In this document: positions 1-64,000 of the stretch, one piece after another
Position numbering within the stretch: position 1 is the first letter of the stretch
Layout of the letters: every line of letters begins with the position of its first letter
Source: Gillisia hiemivivida
GTDB lineage: Bacteria; Bacteroidota; Bacteroidia; Flavobacteriales; Flavobacteriaceae
Assembly (NCBI RefSeq): GCF_007997295.1
Contig: NZ_VORY01000001.1
Coordinates: 124,001-188,000 of the forward strand
Direction: 5' to 3'
DNA length: 64,000 bases
The notes under the pieces: model-generated
What the model saw: the letters and a program-made list of their open reading frames with translations, nothing else
What the model was told of the DNA's origin: nothing
The model's database searches: none
Translations under genes and position numbers: made by a program

Positions 1-1
1 A

Positions 2-58
2 GGATTTCGCAAAGCACATAAGACGCTAATAACAGCTAAATGGAAGAATCGCCATTAG
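2..58 (+). CDS. Possible 3' end of an upstream gene (partial)
   Basis: From the window edge one frame stays open for 18 codons and stops at 56-58. Its basic tail (GFRKAHKTLITAKWKNRH) could be the C-terminus of an upstream gene, perhaps another glycosyltransferase, overlapping the next start codon by 19 bases. It is too short to assign a family, and the open frame could be chance. Confidence 0.3.
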   Translation, partial: GFRKAHKTLITAKWKNRH

Positions 59-813
59 TATCGGTAATAATGCCTGCATATAATTCGGCTAAATTTATTG
101 CTGAATCGATTCAATCTGTTTTGCATCAATTTCATTCTAACTGGGAATTATTGATAATAGATGATGCTTCTGAAGATAATACAGTTGAAATCATCGAAAA
201 ATTCGCGTCATCAGATCCCAGAATTCAACTTTTTCAGAATAAAACAAATAAGGGAACGGGCATCAGCAGGAACATTGGTATAAAAGCAGCTCAGGGCTCA
301 TATATTGCATTTTTAGACGCCGACGATCTTTGGCTCCCCAAGAAGTTAGAAGCTCAATTAGATTTCATGAAAAGGCGCGATCTTGAAATGACCTATTCTA
401 GTTATTATCTAATAAATGAATCTGGGCAGGAGCTTCATAAAAAAATTCAAGCTTTGCCTATTCTCTCCTATAAAAAATTACTCAAATCTAATTATGTAGG
501 GAATCTTACTGGAATTTATAAGGTTGAGAAACTGGGGAAAATCTATAGTCCTATATTAAGAAAAAGGCAGGATTGGGCATTATGGTTAGCTATTTTGAAG
601 CGGATAGAATCCACAAAAGGAATCATAGAACCATTAGCCAAATATCGAATTAGAGAAAATTCTATTTCCAATAATAAGACCGCCCTATTAAAATATAACT
701 ATTTGATATACAGAGAATTTTTGAAATATAGTAAGCTTAAGAGCTTAGTGAAAATGGGAGTTTTTTTAAAGGAACATTTCTTTATTAAGAAAAAGCAGGT
801 AGTTTCTAAATGA
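40..813 (+). CDS. Family 2 glycosyltransferase (GT-A fold)
   Basis: Predicted cytoplasmic, membrane-associated transferase that adds a sugar from a nucleotide-sugar donor to a lipid-linked glycan. The N-terminal GT-A core is clear: an opening strand ending VIMPAYN at about 9-15, the nucleotide-binding IIDDASEDNT at about 39-48, and the metal-binding DADD at 93-96 followed by LW and KKLE. KRQDWALWL further on resembles the acceptor-side (E/Q)D-W motif of the family. At 257 residues it is of normal length for a single-domain enzyme with no extra membrane anchor. It ends tail to tail, with an 8-base overlap, against the CapK-like gene on the other strand, so it probably closes a surface-polysaccharide cluster lying to the left. 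The sugar and linkage cannot be told from sequence. Confidence 0.88.
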   Translation: MEESPLVSVIMPAYNSAKFIAESIQSVLHQFHSNWELLIIDDASEDNTVEIIEKFASSDPRIQLFQNKTNKGTGISRNIGIKAAQGSYIAFLDADDLWLPKKLEAQLDFMKRRDLEMTYSSYYLINESGQELHKKIQALPILSYKKLLKSNYVGNLTGIYKVEKLGKIYSPILRKRQDWALWLAILKRIESTKGIIEPLAKYRIRENSISNNKTALLKYNYLIYREFLKYSKLKSLVKMGVFLKEHFFIKKKQVVSK

Positions 814-2113
814 TGGAAGTAAACTGTTTCAATTTCCCACTTTTATTTCTTTTTAGAATTGGCATTTTCTCAAATTCTACTTGGAGATTTTTACCCACGA
901 AAGTCTCTATGGCAGCTAATATTTTCTGAACCTGCCCATCAGAAAGGATATTCTCACTAACATATTCTATTTTAAATTTATCTAACGCAGTTTGTATAAT
1001 TAGAAATTCTTTAATGCTTCCAGCATCTTCAATAATAGATTTGGTCACATAATAAAAAGTAAGTCCGGGGACTACTTTTCCATCTGCCAAGCGTGCCACA
1101 TCATTAGTTCTCCCGGTAAGATTTAATAGTACAGGATGTTTAAAAGTACTGTTCTTTGCCAAGGTACCGGTATCTCCAATGTCATACCGAATCATTGGAT
1201 GTGCTTTATTATATAGAGAGGTAATAACAATTCTTCCTTCCTCGCCATATGGCAAGCTTCTATTATTATCGTCCAAGATCTCTATAAACAAGCTCTCTGC
1301 ATTTACTATCCATTCGTTATCAGTATTTTCAAAAGCGATAAGCCCTACTTCGCTTGCTCCGTACTCATTAAATACAGGGATTCCGAATGTTGCTTCAATA
1401 AGCTTCTTATCATTCTCAAAAAGTTTTTCTGAAGTAACAATACAAACTTTCAAAGTGGGACAGGTTTCTTTTAAAACAATTTTTTGTTTTTTTAAATATT
1501 TTGCAAAAAGTAAAATTGCGCTGGTATATCCATTAATATAGTCGAATTCAGATTTTTTAAATCGAATTAAAAATTCTTCCATCTTCTTTTCGCTAAGATC
1601 GAAGACGTTAAATCTTCTTCGCAAGCTTACCTGATCTTTGAATCGTTCCGTTAAATTTCCGTAGAAATCTAAAGGGATCCCGTAAAACCTAGCCTGTAAA
1701 GATTTGTTGAGGTCTATATCTATCCACTTATATCGGTTTATAAACTCGGCCCAGGTTACCGCATGGCAAAATCGATCTTTTGCAAAAATAAATGGATGCC
1801 CACTGGAACCAGAGGTCTTCCCTATATAGCTGTTCTTTTTATTATATTTCTTGCTAAGCCTATCGTTTAAAGGTCTCTGCAGATCTGACTTTTGCATTAC
1901 CGGCACCTCTTCCCAATCTGTAAATTCTTTATTTCCGAAGAAATCTTTATAATAAGAGTTATGCGATAAATGATAATTTACAATGGCTTTCCTCCGATTA
2001 TGTACATAATCTTCAAATTCTTCCTCTGGAATATCCTGAATTTCTTGTAATAGCTTTTGCGCCCTATTTATAGGGAATTTATTAAGCTGAAGTGAGATTT
2101 TGAACCAATTCAA
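806..2113 (-). CDS. CapK/PaaK-like adenylate-forming enzyme
   Basis: Member of the ANL (AMP-binding) superfamily, closest in layout to phenylacetate-CoA ligase / CapK proteins found in capsule and exopolysaccharide clusters. Visible motifs are the P-loop-like GKTSGSSGHP at 98-107, YGASE at 251-255, RYDIGDTG at 309-316 and LTGRTNDV (hinge region) near 332. These support activation of a carboxylic acid as acyl-AMP, possibly for decorating a sugar; the substrate is unknown. The start is a TTG at 2113 giving MNWFKI; no better ATG lies near. It faces the glycosyltransferase tail to tail and is divergent from purD. A true phenylacetate-CoA ligase is less likely because no phenylacetate genes are nearby. 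Confidence 0.8.
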   Translation of the reverse strand: MNWFKISLQLNKFPINRAQKLLQEIQDIPEEEFEDYVHNRRKAIVNYHLSHNSYYKDFFGNKEFTDWEEVPVMQKSDLQRPLNDRLSKKYNKKNSYIGKTSGSSGHPFIFAKDRFCHAVTWAEFINRYKWIDIDLNKSLQARFYGIPLDFYGNLTERFKDQVSLRRRFNVFDLSEKKMEEFLIRFKKSEFDYINGYTSAILLFAKYLKKQKIVLKETCPTLKVCIVTSEKLFENDKKLIEATFGIPVFNEYGASEVGLIAFENTDNEWIVNAESLFIEILDDNNRSLPYGEEGRIVITSLYNKAHPMIRYDIGDTGTLAKNSTFKHPVLLNLTGRTNDVARLADGKVVPGLTFYYVTKSIIEDAGSIKEFLIIQTALDKFKIEYVSENILSDGQVQKILAAIETFVGKNLQVEFEKMPILKRNKSGKLKQFTSII

Positions 2114-2169
2114 AGGCTGGGAGTGCTTTAATTTATTCGAAATTATTAGTGCTTCAATTTACAAACAAT

Positions 2170-2177
2170 TATTTTTG
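2170..2177 (+). promoter_or_regulatory. -7 box of the purD promoter
   Basis: TATTTTTG fits the Bacteroidota -7 consensus TAnnTTTG and lies 26 bases before the purD ATG. No clear -33 TTG is seen at the usual distance. Confidence 0.5.
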
Positions 2178-2203
2178 GGGCAAGAACTTAAAACAACTTC
2201 CAC

Positions 2204-3478
2204 ATGAATATTTTGATATTAGGTGCCGGTGGCCGTGAACATGCATTTGCTCACAAGATTTTAGAGAGCAAACATTGCAAGCAACTTTTTGTTGCTCCTG
2301 GTAATGCAGGAACTGCCAAAATAGCTACTAATATCAATTTGAAGGTAACTAATTTTGAAACAATCAAGGAGTTTGTTCTAAAAGAAAATGTGGAAATGCT
2401 AATTGTAGGACCAGAAGATCCTTTAGTTCTTGGTATTGCAGATTTCTTCACAAACGACCCTGAATTAAGTGAAATAGCTGTTGTAGGACCTTCCAAAAGA
2501 GGAGCTTTACTGGAAGGAAGTAAAGAAAGAGCTAAGGAATTCATGTCTATGCATAATATTCCAACAGCTGCTTATCAAAGTTTTACTGCTGAAAGTCTGG
2601 AAGCAGGAAAATCGTTTTTAGAAACCTTAAAAGCGCCATATGTGCTTAAAGCAGATGGCCTTGCCGCAGGAAAAGGAGTTCTAATCCTTGAAGACCTGGA
2701 GGAAGCTAAAAAAGAACTGGAACACATGCTTGTTAATAGCAAATTCGGAAATGCGGGTGAAAAAGTCGTAATAGAGGAATTTCTAGACGGTATAGAATTA
2801 AGTGTTTTTGTCTTGACCGATGGGAAAAATTATAAGATCCTGCCAACGGCTAAAGATTATAAAAGAATAGGGGAAGGAAATACGGGTTTGAATACAGGAG
2901 GCATGGGAGCAATCTCTCCGGTTCCTTTTGCAGATGAGGTATTGATGAATAAGATTGAAGAACGTATTGTAAAACCAACGATTAAGGGACTTCAAAAGGA
3001 AAATATAGATTATAAAGGCTTTGTGTTTATAGGCCTGATAAAAGTTGGAGAGGAACCTTACGTGATAGAATATAACGTAAGAATGGGAGATCCTGAAACC
3101 GAAGTGGTTCTACCAAGAATAGAAAGTGATCTAGTAGAGCTTTTCCAATCCTTGAAAGATCAGAAATTAAATGAAGTAAATATAAAGATCTCCCCAAAAA
3201 CTGCAGCTACAGTTATGCTGGTTTCTGGTGGATATCCGGAAGCTTACGAAAAGGGTGCTGAAATTACGGGATTAAATGAAATTGAGGATTCCCTTGTCTT
3301 TCATGCAGGAACTACTCAAAAAGATGGTAAAGTGGTAACAAATGGAGGAAGAGTAATTGCGGTAACTTCCTTTGGAAAGGATTACAAAGAGGCATTAAAA
3401 AAATCTTATCAAAATGTAGATAAGCTTCATTTTGATAAGATGTATTATAGAAAAGATCTAGGTTTTGACTTAGCCTAG
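2204..3478 (+). CDS. purD: Phosphoribosylamine-glycine ligase (GAR synthetase)
   Basis: Second step of de novo purine synthesis: ATP-dependent joining of glycine to 5-phosphoribosylamine, in the cytosol. The 424-residue length is standard. Seen: the N-terminal GAGGREHA at 7-14, PGNAGT at 32-37, GPEDPL at 69-74, the ATP-grasp loop KADGLAAGKGV at 149-159, NTGGMGA near 229-235, and EYNVRMGDPETE in the ATP-grasp core. The ATG at 2204 fits the family N-terminus (MNILILG) and follows a promoter box by 26 bases. The gene stands alone as a purine gene here. Its stop overlaps the end of the converging DUF6341 gene by 9 bases. Confidence 0.97.
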   Translation: MNILILGAGGREHAFAHKILESKHCKQLFVAPGNAGTAKIATNINLKVTNFETIKEFVLKENVEMLIVGPEDPLVLGIADFFTNDPELSEIAVVGPSKRGALLEGSKERAKEFMSMHNIPTAAYQSFTAESLEAGKSFLETLKAPYVLKADGLAAGKGVLILEDLEEAKKELEHMLVNSKFGNAGEKVVIEEFLDGIELSVFVLTDGKNYKILPTAKDYKRIGEGNTGLNTGGMGAISPVPFADEVLMNKIEERIVKPTIKGLQKENIDYKGFVFIGLIKVGEEPYVIEYNVRMGDPETEVVLPRIESDLVELFQSLKDQKLNEVNIKISPKTAATVMLVSGGYPEAYEKGAEITGLNEIEDSLVFHAGTTQKDGKVVTNGGRVIAVTSFGKDYKEALKKSYQNVDKLHFDKMYYRKDLGFDLA

Positions 3479-3700
3479 GAATGAATGTGCTTTCGGATCA
3501 CGATCTTCTTCATCGTTATCGTTAAATTTTTTCAACTGCAACATCCAGTAAACTAAAGCTGCAAAACATATAATCACAAAAATCCAGTTCATAAAATTGG
3601 CTAGAAACCAATATTCGTCTTGTAATTCTCTTAAGGCATTAAAAGGAATAAATAATATTTCTGTAAAAAGCCAAGCGATTCCTTCAAAAAAATCTTTCAT
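3470..3700 (-). CDS. DUF6341-type small membrane protein
   Basis: A 76-residue protein of the small flavobacterial family now called DUF6341; related sequences have at times carried the wrong label 'uracil phosphoribosyltransferase', and nothing here resembles that enzyme. There is an amphipathic, aromatic N-terminus (FFEGIAWLFTEILFIPFNAL), one membrane helix at about 36-55 and an acidic tail (DNDEEDRDP). Function is unknown. It is divergent from the DUF6427 membrane protein, a pairing I recall as common in flavobacteria. Its promoter has both -7 and -33 elements, the latter lying inside the start of the neighbour. Its end overlaps the purD stop by 9 bases. Confidence 0.8.
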   Translation of the reverse strand: MKDFFEGIAWLFTEILFIPFNALRELQDEYWFLANFMNWIFVIICFAALVYWMLQLKKFNDNDEEDRDPKAHSFLG

Positions 3701-3725
3701 TGTATAACTTTGTTATATTATAGTA

Positions 3726-3755
3726 CAAAAATATAAAAAACGAACATGCTAACAA
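3726..3755 (-). promoter_or_regulatory. Promoter of the DUF6341 gene (-7 and -33)
   Basis: On the minus strand TATTTTTG (3733-3726) matches TAnnTTTG and a TTG (3755-3753) sits 19 bases upstream, as in the -33/-7 consensus. The leader to the ATG at 3700 is about 25 bases. The -33 element lies in the first codons of the divergent gene at 3746, so the two promoters must be close or overlapping. Confidence 0.65.
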
Positions 3756-4672
3756 GCTTTTTTAGCAAATCTAAACCAGTAATTTTGTTAACGGTCATTC
3801 TTTTTATGACTGTTTTTTACATTTTGGCTAATTTGAAACCAGTATTTCAGGAATTTGAAATGTACACCATTTTTACAAAATTTGGGGTGTTGTTGAGTTT
3901 TTTGGTGAGTGCAATGGTGCTAGATTTTATTGCAAAAAAGAACGAACTTACCAAAAGGAGCGGTTTTAAGATTCTAATATTTGCAGTCTGCTCGGTTTCC
4001 TTTTGGGCGATTTTGCAGGATAATCAAATAATTGTGGCCAACTTTTGCATTCTACTTTCTTTAAGAAGAGTGATAAGTTTAAAGTCTAGAAAGGATATTC
4101 CTCTAAAGATCTTTGATGCTACTTTTTGGATTTGTATTGCATCGCTTTTCTATTTTTGGTCTATTCTTTTTATTTTTATTGTTTACAGCGGCATATTATT
4201 TCATGCAATAAATTATTTTAAAAACTGGCTGATTCCACTAGTTGCAATTTTCATAGTTTTTATATTAGTTACTGCCTTTCATCTTTTGGTCAATGACGCA
4301 TTTTATACCTGGGCTGCCTGGTTTCAGGAGAGTTCTTTTGAATTCGAAAACTATCAAAATCTAAGCGTTCTAATTCCCATAAGCATCATCTTGGCATTAA
4401 CCTTATGGACGCTATCTCACTATTTTAAACTCTTTCAAAAATCTGGAATTAGATCTAGACTCACCTACATGTTGGTGTTCATTACGCTACTGATTTCTGT
4501 TTTTGTGGCGATCCTATCTCCTGTGAAGAATGGCAGCGAGTTGCTATTTTTCTTTGTTCCATTCTCGATAATAGCATCTAATTATTTTGACAGTAATAAA
4601 GAGAAGGGTTTTAAGGAAGTGCTTTTAATTGCGCTTATTTTAATGCCTATTTTGCTTCCGATCTTTCTATAA
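3746..4672 (+). CDS. DUF6427-type polytopic membrane protein
   Basis: A 308-residue integral membrane protein with about ten hydrophobic segments spread over the whole length, short loops and a terminal hydrophobic run (LIALILMPILLPIFL). Loops are lysine- and arginine-rich after helices 2-4 (KKNELTKRS, RRVISLKSRKD), which sets the cytoplasmic side. The match to the flavobacterial family DUF6427 rests on overall character and the DUF6341 neighbour, from memory. Function is unknown; an envelope role (polysaccharide or lipid related) is only a guess. The ATG at 3746 is directly followed by a credible first membrane helix. Confidence 0.75.
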   Translation: MLTSFFSKSKPVILLTVILFMTVFYILANLKPVFQEFEMYTIFTKFGVLLSFLVSAMVLDFIAKKNELTKRSGFKILIFAVCSVSFWAILQDNQIIVANFCILLSLRRVISLKSRKDIPLKIFDATFWICIASLFYFWSILFIFIVYSGILFHAINYFKNWLIPLVAIFIVFILVTAFHLLVNDAFYTWAAWFQESSFEFENYQNLSVLIPISIILALTLWTLSHYFKLFQKSGIRSRLTYMLVFITLLISVFVAILSPVKNGSELLFFFVPFSIIASNYFDSNKEKGFKEVLLIALILMPILLPIFL

Positions 4673-4735
4673 TTCAACTTATTTAGAAGCTTCGGATATA
4701 AATATCTTCAGGCTTTCCAATATTTCAAAATATAA

Positions 4736-4743
4736 TACCTTTG
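4736..4743 (+). promoter_or_regulatory. -7 box before the DUF4254 / glycosyltransferase 9 pair
   Basis: TACCTTTG matches TAnnTTTG. It would give a leader of about 75 bases before the ATG at 4823, the longest of the supported leaders here. No clear -33 TTG. Confidence 0.5.
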
Positions 4744-4822
4744 TTTTCCTGTAGAAATTTCAATTAAATTGAAGATCCCTATAAGGAGTTGCATTTTTCA
4801 TAAATAATATAATAAATCAAAC

Positions 4823-5431
4823 ATGTTTTCAGCTAAAGCAAATAAGATCTTCAAAGAGGTAATAGATAAGTATCATTTGGTTAACTCTGTAGATCAATCA
4901 TTTGAAAATCCTTACAATAAAGACACTCAACTTATAGAACATTTACTTTTTAGAAAGTGTTGGATAGATACTGTACAGTGGCATTATGAAGATATTATTC
5001 GCGATCCTAATATAGACCCAGTTGCAGCTTTAACATTAAAGCGACAAATAGATGCGTCTAACCAAGACCGCACAGATATGGTGGAGTTTATTGATAGCTA
5101 TTTTCTGAAAAAATTCAAGGAAGTAACGGTTAACTCCTCTGCAACTATTAATTCTGAAAGTCCTGCTTGGGCAATAGACAGACTTTCTATTTTAGCATTA
5201 AAAATCTACCATATGGATGAAGAGGCTAATAGGGGAGATGCTTCTGAAGATCACCGCAATAAATGTGAAATTAAACTGAATGTTCTTTTGGAACAACGCG
5301 TAGATCTTTCTTCAGCAATAGATAGATTACTTGAAGATATCCAAAATGGAGATAAATACATGAAGGTGTACAAGCAGATGAAGATGTACAATGACGATGA
5401 GTTGAACCCTGTTCTAAGAAAGAAGAATTAG
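4823..5431 (+). CDS. DUF4254 family protein
   Basis: Soluble, mostly helical 202-residue protein of the family I recognise as DUF4254: CWIDTVQWHYEDIIRDP near 49-65, then LKRQIDASNQDRTD and a second helical half with DRLSILALKIYHMDEEA. No signal peptide or membrane helix. Function is unknown. It lies two bases before a family 9 glycosyltransferase, so the two are translated together, and I recall DUF4254 genes beside heptosyltransferase-like genes elsewhere; a role in lipopolysaccharide core assembly is a reasonable inference, not a demonstrated one. Confidence 0.8.
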   Translation: MFSAKANKIFKEVIDKYHLVNSVDQSFENPYNKDTQLIEHLLFRKCWIDTVQWHYEDIIRDPNIDPVAALTLKRQIDASNQDRTDMVEFIDSYFLKKFKEVTVNSSATINSESPAWAIDRLSILALKIYHMDEEANRGDASEDHRNKCEIKLNVLLEQRVDLSSAIDRLLEDIQNGDKYMKVYKQMKMYNDDELNPVLRKKN

Positions 5432-5433
5432 TT

Positions 5434-6531
5434 ATGAGTTGGAAAACCAATATATCGAAACCATCTAACGATAAAAGCAATTTGCGACAATCTGATGGAG
5501 CGCATATATTGGTTATTAGACTATCTGCACTTGGTGATGTAGCTATGTTAGCTCCAATACTACGAGTAGTCGCCGCTACTTATCCTGGCCTAAAAATAAC
5601 CTTACTTACTCGTGCTTTTTTTGCGCCTATTTTCACAGACATCCCAAATGTAAGTGTATATGAAGCTGATATTAACGGGTTTCATAGTGGTGTTTTTGGA
5701 TTAAGCAGATTAGCCAAAGATCTTAGGGATCTGGGTATTGATGCTGTAGCCGATATGCATGACGTGTTGAGAAGCAATGTTTTAAAATCGGTTTTTTATT
5801 TCTACGGAATTCCAGTTAAGCAAATTGATAAAGGAAGATCAGAGAAGAAGGCGCTAACCGCAGCAAACAATAAAGGTTTTAAGCAATTAAAAGCAACACA
5901 TGAGCGCTATGCCGATGTTTTTGCCGAATTGGGATACCCTATAGATCTCAGTCTACATGAGTTTCCAGAAAAACAGAAGATCTCACCAAATACTGGAGAG
6001 ATCACCGGCAAGAATCCTTTAAAATGGATTGGAGTAGCACCCTTTGCTCAACATAATTCTAAGGTATATCCATTAGATCTTATGGAAAAGGTATTGTCTC
6101 AATTAAACAGCGCAGGGAAAATTCAAGTTTTTCTTTTTGGTGGAGGACAAAAGGAAGCAGCGATGTTGGAGGAACTGGCAGAAAAATACGAGCGTGTTAC
6201 TTCCATTGCGGGAAAATTAAAGTTCGAAGAAGAATTGGCACTTATTTCAAATTTAGACGCTATGCTCTCTATGGATAGTGGGAATGCTCACTTGGCGGCT
6301 ATGTATGGAATTCCTGTGATCACGCTTTGGGGCGTAACGCATCCATATACCGGATTTAAATCTTTTGAACAGCCCTTAGAGAATTGTGTTTTGCCCGACC
6401 TCAATAAATATCCTCAAATCCCAACTTCAATCTATGGAAACAAAGTTCCGGATGGATATGAAGATGTAATGCGGACAATCTCTCCAGAACTAGTGGTTCT
6501 AAAGATCAATTCGGTTTTAAATCTGCCTTAA
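5434..6531 (+). CDS. Family 9 glycosyltransferase (heptosyltransferase-like)
   Basis: GT-B enzyme of the ADP-heptose:LPS heptosyltransferase family, acting at the cytoplasmic face of the inner membrane. Seen: the N-terminal LVIRLSALGDVAMLAP at about 27-42 (family signature RxSxxGD), IGVAPFAQHNSKVYP at 199-213 and the nucleotide-binding SMDSGNAHLA at 279-288 followed by GIPVITLWG. Length 365 is normal. Residues 1-23 are a polar extension without a hydrophobic run. It forms a pair with the upstream DUF4254 gene (2-base gap). The sugar donor could be a heptose or another sugar; sequence alone does not decide. Confidence 0.88.
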   Translation: MSWKTNISKPSNDKSNLRQSDGAHILVIRLSALGDVAMLAPILRVVAATYPGLKITLLTRAFFAPIFTDIPNVSVYEADINGFHSGVFGLSRLAKDLRDLGIDAVADMHDVLRSNVLKSVFYFYGIPVKQIDKGRSEKKALTAANNKGFKQLKATHERYADVFAELGYPIDLSLHEFPEKQKISPNTGEITGKNPLKWIGVAPFAQHNSKVYPLDLMEKVLSQLNSAGKIQVFLFGGGQKEAAMLEELAEKYERVTSIAGKLKFEEELALISNLDAMLSMDSGNAHLAAMYGIPVITLWGVTHPYTGFKSFEQPLENCVLPDLNKYPQIPTSIYGNKVPDGYEDVMRTISPELVVLKINSVLNLP

Positions 6532-6575
6532 AAGAATGTTTGATAATCAAGAACCTCATGAATAGACTATTGGAT

Positions 6576-6642
6576 ATGTCCCTAATTCTCTTGAGGAAAA
6601 TAAATTCAAAAATTTGAGTGATCCTGAAAGTTATCGGGACAT
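6576..6642. repeat. Inverted repeat ATGTCCC / GGGACAT in a convergent gap
   Basis: The 133-base gap between two converging genes holds ATGTCCC at 6576-6582 and its reverse complement GGGACAT at 6636-6642, enclosing a 53-base AT-rich core. The arms are only 7 bases, so this may be chance; no coding potential is seen inside. Confidence 0.3.
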
Positions 6643-6664
6643 GAAATTTAATCCTCAATGGCGC

Positions 6665-7711
6665 TTAGACATCGTCGTAATCGACCTTTAGGGTAGGAGT
6701 TGTAGGATGTGCTTGACATGTAAGGATTAAACCTTCAGCGATCTCACTATCTGTAAGGATCTGGTTTTTTGCCATCTCTGCTTTTCCTTCAGTAATTCTC
6801 GCGATACAACTACTGCAAATTCCACCTTGACATGAATAAGGAACATCTAAATCTTTCTCTAAAGCCGCATCCAGAACTGTGTCTTTTTTGTTCATAGAAA
6901 AAGTGATTTCCTCATCATCTACCAATACGGTAAGTTTGGTTTCACCTTCTAAATTGGCTTCAACTTCTCCAGAATCGCTAGAGGTAAAAAGCTCGAATAA
7001 GATCTTTTCTTTTTCAATTCCATTTTTCAACAGAACTTCAGAAACGCTATCAATCATTACTTCTGGCCCACATAAGTAGAACTTCTCGAAATCTAGATCG
7101 TCAAACTTATTTTTCAGCACGTAGTTTACGGTACTATTTTCAATTCTTCCGAAGTGAGCATTCTCTTCTTGAGTTCTACTGTAAACAAATTCAATATATA
7201 ATCGCTCTGGATATTCTATTTGAAGTTTTAAGAGTTCCTTAAAGAAAATAGTATCATCTGGGGTTTTATTACCATATACCAACACGAATTTACTGTCCGT
7301 CTCCTTGGTAAGTGCTGTCTTAATAATAGACAAAACAGGTGTGATCCCGCTTCCTGCAACAAACGCAGCGTAGTTGTGTTTGGTATTGCTAGGCTCAAAG
7401 ACAAACTTTCCTTCTGGTGGATGTACTTCTAAAACATCTCCAGCTTTAAGTTTGTTATTTGCTAAAACAGAAAAAGTTCCACCTTCAACCTCTTTAACGG
7501 TGACTTTATATTCGTTGGTATTAGGAGCAGAACATAAAGAATAGGCTCTTCTTACTTCTTTTTCTTCTATGTTTGTTTTAAGAGTAATATATTGACCAGC
7601 TTTAAAAGAAAAAAGTTCTTTAAGATTATCCGGCACTTCAAAAGATAAACTGACCGCTTGTTCAGTTTCGCGGATAATTTCTTTTATATTTAGGCTATAA
7701 AATTTATTCAT
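6665..7711 (-). CDS. FAD/2Fe-2S oxidoreductase, PaaE-like
   Basis: Flavoprotein reductase passing electrons from NAD(P)H through FAD to a C-terminal plant-type 2Fe-2S ferredoxin domain. With the start at 7711 (348 residues): FAD-binding RAYSLCS at 55-61, NAD-binding GSGITP at 120-125, and cluster cysteines 294, 299, 302 and 332 (CX4CX2CX29C). An upstream in-frame TTG (7783) would add 24 residues, but a -7 box lies between it and the ATG at 7711, so the shorter form is favoured. It resembles the E subunit of phenylacetyl-CoA epoxidase; no paaABCD genes are present, so its partner is unknown. The acyl-ACP desaturase at 42.3 kb needs such a donor, but the link is speculative. Confidence 0.9.
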   Translation of the reverse strand: MNKFYSLNIKEIIRETEQAVSLSFEVPDNLKELFSFKAGQYITLKTNIEEKEVRRAYSLCSAPNTNEYKVTVKEVEGGTFSVLANNKLKAGDVLEVHPPEGKFVFEPSNTKHNYAAFVAGSGITPVLSIIKTALTKETDSKFVLVYGNKTPDDTIFFKELLKLQIEYPERLYIEFVYSRTQEENAHFGRIENSTVNYVLKNKFDDLDFEKFYLCGPEVMIDSVSEVLLKNGIEKEKILFELFTSSDSGEVEANLEGETKLTVLVDDEEITFSMNKKDTVLDAALEKDLDVPYSCQGGICSSCIARITEGKAEMAKNQILTDSEIAEGLILTCQAHPTTPTLKVDYDDV

Positions 7712-7728
7712 AACATTCAATTTGGCTG

Positions 7729-7736
7729 CAAAAATA
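7729..7736 (-). promoter_or_regulatory. -7 box of the reductase gene
   Basis: On the minus strand TATTTTTG matches TAnnTTTG, ending 17 bases before the ATG at 7711. It lies inside the longer reading frame starting at 7783 and therefore argues for the 7711 start. Confidence 0.55.
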
Positions 7737-7807
7737 CAAAGTCTATCCTTTTTTATTTGTAACAAATTGGTAAATTTCCACACTTGTATATATAAACATT
7801 AACTATT

Positions 7808-9292
7808 ATGTTCAAGCGCTTATTCTCGCTAGAGTGGAAATCATTTTTTAGATCGGCAAGCCTAGGCAAGAGTATAGGCCTCAAAATTCTAATGGGATTT
7901 TTGGCATTATATTTTATAGCTGCATTTTTAATGTTTGGCATTGGGCTATATCCAATTATTATCGAATATTTTCCCGGAGAAGAACCCTTGTATTTAGTTA
8001 ACAGATGGTTTTTAGTGTGGATGGTCTTGGAGTTGGTGTATAGGTTTTTACTTCAAAATTTACCCATCATGGATATCAAACCATTGATGCTGCTTCCTAT
8101 CAAGAAACGAAAAATGGTGAATTTTGTGCTTCTAAAATCCTTGTACTCTTTCTTCAATTTCCTTCCCTTGCTTATTATTATTCCCTTTGGAATCTTTAAT
8201 ATTTATAAACAAACCTTTAGCACGGGAGCAATAATCGCATGGATGATCGCCATGATAGGTCTTACTCTTTCTGTGAACTACGCGAACTTTATAATTAAAA
8301 AGAATTTTACCGATAATATAAAAGCATTAATTCCTGTTGTTTTAAGCATTGCCGTGATAGCAATCTTAGATTACTTCAAGATATTTGAAAGTAGTGTTTG
8401 GTTTGGAAAAGGACTTAATGCAATTCTTGAATTTCCTTTACTGGCTCTTACACCTATTCTTATAGTTATCGTTTTTTATAAATGGAACCAGAAAGATTTG
8501 GAAAGTAAATTTTATTTGGATTCCACTTTAAAAGACGAAGTAAAAGATGCAAACACCAACGAATTTCTATGGACCAGACGATTTGGAGATATAGCACCGT
8601 ACTTGCAACTAGATCTAAAAATGATCTGGAGGAATAAAAGACCCAAAACAACGGTTTACATATCTATTCTGTTTCTGGCTTATGGCCTCATCTTTTATGG
8701 TAATGATGCTTATCAAGAGATGCCGGCATTCTTTGTTTTTGCTGGGATCTTTATTACTGGGATCTTTATGATCAATTTTGGGCAGTTCATTCCATCCTGG
8801 GATGCGGGATATTATCCACTTATTATGGCACAGAATATTCCATTAAAGAAATACTTAACAGCCAAAGCGGGTTTAATAACCTTTAGCGTAGTGGTGCTAG
8901 CAATTCTTTCAACCCCATATTTGTATTTTGGCTGGAAGATCTTTTTAATTAATTTGATATGCGCAGTTTATAACATAGGGGTCAATATTCCCATTTTGCT
9001 TTATGCTGGTTCTTTTAACAGGAAGAAAATAGATCTAGATAAAAGCCCATTTATGAATTACCAAGGAACGGGAGCTACACAGTGGATAGTAGGACTTCCT
9101 CTCCTGTTAATGCCATTACTTATTTTCTGGATAATTAATAAGTTCATTTCTTTTGAAAGTGCTCTTACCGTATTATTCGTTCTGGGAGTAGTAGGATTAA
9201 TTTTAAGGAATCGGGCCATCGGTTTTATTGCACAACGTTATAAGGGACAAAAATATGCCATGATTGAAGGCTTTAAACAATCTGGCGAATAA
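7808..9292 (+). CDS. DUF5687-type ABC transporter permease
   Basis: A 494-residue integral membrane protein with about 11-12 hydrophobic segments. The N-terminus (MFKRLFSLEWKSFFRS) is the amphipathic start typical of ABC-2 export permeases, and a polar loop around 240-270 separates two membrane halves. I recognise the family as DUF5687. It is followed 10 bases later by an ABC ATPase, so the two very probably form one exporter. The substrate is unknown. It is divergent from the reductase gene, with about 96 bases between the starts. Confidence 0.8.
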   Translation: MFKRLFSLEWKSFFRSASLGKSIGLKILMGFLALYFIAAFLMFGIGLYPIIIEYFPGEEPLYLVNRWFLVWMVLELVYRFLLQNLPIMDIKPLMLLPIKKRKMVNFVLLKSLYSFFNFLPLLIIIPFGIFNIYKQTFSTGAIIAWMIAMIGLTLSVNYANFIIKKNFTDNIKALIPVVLSIAVIAILDYFKIFESSVWFGKGLNAILEFPLLALTPILIVIVFYKWNQKDLESKFYLDSTLKDEVKDANTNEFLWTRRFGDIAPYLQLDLKMIWRNKRPKTTVYISILFLAYGLIFYGNDAYQEMPAFFVFAGIFITGIFMINFGQFIPSWDAGYYPLIMAQNIPLKKYLTAKAGLITFSVVVLAILSTPYLYFGWKIFLINLICAVYNIGVNIPILLYAGSFNRKKIDLDKSPFMNYQGTGATQWIVGLPLLLMPLLIFWIINKFISFESALTVLFVLGVVGLILRNRAIGFIAQRYKGQKYAMIEGFKQSGE

Positions 9293-9302
9293 AATTACAA
9301 CC

Positions 9303-10022
9303 ATGATCACAGCTACAAATCTTACAAAGAAATATAATGGAACCACGGTTCTAAACATAGAACATCTGGATATTCCTACAGGCCAAAGCATGGGTTTGGT
9401 AGGAAATAACGGTGCTGGAAAAACTACGTTTTTTAGCATGTTATTAGATCTTATTCAGCCAACAACAGGTAATATTTTTAATCACGAAATTACCGTGAGC
9501 CAAAATGAAGAGTGGAAGGAGTTTACAAGTTCTTTTATAGATGAAAGTTTTTTGATTGGATATCTTACTCCTGAAGAATACTTCTATTTTATTGGGGACC
9601 TTCGGAAGCAAAATAAAGCCGATGTAGATGCACTGCTTTTAACTTTTGAAGATTTCTTTCATGATGAGATCTTGGGAAAACGAAAGTATTTGAGAGACCT
9701 TTCCAAAGGAAATCAGAAGAAAGTTGGAATCGTTGCAGCGCTTATAGGAAGCCCAAAAGTGATAATTTTGGATGAGCCATTTGCCAATTTAGATCCAACC
9801 ACACAAATAAGGCTTAAGAAAATCATTAAAGACCTCACCGCCCAAAAGGAAACTACTATTTTGATCTCTAGTCACGATCTTATTCATGTTACAGAAGTTT
9901 GTGAACGGATTGTTTTGCTAGATAAGGGAGATCTTGTAAAGGACCTTATGACTTCTACAGCTACTTTAGATGAGTTAGAAACTTATTTCTCCAAGGATTT
10001 AACTTTGAAAGAGGAAGCTTAG
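9303..10022 (+). CDS. ABC transporter ATP-binding protein
   Basis: ATPase of the exporter whose permease is the preceding gene. With the ATG at 9303 (239 residues): Walker A GNNGAGKTT at 34-42, a shortened signature LSKGNQKK at 133-140, Walker B VIILDEPF at 153-160, and the switch histidine in ISSHD. The N-terminus ITATNLTKKYNG is the normal ABC start; an upstream TTG would add 13 residues overlapping the permease and is not favoured. The C-terminal tail after about 200 is typical of ABC-2 exporters. Substrate unknown. Confidence 0.9.
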   Translation: MITATNLTKKYNGTTVLNIEHLDIPTGQSMGLVGNNGAGKTTFFSMLLDLIQPTTGNIFNHEITVSQNEEWKEFTSSFIDESFLIGYLTPEEYFYFIGDLRKQNKADVDALLLTFEDFFHDEILGKRKYLRDLSKGNQKKVGIVAALIGSPKVIILDEPFANLDPTTQIRLKKIIKDLTAQKETTILISSHDLIHVTEVCERIVLLDKGDLVKDLMTSTATLDELETYFSKDLTLKEEA

Positions 10023-10121
10023 TTTTTAGATTGCTTTTTCAACTTATCAATTTCTAAAAAGAAACGTATTTTAGCATACTAAATGTAAAGGACTTCTGTT
10101 ATTTATAATATCAAGAACTTA

Positions 10122-12686
10122 TTGATTTTGAATAAATTCAAATACGTATTGGGTTGCCTGTTTTTGGTGATTGTGCTTTCCGGTTGTTCCAGAAAAAAGG
10201 ATAAGTTCATCAACAGGGGTTGGCATGCTATAGGTACAGAGTATAATATTCTATATAATGGAGGCCTTGCTCTGGAGCAGGGTAAGCAGGAGGTTGCAGG
10301 TTCTTATAACGAGAATTTCTGGGATATACTACCGGTAGAAAGAATGCAAATTTCTGAAGAGATCTCTTTGCCCGGAACGGTGAAAAATGAATCTTTTAAG
10401 CTTGCTGAAGAAAAAGCAACTAAGGCCATTCAAAAACATTCGATGCTTATTGAAGGCAAAGAAAATAACCCTCAAATAGATGAAGCCTATCTAATGCTTG
10501 GAAAAGCACGTTATTTCGATCAACGATTTTTCCCGGCTTTGGAAGCCTTCAATTATATTCTTCATAAATATCCTGCCAGTAATACTATAAATCACGCACA
10601 GATCTGGAGGGAAAAAACCAATATCCGACTTCAGAATAATAAATTGGCCATTAAAAATCTTAAACGAATTATTAAGGCTGAAACATTAAAAGATCAAGAT
10701 ATGGCAGATGCTAATGCGATGTTGGCACAGGCATATATCAATATCAGTCACCCAGATAGTGCTATTATACCTATAAGAACTGCTGCAGAATACACGAGTA
10801 ATAACGACGAAAAAGGCCGTTATTACTATATCCAAGGACAACTTTATAATTTACTGAAGCAAAGAGATAGTGCAAATTATGCGTTTGATGAGGTCATAGA
10901 ACTCAACAGGAAAGCGCCTAGAGAATATTTGGTGAATGCTCAAATTGAAAAGACTAGAAATTTCAATTTTGAAACTGAAGACCCAGCTATATTGCTAGCA
11001 CGTTTGAAGGAAATGGAAGAGAATCGGGAAAACAGGCCTTTTCTGGATAAGATCTATTTTCAGATAGCCGAATATTACAATCATATAGATTCTACAAATG
11101 TCGCAACATCCTATTATAATAAATCTCTGAGAGAACCTTCCAAAGACAATTATTTATTTTCTCTTAATTATGAAACGCTTGGAAATATAAATTTTGATAA
11201 AGCTTTATATCGAGAGGCCAGCGCGTATTATGATAGTACCTTAACCAAGATCCCAAATACTTCTCGTGATTATTTCTTTGTTGAACGCAAACGAGATAAC
11301 CTTAAGGAGGTTATTTTTTATGAAAGCATAGTAGAAAAAAATGACAGTATCTTAGGCTTTGTGGAAATGCCAGAAGACGAACGCGTAGATTATTTTACCC
11401 GATATGCTGAAGAATTAAAAGAAAAAGCCGTAGCTGAAGCAAAAGAAGGGGCAGTTCCGGAGGCTACCCAGCCTACAATACCTGCTTCCCGTAACACCCC
11501 GGGTGCACCACCTGCATTAGGAGGGAACGATCCAGCAAATACCTTTTATTTTTATAACCCAAGAAGGGTTTCCTCAGGCCTAGAGAGTTTTGTTAGAACT
11601 TGGGGGCCAAGAGAATTGAGGGATAATTGGAGATTGAATTCAAGTAATTTTACCAACATAGAAAAAGATGGTTTAGATGAAGTTTCCGGTCTTATTATTT
11701 CCAACAACCCTAAATTCACGGCTCAAACCTACCTGGACCAAATACCAAGTGATCCGCTTCAAATTTCAGAATTAGAAAAAGAGCGAAATGATGCTTATTA
11801 CAGCTTAGGACTAATTTATAAGGAGAAATACAACAAGCCCAATTTGGCTTCAGAAAAACTTACCGCTTTATTGGACTTCACGGAAGAAGAGCGTTTAGTG
11901 ATTCCTGCAAATTATTATTTATATAAAATAAACCTCGAAAGAGGAAATAATTCAGAAGCCGAAAGATTTAAACAAGTGGTTTTAACCCAATATCCAGATT
12001 CTAGATATGCCTCTAGGATTAATAATCCAGATCTTGCCATTGCTCAAGAAGATGAAGCTGAAAACAAATATAAGGAGCTCTATACTCTTTTTGAAAAAGC
12101 TGAATTTTTAAAGGTGATTGAAGAGGCAAAGATTTTTGTAAATGAATATCCTGAAGAAGAGTTGTTGCCTAAAATTGAATTATTGAGGGCTAGAGCGATG
12201 GGAAGAATTTATGGAGTGAATGTCTATAAAGAAGAATTATCTACAATCGCAGCTAATTATCCGCAAACTCAGGAGGGTATTACCGCCTTAGAATTATTGA
12301 ATACCGCAATTCCTGAAATGGAGAAAAGCACCCTAGAGATAAATAGCAGTACAGCGTCTAATTTAAAGTTACTCTATTCCGTTGAGGTTGCAGCCCAACA
12401 AAAAAGCAATGTTTTAAAAGAAGTCCTTGAAAAAGCTATTTTGGAGCTGGATTATGCGGGACTATCTGTTTCTCAAGATGTTTACAATGACAAGTTGAAA
12501 TTTGTTGTCGTTCATGGACTAGATACATATAGCAACGCAGAAGGTTTTGCAGAACTGCTTAACATCAATAAGAAGTACAAAGTTGAGATAACTCCGGTTA
12601 TAGTTTCTTCAGAAAATTACAGAGTAATTCAGCTAAAGAAAAATCTGGATACTTATATAGAATTAATTAATAAACAAGAACCCTAA
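10122..12686 (+). CDS. sprE: SprE/PorW-like TPR lipoprotein (gliding and type IX secretion)
   Basis: A lipoprotein of 854 residues with a signal peptide ending in the lipobox LSGC (Cys22), followed by SRKK, and many tetratricopeptide-like helical repeats from about 90 onward. Size, the motif YNILYNGG just after the lipidation site, and the place directly upstream of bactofilin and ATP synthase genes agree with SprE of Flavobacterium (PorW in Porphyromonas), a periplasmic lipoprotein needed for type IX secretion and gliding. A proline/alanine-rich low-complexity stretch sits around 445-475 (TQPTIPASRNTPGAPPA). The start is TTG at 10122, or the TTG two codons later; no ATG is available. It is followed 3 bases later by the bactofilin gene. 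The SprE assignment is from memory of the family. Confidence 0.8.
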   Translation: MILNKFKYVLGCLFLVIVLSGCSRKKDKFINRGWHAIGTEYNILYNGGLALEQGKQEVAGSYNENFWDILPVERMQISEEISLPGTVKNESFKLAEEKATKAIQKHSMLIEGKENNPQIDEAYLMLGKARYFDQRFFPALEAFNYILHKYPASNTINHAQIWREKTNIRLQNNKLAIKNLKRIIKAETLKDQDMADANAMLAQAYINISHPDSAIIPIRTAAEYTSNNDEKGRYYYIQGQLYNLLKQRDSANYAFDEVIELNRKAPREYLVNAQIEKTRNFNFETEDPAILLARLKEMEENRENRPFLDKIYFQIAEYYNHIDSTNVATSYYNKSLREPSKDNYLFSLNYETLGNINFDKALYREASAYYDSTLTKIPNTSRDYFFVERKRDNLKEVIFYESIVEKNDSILGFVEMPEDERVDYFTRYAEELKEKAVAEAKEGAVPEATQPTIPASRNTPGAPPALGGNDPANTFYFYNPRRVSSGLESFVRTWGPRELRDNWRLNSSNFTNIEKDGLDEVSGLIISNNPKFTAQTYLDQIPSDPLQISELEKERNDAYYSLGLIYKEKYNKPNLASEKLTALLDFTEEERLVIPANYYLYKINLERGNNSEAERFKQVVLTQYPDSRYASRINNPDLAIAQEDEAENKYKELYTLFEKAEFLKVIEEAKIFVNEYPEEELLPKIELLRARAMGRIYGVNVYKEELSTIAANYPQTQEGITALELLNTAIPEMEKSTLEINSSTASNLKLLYSVEVAAQQKSNVLKEVLEKAILELDYAGLSVSQDVYNDKLKFVVVHGLDTYSNAEGFAELLNINKKYKVEITPVIVSSENYRVIQLKKNLDTYIELINKQEP

Positions 12687-12689
12687 TCT

Positions 12690-13118
12690 ATGTTTAATAG
12701 TACAACCAAATCAAAAGAAAAATCAGAAACCAGTAAAGAGCAAAATCGAATATCAGCAGGAACAGTTATTACTGGAGATATTGAAGCAAAAGGTGGTTTT
12801 AGAATAGAAGGAAGCCTTATAGGAAATTTATCTACCTCCGGAAAAGTGGTTATTAGCAAAGGAGGTTTAATAAAAGGAAATCTAACATGCCAGAACGCCG
12901 ATTTTGAAGGTTCATTTGATGGGGAACTGAACGTTGAAGAAACCTTATCTTTAAGGTCTTGTGCTGTTATTGATGGAGAAGTGAATGCAGGTAAATTATC
13001 CATAGAACCCGGTGCTTCTTTTAATGCTACTTGTACCATGAAAGGTGCTGTAAAATCTCTAAAAAATGGAAGAAAAGAAGGAAAAGGAGAAGGAAGACGA
13101 GAAGAAAAGTCCGCTTAG
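12690..13118 (+). CDS. Bactofilin-like polymer-forming protein
   Basis: Short cytoskeletal protein that assembles into filaments through a right-handed beta-helix. Of 142 residues, about 27-115 form the domain, with glycine-spaced turns: GDIEAKGGFRIEGSLIGNLS, then GLIKGNLTC, DFEGSFDGELNVEE and VIDGEVNAGK. The N-terminus is polar and the C-terminus is very basic and acidic (KNGRKEGKGEGRREEK). It lies 3 bases after sprE. Its last 53 bases overlap atpZ in another frame, in a purine-rich stretch that encodes Lys/Glu/Gly/Arg in both frames. Bactofilins help place envelope machinery; a scaffold role for gliding or ATP synthase is only inference. Confidence 0.9.
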   Translation: MFNSTTKSKEKSETSKEQNRISAGTVITGDIEAKGGFRIEGSLIGNLSTSGKVVISKGGLIKGNLTCQNADFEGSFDGELNVEETLSLRSCAVIDGEVNAGKLSIEPGASFNATCTMKGAVKSLKNGRKEGKGEGRREEKSA

Positions 13119-13308
13119 AAATTGGGCTATTTTATCAGGAATTGCTTTTCAAATGGGAGGAACCATCTTTGCTTGTGCCTGGATAGGCAAAAAGTTGGAT
13201 GAACGCTACCCGTCAAACAAAAATTGGTTTACAATTGGTTTTGTGCTCTTTGGGGTTTTTGCCTCCTTGTATATAGTTTTAAAACAGTTAAAAAGCCTCA
13301 ACAAATAA
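13066..13308 (+). CDS. atpZ: AtpZ/AtpI-family ATP synthase accessory protein
   Basis: An 80-residue protein with a charged N-terminus (about 17 residues, nearly all Lys and Glu) and two membrane helices at about 20-40 and 54-74 joined by a short loop with KKLDERYPS. This is the layout of AtpZ/AtpI proteins, which precede F-ATP synthase operons and aid c-ring assembly or ion supply. It starts inside the bactofilin gene (53-base overlap), so its translation is probably coupled to it. The start is fixed by the family-like GxxFQMGGTIFACAWIGKKLD segment beginning soon after. Confidence 0.85.
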   Translation: MEEKKEKEKEDEKKSPLRNWAILSGIAFQMGGTIFACAWIGKKLDERYPSNKNWFTIGFVLFGVFASLYIVLKQLKSLNK

Positions 13309-13314
13309 ATTTTA

Positions 13315-13710
13315 ATGAATATTATTAAAGCCTTCAAGTTTACTCTAATCTTTTCTTTAATACTCGGATTGGCCTACGTGGTTCAAGTAAAATTACTTGA
13401 ACCAGGCATTACCGAACAAGATGCAATTCTTTTAAAATTTAGTTACCTCTTCAACTTTGCATTCACCTATTTTCTAATACTCAATATTATTTTATTTCAG
13501 AAAATATTAAAAGACAAACTGGGTTTTGTGTATCTCGGAATAAGCATGCTAAAATTTGTGATTTTCTTTTTTTTACTAAAATCTAAGAACTTAGAAATAA
13601 ATAAATCAGACTTCTTGCTCTTTTTTATCCCTTTTACTCTCTGTTTAGGTATTGAAATTTTCTATGTTTCAAAAATTTTAAACAGTCTTAACTATAATGA
13701 AAACAATTAG
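13315..13710 (+). CDS. DUF6168-type membrane protein in the ATP synthase locus
   Basis: A 131-residue hydrophobic protein with four predicted membrane helices (about 6-26, 41-62, 71-92 and 100-120). It lies between atpZ and atpB, where some bacteria carry AtpI; I recall a flavobacterial family, DUF6168, at this place. It may be a divergent AtpI-like assembly factor, but no motif proves that. Spacing is 6 bases after atpZ and 107 before atpB, and atpB has its own promoter in that gap. Confidence 0.7.
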   Translation: MNIIKAFKFTLIFSLILGLAYVVQVKLLEPGITEQDAILLKFSYLFNFAFTYFLILNIILFQKILKDKLGFVYLGISMLKFVIFFFLLKSKNLEINKSDFLLFFIPFTLCLGIEIFYVSKILNSLNYNENN

Positions 13711-13755
13711 TTACATAGGAATTTACATCTTTAAACTTATTGAAAGTTTTTAGGA

Positions 13756-13784
13756 TTGATTTTTATTTAAATTGTGTACATTTG
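13756..13784 (+). promoter_or_regulatory. Promoter of atpBEFHAG (-33 and -7)
   Basis: TTG at 13756-13758 and TACATTTG at 13777-13784 are 18 bases apart, an excellent fit to the Bacteroidota TTG / TAnnTTTG promoter. The leader to the atpB ATG at 13818 is about 30 bases. The main synthase operon can therefore be transcribed apart from sprE-bactofilin-atpZ. Confidence 0.75.
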
Positions 13785-13817
13785 CACCGAAATTTATAGA
13801 CCGAAACTATACCTGGA

Positions 13818-14954
13818 ATGAAAAAGGATAACATCGTTAAAATTTTATTGGCTGTTTTTATAGTGCTTTTTTCAGTGAATAACTATGCTCAAGAATATGG
13901 AGTAGAGCATGTGGATAATGAGGACACTGCAGTTCACGAAGTACCTGGTAAAATTGATACTAAAGAAGAAGTTACCGAATATATAGATCACCACCTTCAA
14001 GACTCGCATTATTTTAATTTCTTTTCAGATGGGGCTACTGGCGATCATTATGGTTTCCCATTACCCGTTATATTATGGGATAATGGTTTAAAAGTGTTTT
14101 CTGCATCAAAGTTTCATCATGGAGAATCTTTAGTAAGTTTAGATGGGGCGACTTATAAGCTTTATCACAACAAAATATATAAAACCAATTCTGAAGGTAC
14201 TATTACTTACGGAGAAGATGGTTTTCCTACAAATGCTAGACCCTTAGATTTTTCTATTACTAAGAATGTATTGGCAATGTTAGTTGTCTCATTACTTATG
14301 TTTATAATGTTCAAAAGTCTTGCATCTGCTTATAAGAATAAAGATATTCCTACCGGTTTTGGTAGAGTGTTGGAGCCTTTAGTGATTTATGTGCGAGATG
14401 ATATCGCTAAGCCAAACATAGGTCCTAAATACAGAAAATACATGGGGTTCTTATTAACCGTGTTTTTCTTCATTTTGATATTGAATTTATTTGGATTAAC
14501 TCCTCTAGGGATTAATGTTACAGGTAATATTGCAGTAACATTTTGTCTTGCCTTAATCACTTTTATCATTGTACAGTTTAGTGGGAACAAGCATTACTGG
14601 AAGCATATCTTTTGGATGCCAGGAGTGCCAATACCTATGAAAATTGTTTTAATGCCTATAGAAGTTTTAGGTATGATAACAAAACCATTTGCCTTGATGA
14701 TTCGATTGTTTGCAAACATGACTGCTGGTCACGTTGTTGTAATGAGTCTTTTAGGTCTAATTGTAGTATTTCAAAACTGGATAGCAGGGCCTGCGTTTTT
14801 CGGATTCACCCTATTTATCTCAGTCATAGAACTATTAGTAGCATTTTTACAGGCATATATTTTCACTCTATTAAGCGCGCTGTATATAGGTATGGCGGTT
14901 GAGGAACATGATCATCATCCAAAGGATCATAGTGAAGATATTCCTGTTATATAA
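13818..14954 (+). CDS. atpB: ATP synthase F0 subunit a
   Basis: Stator channel subunit of the F-type ATP synthase, inner membrane. The C-terminal half carries the family core with the essential arginine at 296 in LMIRLFANMTAGH. At 378 residues it is about 100 longer than the E. coli protein: it begins with a signal peptide-like segment (about 1-25, ending NNYAQ) and a hydrophilic, acidic and histidine-rich region to about 145 before the first core helix. Such an extension would lie in the periplasm; long a subunits are known in Bacteroidota. The C-terminus is also histidine-rich (EEHDHHPKDHSED). First gene of the run atpBEFHAG behind a clear promoter. Confidence 0.96.
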   Translation: MKKDNIVKILLAVFIVLFSVNNYAQEYGVEHVDNEDTAVHEVPGKIDTKEEVTEYIDHHLQDSHYFNFFSDGATGDHYGFPLPVILWDNGLKVFSASKFHHGESLVSLDGATYKLYHNKIYKTNSEGTITYGEDGFPTNARPLDFSITKNVLAMLVVSLLMFIMFKSLASAYKNKDIPTGFGRVLEPLVIYVRDDIAKPNIGPKYRKYMGFLLTVFFFILILNLFGLTPLGINVTGNIAVTFCLALITFIIVQFSGNKHYWKHIFWMPGVPIPMKIVLMPIEVLGMITKPFALMIRLFANMTAGHVVVMSLLGLIVVFQNWIAGPAFFGFTLFISVIELLVAFLQAYIFTLLSALYIGMAVEEHDHHPKDHSEDIPVI

Positions 14955-14990
14955 TAAAGTTTAATAATAAGTAAGTTTAATTTTTAATAA

Positions 14991-15194
<204 letters not shown>

Positions 15195-15203
15195 TCAAAA
15201 AAG

Positions 15204-15240
15204 AATCAAACCTTGTAACGGTTGGTTGCAAGGTTTGATT
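15204..15240 (+). terminator. Hairpin with T-run between atpE and atpF
   Basis: A 16-base-pair stem (15204-15219 with 15225-15240, one G-T pair) closes a 5-base loop and is followed, three bases on, by six T. It begins 10 bases after the atpE stop. It looks like an intrinsic terminator, but atpFHAG continue on the same strand with no promoter seen in between, so partial termination or 3'-end protection of an atpBE message is more likely. Confidence 0.6.
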
Positions 15241-15280
15241 TAATTTTTTAAAAAAACTAGATTACTTATAATATAGAATT

Positions 15281-15781
15281 ATGGAAAAGTTAATAAATGA
15301 TTTTTCTTTTGGATTATTCTTCTGGCAAGCATTGATACTTGTAGTATTAATTTTGTTGCTTAGAAAATTCGCATGGAAACCAATTTTAGACTCATTAAAT
15401 AATCGTGAAGAAGGGATTAAAAACGCCTTACTTTCTGCAGAAAATGCTAGAAAGGAAATGCAAAACCTTCAGGCAGATAATGAGAAATTGCTAAATGAGG
15501 CAAGAGCGCAAAGGGATGCAATGCTTAAAGAAGCACGCGAAATAAAAGAGAAAGTTGTTTCAGATGCAGCTGCAGAAGCTCAGGCTAAAGCAGATAAAAT
15601 TGTTGCTAATGCACAGGTTATTATCGAGAACGAGAAAAATGCTGCAATGGTAGACCTTAAAAATCAGGTTGCTACTTTATCAATCGAGATCGCAGAAAAA
15701 GTTATTCGTGAACAATTATCTACTACAGAGAAACAACACAAATTGGTTGAGGATATGTTAGCAGATGTTACGTTAAAATAA
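15281..15781 (+). CDS. atpF: ATP synthase F0 subunit b
   Basis: Peripheral stalk subunit: one N-terminal membrane helix (about 10-27, FGLFFWQALILVVLILLL), then RKFAWKPILDSLNNREEGI, the usual start of the tether, and a long charged coiled coil to residue 166. Length is normal. It lies 86 bases after atpE with the hairpin in between, and 4 bases before atpH. Only one b gene is present, so a homodimeric stalk is expected. Confidence 0.96.
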   Translation: MEKLINDFSFGLFFWQALILVVLILLLRKFAWKPILDSLNNREEGIKNALLSAENARKEMQNLQADNEKLLNEARAQRDAMLKEAREIKEKVVSDAAAEAQAKADKIVANAQVIIENEKNAAMVDLKNQVATLSIEIAEKVIREQLSTTEKQHKLVEDMLADVTLK

Positions 15782-15785
15782 GTTT

Positions 15786-16340
15786 ATGGAAAGTACCAGA
15801 GCTGCACAGAGATACGCGAAAGCAATTTTAGAATTGGCAAAAGATCAAAACGCTACTGAGTTGGTCAATAATGATATGGTTTCCATAAATGAAACTATTT
15901 CTTCCAGTGAGGAGCTACAAGATGTTTTGGCTAGTCCGGTTGTGAAAGACAATGTTAAAAAGAGTGCATTGAAGGAAATCTTTAAAGCAGCTCACACTAT
16001 AACCTTGGGAGCTTTTGATATTCTTGTAGACAATAACAGAATTATCCAGCTTCAAGCTGTAGCTAAAAGTTATACTGCTCTATTTAATGAAATGAACCAC
16101 ATACAAGTTGCTGAAGTAACTACCGCGGTTCCATTAGATGCTAATTTGGAAGCTAAGATACTTGAGAAAGTAAAGGAGCTTACAGGAAATGTGGCAACTT
16201 TAGAAAGTAAAGTAGATCCAAGTATATTAGGAGGTTTTATCCTTAGAGTAGGAGATCTTCAATACAATACCAGTGTTGCAAAAAGTCTTAGTAATTTAAG
16301 CAGAGAGCTTACTAACAACACGTATATTTCAAAAATTTAA
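15786..16340 (+). CDS. atpH: ATP synthase F1 subunit delta
   Basis: The 184-residue OSCP/delta subunit that joins the b stalk to the top of F1. The N-terminal helical domain starts with the family-typical RAAQRYAKAILELA, and the C-terminal part has VEVTTAVPLD-like strands (QVAEVTTAVPLD) and the conserved segment LESKVDPSILGGFILRVGD. It lies between atpF and atpA, the usual order. Confidence 0.95.
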   Translation: MESTRAAQRYAKAILELAKDQNATELVNNDMVSINETISSSEELQDVLASPVVKDNVKKSALKEIFKAAHTITLGAFDILVDNNRIIQLQAVAKSYTALFNEMNHIQVAEVTTAVPLDANLEAKILEKVKELTGNVATLESKVDPSILGGFILRVGDLQYNTSVAKSLSNLSRELTNNTYISKI

Positions 16341-16386
16341 TGAAAACAGATACGCTTTAGGTGTATCAATTTTATTCTAAATAATT

Positions 16387-17967
16387 ATGGCCGAAGTAAA
16401 TCCAGCTGAAGTTTCAGCAATATTAAAAAAACAACTTTCAGGTTTTGAAGCAAAAGCTACTTTAGACGAAGTAGGAACAGTACTAACCGTTGGGGATGGT
16501 ATTGCACGTATTTATGGTTTAGCTAATGCTCAATATGGAGAATTAGTTGAATTTGAAAGTGGATTAGAAGGAATTGTACTTAACCTTGAGGAAGACAATG
16601 TTGGGGTAGTACTTTTAGGACCTTCTAAAGAAATTAAAGAAGGATCTGTAGCTAAGAGAACTCAGCGTATTGCTTCTATCAATGTTGGTGAAGGAATTAC
16701 AGGTAGAGTTATAGATACTTTGGGAGCTCCAATAGATGGAAAAGGTCCTATTCAAGGAAAAACTTACGAAATGCCATTGGAGCGTAAAGCACCAGGGGTT
16801 ATTTTCCGTGAACCAGTTACAGAGCCTATGCAAACAGGGATCAAAGCTATTGATGCTATGGTGCCAGTTGGAAGAGGACAAAGAGAGTTAGTTATTGGTG
16901 ACCGTCAGACAGGTAAAACTGCTGTGTGTATTGATACTATCTTGAATCAAAAAGAATTTTACGATGCAGGACATCCTGTACATTGTATATATGTGGCTAT
17001 TGGACAAAAAGCTTCTACTGTTGCAGGAATTGCTCAGAAATTAGAAGCAAAAGGTGCTTTAGCTTATACTACTATTGTTGCGGCAAACGCATCAGACCCT
17101 GCTCCAATGCAAGTATATGCTCCTTTTGCAGGTGCTGCAATTGGTGAGTATTTTAGAGATACTGGTCGTCCAGCACTTATCGTATTTGATGATCTTTCTA
17201 AACAAGCAGTAGCATACCGTGAGGTTTCGCTATTATTACGTCGCCCACCGGGACGTGAAGCATATCCTGGGGATGTATTTTTCTTACACTCTAGATTGTT
17301 AGAGCGTGCGGCAAAAGTAATTAACAATGACAAGATCGCTTCAGAAATGAATGATCTTCCAGATTCTATTAAGCATTTGGTAAAAGGTGGTGGTTCTTTA
17401 ACTGCATTGCCAATTATTGAAACTCAGGCAGGAGATGTTTCTGCATATATTCCAACCAATGTAATTTCGATTACAGATGGTCAGATCTTCTTAACATCAG
17501 ATTTATTTAACTCTGGGGTTCGTCCAGCGATTAACGTAGGTATTTCTGTATCTCGTGTGGGTGGAAATGCTCAGATAAAAGCGATGAAAAAGGTTGCAGG
17601 TACTTTAAAATTAGACCAGGCGCAATTCCGTGAATTGGAAGCATTTGCTAAGTTTGGATCTGATCTTGATGCTGCTACTTTAAATATTATTGAAAGAGGA
17701 AAGCGTAACGTAGAAATCTTGAAACAAGCAGAGAATGACCCTTTCCCGGTAGAAGATCAAATTGCAATTATTTTTGCAGGAGCTAAGAACCTTTTGAGAG
17801 ATGTTCCTGTTAACAAGGTGAAAGAATTTGAAAAAGAGTATTTAGAATACTTGAATTTAAAACATCGTGCTACTTTAGATGGTTTAAAAGCTGGAAAACT
17901 TACAGATGAAATTACAGATACTTTGGTGTCATCTGCAAAAGAGATTTCTTCAAAATATAAAGCATAA
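16387..17967 (+). CDS. atpA: ATP synthase F1 subunit alpha
   Basis: Non-catalytic nucleotide-binding subunit of F1, 526 residues. Seen: the N-terminal barrel with [11 protein letters not shown] at 35-45, the Walker A GDRQTGKT at 171-178, [14 protein letters not shown] (Walker B region), the conserved [27 protein letters not shown], and the C-terminal helical domain. It should alternate with the beta subunit, whose gene (atpD) is not in this window; in many Bacteroidota atpD and atpC form a separate operon. Confidence 0.98.
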
Positions 17968-17970
17968 AAA

Positions 17971-18003
17971 ATTCTTAATTATGAATTGAGAATTCAGAAT
18001 TAT
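17971..18003. repeat. Short AATT-rich repeat tract between atpA and atpG
   Basis: The 41-base gap consists largely of overlapping units around TTAATTATGAATT, GAGAATTC and AGAATTAT, near-palindromic and repetitive. I have the impression that such tracts recur just before start codons in flavobacterial genomes; here one is seen directly. Confidence 0.4.
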
Positions 18004-18008
18004 ATAAT

Positions 18009-18869
18009 ATGGCAAACTTAAAAGAATTACGTAACAGGATTACTTCGGTTTCATCAACCATGCAGATTACCAGTGCCATGAAATTGGTGTCGGCTGCAAA
18101 GTTGAGTAAAGCACAGGATGCCATTACTGCAATGCGACCTTATTCTGAAAAGTTAACTGAATTGCTACAAAGCCTTAGTGCTTCTTTAGATGCAGATAGC
18201 GGAAGCCCTTATGCTGAACAAAGAGATGTTAAAAAGGTTTTGATAGTTGCTATATCTTCTAACAGAGGATTGGCTGGAGCTTTCAACACAAATATTGTTA
18301 AAGGTGCTCGTGCAGTTGCTGCTTCAAAATACAGTGATAAGAACGTAGAGATCTTAACTTTAGGAAAAAAGGCGAATGATGTTCTAAGTAAGACTTATAC
18401 AGTTGCAGAGAACAACAATGCTATTTTCGACGATCTTAAGTATGATACTGTAGCTGCAATTGCAGAAAATATTATGCAATGGTTCTTGGATGGAAAGTAT
18501 GATGAGATCTCGATTGTATACAATCGGTTTGTAAATGCTGCAACTCAAGATGTAATAACCGAACAGTTTTTACCTATAGAGAAATTTGAAACTGAAGAGA
18601 ATGTAACTTTAGATTATATTTTTGAACCAGAAAAGGAACAGATTGTAAAAGATCTTATTCCTAAGTCTTTAAAAATGCAGTTATTTAAAGCGATGAGTGA
18701 CTCCTTAGCATCAGAGCATGGAGCTCGTATGACGGCGATGCATAAGGCAACAGATAATGCAACAGAATTAAGAGATGCGCTTAAATTGTCTTACAACAAA
18801 GCAAGACAAGCAGCTATTACAAACGAAATCTTAGAGATTGTTGGTGGAGCTGAAGCATTGAATAATTAG
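18009..18869 (+). CDS. atpG: ATP synthase F1 subunit gamma
   Basis: Central rotor shaft, 286 residues. The long N-terminal helix starts ANLKELRNRITSVSSTMQIT and ends SAAKLSKAQDA, and the C-terminal helix has RMTAMHKATDNATELRDAL and NKARQAAITNEILEIVGGAEAL, both highly conserved. A Rossmann-like middle (VLIVAISSNRGLAGAFN) is intact. It is the last gene of the operon; atpD and atpC do not follow. Confidence 0.97.
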   Translation: MANLKELRNRITSVSSTMQITSAMKLVSAAKLSKAQDAITAMRPYSEKLTELLQSLSASLDADSGSPYAEQRDVKKVLIVAISSNRGLAGAFNTNIVKGARAVAASKYSDKNVEILTLGKKANDVLSKTYTVAENNNAIFDDLKYDTVAAIAENIMQWFLDGKYDEISIVYNRFVNAATQDVITEQFLPIEKFETEENVTLDYIFEPEKEQIVKDLIPKSLKMQLFKAMSDSLASEHGARMTAMHKATDNATELRDALKLSYNKARQAAITNEILEIVGGAEALNN

Positions 18870-18901
18870 AAAATATATTTTCACATTGAGTTTCTCATGA
18901 T

Positions 18902-18992
18902 GTCATTCCGACACAGGAGGAATCTCTTGACAAATCTAAAGGTCGAAGTGTGAATTATACAAAATAAAACCTTCGACAAGCTCAGACTGACA
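18902..18992. repeat. Intergenic GTCA...TGAC element, copy 1
   Basis: About 91 bases bounded by GTCATTCC and CTGACA. It holds the words GGAGGAATCTCTTGA and TTCGACAAGCTCAG, of the kind found in repetitive intergenic elements of Bacteroidota. It shares the end pattern with copies at 19615, 21846, 45413 and 45576, but its inside differs. It lies between atpG and a terminator. Confidence 0.5.
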
Positions 18993-19010
18993 TAATAAAC
19001 AAACATAAAT

Positions 19011-19040
19011 CCCTTCATAACTATGGAGGGTTTTTCTTTT
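19011..19040 (+). terminator. Terminator after the ATP synthase operon
   Basis: The stem CCCTTCAT / ATGGAGGG (8 pairs, one G-T) with the loop AACT is followed by TTTTTCTTTT. It lies about 140 bases after atpG and 45 before the next gene, so it probably ends the atp transcript. Confidence 0.65.
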
Positions 19041-19084
19041 GGCACTCATTTTGTTTTATACAACTCAACTAAAACAAAATCATC

Positions 19085-19528
19085 ATGAAATATCTTTACC
19101 TACTTTTAAGTGCGACCATATTTACTGCTCTTTTTGCAAACTGTGCTGGCAATAAAGATCTACAAGAAAAAGCTCCCGTAAAAATGGATAACGCCTATTA
19201 TACTGCTCAAGGAGAGATCATCAATTTATACATTCCTGTAACTACCATTCAAACAAACAGAGTGAGTTTAGATAGTGTGTACTTCAGAAATAAAAAAGCT
19301 CCCTTAATTGCTAGCCCAGATTCTCCTGGAGTATTTAGGGCGACTTTCAATACAGGAAAGCCAGATATGATAATGAGTTCAGATCCTAAAGAAGAGTATG
19401 GGAATAAAATACCTCAAAAAATAGAGAAGATGGACTTTGAGCTGAATGATGATGAAGCCATTTTAATATTCACTCAGAACTCTAAAGTGAAATATTACAG
19501 GCTTACTGGCGTTAAACAAAGAGTATAA
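19085..19528 (+). CDS. Small lipoprotein of unknown function
   Basis: 147 residues with a lipoprotein signal: hydrophobic 3-18, then ANC with Cys20 as the lipidation site and AGNKD after it. The rest is predicted beta-rich and soluble, with one VSLDSVYFRNKKAPL segment and an acidic patch (MDFELNDDEAILIF). I do not recognise a family. It stands alone: a terminator lies on either side, so it is probably a single-gene transcript. Location is likely the periplasmic side of a membrane. Confidence 0.7.
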   Translation: MKYLYLLLSATIFTALFANCAGNKDLQEKAPVKMDNAYYTAQGEIINLYIPVTTIQTNRVSLDSVYFRNKKAPLIASPDSPGVFRATFNTGKPDMIMSSDPKEEYGNKIPQKIEKMDFELNDDEAILIFTQNSKVKYYRLTGVKQRV

Positions 19529-19550
19529 TCTTATATTTATTAACCATTAG

Positions 19551-19584
19551 AAACGGAATGAAGCTTTTTTTCATTCCGTTTTTT
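19551..19584 (+). terminator. Terminator of the small lipoprotein gene
   Basis: Perfect 12-pair stem AAACGGAATGAA / TTCATTCCGTTT with a T-rich 7-base loop, followed by further T residues, starting 22 bases after the stop codon. Confidence 0.8.
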
Positions 19585-19614
19585 GTCTGTGAAGTACCCT
19601 AAAATGAAAAAAGG

Positions 19615-19698
19615 CGTCATTCTGAACTCGTTTCAGAATCTCATAACATGGTGAGTGAATTCAATTAATTGAGACCCTGAAATAAATTCAGGGTGACG
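19615..19698. repeat. Intergenic GTCA...TGAC element, copy 2
   Basis: 84 bases from CGTCATTCTGAAC to CAGGGTGACG. Two short hairpins: CTGAA...TTCAG near the left end and CCTGAA-ATAAA-TTCAGG near the right end. It contains the shared words GAATCTCA and GAGACCCTGAAA. It lies in the 324-base gap between the lipoprotein gene and the flippase; the rest of that gap holds the terminator at 19551 and the promoter at 19790. Confidence 0.65.
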
Positions 19699-19789
19699 GT
19701 AACAATATGATATTTTGCATACAATTATTTTTAAGTAAATTGAGTTTTATGCGAAGACAGCTTTTTTGTTAAAAACAATGGGGAAATAA

Positions 19790-19797
19790 TAATTTTG
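19790..19797 (+). promoter_or_regulatory. -7 box before the flippase-dut genes
   Basis: TAATTTTG fits TAnnTTTG, with a TTG at 19766-19768, 21 bases upstream. The leader to the TTG start at 19853 would be about 50 bases. Confidence 0.5.
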
Positions 19798-19852
19798 GAA
19801 CCCAATTGTTAGCCGATAAATTAGGATATTTATAGTTTAAACCAAGCCGCAT

Positions 19853-21295
19853 TTGAGCACCTTAAAACGTTTCTTTCAGGACACAATAATTTACGGATTT
19901 GCCACTGTCTTGCCGAGGCTCATGAATTTTATCTTGGTTCCGTTGCATGTTACAGCACTTTCTACGGTCGGCTATTCTGTAAACACCACTTTTTTTGTTT
20001 GGGCTGCATTTTTCAATGTGATTCTTACTTATGGAATGGAAACCGCTTTCTTTAGGTATTTCAGCCATTCAGAAAAAAAAGAGCAGGTTTTTTCAACAGC
20101 TTTTATAAGTCTAACAGTAACCACAGTATTATTCTTTACACTAGTTTTTATTTTCAGAGATTATCTAATAGGATTAGTAGATCTTAGTCCTAAGTATTTC
20201 AATATGCTTTTAGCAATTTTAGCACTTGATACCTTAGTAGTTGTGCCTTTTGCATATCTAAGGGCTTCTAACAGACCCATCAAATTTGCAGGAATAAAGA
20301 TCTTTAATATTGCAATAGTGGTTTTGGTAAATTTCTTTTTTCTATGGTTAGTTCCCGATTACCCAAGTCTCGTTCCAGATTTTGTGTTGGATCGATATTC
20401 TTCAGAAGATCAGGTACAATATATATTTCTCGCTAATTTACTGGCTAGTGGAGCTACTTTTTTAATCTTACTTCCATACTTTTTCAAATCTAAGATCGAG
20501 TTTAAGTTTGGCATCTTTAAGCAGATGTGGAAATATGGTTGGCCTATCATGATAGCAGGGATTGCATTTGTTATTAATGAAATGCTAGATAAAATATTAT
20601 TGAAAGATATGATCTCTGAAGATGTCATGGGGGCTTATGCGGGTTGTTATAAGCTAGCCATCTTCATGACCATATTCGTACAAGCATTTAGAATGGGGGC
20701 AGAACCATTCTTTTTTAATCATTCCAAACAGGAGAATGCAAAACAGATTTATGCCAATATCCTGAACTATTTTGTCATTTTCGGAAGCCTGATCCTTTTG
20801 GTTATGGTTGTGTTTTTAGACTTTTTTAAAATCCTTATTATACCAAATCCAGATTATTGGATAACAATTTCTATAGTGCCGGTAATTTTATTAGCAAATC
20901 TGTTCCTGGGGATTTATCATAATCTAGCGATATGGTATAAACTAACAGATAGAACAAAAGCGGGAATGTACATATCGATATTTGGTGCATTGATCACTAT
21001 CTTTATGAACCTTGCTCTAATCCCTGTTATAGGATTTATGGCTTCAGCATACACAACCTTAGCTGCATATGGAACTATGATGCTTATATCATTTTACTTC
21101 GGAAGAAAATATTATCCTGTACCTTATAAATTGAAAAGCATAAGTGTATATCTCTTATTAGCTATAGGCTTGTCCGCAGTTTCATTCAATTATTTCCGAG
21201 AAAATTATTTAATAGGTGTGCTCTTCGTAGCAATATTCTTAATTACTGTAATTTTAATAGAACGTAAAGATTTTAAACAAATTCTGAATCAATGA
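19853..21295 (+). CDS. Oligosaccharide flippase / polysaccharide biosynthesis protein
   Basis: A 480-residue inner-membrane protein with about 12-14 helices, of the Wzx/MATE-like MOP superfamily that flips lipid-linked glycans to the periplasm. The start [20 protein letters not shown] (amphipathic, then Gly, Pro and Arg in helix 1) is the family hallmark, and a charged segment near 275-290 ([13 protein letters not shown]) separates the two halves. The start is TTG at 19853; no ATG is available before the first helix. It overlaps dut by 4 bases (ATGA), so the two are co-translated. The glycan is unknown. Confidence 0.88.
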
Positions 21296-21726
21296 AAGTG
21301 AAAATTATAAATAAGTCGGCGCACGACTTACCAAATTATGAAACTGCATTCTCTGCAGGAATGGACTTGAGAGCCAATATTTTAGAACCTATCACGTTAA
21401 AACCTTTAGAAAGAGCTATCGTTAAAACAGGCCTTTTTATGGAATTGCCATTGGGCTTTGAAGCTCAGGTAAGACCAAGAAGTGGTTTGGCGGCTAAGAA
21501 GGGAATTACAGTATTGAATTCCCCGGGAACCATAGATGCAGATTACCGTGGGGAAATAGGCGTAATTCTTGTAAACCTTTCCAATGAAGATTTTGTAATT
21601 GAAAATGGGGAGCGAGTGGCACAAATGGTCATTGCCAAGCATGAACAGATCACTTGGGAGCAAGTAGAAGTTCTGGAAGATACTAGTAGAGGAGCCGGAG
21701 GCTTTGGAAGTACTGGGAATAAATAA
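21292..21726 (+). CDS. dut: Deoxyuridine 5'-triphosphate nucleotidohydrolase
   Basis: dUTPase (144 residues, trimeric type): hydrolyses dUTP to dUMP and pyrophosphate. All five family motifs are visible: AGMDLRA at 22-28, PRSGLA at 62-67, [12 protein letters not shown] at 79-90, GERVAQMVI at 107-114 and the C-terminal [10 protein letters not shown] at 133-142. The start overlaps the flippase stop by 4 bases. I recall dut beside these envelope genes in related genomes; no functional link is evident. Confidence 0.96.
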
Positions 21727-21732
21727 TTTAAT

Positions 21733-21745
21733 CCCTCATTGAGGG
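21733..21745 (+). terminator. Weak hairpin after dut
   Basis: CCCTCA-T-TGAGGG, 6 pairs with a tiny loop, followed by TTTAATT, 6 bases after the dut stop. It could be a weak terminator or only a palindrome of the repeat-rich gap that follows. Confidence 0.35.
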
Positions 21746-21809
21746 TTTAATTCCCCGATTCTTGCCTCGAATTTTAAAAGAATCTTTTCAATTCATACCT
21801 CGTGTGCTT

Positions 21810-21833
21810 GCCCCGAGGTTCTTGATTAAAAAG
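21810..21833. repeat. CCTCG...CGAGG palindrome in the dut gap
   Basis: Inverted arms ACCTCG and CGAGGT enclose TGTGCTTGCCC. The arrangement resembles repetitive intergenic palindromes of flavobacteria; only one copy is seen in this window. Confidence 0.35.
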
Positions 21834-21845
21834 CCTTTTAATTAT

Positions 21846-21919
21846 CGTCAAGCTGAACTTGTTTCAGCTTCTAAAATATTATAGCACCGATTAATATCCT
21901 GATATAAATTCAGATGACG
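21846..21919. repeat. Intergenic GTCA...TGAC element, copy 3
   Basis: 74 bases from CGTCAAGCTGAAC to CAGATGACG. The left hairpin is GCTGAA...TTCAGC and the right palindrome CTGATATAAATTCAG is degenerate. It sits 35 bases before the nucleotidyltransferase start, so it is within the leader if that gene is read from the dut side. Confidence 0.6.
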
Positions 21920-21953
21920 AATTTATATTGTAAACAAAGAATAAAAATATAAG

Positions 21954-22964
21954 ATGAAGATAATAGTACCAATGGCCGGTCGTGGCTCAAGATTAAGACC
22001 TCATACGTTAACTGTACCTAAACCATTAATTCCTATCGCGGGAAAACCAATTGTTCATAGATTGGTAGAAGACATTGCAAAGGTTTTGGATGAAAAGGTA
22101 GATGAAGTTGCATTTATCATCGGTCAGGATTTTGGAGAAAAGGTAGAAACCGATTTAAAGGCGATTGCAGAGAGCTTGGGAGCTAAAGGAACAATCTATT
22201 ATCAGAATAAACCTTTAGGGACTGGACACGCTATAATGTGCGCTAAAGATTCTCTTTCTGGTCCGGCAGTAGTTGCTTATGCGGATACACTGTTCAAAGC
22301 AGATTTTACACTGAACAAAGATGCAGATGCGGTGATTTGGGTAAAACAAGTTGAAAACCCAAATGCATACGGAGTAGTGAAATTGAACGAAAAAAATGAG
22401 ATCACCGAATTGATTGAAAAGCCCGAGGAATTTGTTTCAGATCTTGCTGTGATAGGAATCTATTATTTTAAAGACGTTGCTGTTCTTAAAGGGGAGTTAC
22501 AAAAGGTATTGGATCAAAATATTATTCGTGGTGGAGAATACCAGATAAATGATGGTATTAAAGCTATGCAAGCTAGTGGAAATGTTTTTGTTCCTGGAAA
22601 GGTTGACGAATGGATGGACTGCGGAAATAAGCAGATCACTGTAGAAACCAATGGAAGAATGCTTAATTTCTTACATCAAGATGGCGAAAAATTGATCTCA
22701 GATTCTGTGAAGATCACAAATTCTGAAATTACCGAACCTTGTTTTATCGGTGAGAATGTTGTGCTTACCAACGCTAAAATAGGTCCAAATGTTTCTATTG
22801 GAAATGGTACAAAAGTTGAAAATTCAACTATCAAGAATAGCCTTATTCAAAATGAATCTGTTATCATGAATGCTAATCTGGATAATGCCATGATTGGTAG
22901 TAATGCCAAGTTTGATGGGAATTTCACTCAAATCAGTATTGGAGATTATTCTGTTTTGGACTAG
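21954..22964 (+). CDS. Sugar-phosphate nucleotidyltransferase
   Basis: Transfers a nucleotide to a sugar phosphate (NDP-sugar synthesis), cytosolic. The N-terminus MKIIVPMAGRGSRLRPHT (1-18) and PKPLIPIAGKPI at 22-33 are the classic nucleotide- and metal-binding start; WMDCGN (product loop) is near 220-225. After about 245 comes a left-handed beta-helix of hexapeptide-like repeats (ITNSEI, VVLTNAKI, GPNVSIGNGTKVENSTI, SLIQNESVI). The 336-residue layout fits glucose-1-phosphate thymidylyl- or mannose-1-phosphate guanylyl-like enzymes; specificity is not clear. First of four closely packed genes leading to the EnvC-like protein. Confidence 0.88.
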   Translation: MKIIVPMAGRGSRLRPHTLTVPKPLIPIAGKPIVHRLVEDIAKVLDEKVDEVAFIIGQDFGEKVETDLKAIAESLGAKGTIYYQNKPLGTGHAIMCAKDSLSGPAVVAYADTLFKADFTLNKDADAVIWVKQVENPNAYGVVKLNEKNEITELIEKPEEFVSDLAVIGIYYFKDVAVLKGELQKVLDQNIIRGGEYQINDGIKAMQASGNVFVPGKVDEWMDCGNKQITVETNGRMLNFLHQDGEKLISDSVKITNSEITEPCFIGENVVLTNAKIGPNVSIGNGTKVENSTIKNSLIQNESVIMNANLDNAMIGSNAKFDGNFTQISIGDYSVLD

Positions 22965-22982
22965 TATAAAAATATAATTCTA

Positions 22983-24353
22983 ATGAAGCATTTACTCGTC
23001 TATGTTTTCCTTTTAATGGGAGTTTGGACTTCAGAGCTTAGTGCTCAAGAAGCGCCGGCGCCATTACAAGAAGTTGCAGTAGACGATCTGGGCGAGGTAA
23101 GCGACGCGTTTCAGGAACATTTTTTTGAAGCGCTAAAGCAAAAGGCGATTGAGAACTATGAAAAAGCAATTATTGCACTCAAGGCATGCGAAAAAATTCA
23201 GCCTAATAACCCGGTTGTTTTTTTCGAATTAGGGAAGAACTATAAATTCCTTAATGATCTTGATAAGGCTATAGATAATTTTCAAAAGGCAAACAGGTTA
23301 GAGCCTAATAGAGAGTGGGTCCTTCAGGCTTTAATGGAATCGTATTATCTGAACAAGCAATACGAGCCGGCTATTTTGATTAATAAAGAGTTAGTTTCTT
23401 ATAATGAGAAATATTACGATGATTTAGCGAAAATGTATTTTGAACTTCAGCAGTTCGATAAATTGATCGTTTTATTAGATCAGTTAGATGCCGAGCTTGG
23501 TATTACAGAATATAGGAATAGTTTAAGGCAACAAATTTATGCGCTTACCAATAATACTTCGGCACAAATAAAGACTTTACAGGAATCTATTTCTTTGAAT
23601 CCTGAAAAAGAGATGAATTATCTCAATCTTATCTTTGTGTACAGCGATGAAGGATTAGAAAAAGAGGCTTTCGAGGCAGCGCAGAAAATGCAACAACTCT
23701 TTCCCACTTCAAAAGTGGTACATCTGGCTCTTTATAAGTTTTATTTGAATAAGAATAGAACTGAAGATGCGTTAAGCTCTATGAGGTTAGTGTTGCAATC
23801 TGAAGAGATTGATACGGCTTCAAAATTTAAGGTATTGAATGATTTTTTATTGTTTGTAAATGAAAATCCGAAGTATGAAGAAGACTTAAAACAGGTAGCT
23901 GCTTTATTTTCAGAAAAAGAGAACACCCCTGAGATCTTTCAGAAGTTTGGAGATTATTTTCTTCAGAAAAAAGAAAAAGTACAGGCACTTGCTTTTTTTG
24001 AAATGGGAATAGGTGAAAACCTTAATAATTATGAATTGCTTAGAAATACATTATTGCTTCAGCTAGATCTATTGAAATTTCAGGATGCTTTAAAATTAAG
24101 CAGTTCAGGATTGGAGGTGTTTCCTGCACAAACCTTATTATACCTTATAAAAGGAGCCGCTTTAAATAATTTAAAGAAGTACAACGAAGCACAAGAAATA
24201 CTTACATTTGGCCTGGATTATTTAATAGATGATATGGATATGGAACGTGATTTTTATGAGCAACTGTCGGTTGCATATTCTGGATTAGGAAATTCATCTA
24301 AAGCCTCTGAATTTAAAGAAAGGACCAATTCAATTAAAAAAACAGAAAACTAA
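22983..24353 (+). CDS. Secreted tetratricopeptide repeat protein
   Basis: 456 residues with a signal peptide (about 1-21, ending ELSAQE) and TPR-like helical repeats: AIENYEKAIIALKACEKIQPNNP, AIDNFQKANRLEPN, a middle region of less regular pairs, and a last set near 375-450. Predicted periplasmic or surface scaffold. It lies 18 bases after the nucleotidyltransferase and directly abuts the DUF4292 gene, in the conserved order nucleotidyltransferase-TPR-DUF4292-EnvC. Precise role unknown. Confidence 0.85.
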   Translation: MKHLLVYVFLLMGVWTSELSAQEAPAPLQEVAVDDLGEVSDAFQEHFFEALKQKAIENYEKAIIALKACEKIQPNNPVVFFELGKNYKFLNDLDKAIDNFQKANRLEPNREWVLQALMESYYLNKQYEPAILINKELVSYNEKYYDDLAKMYFELQQFDKLIVLLDQLDAELGITEYRNSLRQQIYALTNNTSAQIKTLQESISLNPEKEMNYLNLIFVYSDEGLEKEAFEAAQKMQQLFPTSKVVHLALYKFYLNKNRTEDALSSMRLVLQSEEIDTASKFKVLNDFLLFVNENPKYEEDLKQVAALFSEKENTPEIFQKFGDYFLQKKEKVQALAFFEMGIGENLNNYELLRNTLLLQLDLLKFQDALKLSSSGLEVFPAQTLLYLIKGAALNNLKKYNEAQEILTFGLDYLIDDMDMERDFYEQLSVAYSGLGNSSKASEFKERTNSIKKTEN

Positions 24354-25121
24354 ATGATCAAGAAAATATTTACCCTAACACTTGTTTCCCTTTTATTAAT
24401 TGGATGTGGAAGTAAAAAGAAAGCATTGGTTATAGAGGATGCTGCGGTTAAAAAGGTTGTTGCCATGCATTATAGCAACGAACCAGACTTTAAAACTTTA
24501 AATAGTAGGCTAAGATTGCACTATCAAGATGATGAGCGCTCACAATCTGTTACAGTGAGTTTTAGAATGCAAAAAGACAGTGCGATTTGGATGAGCGCAC
24601 AGCTATTGGGAATTCCTTTGGCAAAGGTTTTAATCACTCCAAACAGAGTGAGTTATTATGAGAAAATAGGGAAGACGTATTTTGATGGAGATTATGCTTT
24701 GGTAAGTAAATGGTTGGGAACTCCATTGGATTTTAAAAAACTTCAGAACCTATTAATAGGCCAAGCGATCTATGACCTTAGAGAAGATAAATATGTATTA
24801 ACAGAATCTACCCAAGGTTATCAATTAGTGCCATCTAACACTTTGGAATTGGTAAAAAAGCTATTCTTATTAGATGCTAAAAATTATAAGGTACTTGCAC
24901 AGCAATTAGCTCAGGAAAAGGAAAACAGGAACGTAACAATTACGTATCCAAAATATCAGAAAGTGAATAATCAGAATTTTCCTGAAGAAATTAAGATTGT
25001 AGCTAGTAGTGAGGGTAAAGGAACTCAGGTGGAAATTGCCTATAGATCGGTTACTTTTAATGAATCGGTTAGTTTTCCTTTTAATATCCCTTCCGGTTAC
25101 GATGAAATTCAGATAGAATAA
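24354..25121 (+). CDS. DUF4292 lipoprotein
   Basis: 255-residue lipoprotein: signal peptide with lipobox LIGC (Cys18) followed by GSKKK. The body is beta-rich, with FRMQKDSAIWMSAQLLGIPLAKVLITPNRV, of the family I know as DUF4292, whose fold has been compared with LolA/LolB-type lipoprotein carriers. It starts right after the TPR gene stop and overlaps the start of the EnvC-like gene by 1 base, so all are translated together. An envelope-biogenesis role is inferred from this context. Confidence 0.85.
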   Translation: MIKKIFTLTLVSLLLIGCGSKKKALVIEDAAVKKVVAMHYSNEPDFKTLNSRLRLHYQDDERSQSVTVSFRMQKDSAIWMSAQLLGIPLAKVLITPNRVSYYEKIGKTYFDGDYALVSKWLGTPLDFKKLQNLLIGQAIYDLREDKYVLTESTQGYQLVPSNTLELVKKLFLLDAKNYKVLAQQLAQEKENRNVTITYPKYQKVNNQNFPEEIKIVASSEGKGTQVEIAYRSVTFNESVSFPFNIPSGYDEIQIE

Positions 25122-26347
25122 TGAAGTTAAATACCTACTCCAAACATATTTTTATAATTGCATTCCTTTTAATTGGATGTGCTAAAGTTTATTCTCAGGA
25201 TACTCGTGAGAGTCTAGAAGAGCGTAGAATAGAACTACGTGATGAGATCCAAAAAATAAATAGCTTACGTTCTTCGAATAAGAAAAAGGAGAAATCTGTA
25301 CTTACGGAAGTTGAAGACTTGGATAGGCAGATTCGTACTACAGAGAATTTGATTAAAGTTACCAATCAGCAAGCCAATATTCTTACCCGCGACATAAGCT
25401 CTAATACCAGTAAAATTCAGACACTTCGGAAAGAATTGGAGAGTTTGAAAGAGGATTATGGTAAAATGATCCAAAAATCTTACAAAAGCAAATCTCAGCA
25501 GAGTAGGATCATGTTTCTATTATCTTCCCAGAACTTTTTGCAAGCCTATAAGAGATTGCAATATATGAAGCAGTATGCCAATTATAGAAGGAAACAAGGA
25601 GATGAGATTAAAGTAAAATCTGAAGAATTACAGGTGCTTAATATAAACTTACTGGATCAAAAGAAAGTAAAGGAAAAACTTGTAATAGAGAATAGAGAAA
25701 CAAGAGCGCAACTGGAACAAAACAGAAAATCACAGCAAGTACTCATTAAAAGTATTCGTAGTAAAGAAGGTGTTTTTGCTTCACAAATTAAGAAAAAGCA
25801 ACAAGAAATTAATGCTATAGATAGACAAATAGACGAGATTATCCGGGCTTCTATTGCAAAAGCGAATAAAGAAAGTGGTTCTAGTTCTCGAGATGTATAT
25901 GAACTTACTCCGGAAGCTAAAGCTCTGGCAGCTAATTTCGCAAGTAATAAAGGAAAACTACCTTGGCCGGTAAGATCTGGTGTAATAAGTATGAGATTTG
26001 GAACACAACAACACCCAATCGTAAAATCTACAACCATAGAAAGTAATGGGGTACGTATAGATACAGATAAAGGCGCTAAGGCACGCGCAATATTTGGCGG
26101 AACGGTAGTAAGTGAGGTGCAAGCTGTGAAAGGAGCAAACAAGGCGGTAATGGTTCGTCATGGGGATTATATTACCATCTATAACAACCTTTCTAATGTT
26201 TATGTTACCAAGGGAGACGTGGTTTCCTTAAATCAAGATATTGGTGAAGTAGCTACAAGTTCAAGCTCAGGTAAAACCACTTTACACTTCTTGATATATA
26301 AGAACACAGATAAAATGGATCCTGAAGATTGGATTGGAAAAATGTAG
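25121..26347 (+). CDS. EnvC-like murein hydrolase activator (LytM/M23 domain)
   Basis: 408 residues: signal peptide (about 1-25), long coiled coil from about 28 to 255, then a LytM/M23-type domain from about 285. In active M23 enzymes the zinc ligands are H...D and HxH; here the first histidine position reads SNGVRID (Asn) and the last motif is TTLHFLIYK, so only part of the site remains. This degenerate site plus the coiled coil fits EnvC, which activates amidases at the division site rather than cutting peptidoglycan itself. Last gene of the envelope operon. Confidence 0.88.
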   Translation: MKLNTYSKHIFIIAFLLIGCAKVYSQDTRESLEERRIELRDEIQKINSLRSSNKKKEKSVLTEVEDLDRQIRTTENLIKVTNQQANILTRDISSNTSKIQTLRKELESLKEDYGKMIQKSYKSKSQQSRIMFLLSSQNFLQAYKRLQYMKQYANYRRKQGDEIKVKSEELQVLNINLLDQKKVKEKLVIENRETRAQLEQNRKSQQVLIKSIRSKEGVFASQIKKKQQEINAIDRQIDEIIRASIAKANKESGSSSRDVYELTPEAKALAANFASNKGKLPWPVRSGVISMRFGTQQHPIVKSTTIESNGVRIDTDKGAKARAIFGGTVVSEVQAVKGANKAVMVRHGDYITIYNNLSNVYVTKGDVVSLNQDIGEVATSSSSGKTTLHFLIYKNTDKMDPEDWIGKM

Positions 26348-26348
26348 C

Positions 26349-26747
26349 ATGGAGGAATTTAAGACGGACTATGGTTATAATGCGCTAATAATGATATGTA
26401 TATTATTGGTTATTCTCTCACCTGTCATTTTATACGACGAACATTGGTATTTTTACGCCTTCTATCCTTTTGTGTTTTATTTACTTCCATATATTGACAA
26501 CTCTAGAACAAAATAACAAATCACAGCCAAAGAATTGGTGATAGAAAAAATTCTCAATAAGCAAATAATTTCTACTAACAGAATAAGGAGAGTGGAGATT
26601 GTGGAAAAGAAAAAATGGATTCAGATTCTCAATGGAAAACCCAATCGCTATGTATCTGTTCAATTCAATAAATTTGATGAGATTCATGTATATCCAGAAA
26701 ACCCTGAAAAATTTCAAGAAATGCTTTTAAAGCAAAAAGAGGCCTAA
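26349..26747 (+). pseudogene. Small membrane / PH-like protein split by an in-frame stop
   Basis: The first part (26349-26516, 55 codons) has an acidic start (MEEFKTDYGYN) and two membrane helices. It ends at TAA 26514-26516. The same frame stays open after it: QITAKELVIEKI, RIRRVEIVEK, RYVSVQFNKFDEIHVYPENP, EKFQEMLLK to 26747. The second part looks like the small bacterial PH-like domain that normally follows two membrane helices, where the join usually reads Tyr-x-Ile-Thr. Replacing the TAA by a Tyr codon (one base) would give KYQITAKEL. So this appears to be one gene of about 132 codons with a nonsense change; a TTG at 26535 could start the second half on its own. Function unknown. Confidence 0.6.
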
Positions 26748-26763
26748 ATAATTTTATAGGATC

Positions 26764-27273
26764 TTACTCAAACAAAGCTTTTAGCTCTGTAGCATCTTTA
26801 GGTTTCATTTTACCTGCTAAAACCAGGCTTAGTTGTTTTCTTCTCAAAGCAGCTTCATAACGTTCTATTTCAAGCTCAGTTTCAGGATTTAATTCGGGGA
26901 CATTTACAGGAGTTCCTGTTTCATCTACAGCTACAAAAGTATAAATAGCTTCATTGGCTCTAGAGCGTTTTCCGCTTTCACGATCCTCCACCCAAACATC
27001 TATAAAGATCTCCATAGAACTCTTAAAAGCTCTGGAAACAGCAGCTTCTACAGTTACAACACTTCCTAGCGGAATTGCTTTATTAAAGGCAACATTGTTT
27101 ACTGATGCAGTAACAACAATTCTGCGACTATGTCTACGGGCTGCAATACTAGCAGCTCTATCCATACGAGCTAAAAGTTCCCCTCCAAAAAGATTATTTA
27201 ATGGGTTAGTTTCACTTGGAAGTACCAAGTCTGTAAGAATAGTTCTGGAATCTTTCGGATTTTTTGCTTGCAT
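26764..27273 (-). CDS. Acyl-CoA thioesterase, hotdog fold (YciA/BACH-like)
   Basis: Hydrolyses acyl-CoA to free acid and CoA. With the ATG at 27273 it has 169 residues, one hotdog domain plus a C-terminal helix. Seen: ETNPLNNLFGGELLARMDRAA (catalytic Asn/Gly/Asp region, about 21-41), VEDRESGKRSRANEA and YTFVAVDETGTP. A TTG at 27291 in frame would add six residues, but the promoter -7 box overlaps that TTG, so ATG 27273 is the right start. Chain length preference is unknown. Confidence 0.9.
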   Translation of the reverse strand: MQAKNPKDSRTILTDLVLPSETNPLNNLFGGELLARMDRAASIAARRHSRRIVVTASVNNVAFNKAIPLGSVVTVEAAVSRAFKSSMEIFIDVWVEDRESGKRSRANEAIYTFVAVDETGTPVNVPELNPETELEIERYEAALRRKQLSLVLAGKMKPKDATELKALFE

Positions 27274-27288
27274 TACGCCAATTTTGGG

Positions 27289-27319
27289 CAAAGGTACAGC
27301 GCTAATCTAGTCTAGACAA
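27289..27319 (-). promoter_or_regulatory. Promoter of the thioesterase gene (-7 and -33)
   Basis: Minus strand: TACCTTTG at 27296-27289 and TTG at 27319-27317, 20 bases apart. The -7 box ends 15 bases before the ATG at 27273 and overlaps the alternative TTG start, which it rules out. Confidence 0.65.
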
Positions 27320-27331
27320 GTTAATAGATTC

Positions 27332-28264
27332 TTAAAGTTCTTGAACTAGTAACCAAGATCCTGAATTGGTTTTTTGAACTTTATAAAGTGCATTTATAGC
27401 ATCTCTTCTGGTTAGATAACTACTGTAAACTACTTGGTGTAAGCCATATTTGTTTTCCCCAATGTATCTTGCTTTATGACCTTCTGCACGCAATTCTGTT
27501 ACTTTTTGATGTGCATTTTCTTCCACGCGGAAGGCTCCGGCAACAATATGATAATCTCCACTTTGATTGGTCACAGTGAAGGTGATTTCCGGCAGCGGAT
27601 TGTCTATAATAAAAGTTGCTTGCTGTATTTTTTGCTGAAGTTGAGATTCTGCAGCTTGTTGCTCTGCAATATTGTGATTACTTACTTGGTTGCTATATAA
27701 TTTTAATCCTGTAAACCCGCTTAATCCCAATGCTAATAATCCAATAGCAGCATATTTCAAATAAGGAGTTTTACTTCTTCTTTCTGGAGTAAATAAAATA
27801 GGTGCTTTTTCCTCTAATTCTTCAACTTGTTTTTTAAGCTCTTCTCTAGATACTGAAAGTGCAGGGATGGAAGATAATCCAAAAGAATCAGCTAAAAAGT
27901 TAGTGGTAGTTAACGGCGCGAATTGCAGTTTTCCTTCACCAGAAACTTCAAAAGTTCCTATATTTTTAATTGTATAATTCTTGTCGTTTTCTAGCTGAAA
28001 TTGAAGCTGTTGTATATACTCTTCAATTTTATAGACAGCCTGTCTATACCCTAAGTTTTCTACTTCGGCAATATAGTTGGCTAACAAGCCATCATTTTTC
28101 TTTAACTGGGAGTTAAAAGAAAGTTGCTTTTTTGGAGGATAGAAATTTTGCTGTTTTTCATTGAATTCAGCAGAAACCTTTTGAGATAAAAAGGCACCGA
28201 ATCCAGGCAAAATTACACACTCATATCTGTAAAGTAAATCGGAAATGTAGGTCGCTATAGTCAT
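27332..28264 (-). CDS. HU-like (CCDC81-type) and SPOR domain membrane protein
   Basis: 310 residues in three parts. Residues 1-130 form a tandem HU/IHF-like region of the CCDC81 type (YISDLLYRYECVILPGFGAF, with FNSQLKKNDGLLANYIAE and the NIGTFEVSGEGKLQF arm). One membrane helix lies at about 170-188 (AAIGLLALGLSGFTGLKLY). A SPOR domain ends the protein (about 235-310, DYHIVAGAFRVEENAHQKV), known to bind denuded glycan strands at the septum. So the HU-like part is cytoplasmic and the SPOR part periplasmic: a possible link between nucleoid or cytoplasm and the dividing wall. ATG at 28264 is preferred over TTG 28267. Two -7 boxes lie upstream. Confidence 0.85.
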   Translation of the reverse strand: MTIATYISDLLYRYECVILPGFGAFLSQKVSAEFNEKQQNFYPPKKQLSFNSQLKKNDGLLANYIAEVENLGYRQAVYKIEEYIQQLQFQLENDKNYTIKNIGTFEVSGEGKLQFAPLTTTNFLADSFGLSSIPALSVSREELKKQVEELEEKAPILFTPERRSKTPYLKYAAIGLLALGLSGFTGLKLYSNQVSNHNIAEQQAAESQLQQKIQQATFIIDNPLPEITFTVTNQSGDYHIVAGAFRVEENAHQKVTELRAEGHKARYIGENKYGLHQVVYSSYLTRRDAINALYKVQKTNSGSWLLVQEL

Positions 28265-28269
28265 CAAAA

Positions 28270-28277
28270 CAAAAATA
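28270..28277 (-). promoter_or_regulatory. Possible proximal -7 box of the SPOR-protein gene
   Basis: Minus strand TATTTTTG, ending only 5 bases before the ATG at 28264; if used, the mRNA would start at about the start codon. A second box lies 36 bases further upstream. Confidence 0.4.
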
Positions 28278-28305
28278 AGGATTTATGTGATACTCTAAAA
28301 ATAGC

Positions 28306-28313
28306 CAAAGATA
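28306..28313 (-). promoter_or_regulatory. Possible distal -7 box of the SPOR-protein gene
   Basis: Minus strand TATCTTTG fits TAnnTTTG, giving a leader of about 37 bases. Either this or the proximal box could be the functional one. Confidence 0.45.
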
Positions 28314-28427
28314 TCTTATTAACAAATCTTTTTATTGGAAATTTATTCAGAAACAATTGCATATCAGTTAAATAACGTATTATTAAATTAAATTCAACAA
28401 AATAAAAACTAGAGAAATTTTCTATTT

Positions 28428-29528
28428 ATGACTGATTCTGAATTACTTTCAACCTTAGCATTACAAAGCGCTCCAAACCTTGGAGACAGTACAGCTAAAA
28501 AATTGATCAGGCATTTTGGCTCTGCGGAAGCAATTTTTAGTACTAAGAAAGAAAGTTTATTGAAAATTGACGGGATTGGAAAGATCAAGCTGCAAGGCCT
28601 TTTTGATGCTGATAGATTTAGACTGGCAGAATCTGAATTGAAATTTATACAGAAAAACGGCATAAACATTCATTATTATCAAGATCTTGATTATCCCGAA
28701 AAACTTAAACATTGTAATGATGGCCCGATTTTGTTATTTTCAAAAGGGAATATAGATTTAAACAAGAAGAGAATCCTAAGTATAGTAGGTACAAGAAAGA
28801 TCACTTCTGCTGGAACTATTTTTTGTGAAAAGCTCATTGAGGACCTAGCTATACTAGATCCGGTTATAATTTCTGGTTTTGCATATGGGGTAGATATCAC
28901 CGCGCATAAAGCTGCTTTAAAAAATGGCCTGCAAACCATCGGGTGTTTAGCCCATGGTTTTGATCAAATATATCCAAAGACACATGCGAAGTATCGTGCT
29001 GCTTTAGAAGAGAATGGCGGTTTTTACACTGATTTTTGGAGTTCAAATAATTTTGACAGGAATAATTTTTTAAAACGAAACAGAATTATTGCGGGATTAA
29101 GCGAGGCAACGGTAGTTATTGAAAGCGCAGCTAAAGGAGGCTCGTTGGTAACCGCAGATATCGCCAATTCTTATGACAGGGAAGTTTTTGCAGTTCCTGG
29201 AAGACCAACAGATCTGCAAAGCTCCGGATGTCTTAATTTAATTAAATCTCAAAATGCCCATGTGTTAACTTCAGCGGCAGATCTTGTTTATATTTTAAAT
29301 TGGGATGTTCAAAATAACTCAGCAGCTGTACAAAAACAATTATTTATAGAGTTGGAAGCTCAGGAGCAGTTGGTCTATGATTTTCTGCAAGATGCGGGAA
29401 GGCAACAACTGGATCATATTGCTTTAAATTGCAAAATGCCCACGTATAAGGCAGCGGGCATTTTGTTGGAAATGGAATTAAAAGGGGCAATTCGCCCACT
29501 TCCGGGTAAATTATTCGAGGTTATTTAA
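28428..29528 (+). CDS. dprA: DNA-processing protein A
   Basis: DprA/Smf loads RecA on incoming single-stranded DNA during transformation. 366 residues: an N-terminal helix-hairpin-helix region (ALQSAPNLGDSTAKKLI, KIDGIGKIKLQGL), a Rossmann-like core with SIVGTRKITSAG, ISGFAYGVDITAHKAAL, TIGCLAHGFDQIYP, RNRIIAGLSEATVVIE, AVPGRPTDLQSSGCLNLI, and a C-terminal winged-helix-like DML1 part. It converges with trpS, with stop codons overlapping by 4 bases. No competence genes lie nearby. Confidence 0.95.
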   Translation: MTDSELLSTLALQSAPNLGDSTAKKLIRHFGSAEAIFSTKKESLLKIDGIGKIKLQGLFDADRFRLAESELKFIQKNGINIHYYQDLDYPEKLKHCNDGPILLFSKGNIDLNKKRILSIVGTRKITSAGTIFCEKLIEDLAILDPVIISGFAYGVDITAHKAALKNGLQTIGCLAHGFDQIYPKTHAKYRAALEENGGFYTDFWSSNNFDRNNFLKRNRIIAGLSEATVVIESAAKGGSLVTADIANSYDREVFAVPGRPTDLQSSGCLNLIKSQNAHVLTSAADLVYILNWDVQNNSAAVQKQLFIELEAQEQLVYDFLQDAGRQQLDHIALNCKMPTYKAAGILLEMELKGAIRPLPGKLFEVI

Positions 29529-30493
29529 TATCCCAACTTGGTTCTTACTTTCTCTAGAACAGTACTTGCCACAGATGTAGCTTTTGCAGCTCCTTTTTCT
29601 AAAGCAGTGTCTATTTCAGATAAATTATTCATGTAATAAGTATATTTTTCACGTTCAGTGGCATACTTATTAATAATTAGTTCATATAATGCTTGTTTTG
29701 CGTGGCCATATCCAAAATTCCCAGCTAAGTATTTTTGTCTCAATTCTTCTTCCTGGGTTTTGTCTCCAAGTAATTTAAAGATTGAGAATACATTACAAGT
29801 GTCTGGATCCTTAGGGGCCTCCATGGGAGTACTATCTGTTTCGATACCCATGATCTGTTTCCTCAGTTTTTTATCTGTCTGGAATAAGTTGATCACATTA
29901 TTCTTGGATTTACTCATCTTTGCACCATCTGTTCCAGGAATGTACATAGAATGTTCTTCGACCTTGGCTACTGGGATTACAAAGGTTTCACCCATTTGTG
30001 CATGAAATCTGGAAGCAACATCTCTGGTCATTTCTATATGTTGCAATTGATCTTTTCCAACAGGGACAATTTCAGCATCATACAAAAGGATATCTGCTGC
30101 CATTAGCATTGGGTAAGAGAACAAACCAGAATTTACATCTTCTAACCTATCTGCTTTGTCTTTAAAAGAATGCGCAAGCGTTAATCGCTGGTACGGAAAA
30201 AAGCAACTTAAATACCATGAAAGCTCCGTTACCTGCGGAATATCACTTTGTCTATAAAAAACAGTCTTTTCAATATCCAAACCAAACGCTAGCCAAGTTG
30301 CTGCGGTAGAATACGTGTTTTCTTTAAGTAGTGCTGCATCTTTAATTTGGGTAAGGGAATGCAGGTTCGCAATAAACAAAAACGATTCATTTTCAGGCTT
30401 ATTGGCCATTTCTATCGCTGGAATTATTGCTCCAAGTAAATTTCCTAAGTGCGGAGTTCCCGTACTTTGTACGCCGGTAAGTATTCTTGCCAT
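29525..30493 (-). CDS. trpS: Tryptophan-tRNA ligase
   Basis: Class I aminoacyl-tRNA synthetase, 322 residues. HIGH-equivalent TPHLGN at 13-18, the GKDQLQHIEMTRD segment at 147-159 and KMSKS at 192-196. Length is typical for the bacterial enzyme. Promoter box TACCTTTG lies 19 bases upstream of the ATG. It ends 4 bases into the end of dprA on the other strand. Confidence 0.96.
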   Translation of the reverse strand: MARILTGVQSTGTPHLGNLLGAIIPAIEMANKPENESFLFIANLHSLTQIKDAALLKENTYSTAATWLAFGLDIEKTVFYRQSDIPQVTELSWYLSCFFPYQRLTLAHSFKDKADRLEDVNSGLFSYPMLMAADILLYDAEIVPVGKDQLQHIEMTRDVASRFHAQMGETFVIPVAKVEEHSMYIPGTDGAKMSKSKNNVINLFQTDKKLRKQIMGIETDSTPMEAPKDPDTCNVFSIFKLLGDKTQEEELRQKYLAGNFGYGHAKQALYELIINKYATEREKYTYYMNNLSEIDTALEKGAAKATSVASTVLEKVRTKLGY

Positions 30494-30512
30494 GGAATTT
30501 TTTAAATTTTCA

Positions 30513-30520
30513 CAAAGGTA
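30513..30520 (-). promoter_or_regulatory. -7 box of trpS
   Basis: Minus strand TACCTTTG, ending 19 bases before the trpS ATG. It is back to back with the plsC box at 30554; the two transcripts diverge from a region of under 75 bases. Confidence 0.55.
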
Positions 30521-30553
30521 CTTCTTTTGTTGAATTCGCTTAATTCATTTTAG

Positions 30554-30561
30554 TATTTTTG
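30554..30561 (+). promoter_or_regulatory. -7 box of the acyltransferase gene
   Basis: TATTTTTG ends 6 bases before the ATG at 30568 and overlaps the TTG at 30559. Transcription would begin near the ATG itself, so the mRNA may be leaderless or nearly so, and the TTG cannot be the start. Confidence 0.55.
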
Positions 30562-30567
30562 GCAACT

Positions 30568-31308
30568 ATGAACATATTAAAAGCTGGTTTAATTGCATTG
30601 TGGAGAATCTGGTTCTATATTCTTATGGGTCTTCCCATAATTGTGATGCTCCCTTTTTTATTGGTTTTTTCGTCTTCTGAAAAATTTTACTCCCAATATT
30701 TTTATTGCACCCGAATTTGGGCTAAATCTATTTTATATGGAATGGGTTTTATTCCGAAGAAATTGAATGCTGCTAATTTAACTAAAGGCAATAGCTATAT
30801 GTTTGTTGCAAATCATACATCTATAATAGATATCATGATGATGTTGGCGGTAATAGATCATCCTTTTATTTTCGTTGGAAAGAAAGAGCTCACTAAAATT
30901 CCGTTATTCGGATTCTTCTATAAACGTACATGCATTGTTGTAGATAGAGGCAATCAGCAAAGTAAATTACGGGTATTCAAGGAGTGTCAACGAAGATTAA
31001 ATCAAGGGAATAGTATATGTATTTTCCCAGAAGGAGGTGTGCCAGAGGACAAAGATAGAGAGTTGGTTGCTTTTAAAGATGGCGCTTTTAGATTGGCTAT
31101 AGATCATCAAATTCCTATTGTACCTATTACATTTCATGATAATAAAAGACGCTTTTCCTACACATTCTTTTCTGGAAGTCCAGGAATTATGAGAGCCAAA
31201 GTGCATGAAATAGTTCCTACAGTTAACCGGAGACAAGAGGAAAAAAGGGAATTAAAAAAAGAGGTTTACGATGTTATTTTAAACGAATTAAGAAATCCGT
31301 CCTTATAG
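30568..31308 (+). CDS. plsC: 1-acyl-sn-glycerol-3-phosphate acyltransferase
   Basis: Second acylation in phospholipid synthesis: converts lysophosphatidate to phosphatidate at the inner membrane. 246 residues from the ATG at 30568, with one or two N-terminal membrane segments (about 14-34) and the acyltransferase motifs NHTSIID at 82-88 (HX4D), GFFYKRTCIVVDR near 115-127, and FPEGG at 153-157, then VPITFHDNKR. The TTG nine bases upstream overlaps the promoter box and is not used. The gene stands alone between divergent trpS and the converging ECF operon. Confidence 0.92.
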   Translation: MNILKAGLIALWRIWFYILMGLPIIVMLPFLLVFSSSEKFYSQYFYCTRIWAKSILYGMGFIPKKLNAANLTKGNSYMFVANHTSIIDIMMMLAVIDHPFIFVGKKELTKIPLFGFFYKRTCIVVDRGNQQSKLRVFKECQRRLNQGNSICIFPEGGVPEDKDRELVAFKDGAFRLAIDHQIPIVPITFHDNKRRFSYTFFSGSPGIMRAKVHEIVPTVNRRQEEKRELKKEVYDVILNELRNPSL

Positions 31309-31316
31309 GTTAGTTC

Positions 31317-32639
31317 TTAGAATTTGAAGCTAAACCCAGAATACACTCCAAAATAATAAGGATTTACATTTCCTGTAGTTTGAGTAAACGTATTTAGTTG
31401 ATACTTGAAAATTGGTTCCAGGTTCAATTGAAATTGAGGGGAAATATTATAATCAATTCCAACTCCAAGATTGGTAGTAAAACTAATATTATTCAAGTTA
31501 TTTGCCTCTCCAAGGTTTGTAGAAAAGTCTGTGGAATTCAACGAGATCATATTATCATTAAGGAATAAGGTACTACCCCCACCAATTATATTCAAACCTA
31601 TCTTTTTGTCTACAAGAACATATTCTATTTCCAAAGGAACCTCAATAAAACCTAATTTTTGGTTTAAATAACCAGCTGTTGGTGAAGCTAAACTAGCCCG
31701 ATTAAATTCGGCAGAAGCGCTCAAATTACTAAACTGCCGAACGGTCCTGTTCTCTATTCTAAAATTAGGAACATTTCCGTCAGAATAATTTATACTGCTT
31801 AATGCTGTAGGATTTACCGCTGCTGTAAAGGCTATATTTTTTGTGTTATAGCTAAGGTCAACTTTGCTAATACCAGATCGAATTTTTATCTTTTCTGAAA
31901 TTTGATACGCTAAATTGATTCCGTAGGAGATCGATATCTCACCACTACTCGCATTATTTTCGAATTGCGGATCTATAGATGTGCCGCTTCCAAAATTATC
32001 GTAATAAATTGGCGCTGCCATAGTAGAAACACGAAGTTTTTTAGGTGAAAGTGTGTTTTCCGCTAAAGAGATTTCTTCAGGTATTAAGGATGGAATCGGA
32101 AGGTCTTTTTTATTCTCTAAGGAAGTTTTACTTTCTTTATTTTCTTTTGAAGCAGTGTTTACTACAGAAGTATTATAATCGCTAAAAGTATACTTATCGC
32201 TAGTAATCAAAGAAATCACTTTTGTATTTCTTTGATTCCCTTCAGTATTGGAGCCCTTAATAATTTCCCCTGTAATCTCGGCTGCTGCTTTATTGTTTGT
32301 GTCCTGTATTATAGCCTTAAGTATAATAGAAGACTTAATCATGTTTTGGGTGTATTGCTGAGAGGCCAAACTGATGTTTAAAGCGTCGTCATTAACCAGC
32401 GTAGATATTGTTGGAGAATTGCTAGCGGGATTCTTGAAGAGACCGCTGGTATAGTTTATAAATAAGGCAAGTAATGCGGCAACCCCTGCTATTTTATACC
32501 ATAAAGGTAAAACTCGATTCTTTCTTTTATTTTCATTTAATCGTGAGGAGATATTCTCCCACACCACATCGCGCGGAGTCGCTTCGAAATCCTTAAATTT
32601 CTCCTGAAAAACTCTATCTATGTGTTTTTTTTCTTCCAT
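31317..32639 (-). CDS. Membrane-tethered protein with outer-membrane beta-barrel domain, ECF sigma partner
   Basis: 440 residues in distinct parts. Residues 1-43 are charged and cytoplasmic in prediction, with a VWENISSRLNENKRKNR helix as at the N-terminus of sigma-linked membrane proteins. One membrane helix follows (about 46-62, LWYKIAGVAALLALFIN). A Ser/Asn/Thr/Lys-rich linker runs to about 225. The last 210 residues are alternating beta strands with aromatic ends (ISYGINLAYQIS, LGFIEVPLEIEYVLVDKKIGLNIIGGG, FTTNLGVGIDYNIS) ending in GFSFKF, as in 8-stranded outer-membrane barrels of the PorT-like type. It starts 2 bases after the sigma gene stop. An anti-sigma or signal role is inferred from position and layout. 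Confidence 0.75.
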   Translation of the reverse strand: MEEKKHIDRVFQEKFKDFEATPRDVVWENISSRLNENKRKNRVLPLWYKIAGVAALLALFINYTSGLFKNPASNSPTISTLVNDDALNISLASQQYTQNMIKSSIILKAIIQDTNNKAAAEITGEIIKGSNTEGNQRNTKVISLITSDKYTFSDYNTSVVNTASKENKESKTSLENKKDLPIPSLIPEEISLAENTLSPKKLRVSTMAAPIYYDNFGSGTSIDPQFENNASSGEISISYGINLAYQISEKIKIRSGISKVDLSYNTKNIAFTAAVNPTALSSINYSDGNVPNFRIENRTVRQFSNLSASAEFNRASLASPTAGYLNQKLGFIEVPLEIEYVLVDKKIGLNIIGGGSTLFLNDNMISLNSTDFSTNLGEANNLNNISFTTNLGVGIDYNISPQFQLNLEPIFKYQLNTFTQTTGNVNPYYFGVYSGFSFKF

Positions 32640-32641
32640 TC

Positions 32642-33184
32642 CTAATAAGACTGTGCAACAGGCATAACTTGACTGGCTTCAATCTTTTCTTTTAATATAA
32701 TTCGTGCTCTTGCCAAATTAGATTTGGATGTGCCCACAGAGATTTGCATCATTTCTGCTATCTCTTTATGAGAATATCCATCTAACGCATAAAAATTAAA
32801 TACCTGCCTATATCTATCTGGCAATTCTTGTATGATCTTTAATAAATAATCTACGGAAACTAATTCATCATCAATTTCTACTTCTGGTTCTTTTAAATGT
32901 TCTTCATTAACAATTTCAAAAACTGTCTGTTTTCTGTATTTCTGAAGTGTGTTATTGATCATTACACGCTTCATCCAACCTTCAAAAGAACCTTTATCTT
33001 GGTACTGTTTGATTTTATTAAATATTATAATAAAACCATCCTGCAGGTTGTCTTCAGCCTGCTGATAGCTATTAGAATATTTTAAGCAAACAGAAAACAA
33101 TTTATTGGCGTAAAGCCTATACAATTGTTCCTGTGCTTTTATATCCTGTTTTTTACAGTTATGTATGAGTTTTTCTAAACTCAA
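32642..33184 (-). CDS. ECF-type RNA polymerase sigma-70 factor
   Basis: 180 residues with regions 2 and 4 only. Region 2: YRLYANKLFSVCLKYSNS, AEDNLQDGFIIIFNKI (core binding and -10 recognition) and FEGWMKRVMINN. Region 4: LPDRYRQVFNFYALDGYSHKEIA with the helix-turn-helix ending GTSKSNLARARIILK. The start is TTG at 33184 (MSLEKLIHN). It is the middle gene of three: a lipoprotein gene ends 24 bases before it and the barrel protein begins 2 bases after it. It probably answers an envelope signal; target promoters are unknown. Confidence 0.92.
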   Translation of the reverse strand: MSLEKLIHNCKKQDIKAQEQLYRLYANKLFSVCLKYSNSYQQAEDNLQDGFIIIFNKIKQYQDKGSFEGWMKRVMINNTLQKYRKQTVFEIVNEEHLKEPEVEIDDELVSVDYLLKIIQELPDRYRQVFNFYALDGYSHKEIAEMMQISVGTSKSNLARARIILKEKIEASQVMPVAQSY

Positions 33185-33208
33185 TAGTTGGGGTGATTTT
33201 ATTAATAT

Positions 33209-33628
33209 TTAAAGATCTGACGGGATAATGGGAACCTCTTTTGTTAAAAACATGTCTTCACCTACTGAAGATTTTCCCTGCCAGAACCTAAAGATATAAA
33301 AATCCTCCCGTTCTACAACAAAATTTAATTTTGCTGTTTCCTGTAAATTACCGTTTGTACTACAATTATTATTGACTGATCTGTAATTGTTTACAACACC
33401 AACTACAATTGTATTCTCATTTTTAGAGACGTCAAAGCCCGAAAAATAATGACAATGTGTAGTTTTTTTATAAAGAACATCAAACTCGTAAGCTTGCCCA
33501 GTTTTTAAACTATCTGGGATGTTTACAGATACTGTTGGAGCTAATTCTTGATTTAAAGATTCACCATCATCTTTTGAACAACCTAATATTAGGTAAGCAA
33601 CAAATATCAACAACGGTAGTTTTTTCAT
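33209..33628 (-). CDS. Small lipoprotein heading the ECF sigma operon
   Basis: With the ATG at 33628: 139 residues, signal peptide with lipobox LGC (Cys17) followed by SKDD, a start typical of flavobacterial lipoproteins. The mature part is predicted beta-rich, with TVSVNIPDSLKTGQAYEFDV, THCHYFSGFDVS and a pair of cysteine- and asparagine-rich segments (NNNCSTNG). No family recognised. A longer start at 33643 adds MLVIE before the Met and weakens the signal peptide. Being first in the operon it may be the sensor or a regulated product; this is inference. Confidence 0.7.
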   Translation of the reverse strand: MKKLPLLIFVAYLILGCSKDDGESLNQELAPTVSVNIPDSLKTGQAYEFDVLYKKTTHCHYFSGFDVSKNENTIVVGVVNNYRSVNNNCSTNGNLQETAKLNFVVEREDFYIFRFWQGKSSVGEDMFLTKEVPIIPSDL

Positions 33629-33702
33629 TTCAATAACCAACAAACCTTACAGGTTCTATATTTTACAGATGCGTTTTTAACTAAAGGGTTGCGTATAAAC
33701 AT

Positions 33703-33732
33703 AAAAAAAACCCGCAATCGCGGGTTTTTTTT
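33703..33732 (-). terminator. Terminator of recA
   Basis: CCCGC-AATC-GCGGG (33711-33724) flanked by eight A on one side and eight T on the other, so it can act in both directions. It lies 23 bases after the recA stop on the minus strand, and before the ECF operon, which it would separate from recA. Confidence 0.85.
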
Positions 33733-33754
33733 AAAAAGTCTTTAAAAGTGGAGC

Positions 33755-34771
33755 TTATTGTTCCTTAGCAATTTTAATTGCCTTTGTAATTTTTTCTTCC
33801 AATTCATCCATTAGATCTGGATTATCTTTAAGAATTGCTTTAACAGCATCACGACCCTGTCCTAGCTTTGTGTCTTCATAACTAAACCATGACCCGCTTT
33901 TTTTAATGATCTCATAATCTACGCCTATGTCTATAATTTCTCCAATTTTAGAAATTCCTTCTCCGTACATAATATCAAACTCTGCCATTCTAAATGGTGG
34001 CGCAACTTTGTTCTTCACAACCTTTACACGAGTTTTATTACCCAATACGTTACTGTTACTGTCTTTTATTTGAGTGGATCTTCTTATATCCAACCTCACA
34101 GAAGCATAAAACTTAAGAGCATTTCCACCAGTAGTTGTTTCCGGATTTCCGAACATTACTCCAATCTTCTCTCTAAGTTGGTTAATAAATATTACAGTAC
34201 AATTGGTTTTGCTTATGCTCGCAGTAAGCTTTCTAAGTGCCTGAGACATTAGTCTTGCATGCAGTCCCATCTTAGAATCTCCCATCTCTCCTTCAATCTC
34301 ACTTTTAGGAGTAAGTGCAGCAACAGAATCTATTACTATAATATCTATAGCACCAGAGCGAATCAAATTGTCGGTAATTTCTAGCGCCTGTTCTCCATTA
34401 TCTGGTTGTGAAATAATTAGATTTTCAATATCTACACCAAGATTCCCAGCATAAGTTCTATCAAAAGCATGTTCAGCATCAATAAATGCAGCAATTCCAC
34501 CAGCTTTTTGGGCTTCTGCTATAGCATGAAGGGTAAGCGTGGTTTTCCCTGAAGATTCTGGCCCGTAAATCTCGATCACTCTTCCTCTTGGATATCCGCC
34601 AACACCTAAAGCAACATTAAGACCTAAAGATCCTGTGGAAATAGCTTCTACATCTGAAACCGCTTGGTCACCCATTTTCATAACCGTTCCCTTACCATAA
34701 GTTTTGTCCATCTTATCCAAGGTAAGCTTCAAGGCTTTTAACTTTGCTTCTTTTTCTTTTTCGTTGCTCAT
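33755..34771 (-). CDS. recA: Recombinase A
   Basis: DNA strand exchange and SOS coprotease, 338 residues. Walker [10 protein letters not shown] at 70-78, the strand [14 protein letters not shown] (Walker B), the conserved loop [47 protein letters not shown] family region, and the short C-terminal domain. Start ATG at 34771 gives [14 protein letters not shown], usual for Bacteroidota. It ends just before a strong terminator. I see no convincing SOS operator upstream, but Bacteroidota LexA sites are not well enough known to me to exclude one. Confidence 0.98.
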
Positions 34772-35038
34772 TTCTTCTTTTTTATTTGCGTGCTGCTAAA
34801 ATAGTACAAGTTTTCCTTCACTACAATTTTAACACGCAACCTTTTTAGATTATAAGCATCTTATTTATAGTAAGACCAATAAGTATGCATTTTATAAAAA
34901 TAAGCTTAATCTTGAATGGAGTTGATTCTGGTGTTTCTATACTTGGGGTTGGAAATATTAGAATTGATGGTGGATAACGTTATTTGATTGTTTTATCGAA
35001 AAACTTAAAATAATAAATAACGAATTAGCCATTCATAA
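34772..35038. other. Long non-coding gap between divergent recA and trhO
   Basis: The 367-base gap between recA and trhO starts contains no supported gene in this part; the longest small frame (34903 onward, about 30 codons) has no support. A near -7 box for recA (TATTTTAG, one mismatch) lies about 25-30 bases upstream of recA on the minus strand. The gap ends in a strong terminator (next entry), so an unannotated small RNA could lie here. Confidence 0.4.
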
Positions 35039-35077
35039 AAAATGCCTTGAAAAATGAATTTCAAGGCATTTTTTTTG
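35039..35077 (+). terminator. Strong hairpin with T-run, no gene upstream
   Basis: AATGCCTTGAAA / TTTCAAGGCATT with a 6-base loop, an A-tract before it and eight T after it: a textbook intrinsic terminator in both directions. It lies between two divergent starts, so it ends no annotated gene. It is upstream of the trhO promoter box (35094), so it is not an attenuator of trhO. Confidence 0.75.
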
Positions 35078-35093
35078 CTTGACTTTAAAGTTT

Positions 35094-35101
35094 TATCTTT
35101 G
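35094..35101 (+). promoter_or_regulatory. -7 box of trhO
   Basis: TATCTTTG fits TAnnTTTG; leader to the ATG at 35139 about 35 bases. A TTG at 35075-35077 lies 16 bases upstream, slightly short for a -33 element. Confidence 0.5.
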
Positions 35102-35138
35102 CAAAAAACATTCTTTAAACTTAAAATATTAGTATAGC

Positions 35139-36170
35139 ATGCAACTGTACAATAAACTAAGCGCAAAGGAAAGAGCTACTCTTATCGAGGAAGCCGGGGA
35201 AGACCGGTTGACACTTTCTTTTTACGCCTACGCCAAAATTGGAAATCCAAAATTATTTAGAAATTATCTTTTTATTGCCTGGGATGCGATGGAGGTTCTT
35301 GGAAGGATTTATATCGCCCACGAAGGCATAAACGCACAACTTTCTGTTCCTGCTAAGAAATTCGATGAATTCAAAAATTTCTTAGATAGCATTTATTTTC
35401 TTGAAAATATAAGGTTGAATATTGCAATTGAGCATGATTTAAAATCTTTTCTGAAGCTAAAAGTGAAAGTTAGAGATAAGATTGTTGCAGATGGTTTGGA
35501 AGACGAAAGCTTCGATGTTACCAACAAAGGGGTGCATGTTGATGCCGATAAATTTAATGAACTTCTAAATGATCCCAATACCATATTGGTAGATATGCGA
35601 AATCATTATGAGAGCGAAATAGGCCATTTTAAAGGCGCTATAACTCCAGATGTGGATACTTTTCGTGACTCTTTATCTATAATAGAAGAAGATCTAAAAG
35701 AGCATAAAGAAGACAAGAATCTGGTAATGTATTGTACCGGAGGGATTAGATGTGAAAAGGCTAGTGCATATTATAAACACAAAGGTTTCAAAAAGGTTTT
35801 TCAATTAGAAGGCGGGATTATTGAGTATGCCAGACAAGTTGAAAACCTATCTTTAGAAAATAAATTTGTGGGTAAAAATTTCGTTTTCGATCATAGACGT
35901 GGAGAGCGCATTACAGATGAAGTAATTTCCAATTGCCACCAATGCGGAAAAGCTTGTGACACACATGTAAACTGTGCAAATGAAGCCTGCCATTTGTTGT
36001 TTATTCAATGCGAAGAATGTTCTAAAACAATGGATACGTGTTGTTCTAATACCTGTAAGGAGATAAACGCACTTCCTTTTGAAGAGCAAAAAGCACTTAG
36101 AAAAGGGATACCAAATAGCAACAAGATCTTTAAAAAAGGAAGGTCTGAAGTGTTAAAGTACAAGCATTAA
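35139..36170 (+). CDS. trhO: tRNA uridine(34) hydroxylase (rhodanese family)
   Basis: Oxygen-dependent 5-hydroxylation of wobble uridine in some tRNAs (YceA/TrhO). 343 residues: N-terminal acylphosphatase-like domain with IAHEGINAQLSVP at 59-71, rhodanese domain with VDMRNHYESEIGHFKGA at 151-167 and the catalytic loop YCTGGIRCEKA (Cys199 and Cys205). A C-terminal cysteine-rich tail (about 260-310, CHQCGKACDTHVNC, CEECSKTMDTCC) is as in the rhodanese-C extension of this family and may bind zinc. Single gene with its own promoter. Confidence 0.93.
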   Translation: MQLYNKLSAKERATLIEEAGEDRLTLSFYAYAKIGNPKLFRNYLFIAWDAMEVLGRIYIAHEGINAQLSVPAKKFDEFKNFLDSIYFLENIRLNIAIEHDLKSFLKLKVKVRDKIVADGLEDESFDVTNKGVHVDADKFNELLNDPNTILVDMRNHYESEIGHFKGAITPDVDTFRDSLSIIEEDLKEHKEDKNLVMYCTGGIRCEKASAYYKHKGFKKVFQLEGGIIEYARQVENLSLENKFVGKNFVFDHRRGERITDEVISNCHQCGKACDTHVNCANEACHLLFIQCEECSKTMDTCCSNTCKEINALPFEEQKALRKGIPNSNKIFKKGRSEVLKYKH

Positions 36171-36287
36171 GTAATCAGGGGGAAATTCCCCGAGACCAAT
36201 TAATATTGGTATATTTACTTTTTGAGAATTAATAATAACTCCAAATCCAACAAGCCTTGTTTTGTTAGGGTTTTCAATATATATAGT

Positions 36288-37454
36288 ATGGGATGTAGTA
36301 CTTGCGCGACCGGGAAAGATGGTCAGCCAAAAGGATGTAAAAATAACGGAACCTGTGGTTCTGATGGTTGTAATAAATTAACTGTTTTTGATTGGCTTGC
36401 TAACATGTCTTTACCCAATGGGGTAGAGCCATTCAACTGTGTAGAGGTTCGATTTAAAAATGGTAGAAAACAATTTTTTCATAATCCCGAAAACTTAACT
36501 TTAAGCATTGCAGATGTGGTAGCTACGGAAGCTTCACCGGGTCACGATGTTGGTGTTGTAACACTTACCGGGGAATTGGTAAGAGTTCAAATGAAAAAGA
36601 AGAAAGTTAAAGAGGACAGTGAAGAGGTACTTAAGATATATAGAAAAGCTTCTCAAAGAGATATAGATGTTTGGCAGGAAGCAAGAGATAAAGAAGATAA
36701 AATGAAGGTTCGTGCCAGAGAAATAGCCATTAGGTTAGATCTTCGCATGAAAATTAGTGATATAGAATTTCAAGGAGATGGTTCTAAAGCCACTTTCTAT
36801 TATACTGCTGAAGAACGAGTGGATTTCCGTCAGCTTATTAAGGAGTTTGCAAGAGAATTCAATACCCGTATAGAAATGCGTCAAATTGGATTCCGTCAGG
36901 AAGCAGCCCGATTAGGTGGAATTGGATCTTGTGGAAGAGAATTATGTTGTTCTACATGGTTAACAGATTTTAGATCTGTAAATACTTCCGCAGCGAGATA
37001 TCAACAATTATCATTGAACCCACAAAAATTAGCAGGTCAATGTGGGAAATTGAAATGTTGTTTGAATTATGAGTTAGACACTTATTTAGATGCGCTTAAG
37101 GATTTTCCGAAGACAGACACCAAACTTTACACTAAAAAGGGAACAGCTGTTTGCCAAAAAATAGATATTTTCCAAGGTGTGTTATGGTATGCCTATGAAG
37201 GGGAATGGATGAATTGGCATAAATTAACTGCTGAACAAGCTTCTAAAATTGTGAAAGCAAATATCGCAAAAGAGACTATTGCTAGTTTAGAAGAATATGA
37301 AGTTTTAGTAGAAGTTGAAAAAGCTTCAAAAACAGACTACACCAATGTTGTTGGGCAAGATAGCCTTACAAGGTTTGATACTCCAAAGTCAAACAATACT
37401 AAGAAACGAAGAAAAAATAAACGCAAAAAAGGAAAACCGTCCAATAATGGCTAG
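36288..37454 (+). CDS. ricT: RicT/YaaT PSP1-domain protein
   Basis: 388 residues from the ATG at 36288. The N-terminus is rich in cysteine (MGCSTCATGKDGQPKGCKNN), the middle holds the PSP1 core (FNTRIEMRQIGFRQEAARLG, then SCGRELCCSTWL and CGKLKCCLNYE), and the C-terminus is lysine-rich (KKRRKNKRKKGKP). In Bacillus the homologue is part of an iron-sulfur complex (RicAFT) acting on RNA processing; RicA and RicF are not in this window. The upstream in-frame extension from 36222 lacks family character. The end overlaps the start of gldH by 8 bases. Confidence 0.9.
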   Translation: MGCSTCATGKDGQPKGCKNNGTCGSDGCNKLTVFDWLANMSLPNGVEPFNCVEVRFKNGRKQFFHNPENLTLSIADVVATEASPGHDVGVVTLTGELVRVQMKKKKVKEDSEEVLKIYRKASQRDIDVWQEARDKEDKMKVRAREIAIRLDLRMKISDIEFQGDGSKATFYYTAEERVDFRQLIKEFAREFNTRIEMRQIGFRQEAARLGGIGSCGRELCCSTWLTDFRSVNTSAARYQQLSLNPQKLAGQCGKLKCCLNYELDTYLDALKDFPKTDTKLYTKKGTAVCQKIDIFQGVLWYAYEGEWMNWHKLTAEQASKIVKANIAKETIASLEEYEVLVEVEKASKTDYTNVVGQDSLTRFDTPKSNNTKKRRKNKRKKGKPSNNG

Positions 37455-37932
37455 ATCTTTTTTATTGATTTTATTATTAGCTACTGTTTTTATTGGCTGT
37501 GATAAAGATCGAGTATTCGACGAATATAAAAGTCTTCCTAATCAATGGAATAAAGATTCAGTTTTAACGTTTACTCTTAAAAACATAGACACTTTACAAA
37601 GCTATAATTTGTTTATCAATGTTAGGAATAATAACGATTTGGAATACAGTAACCTGTTCTTAATTTCAGAGATCCAGTTTCCACAAGGCAAAGTTATTAC
37701 AGACACTTTGGAATATGAAATGGCAGCTCCTAGTGGAGAATGGCTTGGCATAGGATTTGGAGATGTAAAAGAAAATAAACTTTGGTATAAGGAGCAAGTT
37801 AAGTTCCCAGAGTCAGGAAAATATAAGGTTTCCCTTCAACATGCTATGCGTAAGAATGGAAACGAAAAAGGAATAGAAAATCTTAAAGGGATTACTGAAA
37901 TAGGTTTCCGAATTGAAAAAACTCCCAATTAA
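37447..37932 (+). CDS. gldH: Gliding motility lipoprotein GldH
   Basis: 161 residues from the ATG at 37447; signal peptide with lipobox IGC (Cys18), then DKDRVFDEYKSLPNQWNKDS, which is the conserved start of mature GldH. The body is a beta-sandwich-like domain with YNLFINVRNNNDLEYSNLFL and FPQGKVITDTLEYEMA. GldH is needed for gliding in Flavobacterium and for stability of type IX secretion parts. It overlaps ricT by 8 bases and is followed 4 bases later by the PBP1A gene, an order I recall as conserved in flavobacteria. Confidence 0.92.
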   Translation: MARSFLLILLLATVFIGCDKDRVFDEYKSLPNQWNKDSVLTFTLKNIDTLQSYNLFINVRNNNDLEYSNLFLISEIQFPQGKVITDTLEYEMAAPSGEWLGIGFGDVKENKLWYKEQVKFPESGKYKVSLQHAMRKNGNEKGIENLKGITEIGFRIEKTPN

Positions 37933-37936
37933 TGTA

Positions 37937-40267
37937 ATGGCACCCATGGCAAATCCTTCAAAAAAATCAACCCCCAATAACTCTAAAAAGAACAGCAGTT
38001 TTAGAAAATATATCATAGGATTCTGGACTCTTTTTGGTGCTGGAATTTTGTTTATCATAGTCTTGTTCTTGCTTGCTGGATGGGGCGCTTTCGGGAAAAT
38101 GCCAAAATTCGAAGAACTGGAAAATCCTGAAACCAATTTGGCAACAGAAATATTTTCTTCTAATGGCGAAACACTTGGAAAATATTATAGCGAGAACAGA
38201 ACTCCTATTAAATTTGATGATCTTCCAGATCATTTAATAGAAGCCCTTGTTGCTACTGAAGATGAGCGTTATTATCAACATTCCGGAATAGATGCTCAAG
38301 GGACTTTAAGAGCTGCTATTTTTTTAGGATCTCGAGGAGGTGCAAGTACGATTACACAGCAACTGGCAAAATTATTATTTACCGATGATGTCTCCAAGAA
38401 TTTTATGGGAAGGGTAATGCAAAAGTTTAAGGAATATATCATCGCTATCCGTTTGGAACGCCAGTATACCAAGGAAGAAATAATTACCATGTACTTTAAT
38501 AAGTACGATTTTATCTATCAGGCAGTAGGAATTCGTTCTGCTTCAAAGATCTATTTTGACAAAGAGGCAAAGGATCTAAAACTGGAAGAGTCTGCAGTTT
38601 TGGTTGCAATGTTGAAGAATTCTGCCTTATACAATCCTGTGAGAAGGCCAGATCTTGTTGAGCAAAGAAGAAATCAGGTTTTCAAACAGATGGAGAGAAA
38701 TGGGTTTCTTACCAGAGAAGAAAAAGATTCTTTACAGCAAATCCCCATGAAGATAACCTTTACGCCACAAGGGCATGATGAGGGAATTGCTACCTATTTT
38801 AGAGTGTATTTGCAAGGTTTTATGAGAAATTGGATCGAAAAGAATCCTAAGCCGGACGGAAGTAGTTATAATATATACAGAGACGGATTGAATATCTATA
38901 CAAGTATAGATTCTAGAATGCAGGAATTTGCTGAAGATGCTGTTGCAAAACATATGGCAAATCTTCAAAAGGAATTTGACAGACAAAATGAAAATAATAA
39001 AACCGCTCCATTTAGAGATATTAATGAAGATGAGGTGGCAAGTATTGTGAAAAATGCGATGAGAGTTTCTGAGAGATGGCACAAAATGGAAGCTCAAGGA
39101 AAATCTAAGGAAGAGATTATAAAATCTTTCGATGAGAAAAGGGAAATGAGGGTATTTAGCTGGAAAGGAACCAGGGATACCATCATGACTCCGAAAGATT
39201 CTATCTTATATTATAAATCATTCTTCCAAGCTGGAATGATGTCTATGACTCCACAAACGGGGGAAGTTAAAGCATGGGTTGGAGGAATAGATTTTAAAAG
39301 TTTTAAATATGAGCACGTAAAGCAAGCAAAAAGGCAAGTAGGATCTACTTTCAAACCTTTTGTATATGCTACGGCAATAGATCAGCTAAAACTATCTCCT
39401 TGCGACACCTTACCAAGAAACCATTTTACAATTGAAGCTGGTAAGATGGGTACTCAAAATGATTGGTCTCCAAGAAATAGTGATGATAAATACGAAGGCA
39501 TGATGACGCTTAAAAGCGCACTTGCAAATTCTGTAAATACCATTTCGGCAAGATTAATAGCTAAAACAGGTCCAAGGCCAGTAATAGAGCTTTTAGATAA
39601 GTTAGGAGTAGACACTAAGGATATTCCTGCAGTGCCATCTATTGCCCTAGGAACTGCAGACATGAGCTTATTCGAAATGGTTTCAGCCTATAGCACTTTT
39701 GCAAATGAAGGGGTTTATGTAAAACCTGTCATCGTAAATAGAATAGAAGACAAGAACGGAACGGTTCTTTATCAGCATGTACCAGAAACCAAAGATGTTT
39801 TAAGTAAGGAAACTGCTTATGTTACGTTGAATCTTATGGAAGGAGTTACTCAGTTTGGAACGGGTACCAGATTAAGAGGGAATTGGGCAGTAAATAATGC
39901 TTATTATAAAAAAGCGATGACGGGCTATCCATACGATTTCAAGAATCCAATTGCGGGTAAAACTGGTACTACTCAAAATGGGAGTGACGGTTGGTTTATG
40001 GGGATGGTTCCTAATTTAGTAACTGGAGTTTGGGTTGGTGGAGAAGATCGTGCGGTGCATTTTCCAGGAATTTCTTTTGGACAAGGAGCTACCATGGCTT
40101 TACCTATTTGGGGAATGTACATGAAAGATGTTTATTCTGAAAAGGATCTTGGTGTTTCTAGTGGAGCTTTTCCTAGACCAGAGAACTTATCTATAGAAAT
40201 AAATTGTGATAATTATAAAAAAGGAAAAAACGATTCTCAGTTGATTCCAGACGAGTTGGATTTTTAA
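37937..40267 (+). CDS. Class A penicillin-binding protein 1A
   Basis: Bifunctional peptidoglycan glycosyltransferase and transpeptidase anchored in the inner membrane. From the ATG at 37937 (776 residues): a polar, Lys/Ser/Asn-rich cytoplasmic tail, membrane helix at about 26-49, GT51 domain with TEDERYYQHSG at 107-117 and STITQQLAK near 137-145, and transpeptidase domain with STFK at 470-473 (active serine), SVN near 530-535 and KTGTT near 690. An earlier TTG (37913) overlaps gldH and is not favoured; ATG 37946 is another option. Follows gldH by 4 bases and ends in a terminator. Confidence 0.95.
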   Translation: MAPMANPSKKSTPNNSKKNSSFRKYIIGFWTLFGAGILFIIVLFLLAGWGAFGKMPKFEELENPETNLATEIFSSNGETLGKYYSENRTPIKFDDLPDHLIEALVATEDERYYQHSGIDAQGTLRAAIFLGSRGGASTITQQLAKLLFTDDVSKNFMGRVMQKFKEYIIAIRLERQYTKEEIITMYFNKYDFIYQAVGIRSASKIYFDKEAKDLKLEESAVLVAMLKNSALYNPVRRPDLVEQRRNQVFKQMERNGFLTREEKDSLQQIPMKITFTPQGHDEGIATYFRVYLQGFMRNWIEKNPKPDGSSYNIYRDGLNIYTSIDSRMQEFAEDAVAKHMANLQKEFDRQNENNKTAPFRDINEDEVASIVKNAMRVSERWHKMEAQGKSKEEIIKSFDEKREMRVFSWKGTRDTIMTPKDSILYYKSFFQAGMMSMTPQTGEVKAWVGGIDFKSFKYEHVKQAKRQVGSTFKPFVYATAIDQLKLSPCDTLPRNHFTIEAGKMGTQNDWSPRNSDDKYEGMMTLKSALANSVNTISARLIAKTGPRPVIELLDKLGVDTKDIPAVPSIALGTADMSLFEMVSAYSTFANEGVYVKPVIVNRIEDKNGTVLYQHVPETKDVLSKETAYVTLNLMEGVTQFGTGTRLRGNWAVNNAYYKKAMTGYPYDFKNPIAGKTGTTQNGSDGWFMGMVPNLVTGVWVGGEDRAVHFPGISFGQGATMALPIWGMYMKDVYSEKDLGVSSGAFPRPENLSIEINCDNYKKGKNDSQLIPDELDF

Positions 40268-40296
40268 AGAATTCTAATTCAAAATAAAAATTCTAG

Positions 40297-40333
40297 ATCG
40301 AGAGCTATTTCAATATAGTTCTCGATTTTTTTT
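40297..40333 (+). terminator. Terminator of the ricT-gldH-PBP1A operon
   Basis: Stem ATCGAGAGCTAT paired with ATAGTTCTCGAT (one G-T pair) with a 6-base loop, followed by eight T, 29 bases after the PBP1A stop. Confidence 0.8.
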
Positions 40334-40441
40334 GTTAAAAAATATAGCATTCAACTTTCTTAGGGCGAATGGATAAATTGCCTCGTTGAAATCGTTGTAG
40401 TAAATTCAAACTTTTTGTAAATTTCCACAAATGAAATTTCA

Positions 40442-41140
40442 ATGATCAAAAAAACTGTAAAGAACGTTCAGGAAGCACTAGAAGGTGTAAAGGACGGGAT
40501 GACCATGATGCTAGGTGGATTCGGACTTAGCGGTATCCCGGAAAACTCCATTTCAGAATTAGTAAAACTCAATGTCAAAGACCTTACATGCATTTCCAAT
40601 AATGCTGGGGTAGATGATTTTGGATTAGGTTTACTTCTTCATAAAAAGCAAATTAAAAAAATGATCTCCTCTTACGTTGGGGAAAATGCTGAATTTGAAA
40701 GGCAAATGCTGAGCGGGGAATTGGATGTAGAACTTACACCTCAAGGAACTTTAGCTGCTAAATGTCAGGCAGCCCAGCAAGGCTACCCAGCAGTGTATAC
40801 CCCTGCCGGATATGGAACTGAAGTTGCCGAAGGTAAGGAAACACGTGACTTCGATGGTAAAATGTATGTTTTGGAACATGCCTACAAAGCCGATTTTGCA
40901 TTTGTGAAAGCATGGAAAGGGGATGAAGCTGGAAATCTAATTTTTAAAGGAACAGCACGAAACTTCAATCCGCTAATGTGTGGTGCGGCAAGAATTACAG
41001 TTGTTGAGGTTGAAGAATTAGTGAAGCCGGGAGAATTGGATCCAAATCAAATTCATATTCCTGGAATATTTGTGCAAAGGATCTTTGAAGGAAAGAATTA
41101 TGAAAAGAGAATTGAACAGAGAACTGTGAGACAAAAATAA
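40442..41140 (+). CDS. scoA: CoA transferase subunit A (3-oxoacid CoA-transferase)
   Basis: Alpha subunit of a two-gene class I CoA transferase, probably succinyl-CoA:3-oxoacid CoA-transferase, which moves CoA between succinyl-CoA and acetoacetate. 232 residues with the glycine-rich [10 protein letters not shown] at 25-34, [13 protein letters not shown], and [15 protein letters not shown]. The subunit B gene lies 418 bases downstream, separated by an unrelated gene rather than directly adjacent as is usual. The partner pathway could be ketone-body or branched-chain amino acid breakdown. Confidence 0.92.
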
Positions 41141-41170
41141 TTTGAGAATTAGCTAATTTGAAAATTGAGA
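41141..41170. repeat. Short repeat at the left side of the four-helix-bundle gene
   Basis: Two near-identical TTTGARAATT units separated by AGCTAA, directly after the scoA stop and running into the start of the inserted gene. The pattern (TTTGAGAATT AGCTAA TTTGAAAATT) looks like a spacer repeat placed before a start codon. Confidence 0.5.
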
Positions 41171-41518
41171 GATGATAAATCAAATATTATCGTTAAGAAG
41201 ACTTTCGATTTTTCGGTTGAGATAATTGAATTCACAGAAGAATTGAGAAGTGGAAGAAAATTTGAAATGGCCTCCCAGCTATTTAAAAGTGGAACTTCTA
41301 TAGGCGCTAATGTAAAAGAGGCACAGAACGCGGAAAGCATAGCAGATTTTATTCATAAATTTAAGATTGCTGCAAAAGAAGCCGATGAAACTGAATACTG
41401 GTTGGATTTGTGTGAGAAATCACCATTTCTTCCTAAGCCAAAACCAGGATTAAAAGAAGAGCTAATTACTATAATTAAAATTATATCGAAAATTATCAGT
41501 TCTGCAAAAACCAGATAA
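41165..41518 (+). CDS. Four-helix-bundle protein (23S rRNA intervening-sequence type)
   Basis: 117 residues of the S23/IVP family: small helical bundles, forming pentamers in known structures, first met inside intervening sequences of 23S rRNA genes and often found free in Bacteroidota genomes. Seen: KTFDFSVEIIEFTEELRSG, EMASQLFKSGTSIGANVKEA (family core), FIHKFKIAAKEADETEYWLDL. The start is TTG at 41165; a stop lies two codons upstream and no ATG fits. It sits between scoA and scoB with short repeats on both sides, as if inserted as a cassette. Its function is unknown. Confidence 0.85.
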   Translation: MRDDKSNIIVKKTFDFSVEIIEFTEELRSGRKFEMASQLFKSGTSIGANVKEAQNAESIADFIHKFKIAAKEADETEYWLDLCEKSPFLPKPKPGLKEELITIIKIISKIISSAKTR

Positions 41519-41550
41519 TTTTCAAATCAACACATTTTCAAATCAACACA
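41519..41550. repeat. Tandem 16-base repeat before scoB
   Basis: Two exact copies of TTTTCAAATCAACACA in tandem, starting right at the stop of the four-helix-bundle gene and ending 8 bases before the scoB ATG. Confidence 0.8.
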
Positions 41551-41557
41551 TTAAAAT

Positions 41558-42211
41558 ATGTTAGATAAAAACGGAATTGCACAACGAATTGCTCAGGAAA
41601 TCCAAGATGGATATTATGTGAATTTAGGGATTGGTATTCCAACCTTGGTTGCCAACTTTGTAAGAGACGATATAAATGTAGAATTCCAGAGCGAGAATGG
41701 TATTTTAGGAATGGGTCCATTTCCGTTTGATGGAGAAGAGGATGCCGATCTTATTAACGCAGGGAAGCAAACTATAACTGCTTTACCAGGAGCTAGTTTT
41801 TTCGATTCTGCAATGAGCTTTGGAATGATTCGGGGACAACACGTAGATCTTACAATTTTAGGAGCTATGGAAGTTGCTGAAAATGGAGATATAGCCAACT
41901 GGAAAATTCCAGGAAAGATGGTAAAAGGAATGGGTGGCGCCATGGACTTAGTTGCTTCCGCAGAAAACATTATTGTTGCAATGATGCATACCAATAGGGC
42001 TGGTGAGTCTAAACTGCTTAAAAGATGTTCACTTCCTTTAACCGGCGTAGGATGTGTTACAAAAATAGTAACAGAATTGGCCGTGATCCAGGTTACAGAT
42101 AAAGGCTTTAAATTATTAGAAAGAGCTCCAGGGGTAAGTGTCGAGGACATTAAAAAAGCAACTGAGGGAACTTTGATTGTTGAAGGTGATATTCCAGAGA
42201 TGAAATTGTAA
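41558..42211 (+). CDS. scoB: CoA transferase subunit B (3-oxoacid CoA-transferase)
   Basis: Beta subunit, carrying the catalytic glutamate: Glu46 in SENGILGMGP (45-54), which forms the CoA thioester. Also VNLGIGIPTLV at 21-31 and MGGAMDLVASAENIIVAMMHT. 217 residues, normal length. It pairs with scoA 418 bases upstream. No promoter box is seen in the short gap before it, so it probably depends on transcription through the inserted gene. Confidence 0.93.
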   Translation: MLDKNGIAQRIAQEIQDGYYVNLGIGIPTLVANFVRDDINVEFQSENGILGMGPFPFDGEEDADLINAGKQTITALPGASFFDSAMSFGMIRGQHVDLTILGAMEVAENGDIANWKIPGKMVKGMGGAMDLVASAENIIVAMMHTNRAGESKLLKRCSLPLTGVGCVTKIVTELAVIQVTDKGFKLLERAPGVSVEDIKKATEGTLIVEGDIPEMKL

Positions 42212-42237
42212 CTATTTCTAAAATATTAATTACTTAG

Positions 42238-42275
42238 AAACAGAAAAACCCGAGATTTTCGGGTTTTTCTGTTTT
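42238..42275 (+). terminator. Bidirectional terminator between scoB and the desaturase
   Basis: Perfect 13-pair stem CAGAAAAACCCGA / TCGGGTTTTTCTG with the loop GATT, extended by A on the left and T on the right. It lies between two converging genes and can serve both. Confidence 0.85.
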
Positions 42276-42290
42276 TAAATATAATAGAAG

Positions 42291-43283
42291 TTATAAAATT
42301 CCATTTGCTCCAACCCACTTAAATTGGTGTTGGTCTTGAGGTATAGAAATCCTACTTGCAATACGGGTCATTCTATCTGGTAACGCCATTAGATAATCTC
42401 TCGCCTTTTCAGCATCATCTGTTAGAGAGGTATATTTATCTATTTGCCAGTAATCATTCAACTTTCTCAAAATATCTATATAATCATAGGTTGTATAAAC
42501 ACCCAAGCGTTGGGCGGCATTGGAGAAATTTTCAAAAGCTTCTGCAATCCCTTGTCCAGATTCTCTAATGAACTGAGCAGGCATTACAATTTTCTTTTTC
42601 ATCATATCTTGAAAAGCCAGCATCATCTCACTTGGATCGTGTTCAAAAATGATATTTACAAACTCTCTGTAGGCCAAATGATGTCTCATTTCGTCACCAG
42701 AAATCACATTACACATTTTAGCAAGCATTTTGTTGCCTTTATTCTTAGCTAATTGCCCAACTCTTTTATGGGAAATATTGGTTGCTAATTCTTGGAAGCT
42801 AGTATAAATAAAGTTTCTATATGGATCACGCCCGGTACCAATATCAAAACCATCATTAATAAGATATTGTGTGGTTTTTTCAACTTCACGCATATCTACC
42901 CTTCCAGACAGATACAAATATTTATTTAAGGTATCACCGTGGCGATTCTCTTCACCGGTCCAATGTCTAATCCATTTAGCCCATCCATCTTGTCGCCCGT
43001 GTTGTTGCACACCTTCCATGTCCATTAACCAAGATTCGTAAGTAGGTAAAGCCTCTTCGGTAACCATATCGGCTACTAGCACCACCCAGAAATCATAGCC
43101 TAATTCCTTAGACTCCTCACGGATCTGTTTGATCTCTTCCATATAATTTTCGTTTTGAAGATTCGGCAATAAATCTGTTGGTTGCCAAATTTCCTCCACG
43201 GGAATCAAATACTTATCTACGAAACTGTCTACCTGTTTCTCGACAGTTTTCATTACTTCTAAACGGATATTATCTAAAGCCAT
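42291..43283 (-). CDS. Acyl-ACP desaturase (ferritin-like di-iron)
   Basis: Soluble delta-9-type stearoyl-ACP desaturase family, 330 residues, introducing a double bond into acyl chains on acyl carrier protein. Di-iron ligands are visible: Glu76/77 in MVTEEALP, EENRH at 111-115, Glu165 in SFQELA and EMRH at 198-201. Plant enzymes and some marine and actinobacterial ones share this layout; it needs an electron donor such as a ferredoxin or the PaaE-like reductase at 6.7 kb. Single gene, minus strand, ending at a shared terminator. The presumed role is membrane-fluidity control. Confidence 0.9.
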   Translation of the reverse strand: MALDNIRLEVMKTVEKQVDSFVDKYLIPVEEIWQPTDLLPNLQNENYMEEIKQIREESKELGYDFWVVLVADMVTEEALPTYESWLMDMEGVQQHGRQDGWAKWIRHWTGEENRHGDTLNKYLYLSGRVDMREVEKTTQYLINDGFDIGTGRDPYRNFIYTSFQELATNISHKRVGQLAKNKGNKMLAKMCNVISGDEMRHHLAYREFVNIIFEHDPSEMMLAFQDMMKKKIVMPAQFIRESGQGIAEAFENFSNAAQRLGVYTTYDYIDILRKLNDYWQIDKYTSLTDDAEKARDYLMALPDRMTRIASRISIPQDQHQFKWVGANGIL

Positions 43284-43435
43284 AGCTTACTTTTTTTTAG
43301 GGTTTCCAAACATTACAAAACTGAATTCTGTAAAGCGCTGGAGTAACTTTCTATATTAAATATCAAAAATGATGCATAATATAAATTTATTTTCAAATAT
43401 ATGAAGTTATTAAGGTTTGTATGCCAAATTTTTTC

Positions 43436-44164
43436 TTAATTTCTACCGTCCTCATCAGGATAAAGCTCATGCACAGGATCACTTTGCCAAATTTCTTTAG
43501 TTTTTATCTCTATTGCAGAAATTTTCCCTTTAAAAGCTGCACCCGTATCTGTATTCCAAACGTTTGCCATATTTACTGGTTTGTCTTCCCCAATTCTAGT
43601 TACAGGAGTATGACCAATAAAGATTTCCCTGAATAATAGTAAGCGTTTAGGATAAAATTTATGATCAGTAGGGATTTTATCGTCTAAAGAAAGTGCCATT
43701 TCCCATAGCGTCCTATCCCAGTAGAAAGCGGTATCATGATATTCATTTTCCACCCCACGAATATTTGTAAAACCAGCATGTACAAACAATCTATTTTCTT
43801 TGTCTACATAATAATTAACCATTTGCTTAAAAAAAGCAAGATGTTCTTTAATTTCTTCTGAAGTAAAATTTCTATAGGCATCAATACTAGATTGCCCGCC
43901 ATGTTGAAGCCATTGCTCATTCAGATCCCCAGTTCTTAACCATGCTTCAGTAAGATCATCGTGGTTACCACGTATAAAGACACAGGTGTTCTGCTTAGCA
44001 AGTTCAATTAAATAAGTAATAGTGTTTGCAGAATCACTCCAACCATCTACATAATCTCCTAAAAAAATAAGTTTATCGTTTGGAGAAAGATCTATCCTTT
44101 TTAGTAGCTGAATTAGTGCTTTAAGTCCTCCATGTATGTCGCCAATGGCAATCGTCCTGTTCAT
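43436..44164 (-). CDS. Calcineurin-like metallophosphatase (PPP-type)
   Basis: 242 residues with the metal-binding motifs of PPP-like phosphatases: GDIHG at 8-12, GDYVDGWSD at 37-45, RGNHDD at 65-70, VHAGFT and IGHTP further on. Known relatives are bacterial serine/threonine phosphatases and Ap4A hydrolases (ApaH/PrpE-like); the substrate cannot be chosen here. It starts one base after the stop of the Schlafen AlbA_2-type gene, so the two are co-expressed. Confidence 0.9.
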   Translation of the reverse strand: MNRTIAIGDIHGGLKALIQLLKRIDLSPNDKLIFLGDYVDGWSDSANTITYLIELAKQNTCVFIRGNHDDLTEAWLRTGDLNEQWLQHGGQSSIDAYRNFTSEEIKEHLAFFKQMVNYYVDKENRLFVHAGFTNIRGVENEYHDTAFYWDRTLWEMALSLDDKIPTDHKFYPKRLLLFREIFIGHTPVTRIGEDKPVNMANVWNTDTGAAFKGKISAIEIKTKEIWQSDPVHELYPDEDGRN

Positions 44165-44165
44165 A

Positions 44166-45302
44166 TTAATTATATTTTACCTTTCTAAGGACCCTAATAC
44201 TTTCTTTATAAGATTGATATGCTTTTGTACTGTGAATCTTTAAATACTCCTTTGCTTCTTCTAATTTATCTATGGAAGCATCAAATTCATTAAAATAACA
44301 TATTAAATAAGCCGCCGGCATTTTAAGCAAATCCTTTTCCTCATTTTTAGTAAGTTGAGAACCATTTTTAAGTTTGGCAACCAATGCATTGTTTGAATTA
44401 TAAATATGATAAAGAATCTTTTTGTCGAACTGGGGCGGCTTAAAGAGTAATTTACTTTCCATATCATAGCCAGCGTTATCTTTAAAACTAATACTCACTT
44501 TCTCTAACGGATAATACTGATATTTATCCTGAAGTCCTAAATGCACATACTCCACAATTTTAAAATAATCCTTATCTATACTTATACTTACTACATCGAG
44601 TTCTGAATAAAACAATTTCACTTGTTCATTAATTAATTCTATGTCCAGTCTAGAATAGTAAGTTTCTCCTTTAATTTGCTTGATTTTTCCAGCCCAACAA
44701 ACCACAAAATATTCTTTAAAAACTTTATAAGAAGGGTGAAAATCTTTGCGCTTTTTCATAAAATCGAAAACCCCGTCTAGGGTGAGCTCGATATTATTTT
44801 GCGCATGATTCTCTATGGAAGCAACAATATCAGAATTAATATCTTTTAGTTCTATTCCAAAATTCTTGGGCATACTAATACTTCCTTCCCTAATATAAAC
44901 CGCCCCACCATAGTATTTCCAAATATTCTTGCGCAAGGCACATACTTTTCCATTATTAGGTCTAATGGTAACCAATCCAACTACAAGATGGTCTGGGAGG
45001 TGAGGAAATGGGATATTCTCATAAGCAACCAAAGGGGGATTATCTAAATAGGCATTTATTAAATTCTGGATTTTACTATCATCAAAAAAATCGACTCCGG
45101 TAATAAAGTTGTCTTCATCTTCTACTCCAATCACTATGTAGGAATTGTTCTTAGGATTGGAATTGGCTAGTGCACAAACATGTTTTAAGAACTTAGCTTT
45201 TCCTTCTCTTTGCCCAATATTCAACGTCCGTTTTTTATCATAAAAGCTATTCTCGTCGTTATGAGCGAGTAAGTTTTTTATTAAAAGCCGTTTGTTGATC
45301 AT
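44166..45302 (-). CDS. Schlafen AlbA_2-domain protein
   Basis: 378 residues. The first about 135 match the AlbA_2 (Schlafen-type) nucleic-acid/ATP-binding domain: REGKAKFLKHVCALANSNPK, SYIVIGVEDEDNFITGVD, and VTIRPNNGKVCALRKNIWKYYGGAVYIREGS. The remaining about 240 residues are mixed alpha/beta, lysine-rich, with no motif I can name. AlbA_2 proteins occur in stress, regulation and some defence settings. It directly precedes the phosphatase gene (1-base gap), forming a two-gene unit. Confidence 0.75.
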   Translation of the reverse strand: MINKRLLIKNLLAHNDENSFYDKKRTLNIGQREGKAKFLKHVCALANSNPKNNSYIVIGVEDEDNFITGVDFFDDSKIQNLINAYLDNPPLVAYENIPFPHLPDHLVVGLVTIRPNNGKVCALRKNIWKYYGGAVYIREGSISMPKNFGIELKDINSDIVASIENHAQNNIELTLDGVFDFMKKRKDFHPSYKVFKEYFVVCWAGKIKQIKGETYYSRLDIELINEQVKLFYSELDVVSISIDKDYFKIVEYVHLGLQDKYQYYPLEKVSISFKDNAGYDMESKLLFKPPQFDKKILYHIYNSNNALVAKLKNGSQLTKNEEKDLLKMPAAYLICYFNEFDASIDKLEEAKEYLKIHSTKAYQSYKESIRVLRKVKYN

Positions 45303-45412
45303 TTTAAATATTCCTTATTTTCTATTTTTATTTTTTATTTTAAAACTTATCATAACGGGCTATAAATAATATAAATTTGATTGTCCGATAAGTGTAATAA
45401 ACTGAAAATAGA

Positions 45413-45507
45413 CGTCATTCTGTCCCGAAACTTCGGGAGTTTCAAAATCTCACTGTATTTTAAACGAATACAATAAATTGAGATCCTGAAATAAATTACC
45501 ACTGACG
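45413..45507. repeat. Intergenic GTCA...TGAC element, copy 4
   Basis: 95 bases from CGTCATTCTGTCCCG to CCACTGACG. Left hairpin CCCGA-AACT-TCGGG; internal words TTCAAAATCTCA and GAGATCCTGAAATAAATT, matching copy 2, though the right arm is degenerate (TTACCACTGACG). Confidence 0.7.
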
Positions 45508-45531
45508 TATTTTCAAAGTTACTCCGAATAA

Positions 45532-45559
45532 GAGACCCTGAAACAAGTTCAGGGTGACG
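45532..45559. repeat. Partial right end of the GTCA...TGAC element
   Basis: GAGACCCTGAAACAAGTTCAGGGTGACG-type right end, nearly identical to the right end of copy 2 (19671-19698), with the stem CCTGAA / TTCAGG intact. No left half is seen next to it. Confidence 0.7.
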
Positions 45560-45575
45560 ATACTGGTTTTAATTC

Positions 45576-45669
45576 CGTCATGCTGTCCAGAAGCATCGGG
45601 AGTTTCAACATTTTTCATACGTCAATTTCCTCTGCTAGATAATTTTTTTATCACGGGTCTCAGGGTGAC
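45576..45669. repeat. Intergenic GTCA...TGAC element, copy 5
   Basis: 94 bases from CGTCATGCTGTCC to TCTCAGGGTGAC. Shares CATCGGGAGTTTCAACA with the CTTCGGGAGTTTCAAAA part of copy 4, and the right end word CAGGGTGAC. Confidence 0.6.
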
Positions 45670-45712
45670 TATATACTATATTATGACAAAAAACGGATAT
45701 ACAATATACTAA

Positions 45713-46474
45713 TTAAGAATCTTTATTTTTATTCAAAATAGTACTACTTGCTTGTGCTGAAGGCATTACAGTAAGATCTGCAATATTTACATGATAAGGT
45801 CTGGAAACCACAAAGGAGATAATATCTGCTATATCTTCGGGCTGAAGCGCTTCAAACCCCTGATACACTTTTTCTGCTTTTTCTTCATTTCCTTTGAAGC
45901 GCACTTTACTAAAAGCTGTTTGGGTTAAACCTGGATTTACCGCACCCACTTTAATGCCTGTTTTATTAAGGTCCATTCGCATCCCTTGGTTTAAAGCATC
46001 TACTGCAAATTTACTGGCGCAATACACATTTCCATTTGGATACACTTCTTTCCCTGCGGTAGAACCAATGTTTATAATATGTCCGGATTTTCGCTCGATC
46101 ATTCCGGGAATAATAGCTTTGCTCACATAAAGCAAGCCTTTTACATTAATATCAATCATGGAGTCCCAATCTTCCAAGTTACCATCCTGGATAGGATCCA
46201 AGCCATGAGCGTTCCCTGCATTATTAACTAAAACATCTATATTCTTAAAGGTTTCTGGCAAGCCTTCAATTTTTTTGAATACTTCAGTTTTATCCCTTAC
46301 ATCAAAATTTAAGGTGGTTACAGCGACTTGTTTAGATAGTTCTATTTCCAATTCTTTTAAAACTTCTGTATTTCTTCCGCATAAGATCAAACTGATGTTA
46401 TTTTTAGCTAATGCAAAGGCGGTTGCTTTTCCAATTCCGCTAGTGGCTCCTGTGATTAATGCGATTTTTGTCAT
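45713..46474 (-). CDS. Short-chain dehydrogenase/reductase (YdfG-like)
   Basis: Rossmann-fold NAD(P)-dependent oxidoreductase, 253 residues. Cofactor motif TGATSGIG at 8-15, NNAG at 84-87, catalytic Ser138 (INIGSTAG) and YCASK at 151-155 (Tyr151, Lys155). The arginine in LCGRN (34) favours NADP. Overall it resembles YdfG, a 3-hydroxy acid dehydrogenase (serine/3-hydroxypropionate type), but substrate prediction in this family is weak. Single gene. Confidence 0.88.
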   Translation of the reverse strand: MTKIALITGATSGIGKATAFALAKNNISLILCGRNTEVLKELEIELSKQVAVTTLNFDVRDKTEVFKKIEGLPETFKNIDVLVNNAGNAHGLDPIQDGNLEDWDSMIDINVKGLLYVSKAIIPGMIERKSGHIINIGSTAGKEVYPNGNVYCASKFAVDALNQGMRMDLNKTGIKVGAVNPGLTQTAFSKVRFKGNEEKAEKVYQGFEALQPEDIADIISFVVSRPYHVNIADLTVMPSAQASSTILNKNKDS

Positions 46475-46648
46475 GTTATAGTATTGAGATTTTAAAGATC
46501 ATTTGAAGTTATAAAATGTATCCAGAATAAGATTGATATGCTTAGTAAACGAATGTTAAGTCTTGTTAAAAATAGTTAATTGTGGGCGCACCATAAAATC
46601 TATTAGACAATGCTTCGTTATCCTCTCCAAAACCAAATCAATTTATAT

Positions 46649-47476
46649 ATGAAAAAGCGATTAACAAATATGAAAATGAAAAAATTCACAGGATTTTTAA
46701 TGGCAATTCTTGCTGTAACTGTATTGTATAGTTGTAGTAATGACGATTCTAATGGGGGAGACGACTCTGCTAGAGTAAAAGTAAGGATGACAGATGCTCC
46801 AGGTGATTACAAGTCAGTTTTTGTGAATGTGACAGACGTGATGATTAAATCTGATGCGTCAGCTTCAGAAGAAGAAGCTTGGGTTAGCTTAACTGGAGTG
46901 CAAACGGGAATGTATGATCTTTTAACTTTAACAGGTGGAGTAACACAATTGTTGGCAGATGCAGAGGTGGAAGCAGGATACCTTAGTGAGATAAGATTAG
47001 TGCTTGGGGATGATAATTATTTAATTTTAAATGATGAATCAAGACAAGAACTAAGTACTCCAAGTGCTCAACAGTCTGGATTAAAAATTAAAGTAGATCA
47101 AGAATTAGAAGCTGGTCAGGAATATGAATTCTTATTGGATTTTGATGTAGATAAATCTATAGTAAGCGCAGGTAATTCGGGAGGATTTATTTTGAAGCCA
47201 GTTATTCGTGCTACTGCTACTGCTGAAACCGGAACAATAATAGGTGAGGTACATCCAACTAATTTCCAAAGTGAGATTACAGCACAAAGCGCAACTACTA
47301 CAATTTCTGCTTATACGAATGCCAACGGAGAGTTTGCATTAAATGGTGTTCCTGCAGGTATTTATAAAGTGACAATTAAACCTTCCTTATTATCAGGTTT
47401 TCAAGTGAAAACTATTAATAATATTGAGGTTACGACTAATGGAACTATAGATTTAGAACCGATCTTTTTGGATTAG
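46649..47476 (+). CDS. DUF4382 lipoprotein with carboxypeptidase-regulatory-like domain
   Basis: Secreted lipoprotein: signal peptide with YSC (Cys29 from this start), then SNDDSNGGDD. A DUF4382-type domain follows (VKVRMTDAPGDYKSVFVNV, YDLLTLTGGVTQLL, FILKPVIRA), then a C-terminal Ig-like fold of the carboxypeptidase regulatory type (about 190-275, TISAYTNANGEFALNGVPAG). The Met codons at 46670 or 46676 would give a shorter signal peptide and are equally credible; the upstream Met at 46610 is unlikely. Probably surface exposed. Function unknown. Flanked by a strong terminator. Confidence 0.82.
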   Translation: MKKRLTNMKMKKFTGFLMAILAVTVLYSCSNDDSNGGDDSARVKVRMTDAPGDYKSVFVNVTDVMIKSDASASEEEAWVSLTGVQTGMYDLLTLTGGVTQLLADAEVEAGYLSEIRLVLGDDNYLILNDESRQELSTPSAQQSGLKIKVDQELEAGQEYEFLLDFDVDKSIVSAGNSGGFILKPVIRATATAETGTIIGEVHPTNFQSEITAQSATTTISAYTNANGEFALNGVPAGIYKVTIKPSLLSGFQVKTINNIEVTTNGTIDLEPIFLD

Positions 47477-47498
47477 AGGTTAGATTTCTTTTTCAGAT

Positions 47499-47542
47499 GG
47501 GCTCCCTAAAATTGAAAAATTTTAGGGAGCCCTATTTTTTTT
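47499..47542 (+). terminator. Terminator of the DUF4382 gene
   Basis: Perfect 15-pair stem GGGCTCCCTAAAATT / AATTTTAGGGAGCCC with a GAAA tetraloop, followed by TATTTTTTTT. It starts 23 bases after the stop and separates this gene from the Bat operon. Confidence 0.92.
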
Positions 47543-47632
47543 CTTCTTATTTTAACTATTATGGTTCAATAATTGTTCTACTTGCACCTTTCGTAATTTG
47601 TAAATATCTTCACATACTTAAAAGTAATATCC

Positions 47633-48637
47633 ATGATAGAAAATAATACTACGGTAGACATTTCAAGTCTTAATGAGAAAATAGAAAAAGAAAGTGCTTT
47701 TGTAGATATTCTTACATCCGAGATCAATAAGGTGATCGTTGGGCAAAAAGAAATGGTAGAGCGTTTGTTAATTGGTTTATTGGGGCAAGGTCATATCCTT
47801 TTGGAGGGTGTTCCCGGGCTTGCAAAAACCTTAGCAATTAATACGCTGTCTCAAGCGGTACATGGGAGCTTCAGTAGAATTCAATTTACGCCAGATCTTT
47901 TACCTGCAGATGTTGTGGGAACGATGATCTATAATATGAAATTAAACGATTTCAGCATTAAAAAAGGGCCAATCTTCGCGAATTTCGTATTAGCAGATGA
48001 GATTAACCGTGCTCCAGCAAAAGTGCAATCTGCTTTGTTAGAGGCCATGCAGGAGAAGCAAGTTACAATTGGAGACGAAACATTTATTTTAGATAGACCA
48101 TTTTTGGTTATGGCTACTCAGAATCCTGTTGAGCAAGAAGGAACTTATCCGTTGCCAGAAGCTCAGGTAGATAGATTCATGCTAAAGACAGTGATCAAAT
48201 ATCCTGACATGGCACATGAACAACTTATTATAAGAGCCAATTTAAAAGGAGGATTCGAGAAAGTGAATCAAGTGGTTACCTTGGAGCAAATTGCCAGAGC
48301 GCAAGCTGCAGTTCGTGAAGTGTATATGGATGAGAAGATAGAAAAATACATTTTGGATATTGTATTTGCTACCAGATTTCCTGAAAAATACAATTTAGAA
48401 GAATTAAAACCACTTATAAATTTTGGAGCTTCTCCTCGTGGAAGTATCAATTTGGCTATCGCGGCTAAATGTTATGCTTTTATAAAGCGAAGAGGTTATG
48501 TAATTCCTGAAGATGTTCGCGCTATTGTTTATGATGTGCTAAGACATAGAATTGGAATTACTTATGAAGCTGAAGCAGAAAATATAACTTCCGAAGATAT
48601 TATCCAGAAGATCATCAACGAGGTAGAAGTACCATAG
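47633..48637 (+). CDS. MoxR-type AAA+ ATPase
   Basis: 334 residues; a chaperone-like ATPase that works with von Willebrand factor A proteins. Walker A GVPGLAKT at 59-66, Walker B LADEINRA at 120-127, sensor region ATQNPVEQEGTYPLPEAQVDRF and GASPRGSINLAIAAK (sensor 2 arginine). It opens the bat operon: moxR, DUF58, batD-like, batA, batB, batC, batD, batE, all on one strand. In other species the complex is linked to envelope stress and oxygen tolerance. Confidence 0.93.
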   Translation: MIENNTTVDISSLNEKIEKESAFVDILTSEINKVIVGQKEMVERLLIGLLGQGHILLEGVPGLAKTLAINTLSQAVHGSFSRIQFTPDLLPADVVGTMIYNMKLNDFSIKKGPIFANFVLADEINRAPAKVQSALLEAMQEKQVTIGDETFILDRPFLVMATQNPVEQEGTYPLPEAQVDRFMLKTVIKYPDMAHEQLIIRANLKGGFEKVNQVVTLEQIARAQAAVREVYMDEKIEKYILDIVFATRFPEKYNLEELKPLINFGASPRGSINLAIAAKCYAFIKRRGYVIPEDVRAIVYDVLRHRIGITYEAEAENITSEDIIQKIINEVEVP

Positions 48638-48707
48638 ATTGCTCACAAAACCCAATTTTATTTCCAAATATTAATTCTATTCTACCTTCATCAGAGCTTT
48701 AAGAGCT

Positions 48708-49574
48708 ATGGATACTAAAGAACTACTTAAAAAAGTCCGAAAAATTGAGATCAAGACTAAGCGTCTGAGCAATAACATGTTTGGGGGCGAGTATCATTCT
48801 ACCTTTAAAGGGAGAGGGATGACTTTTAGCGAAGTAAGGAGTTATCAATTCGGAGATGATGTACGAAACATAGATTGGAATGTAACCGCTAGGTATAATG
48901 AGCCTTTTATAAAGGTGTTTGAGGAAGAGCGAGAGCTAACCATGATGTTGGTGGTAGATATTTCGGGATCCGAATTTTTTGGAACAAAACTTCAATCTAA
49001 AAAGGAGATCATTACAGAAATTGCTGCTACTTTGGCATTTTCGGCAACACAAAACAATGATAAAATCGGATTGTTGCTATTTTCAGATCAGATGGAATTA
49101 TTTATTCCGCCGAAAAAAGGAAGATCACACGTGCTTCGAATTATACGGGAATTATTAGAATTCGAACCAAAAAATAAAAGTACAGATCTGGTTGAAGCTC
49201 TTAAATATGCAAGTAGTGTGATGAAGAAGAAAGCGATAATTTTTGTGCTTTCAGATTTTATGACAGATGGTTATCAGCAAACCTTGAAGATCCTTAGCGG
49301 GAAACACGATGTTACTGGAATTCGTATTTACGATGAGCGCGAAGAAGAGATCCCAAATCTAGGCTTAGTACAAATGTTAGATGCCGAAACTGGAGAGATG
49401 ATGATGGTGAATACCGGAGCTAAATCTGTTAGAACCGCTTATGCTAAATATTTTAGAGAGCGAGAAGTTTATTTTAAAGATAGCTTTAATAAAAGCGGAG
49501 CAGGCACTATAAATACACGCGTAGATGAAGGTTATGTAAAAAAACTTTTGGGTTATTTTAAAAGAAGAAGCTAA
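48708..49574 (+). CDS. DUF58 protein (vWA-like)
   Basis: 288 residues with the hallmark SYQFGDDVRNIDWNVTARYN at 45-64 and a vWA-like fold that follows with the MIDAS-type DISGS at 84-88. A soluble cytoplasmic partner of MoxR. Lies 70 bases after moxR and 9 before the next gene. Confidence 0.92.
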   Translation: MDTKELLKKVRKIEIKTKRLSNNMFGGEYHSTFKGRGMTFSEVRSYQFGDDVRNIDWNVTARYNEPFIKVFEEERELTMMLVVDISGSEFFGTKLQSKKEIITEIAATLAFSATQNNDKIGLLLFSDQMELFIPPKKGRSHVLRIIRELLEFEPKNKSTDLVEALKYASSVMKKKAIIFVLSDFMTDGYQQTLKILSGKHDVTGIRIYDEREEEIPNLGLVQMLDAETGEMMMVNTGAKSVRTAYAKYFREREVYFKDSFNKSGAGTINTRVDEGYVKKLLGYFKRRS

Positions 49575-49583
49575 GAATTTATA

Positions 49584-51278
49584 ATGACACAAAAATATTC
49601 AACATTTAGAAAGTACGGTTTACAAATAAGGCAACTTGCTTATGTCTTAAATTTTTCTGCCTATGTGAATGGCTTCGGAAAGATGGCAATTTTCGGACTT
49701 TTATTATTCTTATCGCTAAATAGCTTTGCTCAAGCCCCACAAATTTCTGCGGGAATAGATTCTACTTCCATAAAAATTGGAGAGCAAATAAAATATCAGA
49801 TATCTGTTGAAGCAGATTCCACTGCGCTAGTAGTTTTTCCAGAAGGAGCCACATTTAATCCTTTGGAAGTAGTTGAGTCCTTAGCTACAGACACTTCCAG
49901 GATAGAAAATAGATTTAGGTTACTTAAAGAATATTATTTAACTCAGTTTGATTCGGGTAGTTATACTATTCCGCAGCAGCGAGTTTTAATAAATGAGCGC
50001 CCTTTCTTAACCGATTCTTTTCAGGTTGAGGTCGCAGATGTAGTAGTAGATACTACCAAACAAAAAATGTTTCCTATTAAGCCAGCAATGGATGTGCCCT
50101 CTGGATTCCAAATCCCGAATTGGATTTGGTGGGTCTTGGGAATACTTATAATAGCTGGTATTGCATTCTTTTTTATCAGAAGAAAAAAGAAAAGAGATGC
50201 CGCGATCAAGCAATTGCCACCTTATGAAAGAGCCTTATTTGAGCTGGAGCAATTGGATAAATCTCATTTATTGGAGAACAGGCAGACTAAGGAATACTAT
50301 TCAAAATTAACTGAAGCGGTTAGGAGATATATAGAAGATGAGGTTCATTTAAGGGCAATGGAAAGTACCACTTCAGAGCTTATTCATTTCTTGGAACTCA
50401 AAAAAGAAACCGGAGAGTTAAAATTAAGTGATCAAACTATTACAGATCTTCAAGTAATCCTTCAAAGAGCTGATCTTGCTAAGTTCGCCAATTCCAAACC
50501 AGATATTATTACAGCTAAAGAAGACAGGTCTAAAATTGAACATGTTATTATAGATACCAAAGCTGCAATCCCTGAACCTACAGAAGAGGAATTATTAAAA
50601 GATGAGGAATATAGACAGCTTCAATTAAAAAAGAAAAGAAAGAAGAAGATCCTCACGATCTCTCTTTCAGGATTGGTTCTAATCTTTATTATAGGAACTG
50701 TATTGGTGAATACTAATGGGTATACTTATTTGGTAGATCTTTTTGGCGGAAACCCGACAAAGGAGTTGCTAGATGGAGAATGGATACAAAGTGAATATGG
50801 AGATCCATCAGTTAGCATAGTTACCCCAAGGGTATTAAAGCGCGGTGAAATAGACATGCCGAATGAAGCGAAGGAAATGTTGGTGGGGAACGAAACTTTT
50901 ATAGACGGAAACCTAGAAGAAGAATTGTACGTGGTTCTAAGTACGGTAAGGTTTCAAGAAGACGTAAAATTTGAATTAAATACTGCTGTAGATGGCGTTT
51001 ATGCAAATCTGGAAAAGAAAGGCGCCAAGAATATCATCACAAAAGATGAAGAATATACCACCTTAGAAGGGGTTGAGGGCGTTAAGGTCTTTGGAACGCT
51101 GGAAATGGAAATACCCAAAAAAGATAGGAGCATTAATAAGAAATATATTATTCTGAATTTTGCTGTAAATGGTGGTTTTCAGCAAATAACGGTGATCTAT
51201 AATGAGCAAGATGCTTATGCCGATGAAATTGCAAATAGAATAATCAATTCAGTTGAATTTGAAAAACCCACAAGTTAA
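49584..51278 (+). CDS. BatD-like membrane protein with signal peptide
   Basis: 564 residues. From the ATG at 49584 an unusual 33-residue lead precedes a signal-peptide core (about 34-50, AIFGLLLFLSLNSFAQ); the Met at 49683 may be the real start. Then a beta-rich periplasmic domain (ISAGIDSTSIKIGEQIKYQI), a membrane helix at about 180-198 (WWVLGILIIAGIAFFFI) followed by RRKKKRD, a cytoplasmic helical region (ERALFELEQLDKSHLLENRQ, as in DUF4381-type proteins), a second helix near 355-373 and a C-terminal domain of unknown type. The position between DUF58 and batA is where BatD/DUF4381-like proteins lie. Confidence 0.8.
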   Translation: MTQKYSTFRKYGLQIRQLAYVLNFSAYVNGFGKMAIFGLLLFLSLNSFAQAPQISAGIDSTSIKIGEQIKYQISVEADSTALVVFPEGATFNPLEVVESLATDTSRIENRFRLLKEYYLTQFDSGSYTIPQQRVLINERPFLTDSFQVEVADVVVDTTKQKMFPIKPAMDVPSGFQIPNWIWWVLGILIIAGIAFFFIRRKKKRDAAIKQLPPYERALFELEQLDKSHLLENRQTKEYYSKLTEAVRRYIEDEVHLRAMESTTSELIHFLELKKETGELKLSDQTITDLQVILQRADLAKFANSKPDIITAKEDRSKIEHVIIDTKAAIPEPTEEELLKDEEYRQLQLKKKRKKKILTISLSGLVLIFIIGTVLVNTNGYTYLVDLFGGNPTKELLDGEWIQSEYGDPSVSIVTPRVLKRGEIDMPNEAKEMLVGNETFIDGNLEEELYVVLSTVRFQEDVKFELNTAVDGVYANLEKKGAKNIITKDEEYTTLEGVEGVKVFGTLEMEIPKKDRSINKKYIILNFAVNGGFQQITVIYNEQDAYADEIANRIINSVEFEKPTS

Positions 51279-52282
51279 TGTTTGACAATTTCACATTTGA
51301 GAGTCCCCATTTTTTCTGGCTTTTGGTTTTACTGCCGATAGCCGCGGTTTGGTATTTTTGGAAACGAGACAAACAGCAGGCATCTTTAAAGATGTCCAGT
51401 ATTCAGGGGTTTAAGAAAAATCGCAGTGTACTTCCTTATTTAAAACATGGACTATTTGTATTGCGTTTACTGGCTTTAGCATTGCTTATTATTGCGATGG
51501 CAAGACCTAGAACTACAGATGTTTCAACAAAAACAACCTCTACAGAAGGAATAGATATTGTACTTGCTATAGATGTTTCAGCAAGTATGTTGGCTCGCGA
51601 TCTAAAACCTAACAGGCTGGAGGCTTTAAAGGAAGTAGCTAGTGAATTTATTAAAGGCAGGCCTACAGATAGAATAGGATTAGTGCAATACGCCGGCGAA
51701 AGTTTTACAAAAACGCCCATCACAAGTGATAAGGCGGTTGTTTTAAGCTCTTTGAAAGATATAGATTATAGCCCGGTTCTAGTTAATGGAACCGCCATTG
51801 GAATGGGTTTAGCAACGTCCGTAAATAGGATTAAAGATAGTAAGGCGCTAAGTAAAGTGATCATCTTATTAACAGACGGTGTAAATAATGCAGGATTTAT
51901 AGATCCTAAGATCGCCAGTGAATTGGCAGTTGAATATGGTATTAAAGTATATACTATTGGAGTTGGGAGTAACGGAATGGCACTTTCTCCAATAGGAATT
52001 TTACCAAATGGTAATTTTCAGTATGGCAATCAGAAAGTGGAAATAGATGAAGAACTGCTTAAGGAAATAGCGAGTACAACCGGAGGAAAATATTTTAGGG
52101 CAACAAATAATGAGAAATTAGAAGATATCTACAAGGAAATAGATAGTCTTGAAAAAACCGAAGTAGAAGAATTCAAATATTATAATTATAAGGAGAATTT
52201 TAGAATGCTGGTTTTAATTGCCGGATTCATATTACTGATGGAATTACTTTTAAGGTTCACGATTTTTAGAAGTTTTATTTAA
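51278..52282 (+). CDS. batA: BatA: vWA-domain membrane protein
   Basis: 334 residues: two N-terminal membrane helices (about 11-28 and 56-76), a vWA domain with MIDAS DVSAS at 99-103, TDG in LLTDGVNNAG, and a C-terminal membrane helix near 310-328. It overlaps the previous gene by 1 base (stop/start). Paralogous to batB just downstream. Confidence 0.9.
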   Translation: MFDNFTFESPHFFWLLVLLPIAAVWYFWKRDKQQASLKMSSIQGFKKNRSVLPYLKHGLFVLRLLALALLIIAMARPRTTDVSTKTTSTEGIDIVLAIDVSASMLARDLKPNRLEALKEVASEFIKGRPTDRIGLVQYAGESFTKTPITSDKAVVLSSLKDIDYSPVLVNGTAIGMGLATSVNRIKDSKALSKVIILLTDGVNNAGFIDPKIASELAVEYGIKVYTIGVGSNGMALSPIGILPNGNFQYGNQKVEIDEELLKEIASTTGGKYFRATNNEKLEDIYKEIDSLEKTEVEEFKYYNYKENFRMLVLIAGFILLMELLLRFTIFRSFI

Positions 52283-52326
52283 AAGAAGCAAGAGCAAAAG
52301 CTCATATTTTATAAAAGAACATATTG

Positions 52327-53367
52327 ATGTATATTTTAGAAGAAGAAAAATTTTTCTGGTTATTGCTGATCATCCCTGGGTTGATTGTTCTTTTTATAGG
52401 CTTATTATTTTGGAGAAAATCAAAGCAAAAGCAATTTGCTTCACCCGAAATGCTGGAGCAGCTCACACCCGATAAATCTGTTTTTAAGCCTTGGTTAAAA
52501 TTCAGTTTACTTCTTTTGGCTTTAGCGCTTTTAGTAATTGCTTTGGTAAATCCGAAGATTGGGACTAAGATGGAAACCGTTACCAGAGAAGGGGTAGATA
52601 TTGTTTTTGCGATAGACGTTTCTAAAAGTATGGAAGCAGAAGATGTAGCTCCCAACAGGTTAGAGAAGTCCAAACAGTTGGTCACGCAAATCATAAATAA
52701 TCTTGCGAGCGATAGAATTGGAATTATCGCTTATGCAGGAAGTGCATTCCCGCAATTGCCAATCACTACAGATTATGCCTCGGCTAAGATGTTCTTACAG
52801 GCGATGAATACAGATATGGTTTCTTCCCAAGGGACCGCTATAAATGAAGCGATAGAACTTTCTTCCACTTATTTTAATGAAGAAGACCAAACCAGCAAAG
52901 TGCTTTTTATAATAAGTGACGGGGAAGACCATGAAGGAGACATAGGCAATGTTGCAAAAGAAGCAGCTGATAAAGGGATACGTATCTTTACCATTGGAGT
53001 AGGTTCTTTAAAGGGGGGACCAATCCCAATTAAGCGAAATGGTGTGATCCAGACCTATAAAAAAGATCAGAATGGAGAGACTGTGATCACTAAGCTTAAT
53101 GAGGCTACATTAAAGGATATTGCCAACGATGCCAATGGAGAATATATTCAAGGAAATATAACTCAGGATGTGCTGGAAAAAGTGGCAGAGAACCTCCAGA
53201 AGTTGGATAAAACCGAGTTTGAAGCAAAACAATTTGCAGACTATCAGTCACAATTTCAGTGGTTTTTGGGATTGGCAATATTGTTGATACTTTTAGATGT
53301 CTTTTTATTGGAAAGAAAAACAAGATGGATCAAGAAATTGAATCTGTTTAATGAACATAAAAAATAA
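52327..53367 (+). CDS. batB: BatB: vWA-domain membrane protein
   Basis: 346 residues from the ATG at 52327, same plan as BatA: helices at about 9-29 and 56-75, MIDAS DVSKS at 97-101, SDGEDHEGD near 200 and a final helix near 318-335. The TTG one codon before is not needed. BatA and BatB are likely ancient duplicates that form a hetero-complex. Confidence 0.9.
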   Translation: MYILEEEKFFWLLLIIPGLIVLFIGLLFWRKSKQKQFASPEMLEQLTPDKSVFKPWLKFSLLLLALALLVIALVNPKIGTKMETVTREGVDIVFAIDVSKSMEAEDVAPNRLEKSKQLVTQIINNLASDRIGIIAYAGSAFPQLPITTDYASAKMFLQAMNTDMVSSQGTAINEAIELSSTYFNEEDQTSKVLFIISDGEDHEGDIGNVAKEAADKGIRIFTIGVGSLKGGPIPIKRNGVIQTYKKDQNGETVITKLNEATLKDIANDANGEYIQGNITQDVLEKVAENLQKLDKTEFEAKQFADYQSQFQWFLGLAILLILLDVFLLERKTRWIKKLNLFNEHKK

Positions 53368-53368
53368 G

Positions 53369-54268
53369 ATGCAGAACTTTTTGAGAATTCAATTAATCAC
53401 TTCGCACATCAATCTGATTTTGATGGGCTTTTTCTTGTTTGTTTCAGGATTACAAGCACAATCGCTTCAGGAGAACGATAAGAAATTGAATCGGGAGACC
53501 AATAAAATTTTAAAAAATGCAGAAGAGGAATTAGGGGAAAACGATTTTTCTTCCGCGGAAGCTTCCTATAGAAAAGCGGTTTCGAAAAATGAATCTAGTG
53601 CGACAGCCAGATATAATATGGCCAATATGTACTACGGAAAAGAAAAACCTGCACAAGCTACTTCCAGATACAAACAAGCAGCAAAAGTGGCAGAAACAAA
53701 GGAAGATAAGCATGATGTTTTTCATAACATGGGGAACTCCTATATGGATCAGAAAAAATACGCTGAAGCAATAGGTGCTTATAAAAATGCGTTGAGAAAT
53801 AACCCGACAGATGAGCAAACCAGATATAATTTGGCTTTAGCTAAGAAAATGTTGGAAAAAGAGCAGCAGGAAAACAAAGATCAGGACGATAAAAAGGACG
53901 ACCAAGAAGATAAAGAGAAGGAAAAAGAAGATCAGAATAAAGATAAGAAGGAAGACGATAAAGGAGAAAAGGATAAAAAAGATCAAGGCGATAATAAGGA
54001 AAACGAAGGTGGAGATAAAGAAAAGGAGCCTAAAAAAGAACCTGAAAAGCCAGATGATAAAGGAGAGCCAAAAGATCAGAAAGAGCAAAAAGACGAGAAA
54101 GGGGAGCAGGAAAAGGAACAGCCACAGCAACCTCAGCCAGGTCAACTTTCTCCTCAGCAAATAAAAAATTTATTGGAAGCTATGAACAACGAAGAGAAAA
54201 AAGTTCAGGATAAAATAAATGCTGAAAAGGCAAAAGGAGCAAAAACAAAAACAGCTAAAGACTGGTAG
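53369..54268 (+). CDS. batC: BatC: TPR protein with long charged linker
   Basis: About 299 residues from the ATG at 53369 (an ATG at 53351 overlapping batB is also possible). Signal peptide-like segment (LILMGFFLFVSGLQAQ), two to three TPR repeats (ATARYNMANMYYGKEKPAQA, HNMGNSYMDQKKYAEAIGAY, TRYNLALAKKML), then a low-complexity stretch of about 110 residues almost wholly Lys, Glu, Asp, Gln and Gly, and a C-terminal SPQQIKNLLEAMNNEEKKVQDK helix. The charged stretch is disordered in prediction and may bind partners or metal ions. Confidence 0.87.
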   Translation: MQNFLRIQLITSHINLILMGFFLFVSGLQAQSLQENDKKLNRETNKILKNAEEELGENDFSSAEASYRKAVSKNESSATARYNMANMYYGKEKPAQATSRYKQAAKVAETKEDKHDVFHNMGNSYMDQKKYAEAIGAYKNALRNNPTDEQTRYNLALAKKMLEKEQQENKDQDDKKDDQEDKEKEKEDQNKDKKEDDKGEKDKKDQGDNKENEGGDKEKEPKKEPEKPDDKGEPKDQKEQKDEKGEQEKEQPQQPQPGQLSPQQIKNLLEAMNNEEKKVQDKINAEKAKGAKTKTAKDW

Positions 54269-54306
54269 AAAGAATCTGAGATTCAATAAAAAAGAGCATT
54301 TAAAGA

Positions 54307-56064
54307 ATGAAATTAAGAATAATCATATTATCGTTTTTTCTAGCGATCTCTACAATTTCTGTTGCTCAGGTGAAATTTGAAGCCAAGGCTAGCAAGAATA
54401 AATTAGGGGTAAATGAGCGCCTCCGGGTAGACTTTGAAATGAATAAGGATGGGGACAACTTTAATCCACCTTCTTTTAAAGGCTTTACGGTTGTTGGTGG
54501 TCCTAATCAGGCAGTTAGTAATAGTTGGATCAATGGAAAACGTACCTATTCTAAAACCTACAGTTATTTTCTAGCGCCAACATCTCGAGGAAAGTTCACG
54601 ATATCTCAGGCAGAGATTACCATAGATGATGATATATATAAAACTACGCCTATTCAGGTTGAGGTTACTTCAGCCGTGGAAACCCCTACAGATGGTAATA
54701 ACTCCGATTTCGTTGCATCAGAAAACCTACATCTTGTTGCAGAAATTTCCGATTCTAATCCGTTTTTAAACGAAGCCATTACCGTGGTCTATAAATTATA
54801 TGTGAGCCCATTAGTGAGCGTGAGTAATTGGCGGGAAATGGATAGCCCAGTTTACAGCGATTTTTGGAGTCAAAATATAGATATTAGACAATTAAAAATT
54901 GAATCTGGTGAATATCAAGGAGAGCCATATAGATTTGTAGTGCTTAGAAAAACTATACTATATCCTCAAAAAACAGGGGAACTAGAAATACAACCACTGG
55001 CCCTTTCTGTATCTGTAGATGTTCCAAGTGAGCGTCGTGATATTTTTGGTGGCAGATTGTACACCACAGTAGATAAAACGGTTACTGCCGGGAAAAGAGA
55101 CATAAACGTAAAGCCACTGCCGCTTGCAAATAAACCAGCAAATTTTACAGGTGCTGTTGGAGACTTCGATTTTGAGATTAGTGCCAGTAAGACCAAATTA
55201 GCAGCTACCGAATCTTTAACATTAAAGGTTCAAGTTTCTGGAAAAGGAAATTTAAAACTCTTTGACCTTCCTAAGTTGGAAGTGCCAAGTTCTATTGAAT
55301 TATATGAGCCGGAACGAATTGAGAACGTAAGAACAGATCTTAATGGCACCCAAGGGAGCATTGCAGACACCTATACCGTAGTGCCCAATCAAAAAGGGAA
55401 TTTCCCTATTCCTGCCTTATCGTTTTCATACTTCGATCTTAGCAGTAAAAGTTATAAGACCATTAATACTGAAGAAATTTTGTTGGAAGTTTCAAGCGCT
55501 CCTGCCAATTCTTCTTTTTCAGCAGGGAATACCATAAACAAACTTCCAGTTGAAGCAACCGGGAAGCAGTTTGAATACATTAAGTTGAGTACCAATCTAA
55601 GACCTATTAATTCGGGTCCTTTTTTAGGTTCGGCTTTATTCTGGACCTTGTTATCACTTCCTATTGCGGTTGTATTTTTAGGGATCGTCCTTGGTAAAAA
55701 AAGAAGGGAATTAACAAATGATGTACAAGGCAAAAAGATTAAGAAAGCGAATCGCCTTGCCAAGAAATACCTTTCTGAAGCTAAGAATAATTTGGGAGAT
55801 CAAAAGGCGTTTTATATAGCTCTGGAGCGAGCCTTACACAATTATCTCAAAGCTAAGTTGCATATTCAAACCAACGAAATGAGTAAAGATAAAATCGATG
55901 TTCTGTTGCAAGACAGGAAAGTGGATCCCGCAACAAATAAAGAGTTCATTTCTCTTATAGAAACTTGTGAGTTCGCAAGATATGCTCCTTCTTCTAGTGT
56001 TACTATGAATCAGGATTACGAGAAAGCTGCAGCTACTATTTCAGCATTAGATAAACAGTTATAA
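54307..56064 (+). CDS. batD: BatD: secreted/membrane beta-sandwich protein
   Basis: 585 residues: signal peptide (about 1-20, ending VAQ), several beta-sandwich domains (VKFEAKASKNKLGVNERLRV, YSYFLAPTSRGKFTISQAEITIDDD, VVYKLYVSPLVSVSNWREM, LRKTILYPQKTGELEIQPL), one membrane helix near 440-462 (ALFWTLLSLPIAVVFLGIVL) and a cytoplasmic helical tail with a YLSEAKNNLGD / FYIALERALHNYLKAKL pattern. BatD domain family. 38 bases after batC and 2 before batE. Confidence 0.9.
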   Translation: MKLRIIILSFFLAISTISVAQVKFEAKASKNKLGVNERLRVDFEMNKDGDNFNPPSFKGFTVVGGPNQAVSNSWINGKRTYSKTYSYFLAPTSRGKFTISQAEITIDDDIYKTTPIQVEVTSAVETPTDGNNSDFVASENLHLVAEISDSNPFLNEAITVVYKLYVSPLVSVSNWREMDSPVYSDFWSQNIDIRQLKIESGEYQGEPYRFVVLRKTILYPQKTGELEIQPLALSVSVDVPSERRDIFGGRLYTTVDKTVTAGKRDINVKPLPLANKPANFTGAVGDFDFEISASKTKLAATESLTLKVQVSGKGNLKLFDLPKLEVPSSIELYEPERIENVRTDLNGTQGSIADTYTVVPNQKGNFPIPALSFSYFDLSSKSYKTINTEEILLEVSSAPANSSFSAGNTINKLPVEATGKQFEYIKLSTNLRPINSGPFLGSALFWTLLSLPIAVVFLGIVLGKKRRELTNDVQGKKIKKANRLAKKYLSEAKNNLGDQKAFYIALERALHNYLKAKLHIQTNEMSKDKIDVLLQDRKVDPATNKEFISLIETCEFARYAPSSSVTMNQDYEKAAATISALDKQL

Positions 56065-56066
56065 GC

Positions 56067-56813
56067 ATGAAAAGAATACTGTTCCTTTTACTATTAATTT
56101 GCGCTCCTATGATGGGGCAGAATAAAGCTTTATTTGAAAAAGCTAATACAGCTTATAATGCCGGTAATTATCCTGAGGCTGTTAGCCGATATACAGAAGT
56201 ACTTAAAAATGGGGAAGAATCGGCAGAGTTATACTTTAACCTAGGGAACGCCCATTATAAACTCAATCATATAGCCGAAAGTGTTTATAATTATGAAAAA
56301 GCCTTATTGTTAGATCCGGCAGACCAAACTATCAAAAACAATTTGGAATTTGCTAGTAACATGGTGTTAGATGATATTAAGGTGGTGCCAAAATCGGGAT
56401 TATCTAATTTTATAACGAATGCGATCAGTATTTTTAGTTTTAATGGATGGGCGTGGATCGCAATATTAGGATCAGCAATTTTTTCAATTCTATTTTTACT
56501 CTATTATTTTAGCATTGCTAGTAAATGGAAACGCGTATTTTTTACGGTTGCAATTACAGCAGTAGTAATTTCGTTTATCTCCTTAATATTCGGATTTTAT
56601 ATGAAAAATGATACTCAAAATAGGGAATTCGCGATCGTTTTTGCAGAAGAAGTGCCGGTTAGGAACGAGCCTAATTTAAGAGGTAATGAGCTGTTCATGC
56701 TTCATGAGGGTACAAAGGTTCAAATTCTCAACACCTTTCAGGATTGGGTTCAGCTAGAACTCGCCAATGGTTCTACAGGCTGGATGGATAAGTCTTCAGT
56801 TAAATTCTTGTAG
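56067..56813 (+). CDS. batE: BatE: TPR, membrane and SH3-like protein
   Basis: 248 residues: signal peptide-like start (1-17), two TPR units (ALFEKANTAYNAGNYPEAVSRY, YFNLGNAHYKLNHIAESVYNYEKAL), two membrane helices at about 127-148 and 156-176, and a bacterial SH3-like domain at the C-terminus (VRNEPNLRGNELFMLHEGTKVQIL, WVQLELANGSTGWMD). Last gene of the bat operon. Confidence 0.9.
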   Translation: MKRILFLLLLICAPMMGQNKALFEKANTAYNAGNYPEAVSRYTEVLKNGEESAELYFNLGNAHYKLNHIAESVYNYEKALLLDPADQTIKNNLEFASNMVLDDIKVVPKSGLSNFITNAISIFSFNGWAWIAILGSAIFSILFLLYYFSIASKWKRVFFTVAITAVVISFISLIFGFYMKNDTQNREFAIVFAEEVPVRNEPNLRGNELFMLHEGTKVQILNTFQDWVQLELANGSTGWMDKSSVKFL

Positions 56814-56824
56814 ATAGATTTCAC

Positions 56825-56862
56825 AAATGCTAAGTATAGGTTAATTTATAAGCATTCTTTTT
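56825..56862 (+). terminator. Possible weak terminator of the bat operon
   Basis: AAATGCT...AGCATT arms with further TATA pairing, followed by CTTTTTTC. The stem is short and AT-rich; no other terminator lies between batE and the next promoter box. Confidence 0.35.
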
Positions 56863-56881
56863 TCTTATCTAACAATATTGT

Positions 56882-56889
56882 TACTTTTG
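56882..56889 (+). promoter_or_regulatory. -7 box of the small protein gene at 56895
   Basis: TACTTTTG matches TAnnTTTG and ends 5 bases before the ATG at 56895, so transcription would start about at the start codon. Confidence 0.5.
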
Positions 56890-56894
56890 CCGAA

Positions 56895-57182
56895 ATGTTG
56901 AAAACGGCCTATATATTAGTATTTATTTTCGTGAGTTTTCTCATGGTGCCAACTATTGTGGTACTTATAGATAACAATACCGATATTTCTTTTATTTCTT
57001 CTACTGCTGAAGAGGAACAGGCCAAGAACAATATTTCTACAGAGTTCACAAATAATGAGGTAAGAGAAAATCAATTGAGTATTGATTTTCTAAGTAAAAA
57101 ATCTGTGATCCTTCACAGGGAAAAGCACAACTTACAATCGCTTTATTTTGAAGTTATATCACCTCCGCCAGATCTGGCATAA
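56895..57182 (+). CDS. Small membrane-anchored or secreted protein, unknown
   Basis: 95 residues with a hydrophobic N-terminus (about 4-25, AYILVFIFVSFLMVPTIVVL) that could be a signal anchor, then a polar part with EEEQAKNNISTEF and a C-terminal VISPPPDLA. No family recognised. It has its own promoter box, stands alone between the bat operon and the sulP gene, and has no obvious partner. Confidence 0.65.
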   Translation: MLKTAYILVFIFVSFLMVPTIVVLIDNNTDISFISSTAEEEQAKNNISTEFTNNEVRENQLSIDFLSKKSVILHREKHNLQSLYFEVISPPPDLA

Positions 57183-57451
57183 TTTCTTTCGATTTTCATG
57201 TTACCATTAATTTAAGTTAGATTTTCTAAATCCATACATCTATTGAAGGTTTGGTAAGAAAACTATCACACTTATCTTAAAAGTAATTCCCCTTATTAAT
57301 TAATTATAAATAAAGGAGTTGTTTAGGATATGGGCCACAAATAGGGTTCGTTATCCGATATCTTATTGCAAATCTCTATGAGATTAGCAGTGAGGGGCTT
57401 CCATTTCTAGGAAGATTCAAAATCACAGTTCCTGTTACACATATTATTTAC
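57183..57451. other. Untranslated gap before sulP with small palindromes
   Basis: 269 bases without a supported gene. It contains ATCTC-TAT-GAGAT (57373-57385) and CTTCC...GGAAG (57399-57415), which could form hairpins in the leader of sulP. No TAnnTTTG box is seen, so the promoter is unknown. Confidence 0.35.
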
Positions 57452-59041
57452 ATGTTTAAGAATTTAAAAAGTGATTTACCAGCAAGTTTGGTGGTATTTT
57501 TTGTGGCCCTACCTTTATGTTTGGGTATTGCTCTTGCCAGTGGGGCACCATTGTTTTCAGGCGTAATTGCAGGGATTATTGGAGGAATAGTTGTTGGGAT
57601 TGGATCTGGTTCTTCTTTAGGAGTTAGTGGCCCTGCAGCAGGATTGGCAGTAGTAGTGCTTGCAGCAATCTCAGATCTTGGTAGTTATGAGTTGTTTCTA
57701 GTGGCCGTAGTTCTTGCTGGAATTATGCAGATTGTTTTAGGATTATTAAAGGCAGGAGTAATTGGATATTTCTTTCCATCTTCTGTGATAAAAGGAATGT
57801 TGTCTGCCATTGGAATCATTATATTTTTAAAACAAATCCCACTTGCTATGGGGTTCGATAATCAATCTGATAGTGTGTTTTCTTTTTTTGAAACTACAGG
57901 ACGGGATACATTTTTGAGCCTTGCCCATATGACAGATTTTGTCTCGATTGGAGTAATAGTTATAACTGCAATTTCATTAACTATTTTATTGGTTTGGGAT
58001 AATGTATTGGCTAAGAGGAATAAGTTTTTCAAACTGGTGCCAGGACCTTTAGTTGCAGTTATAGCTGGTATTAGCTATCAATTAATCTTTAGTGATACTA
58101 CTACCATTTTTGAAATTACAGGAAAAAATCTTGTAAATGTACCTGTGCCAGATAATGTTTCAGATTTTATTGGGCAATTTACCTTTCCAGACTTTACACA
58201 ATTAGGCAACTCTGATATATATATTGTTGCAATCACCATAGCAATCGTAGCAAGTTTAGAAACTCTATTGAGCGTTGAAGCAACAGATAAGTTGGACCCG
58301 GCAAAGCGAGTAACCCCAACCAATAGAGAGTTAATAGCGCAAGGTGTAGGAAACACTTTTTCCGGATTAGTTGGAGGTTTGCCAATTACTCAGGTAATTG
58401 TTAGAAGTTCTGCAAATGTAATGAGCGGAGGTAAAACAAAACTTTCAACAATTCTTCACGGTTTTTTATTGCTTTTTAGTGTGTTACTAATTCCGCGTTT
58501 TCTTAATTTAATTCCACTTGGAGTATTAGCAGCAGTATTATTAATAATTGGATATAAATTGGCTAATCCTAAACAATTCTTTCAGATGTATAAATTAGGT
58601 AAATCTCAGTTTATTCCATTTGTGGTTACGGTTGTAGCAATAGTAGCAACAGATCTTTTAGTAGGTATTTTGTTAGGACTTGCAGTTGGAATTATTACCA
58701 TTTTAATAAACAGCTATAAAAACTCGCATTTTCTGCATATGGAAGATGTATCCAATGGAGCCAAAAAAATAAAAATGGTCTTTGCTGAAGAAGTAACATT
58801 CTTAAATAAAGGGGCTATTCAGCGAGAGTTAAACACTTTACCACCTAATAGTTTTCTGGAGATGGATGTTACCAAGACACGATCCTTAGACTTAGATGTT
58901 TTAGAGATCTTAGAAGATTTTGGGGTAACAGCAAGGAACAAGGATATACAAATTAAATTTATATCGGAAAGAGGGATTTTTGAAAACCCTGTTAGTTATA
59001 GAGAGATTTTTGGGATAGAAGTATTTAAAGCAGCCCATTAA
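57452..59041 (+). CDS. SulP-family anion transporter with STAS domain
   Basis: 529 residues: N-terminal membrane domain of about 12-14 helices from residue 7 (SDLPASLVVFFVALPLCLGIALASGAPL region, with SGPAAGLAVVVLAA and the VASLETLLSVEATDKLDP segment) and a C-terminal STAS domain from about 440 (FAEEVTFLNKGAIQRELNTL, DVTKTRSLDLDVLEILEDF). SulP proteins carry sulfate, bicarbonate or other anions. The beta-carbonic anhydrase gene begins 15 bases downstream, which favours bicarbonate (BicA-like) uptake. Confidence 0.92.
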   Translation: MFKNLKSDLPASLVVFFVALPLCLGIALASGAPLFSGVIAGIIGGIVVGIGSGSSLGVSGPAAGLAVVVLAAISDLGSYELFLVAVVLAGIMQIVLGLLKAGVIGYFFPSSVIKGMLSAIGIIIFLKQIPLAMGFDNQSDSVFSFFETTGRDTFLSLAHMTDFVSIGVIVITAISLTILLVWDNVLAKRNKFFKLVPGPLVAVIAGISYQLIFSDTTTIFEITGKNLVNVPVPDNVSDFIGQFTFPDFTQLGNSDIYIVAITIAIVASLETLLSVEATDKLDPAKRVTPTNRELIAQGVGNTFSGLVGGLPITQVIVRSSANVMSGGKTKLSTILHGFLLLFSVLLIPRFLNLIPLGVLAAVLLIIGYKLANPKQFFQMYKLGKSQFIPFVVTVVAIVATDLLVGILLGLAVGIITILINSYKNSHFLHMEDVSNGAKKIKMVFAEEVTFLNKGAIQRELNTLPPNSFLEMDVTKTRSLDLDVLEILEDFGVTARNKDIQIKFISERGIFENPVSYREIFGIEVFKAAH

Positions 59042-59056
59042 TAAAAAGTAAATTAG

Positions 59057-59692
59057 ATGCAAGACCTATATAAAAATTTAATAGAAAACAATAAAAAATG
59101 GGTAGAGAGCAAGTTGAAGCTTGACCCAGAATATTTTAAGAAATTAGCTAACGGGCAACAGCCTCCAATTCTGTGGATAGGTTGTGCAGATAGTAGGGTT
59201 CCTGCGAATGAAATTATAGGAGCAGAGCCTGGGGAAGTATTTGTACATAGAAACATAGCCAATATGGTGGTGCATACAGACATGAATATGTTGAGTGTGT
59301 TGGATTATGCAGTAAACATCCTAAAGGTAAAGCACGTAATTGTATGTGGCCATTATGGTTGTGGAGGTGTAAAAGCAGCGATGGGACAGCAATCTGTTGG
59401 CTTAATAGATAACTGGATACGCCATATTAAGGATGTATACAGATTACATAAAGATGAATTGAATGCTATTTCTGATGAAAAAGAGCGTTTTGATTCTTTT
59501 GTAGAATTCAATGTAAAAGAACAAGTTTTTGATCTTGCTAAGACATCTATAATTCAGAACGCATGGAAGAATGATCAAGATCTAAGTGTTCACGGATGGG
59601 TATATGGAGTAGGATCTGGAATTATTAAAGATCTGGAAGTAAACTTTAGCAATGATTCCCAACTGGAAAAAGTCTATCAGTTAAATTTCTAG
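59057..59692 (+). CDS. Beta-class carbonic anhydrase
   Basis: 211 residues, catalysing CO2 plus water to bicarbonate and proton. Zinc ligands and neighbours are all present: Cys43, Asp45 and Arg47 in IGCADSRV, His99 and Cys102 in CGHYGCGG. Normal length for the plant-type beta class. It follows the SulP gene by 15 bases, forming a two-gene bicarbonate unit, and ends in a strong terminator. Confidence 0.95.
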   Translation: MQDLYKNLIENNKKWVESKLKLDPEYFKKLANGQQPPILWIGCADSRVPANEIIGAEPGEVFVHRNIANMVVHTDMNMLSVLDYAVNILKVKHVIVCGHYGCGGVKAAMGQQSVGLIDNWIRHIKDVYRLHKDELNAISDEKERFDSFVEFNVKEQVFDLAKTSIIQNAWKNDQDLSVHGWVYGVGSGIIKDLEVNFSNDSQLEKVYQLNF

Positions 59693-59711
59693 GGAAATAA
59701 TCAAGAATATG

Positions 59712-59758
59712 ATCCGCCAGCTGATTCAATTTTATTGAATTAAGTTGGCGGATTTTTT
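59712..59758 (+). terminator. Bidirectional terminator between carbonic anhydrase and cvpA
   Basis: Outer stem ATCCGCCA / TGGCGGAT and inner TTCAAT / ATTGAA, followed by TTTTT on the plus strand; it lies between converging genes. Confidence 0.8.
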
Positions 59759-60284
59759 ATGCTTCAGCTTTTTCTTCTTCCTTGATAAGATCTAGATCTC
59801 GCGCTTCTCTTAGAATGGCAGGAATTAAAATAGGAGCAATAGTTCTTATAGGAGCATATAATATAGAATCTTCCAAGGTCTCCTGCTCTACTATTTTTAT
59901 ATTCTCATTGGTAGATGCAAAGAACATAATTACAACACTCACTACAAATGCGACTTTTATAAAGCCGAAACTGGCACCAATAAGCTTGTTTAAAACACCA
60001 AGAGCAGCAAATCCGGCTACTTTGGTTAAAAATTGCCCAGCAAGCGATATTAAGAACACAACCATAATAAATGTGATGGCAAAAGAGGCCAGGTTAACAT
60101 ACCTCATATTCCACGCAAGCCTTTCTACTAAATAGTCACTTATATAATGCGAAAAATAGACTGCTATGTATATTCCTAGAATAAAACCAACTAAAGAAGC
60201 CAATTCAGCAAAAAAACCACGAAAAAACCCTCTTACCAGTCCGTAGAGTAGGATTACGCCTAGTATGATATCTACAATATTCAT
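59757..60284 (-). CDS. CvpA family membrane protein
   Basis: 175 residues with four membrane helices and the family start IVDIILGVILLYGLVRGFFRGFFAEL (a Gly/Arg/Phe pattern at 3-28), then a C-terminal tail with acidic end (EEEKAEA). CvpA is linked with colicin V production and envelope homeostasis in enterobacteria; the molecular role is unclear. It is divergent from the next gene, with a 46-base gap. Confidence 0.88.
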   Translation of the reverse strand: MNIVDIILGVILLYGLVRGFFRGFFAELASLVGFILGIYIAVYFSHYISDYLVERLAWNMRYVNLASFAITFIMVVFLISLAGQFLTKVAGFAALGVLNKLIGASFGFIKVAFVVSVVIMFFASTNENIKIVEQETLEDSILYAPIRTIAPILIPAILREARDLDLIKEEEKAEA

Positions 60285-60318
60285 CTTTTTTGGATAGTGT
60301 TACAAGTCCCAAGATACG

Positions 60319-60326
60319 TATCTTTG
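60319..60326 (+). promoter_or_regulatory. -7 box of the gene at 60331
   Basis: TATCTTTG ends 4 bases before the ATG, again predicting a leaderless or nearly leaderless message. Confidence 0.5.
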
Positions 60327-60330
60327 CCAA

Positions 60331-60687
60331 ATGGCAAGAGATGAACAATTAAAAGAGCGTTGGAGTGCTTTACAGCAAAAAATCTCCAATCAGTTTGCAG
60401 ATGGAGATTTGTTAGATCTAGATGCAATTATATATTTAGTAGGAGTACAGGAACTTGGACAACCTCATAAAAAATTCAAAAAAGATCACAAATTAGATCT
60501 TATGCATATTGCAATATGCAGGCTTTTGGAGCCTTATGGATATTATGAATTTGAATATTTTGATGAAGATAAGTGGCCTCATTATAAAACTATAGAAACA
60601 TTACCAAGCTTAAAAGCTGGGGAGCAATCGGTTTTAATGAAAGAAGCGATCGTGAATTATTTTATGGAAAATGGATATATAGAATAA
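60331..60687 (+). CDS. Conserved hypothetical protein (118 residues)
   Basis: A soluble, charged protein with mixed helical content: EQLKERWSALQQKISNQF, LDAIIYLVGVQELGQ, HKLDLMHIAICRLLEPYGYYEFEYFDED. I think it is a conserved Bacteroidota protein but cannot name the family. It stands before pheS, which has its own promoter, so a link to it is not required. Confidence 0.7.
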   Translation: MARDEQLKERWSALQQKISNQFADGDLLDLDAIIYLVGVQELGQPHKKFKKDHKLDLMHIAICRLLEPYGYYEFEYFDEDKWPHYKTIETLPSLKAGEQSVLMKEAIVNYFMENGYIE

Positions 60688-60723
60688 GCCAATTAGGATA
60701 GTAGGCAAAATGCTCAATTTTAG

Positions 60724-60731
60724 TAAATTTG
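60724..60731 (+). promoter_or_regulatory. -7 box of pheS
   Basis: TAAATTTG fits TAnnTTTG. It gives a leader of about 20 bases to the ATG at 60755. Confidence 0.5.
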
Positions 60732-60754
60732 CCCCTCTTTAAAGAAATGTAGTG

Positions 60755-61777
60755 ATGATTGATAAGATAAAGGAACATATTTCAAAGGTTGAAGGATTCA
60801 GTTCAGACAATCCTTCAGAAATAGAAGCTTTCAGAATTGAATATTTGGGAAAGAAAGGTTTTTTAAATCAGTTTTTTGCTGAATTTAAAAACGTTCCTAA
60901 CGAGGAGAAAAAAGATTTTGGTCAAGCCATTAATACGCTAAAGAACGCTGCTACTGAAAAAGTCACCCTTTTAAAGGAATCTTTGGAGGGCAAGCAAGAA
61001 GAAAAAGGGAAATATGGAGATCTTACACGACCTTCAGAACCTATACAAATAGGATCCAGGCACCCAATTTCTATTGTTAAAAATCAGATTATAGAGATCT
61101 TTTCGAACATTGGTTTCAATGTTTCTGAAGGACCAGAAATTGAAGATGACTGGCATAATTTTACCGCATTGAATCTTCCTGAATATCATCCTGCGAGAGA
61201 TATGCAGGACACGTTTTTTATACAAACAGATCCATCAGATATCTTATTGCGTACACACACATCATCTGTACAGGTGCGATATATGGAGGAGAACAAACCG
61301 CCAATTAGAACTATTTCTCCGGGAAGAGTTTTTAGAAATGAAGCGATTTCAGCAAGATCACATTGTATATTCCACCAAGTAGAAGGATTGTACATAGATA
61401 AGGATGTTTCTTTTGCAGACCTTAAACAAACTTTACTCTACTTTACCAAGCAACTTTTCGGAAAATCAAAGATCCGCTTAAGACCTTCTTACTTTCCATT
61501 TACAGAACCTAGTGCTGAGGTGGATATTTATTGGGGTCTGGAAACTGAAACCGATTACCGTATTACTAAAGGAACCGGTTGGTTAGAGATTATGGGTTGC
61601 GGAATGGTAGATCCTAATGTTTTAAAGAACTGCGGAATAGATCCTACAGAATATTCTGGTTTTGCTTTTGGAATGGGAATAGAAAGAATTGCAATGCTAT
61701 TGTACCAAATAGGAGATATTAGAATGTTCTATGAGAATGATGTACGTTTCCTCAAACAATTTAAATCTGCACTATAG
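60755..61777 (+). CDS. pheS: Phenylalanine-tRNA ligase alpha subunit
   Basis: Class II synthetase, 340 residues from the ATG at 60755 (the GTG one codon before is not needed). N-terminal coiled coil (1-85), then GRVFRNE at 190-196 (motif 2), QVEGLYID, and the motif 3 region [14 protein letters not shown] at 302-315. The beta subunit gene pheT is not in this window; separation of pheS and pheT is common in Bacteroidota. Its stop directly abuts the start of the 55-residue membrane protein gene. Confidence 0.97.
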
Positions 61778-61945
61778 ATGAAAAAAATGGGCTTCTTGTT
61801 ACTTGCAATCGTAATATTTGCAGTAATTATTTATGTAACTCTTATTATTGCTGTTATTGAGATAGCGATTGGAGCTATTCTTTTTCTTGCTGCTGCCATC
61901 TTACTTTGGATCGCATGGAACAAGATAAAACAAACATTCGATTAG
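61778..61945 (+). CDS. Very small membrane protein (55 residues)
   Basis: Starts right at the base after the pheS stop (TAG ATG) and runs 55 codons: short basic start (MKKMGFLLL), then two hydrophobic segments (about 5-27 and 29-47) and a basic end (WNKIKQTFD). Its last 31 bases overlap the next gene in another frame, which suggests translational coupling. Hydrophobic profile and coupling argue for a real gene, but the family is unknown. Confidence 0.55.
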   Translation: MKKMGFLLLAIVIFAVIIYVTLIIAVIEIAIGAILFLAAAILLWIAWNKIKQTFD

Positions 61946-62343
61946 ATTTGAGAAAGGACATTGAAATACCTGAAGTGAAAGATGTTTATGTTGCGGCTGT
62001 TTATGAACAGCATCCGGAATATAAAACGATGGACTGGAACGCCTATATTATCAATGACCGGAATGATCCCTTGGAAATGATCCTTATTGTTACTAGTGGC
62101 TCTAATGAGAAGCAAATGACTCCTGCTATGAGACATTCTATTAAGCTGCTTCCGGCTAAATATTTCGCTAAGATCGAGTTCTTACAGGAAAAGCTTTTAA
62201 AGTTAGATAACAAATTCTCTATCAGTTTTTTTGCTGAAGGTAAAATGTATGAACGCACTTTTACATTGCCACAAAACACAGTAAAAGAAAGCGCATTAAC
62301 AGAAATCCCTATCATGAATTTGAAAGGTATTTTGGCCGTTTAG
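61915..62343 (+). CDS. Conserved hypothetical protein (142 residues)
   Basis: From the ATG at 61915: soluble alpha/beta protein with DVYVAAVYEQHPEYKTMDWN, LEMILIVTSGSNEKQMTPAMRH and YERTFTLPQNT. I do not recognise the family. The start overlaps the 55-residue gene by 31 bases. It converges with the DMT transporter gene (11-base gap). Confidence 0.72.
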   Translation: MEQDKTNIRLDLRKDIEIPEVKDVYVAAVYEQHPEYKTMDWNAYIINDRNDPLEMILIVTSGSNEKQMTPAMRHSIKLLPAKYFAKIEFLQEKLLKLDNKFSISFFAEGKMYERTFTLPQNTVKESALTEIPIMNLKGILAV

Positions 62344-62354
62344 ATCTTATTTAC

Positions 62355-63257
62355 TTAATTCTTCTTAGCCTTAAAAAGCTTAGGCATATTCATAAGAATC
62401 ACAGAGGCTATAATAACTACGATGCCTGTCCATTGATAAATATTTATCACTTCATCTAGTAAGAAGTAGGCTAGTATTACAGCCACAGGTAGTTCTACTG
62501 AAGAAATAATTGCGCCTAATCCTACATTTATCTTTGGCATTCCACTGGTAAAAAGAATAGGAGGCAAGATGGTTCCGAATAAGGCTAATATCAATCCCCA
62601 TTTTTTAAAGATATCTAGATTAAACTGTTCTAAGAGAAATGGAGCCGATATTATGGCAATTATTATTGTGCCGCCTAACATCATCCACAAACTTCGTCTA
62701 AAGGAATGTAAATGGAGTGCCACGGTATTAGAGGTGTAGATAGTTACGGTGTAAGAGACCGCTGCTAAAAGTCCCCAGCCAATACCTCTCCAATCCAGTT
62801 GTATAGAGTCAATCAAGATATTTGTTGCCAATACAGTTCCAATTAGTATGACTATTACAGCAAGGATTTTATTTAAACCAGGCTTTTTCTTGGTTATAAT
62901 AGACTCGAGTAATACACTAATCCAAACACTTTGCATTAGTAGAACTATACCTATGGATACCGGGATATATTTTACTGCAAAATAGTAAAAGATACTGGTA
63001 AGCCCTAGAGAGGTTCCTGCAGCCATCAGTTTTAAAATACTTTTGGTCTTGGTTTCTTTTATATAATTTTGTTTCTCTTTTACGAATATGAAATTTATAA
63101 TAATTAGGCCGATAAGACCTAAAATCATTTGAGAAAAAGTGATCTCATAAGAAGTGTAGCCTTCTGCATAAGCCATTTTCACAAAAGTAGTTAGCATTCC
63201 ATAACTGGATGCTCCCAAAGCAACTAATAAGCTGCCCTTTAGGATAGAATTATTCAT
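62355..63257 (-). CDS. DMT-superfamily (EamA) transporter
   Basis: 300 residues with ten membrane helices in two EamA halves (about 5-140 and 150-290). The start NSILKGSLLVALGASSYGMLTTFVKMA has the family's early GASS(Y)G pattern, and the second half begins with GLLAAVSYTVTIYTSN. Substrate unknown (metabolite or amino acid exporter). Downstream of gpsA on the same strand with a 44-base gap, possibly co-transcribed. Confidence 0.88.
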   Translation of the reverse strand: MNNSILKGSLLVALGASSYGMLTTFVKMAYAEGYTSYEITFSQMILGLIGLIIINFIFVKEKQNYIKETKTKSILKLMAAGTSLGLTSIFYYFAVKYIPVSIGIVLLMQSVWISVLLESIITKKKPGLNKILAVIVILIGTVLATNILIDSIQLDWRGIGWGLLAAVSYTVTIYTSNTVALHLHSFRRSLWMMLGGTIIIAIISAPFLLEQFNLDIFKKWGLILALFGTILPPILFTSGMPKINVGLGAIISSVELPVAVILAYFLLDEVINIYQWTGIVVIIASVILMNMPKLFKAKKN

Positions 63258-63301
63258 AAAATAAAATAAGTTGATTTTGTTTAGAAGCTAAACCGGCGGG
63301 G

Positions 63302-64000
63302 CTAGTTTAATTTTTCGGCTAATTTTTTAAAGACGGCCTTCGGATTTTTCCCTTCATATAAAATGCTATAAACTGCATTTATAATTGGGGTTTTAGCGCC
63401 TTTATCTAGGTTTATCTTATAAGCACTCTCGGTTGCATAATAGCCTTCTGCCACCATACTCATTTCCATTTGTGCACTTTTAACGGTATATCCTTTTCCA
63501 ATCATATTCCCAAACATTCTGTTTCTACTAAAAACAGAATATCCAGTTACAAGTAGATCTCCTAAATAAGCCGAATCGTTGATGTTTCGTTTCATCTTAT
63601 GCACTTTCTTAATGAACTTTTTCATTTCTCGAATGGCATTGCTCATTAATACACTTTGGAAATTATCTCCATAGCCTAATCCGTGAGCAATTCCAGCTGC
63701 AATAGCATAAATGTTCTTAAGCATAGCAGCATATTCTGTACCTGTAACATCATCACTAGTCTTGCAAGTAATATAATCACTCTGTAAATGCTTAGCCATG
63801 ATTTTTGCTTTTTCCTCATCTAAACAAGCAATTGTTAGATAAGAAAGACGTTCAAGAGCAACTTCCTCAGCATGACAAGGTCCTGTGATCACTCCAATAT
63901 TTTCCTCTGGCACAAAATATTCCTGATTAAAATGTTCTCCTACAATTAAACTGGTTTCTGGTACAATACCTTTAATAGCAGAGAAGATCACCTTACCATC
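63302..64000 (-). CDS. gpsA: Glycerol-3-phosphate dehydrogenase [NAD(P)+], cut by the window edge
   Basis: C-terminal about 232 residues; the frame stays open to the window end (DGKVIFSAIKGIVP), so the N-terminal Rossmann part lies outside. Makes glycerol 3-phosphate for phospholipids from dihydroxyacetone phosphate. Visible: GPCHAEEVA in the middle, the catalytic-lysine segment AAMLKNIYAIAAGIAHGLGYGDN, and DLLVTGYSVFSRNRMFGNMIGKG. An apparent internal start near 63991 is not the real one. Confidence 0.93.
   Translation of the reverse strand, partial: DGKVIFSAIKGIVPETSLIVGEHFNQEYFVPEENIGVITGPCHAEEVALERLSYLTIACLDEEKAKIMAKHLQSDYITCKTSDDVTGTEYAAMLKNIYAIAAGIAHGLGYGDNFQSVLMSNAIREMKKFIKKVHKMKRNINDSAYLGDLLVTGYSVFSRNRMFGNMIGKGYTVKSAQMEMSMVAEGYYATESAYKINLDKGAKTPIINAVYSILYEGKNPKAVFKKLAEKLN

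Follow-up and report, generated by a model that had tools for sequence, protein, structure and literature searches.

The operon at positions 31317-33628 on the minus strand of the window (the whole 64,000-nucleotide stretch of DNA that was analysed) encodes a lipoprotein, an ECF sigma factor and a 440-residue protein, in that order. It very probably constitutes an outer-membrane stress circuit, in which the 440-residue protein is an anti-sigma factor that holds the sigma factor, its barrel monitors the outer membrane, and the freed sigma factor reads GCAACC-N15-CATCT promoters. The architecture, the conserved gene order, the conservation of the promoter and the co-occurrence of the components are computed here. 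The system is real, well conserved and of a known kind, and the branch that it represents has a lipoprotein, a promoter and a short transcript of its own.

Architecture of the operon and of the 440-residue protein

The host is a marine bacterium related to Gillisia. Its genome falls in the Gillisia group, and the nearest named record is that of Gillisia mitskevichiae, with 85% identity over the 440-residue protein. The features of the operon are as follows.

33209..33628, minus strand: lipoprotein gene, 139 aa, lipobox LILGC, first in the operon (open reading frame and signal)
32642..33184, minus strand: ECF sigma factor gene, 180 aa, TTG start (Sigma70_r2 1.5e-13, Sigma70_r4_2 1.3e-17)
31317..32639, minus strand: gene of the 440-aa putative anti-sigma protein (open reading frame, homologue searches, AlphaFold2, alignment)
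32505..32639, minus strand: cytoplasmic part, residues 1-45, presumed to bind sigma (AlphaFold2; mean pairwise identity 0.49 among 81 members)
32439..32504, minus strand: predicted inner-membrane helix, residues 46-67 (AlphaFold2, alignment; identity 0.44)
32037..32438, minus strand: periplasmic linker, residues 68-201, mostly predicted disordered (AlphaFold2; identity 0.155)
31320..32036, minus strand: predicted outer-membrane 8-strand barrel, residues 202-440, ending FSFKF (Pfam, AlphaFold2, structure comparison; identity 0.46)

The original prediction placed three tightly packed genes in this region; its coordinates are exact, and the gaps between the genes are 2 and 24 bases. Among the family models compared, those matched by the sigma factor are general ECF families only. 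Gene order was counted in named genomes at the best 80 of 541 related loci, so that the counts cover closer relatives only. In 79 of these best 80 loci the sigma gene lies directly upstream of the anti-sigma gene, and the exception (L099) starts at a contig end, so that its upstream gene is cut off. The lipoprotein gene lies ahead of the sigma gene in 67 of the same 80 loci and is missing or unrecognised beside it in 13, some of which keep sigma and anti-sigma. Sigma is adjacent to anti-sigma in all of 20 wider Bacteroidia loci (18 from the best homologue matches and 2 from a search with NigD_C, PF17415), and the lipoprotein profile matches none of these 20. In one Gillisia genome (G013; L025 and L186), the anti-sigma gene is split into at least three open reading frames, with sigma, lipoprotein and both promoters present, which is either a real loss or an assembly error.

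Members of the family of the 440-residue protein are 30% to 85% identical to the window protein. AlphaFold2, supplied with an 81-row alignment, predicts helices at residues 4-15, 24-36 and 46-67, as well as one at 92-118 with low confidence, and eight strands between residues 202 and 439, in a block with pLDDT 88-98 except for the loop 301-320. The pLDDT is below 50 at residues 70-94 and 120-195. The best solved structures for residues 199-440 include NspA (Z 17.7), OprF (Z 17.5), OmpA (Z 16-17.6) and OmpW (Z 16.8), and Foldseek matches the barrel part to OmpA with E 4e-8. The window protein itself scores below the cut-off against Pfam barrel families (E 9e-4 and 0.0075), and 76 and 64 of the 81 members match OMP_b-brl and OMP_b-brl_2 respectively (E<=1). 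The C-terminal aromatic residue of a barrel is its expected assembly signal, and this residue is Phe in 80 of the 81 members. A hydrophobic segment with positive-inside flanks is seen in 78 of the 81, the residues ahead of the helix being more positive than those behind it. The linker varies from 120 to 233 residues across the 81 members, indicating that it is free to change in length and in sequence while the two ends of the protein are conserved. Residues 1-45, in which Trp27 is invariant, have no match in Pfam, and a sequence search of solved structures with the anti-sigma profile gives no relative at E<=0.1.

These results bear on most of what had been claimed from the sequence at the outset. 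The C-terminal beta-barrel-like domain is now a confidently predicted 8-strand barrel resembling OmpA and NspA (Z 16-18); structure prediction, proposed as a check, points to an outer-membrane barrel and gives no indication of a soluble beta domain, and the aromatic end claimed for it is the conserved Phe. The membrane helix given as residues 46-62 is present and starts at 46, but ends at about 67 in the model. The linker was overestimated at 160 residues and has about 135-140, the measure applied to the 81 members giving 140 in the window protein. A cleaved signal peptide had been named as an alternative to the membrane helix. This candidate was rejected on account of the conserved, charged domain of about 45 residues (49% identity) that precedes the helix in the cytoplasm, an arrangement unlike that of a cleaved signal. 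Prediction and conservation support the idea that the protein spans both membranes in one chain: an inner-membrane helix and an outer-membrane barrel are predicted within the same protein, which is encoded beside an ECF sigma gene.

The linker is long and disordered and therefore cleavable, and this is what would favour a reading in which the inner-membrane and outer-membrane parts do not act simultaneously, with the barrel-like part staying in the periplasm or the protein being cut during maturation. This reading is very improbable in view of the strong barrel prediction, the conserved C-terminal Phe and the description of homologues as spanning both membranes. The reading preferred here is that of a single chain with both membrane parts in place.

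The same genome encodes a second related ECF sigma factor, 39% identical, on contig C36 (L282, 5314-6087 and 6219-7283). An anti-sigma-like protein of 257 aa at this locus matches the cytoplasmic part and the helix and is without the barrel, and the gene after it looks barrel-like by eye, with no match in Pfam. This pair and the next gene may represent the same design in split form.

Relation to Dma and Reo

The original prediction held that no mechanism had been described, but the same architecture and function have been described as Reo (PMC9308784, PMC13114119) and as Dma1-3 (PMC13088901); the statements made here on these and other papers refer to the available portions of their text. An unusual anti-sigma factor of P. 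vulgatus has an outer-membrane barrel, and its loss turns on the sigma regulon (PMC9308784). This factor has been named Reo and spans all five compartments, and the NigD surface lipoproteins depend on EcfO (PMC13114119). Loss of Reo frees sigma, and BcpT raises the sigma gene 33-fold (PMC9308784, PMC13114119). An EcfO recognition sequence is stated to have been identified in B. fragilis (PMC7366714). Dma2 of B. thetaiotaomicron has a four-part architecture and an adjacent ECF21 sigma factor, and its loss acts through Das2 (PMC13088901).

The window family is likened to the published Dma and Reo by description and is of this known kind. As in the window, Dma consists of an N-terminal sigma-binding part (presumed here), a membrane helix, a long disordered tether and a C-terminal barrel, and lies beside an ECF sigma gene (PMC13088901). 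The dma2 operon is among the most induced genes in a dma2 mutant, and the regulon touches SusC/SusD systems (PMC13088901). The neighbours of dma2 in B. thetaiotaomicron are DUF4943 and DUF4858 proteins, whereas the window has an unrelated small lipoprotein ahead of sigma; the promoter and the recA-side transcript described below belong to the window family and are absent from the available Dma text (PMC13088901). In EcfO-Reo of Bacteroides fragilis and Phocaeicola vulgatus, sigma lies upstream of the five-compartment anti-sigma factor, as here (PMC9308784, PMC13114119). NigD surface lipoproteins are in its regulon, one of them beside the pair, since the locus numbers in these two papers indicate a nigD-ecfO-reo neighbourhood, and an outer-membrane stress signal has been proposed. 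A neighbourhood of this type is also seen at the two loci found by the NigD_C search (L245 and L246), in which a NigD-type lipoprotein gene lies divergently beside sigma and a homologous ASD-helix-linker-barrel protein. The profile of the window family hits these two loci with HMM E 6e-8 and 8e-5, and its barrel part aligns with an 8-row wider Bacteroidia set that includes them with a profile-profile probability of 99.9 and E 6.5e-36. A search of open-licence papers found none on a flavobacterial member.

In the FecA-FecR-FecI system, an inner-membrane anti-sigma factor receives information on the outside from an outer-membrane protein. That system uses two chains, which make contact in the periplasm, whereas one chain would do both in the window system. 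FecR-type proteins of outer-membrane signalling sometimes act positively, and the 440-residue protein might likewise be a positive regulator of sigma rather than its inhibitor. We regard this as most unlikely, because loss of a homologue switches the regulon on in both P. vulgatus and B. thetaiotaomicron (PMC9308784, PMC13088901).

A more serious rival, to which we give somewhat less than an even chance, keeps the same circuit but holds that the barrel is a mere client of the assembly machinery and that the protein is a fuse, destroyed when insertion fails, with no ligand sensed and with the lipoprotein as an output like NigD. The conserved aromatic end is consistent with this. Many of the genes induced by BcpT overlap those induced by the BamA inhibitor bacteroidetocin A (PMC9308784), and the window lipoprotein lies behind the sigma promoter, just as the NigDs are EcfO-dependent surface lipoproteins (PMC13114119). 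The barrel, however, is conserved almost as well as the cytoplasmic part (identity 0.46 versus 0.49), which is above the need of an anchor. The findings fit this reading and the sensing of a ligand or a contact alike.

The lipoprotein partner

The lipid-bearing Cys17 of the lipoprotein is followed by SKDD, a surface-export-like signal. The resulting C-S-K-D-D agrees with C-X-K-(D/E)2, the optimal surface-export signal of C. canimorsus lipoproteins in the available text of PMC5080379. At least two acidic residues are found at +2 to +6 in 65 of 68 lipoproteins by script, a count that includes one (L115) scored from the wrong Cys. The lipobox and the acidic export signal after it, by which surface lipoproteins of Bacteroidota are recognised, are both present, so a location on the surface is predicted. 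Besides the lipid Cys, Cys59 and Cys89 are invariant in 68 of 68.

The window lipoprotein has no name in Pfam or NCBIfam. Its model has a beta-sandwich-like fold (pLDDT 90.7), for which the best structural rows are NigD-like lipoproteins of Bacteroidales: row 1 is 3qwn (Z 6.1, 94 aligned, 3.6 A), row 2 is 3k0y (Z 6.0) and row 9 is 3nqi (Z 5.5). All three are below Z 8, and complement domains tie with them. Foldseek gives no row at E<=0.001 with this model, and a sequence search of solved structures gives two chance-level rows only. The NigD family is absent from the matches listed (25 of 29 families) for the 68 members, and a search of the window's own genome with NigD_C is negative at E<=0.001. 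NigD is larger than the window lipoprotein, and the two have no sequence match; their profile-profile alignment is limited to the signal and lipobox region. Membership in NigD is not supported by sequence. Because Z values of about 6 are tied and no sequence link was found, the lipoprotein is best called a positional, and perhaps functional, counterpart of NigD.

The 99 relatives examined include 51 same-family genomes with an anti-sigma match, 43 of which have the lipoprotein (E<1e-30), and 9 same-family genomes without such a match, none of which has it (p 1.6e-6). In two genomes (G009 and G061), the lipoprotein gene lies behind the anti-sigma gene and not before sigma, indicating that the link of the lipoprotein to the system outlives gene order. 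Two loci, L283 (G009) and L285 (G003), are second copies in Gillisia genomes that already have one system, and L284 (G061) is the system copy of a genome of the same order. Of the three, only L285 has the lipoprotein upstream; L283 and L284 have it downstream.

Other lipoproteins were seen in passing. An unlinked paralogue (profile E 2e-17) lies beside recombinase-like genes on a short contig of the same genome (C38; L281, 3355-3798). Single-domain lipoproteins of wider Bacteroidia that match NigD_C (L153-L156) have a conserved GGC..H and D.C pair and lie beside large secreted protease-like genes. An open reading frame at window positions 37315-37932, whose internal ATG start gives a lipoprotein, is one that we take to resemble GldH of gliding motility.

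The lipoprotein might be the actual outside sensor, docking on the barrel from the cell surface in such a way that its binding state or the Cys59-Cys89 pair sets the anti-sigma factor. The place of its gene at the head of the operon in 67 of the best 80 of 541 loci, the agreement of its export signal with C-X-K-(D/E)2 (PMC5080379), the two invariant extra Cys residues and the link kept in either gene order are all consistent with this. Its distances also correlate best with those of the barrel: mirror-tree partial correlations given recA are 0.40 for lipoprotein-barrel versus 0.15 for lipoprotein-ASD, the former falling to 0.29 on average with 45-column barrel subsets. This signal is weak, and it lends the contact little weight, because the expected contact of sigma with the ASD is not singled out by the same method (0.29, below the 0.68 for sigma-barrel). 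In addition, the lipoprotein is absent from some loci with sigma and anti-sigma, and the conserved Cys pair may be structural only. A sensing lipoprotein is a tentative reading, and a rather doubtful one.

Promoter signature, predicted recA-side transcript and proposed circuit

The predicted promoter of the operon and the features beside recA are as follows.

33667..33692, minus strand: predicted ECF promoter GCAACC-N15-CATCT of the operon (end of the -10 element 38 bases before the lipoprotein ATG)
34836..34861, plus strand: second promoter copy, divergent from recA (55 of the best 80 of 541 loci have a copy here)
34868..35076, plus strand: predicted short structured transcript, terminator hairpin at about 35037-35076 (fold z, covariation)
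34885..34977, plus strand: 30-codon open reading frame MHFIKISLILNGVDSGVSILGVGNIRIDGG inside the predicted transcript (pN/pS)
35016..35034, plus strand: invariant 19-nt block AATAACGAATTAGCCATTC after the open reading frame (paired with its end in the consensus fold)

The upstream consensus is ACGCAACC(T/C)TT, followed by GCATCT. Of 79 operons, 74 have the motif in the 250 bases ahead of them, and the spacer is 15 in 73 of these 74. In 200 Markov-shuffled rounds, the average was 0.03 of 79 and the highest count was 1. Two of the five operons without a near motif (L049 and L052) carry it further upstream. Among the same-family genomes, 49 of the 51 with an anti-sigma (Dma) match carry the promoter (<=1 mismatch), as does 1 of the 9 without (Fisher p 1.5e-7, uncorrected for kinship). 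One genome that is 82% complete (G007) has four promoter matches and no anti-sigma or lipoprotein match. By eye, the motif is not evident beside the two NigD-linked loci. These counts suggest that the operon is probably activated by its own sigma factor.

The 27-base form, with at most one mismatch, has 50 matches in 16 Gillisia genomes, 0 to 5 in each and about three sites per genome. The reversed control gives 0 matches in these genomes and five in all over the 99 relatives. Operon and recA-side sites account for 27 of the 50. When 22 of the other 23 are examined, 17, in 14 genomes, are followed by a SusC-like gene whose ATG is 95 to 111 bases away, and 5 have other genes or none behind them, with no SusC-like gene. 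The SusC-like target in the window's own genome has a TonB plug and two CarboxypepD_reg domains. We infer from the promoter position that this transporter gene is a third target of sigma in Gillisia. The SusC-like targets (L225-L231, L236-L244, L205, L219) have a near-constant 5' leader and signal peptide MKKRLNGILTLFLVFVVQLTFAQ and differing bodies. In Salegentibacter and Christiangramia (L047, L048, L055, L065), a further promoter copy lies at about +8200 to +8400 from the operon, and the gene behind it encodes another small lipoprotein with a carboxypeptidase-regulatory-like look. A third, weaker match with spacer 14 at window positions 17573-17597 (minus strand) is probably due to chance.

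The recA-side transcript is predicted to start near 34868 and to end at a hairpin with a T run near 35076, giving about 208 nt; the gene at 35139, which we take to be trhO, lies beyond this terminator. The 211-nt stretch folds at -57.5 kcal/mol (z -6.96), and none of 200 shuffles is as stable. The consensus fold was made from 15 sequences, namely 12 from Gillisia, including the window, and three from Salinimicrobium, with L044 left out because it has no terminator in range. Its helices contain 12 pairs changed on both sides versus 7.5 in shuffles, and 44 such cells versus 16.6. The covariation score is 0.378 versus 0.190 in shuffles, none of 500 reaching 0.378, and at most 0.101 for slid structures, a comparison that favours the consensus structure because it is derived from the same alignment.

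A 30-codon open reading frame ending in DGG or EGG is found at 17 of the 55 divergent sites and at none of the other 38. Its pN/pS is 0.38 in 11 Gillisia sequences versus 0.95 in column shuffles, none of 300 being as low. This count omits one genome (G006, L178), in which codon 5 is an in-frame stop and the RNA helices are kept. The frame ends in DCG in another (G012, L175), and L185 (G005) is without the divergent promoter site. Thirteen of 16 Gillisia genomes and the Salinimicrobium-like G022 have the 19-nt block, each of them once, which makes 14 of 60 genomes; it is found in none of the other 43 genomes searched, and the reversed control gives 0. Transcripts at the divergent sites of other lineages have different short motifs in common. 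These differences do not point to one common function of the transcript. Rfam gives no match at gathering thresholds for ten loci and, for the window stretch, sub-threshold rows only, far below gathering scores. Judged from the sequence, the transcript should be driven by the second promoter copy and should contain an open reading frame under selection.

The envelope-stress sigma factor sigmaE of Escherichia coli has an inner-membrane inhibitor, RseA, and sigma-dependent small RNAs, MicA, RybB and MicL. The recA-side transcript would be an analogue of these RNAs without homology to them, and with a selected open reading frame in Gillisia. It is conceivable, though we do not consider it likely, that Dma/Reo of Flavobacteriaceae is a full envelope-stress circuit, in which the surface lipoprotein and the structured RNA are both made by sigma, the lipoprotein capping or tuning the barrel and the RNA serving as a noncoding arm that adjusts outer-membrane protein synthesis as the sigmaE small RNAs do. 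In Gillisia and Salinimicrobium the RNA would then be dual-function, with the 30-aa DGG peptide.

The circuit that we favour would work as follows. Residues 1-45 of the 440-residue protein would hold the ECF sigma factor at the inner membrane, while the C-terminal barrel in the outer membrane would monitor that membrane. When outer-membrane integrity or barrel assembly fails, or when the contact between lipoprotein and barrel changes, the tether would be cut or altered, and sigma would become free. Free sigma would activate its own operon, raising sigma, inhibitor and surface lipoprotein, and the response would therefore be fast but self-limiting. It would also activate the gene of the short RNA and 30-aa peptide divergent from recA and, in Gillisia, that of the SusC-like outer-membrane transporter. 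This mechanism is drawn from the architecture and, by analogy, from experiments on relatives. That applies to the presumed binding of sigma, its negative control, the kind of signal, the release by proteolysis and the contact of lipoprotein and barrel, and also to the likely functions of the lipoprotein and the RNA.

A protein of this kind, extending from the cytoplasm into the outer membrane and holding a stress regulator inactive, is already known from gut Bacteroides. New in the Flavobacteriaceae branch are the surface lipoprotein, a promoter signal of its own and an undescribed small structured RNA, predicted to encode a tiny protein. This branch supplies what the available portions of the papers on the gut systems leave open, namely a promoter signature, a small regulon, a lipoprotein as constant partner and a structured transcript of short length. 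With sigma and the outer membrane linked by one chain, the passage of stress across two membranes can be studied directly; the sharp promoter signature reads out the regulon in any genome, and sensor, partner and output become testable in easily grown aerobic bacteria.
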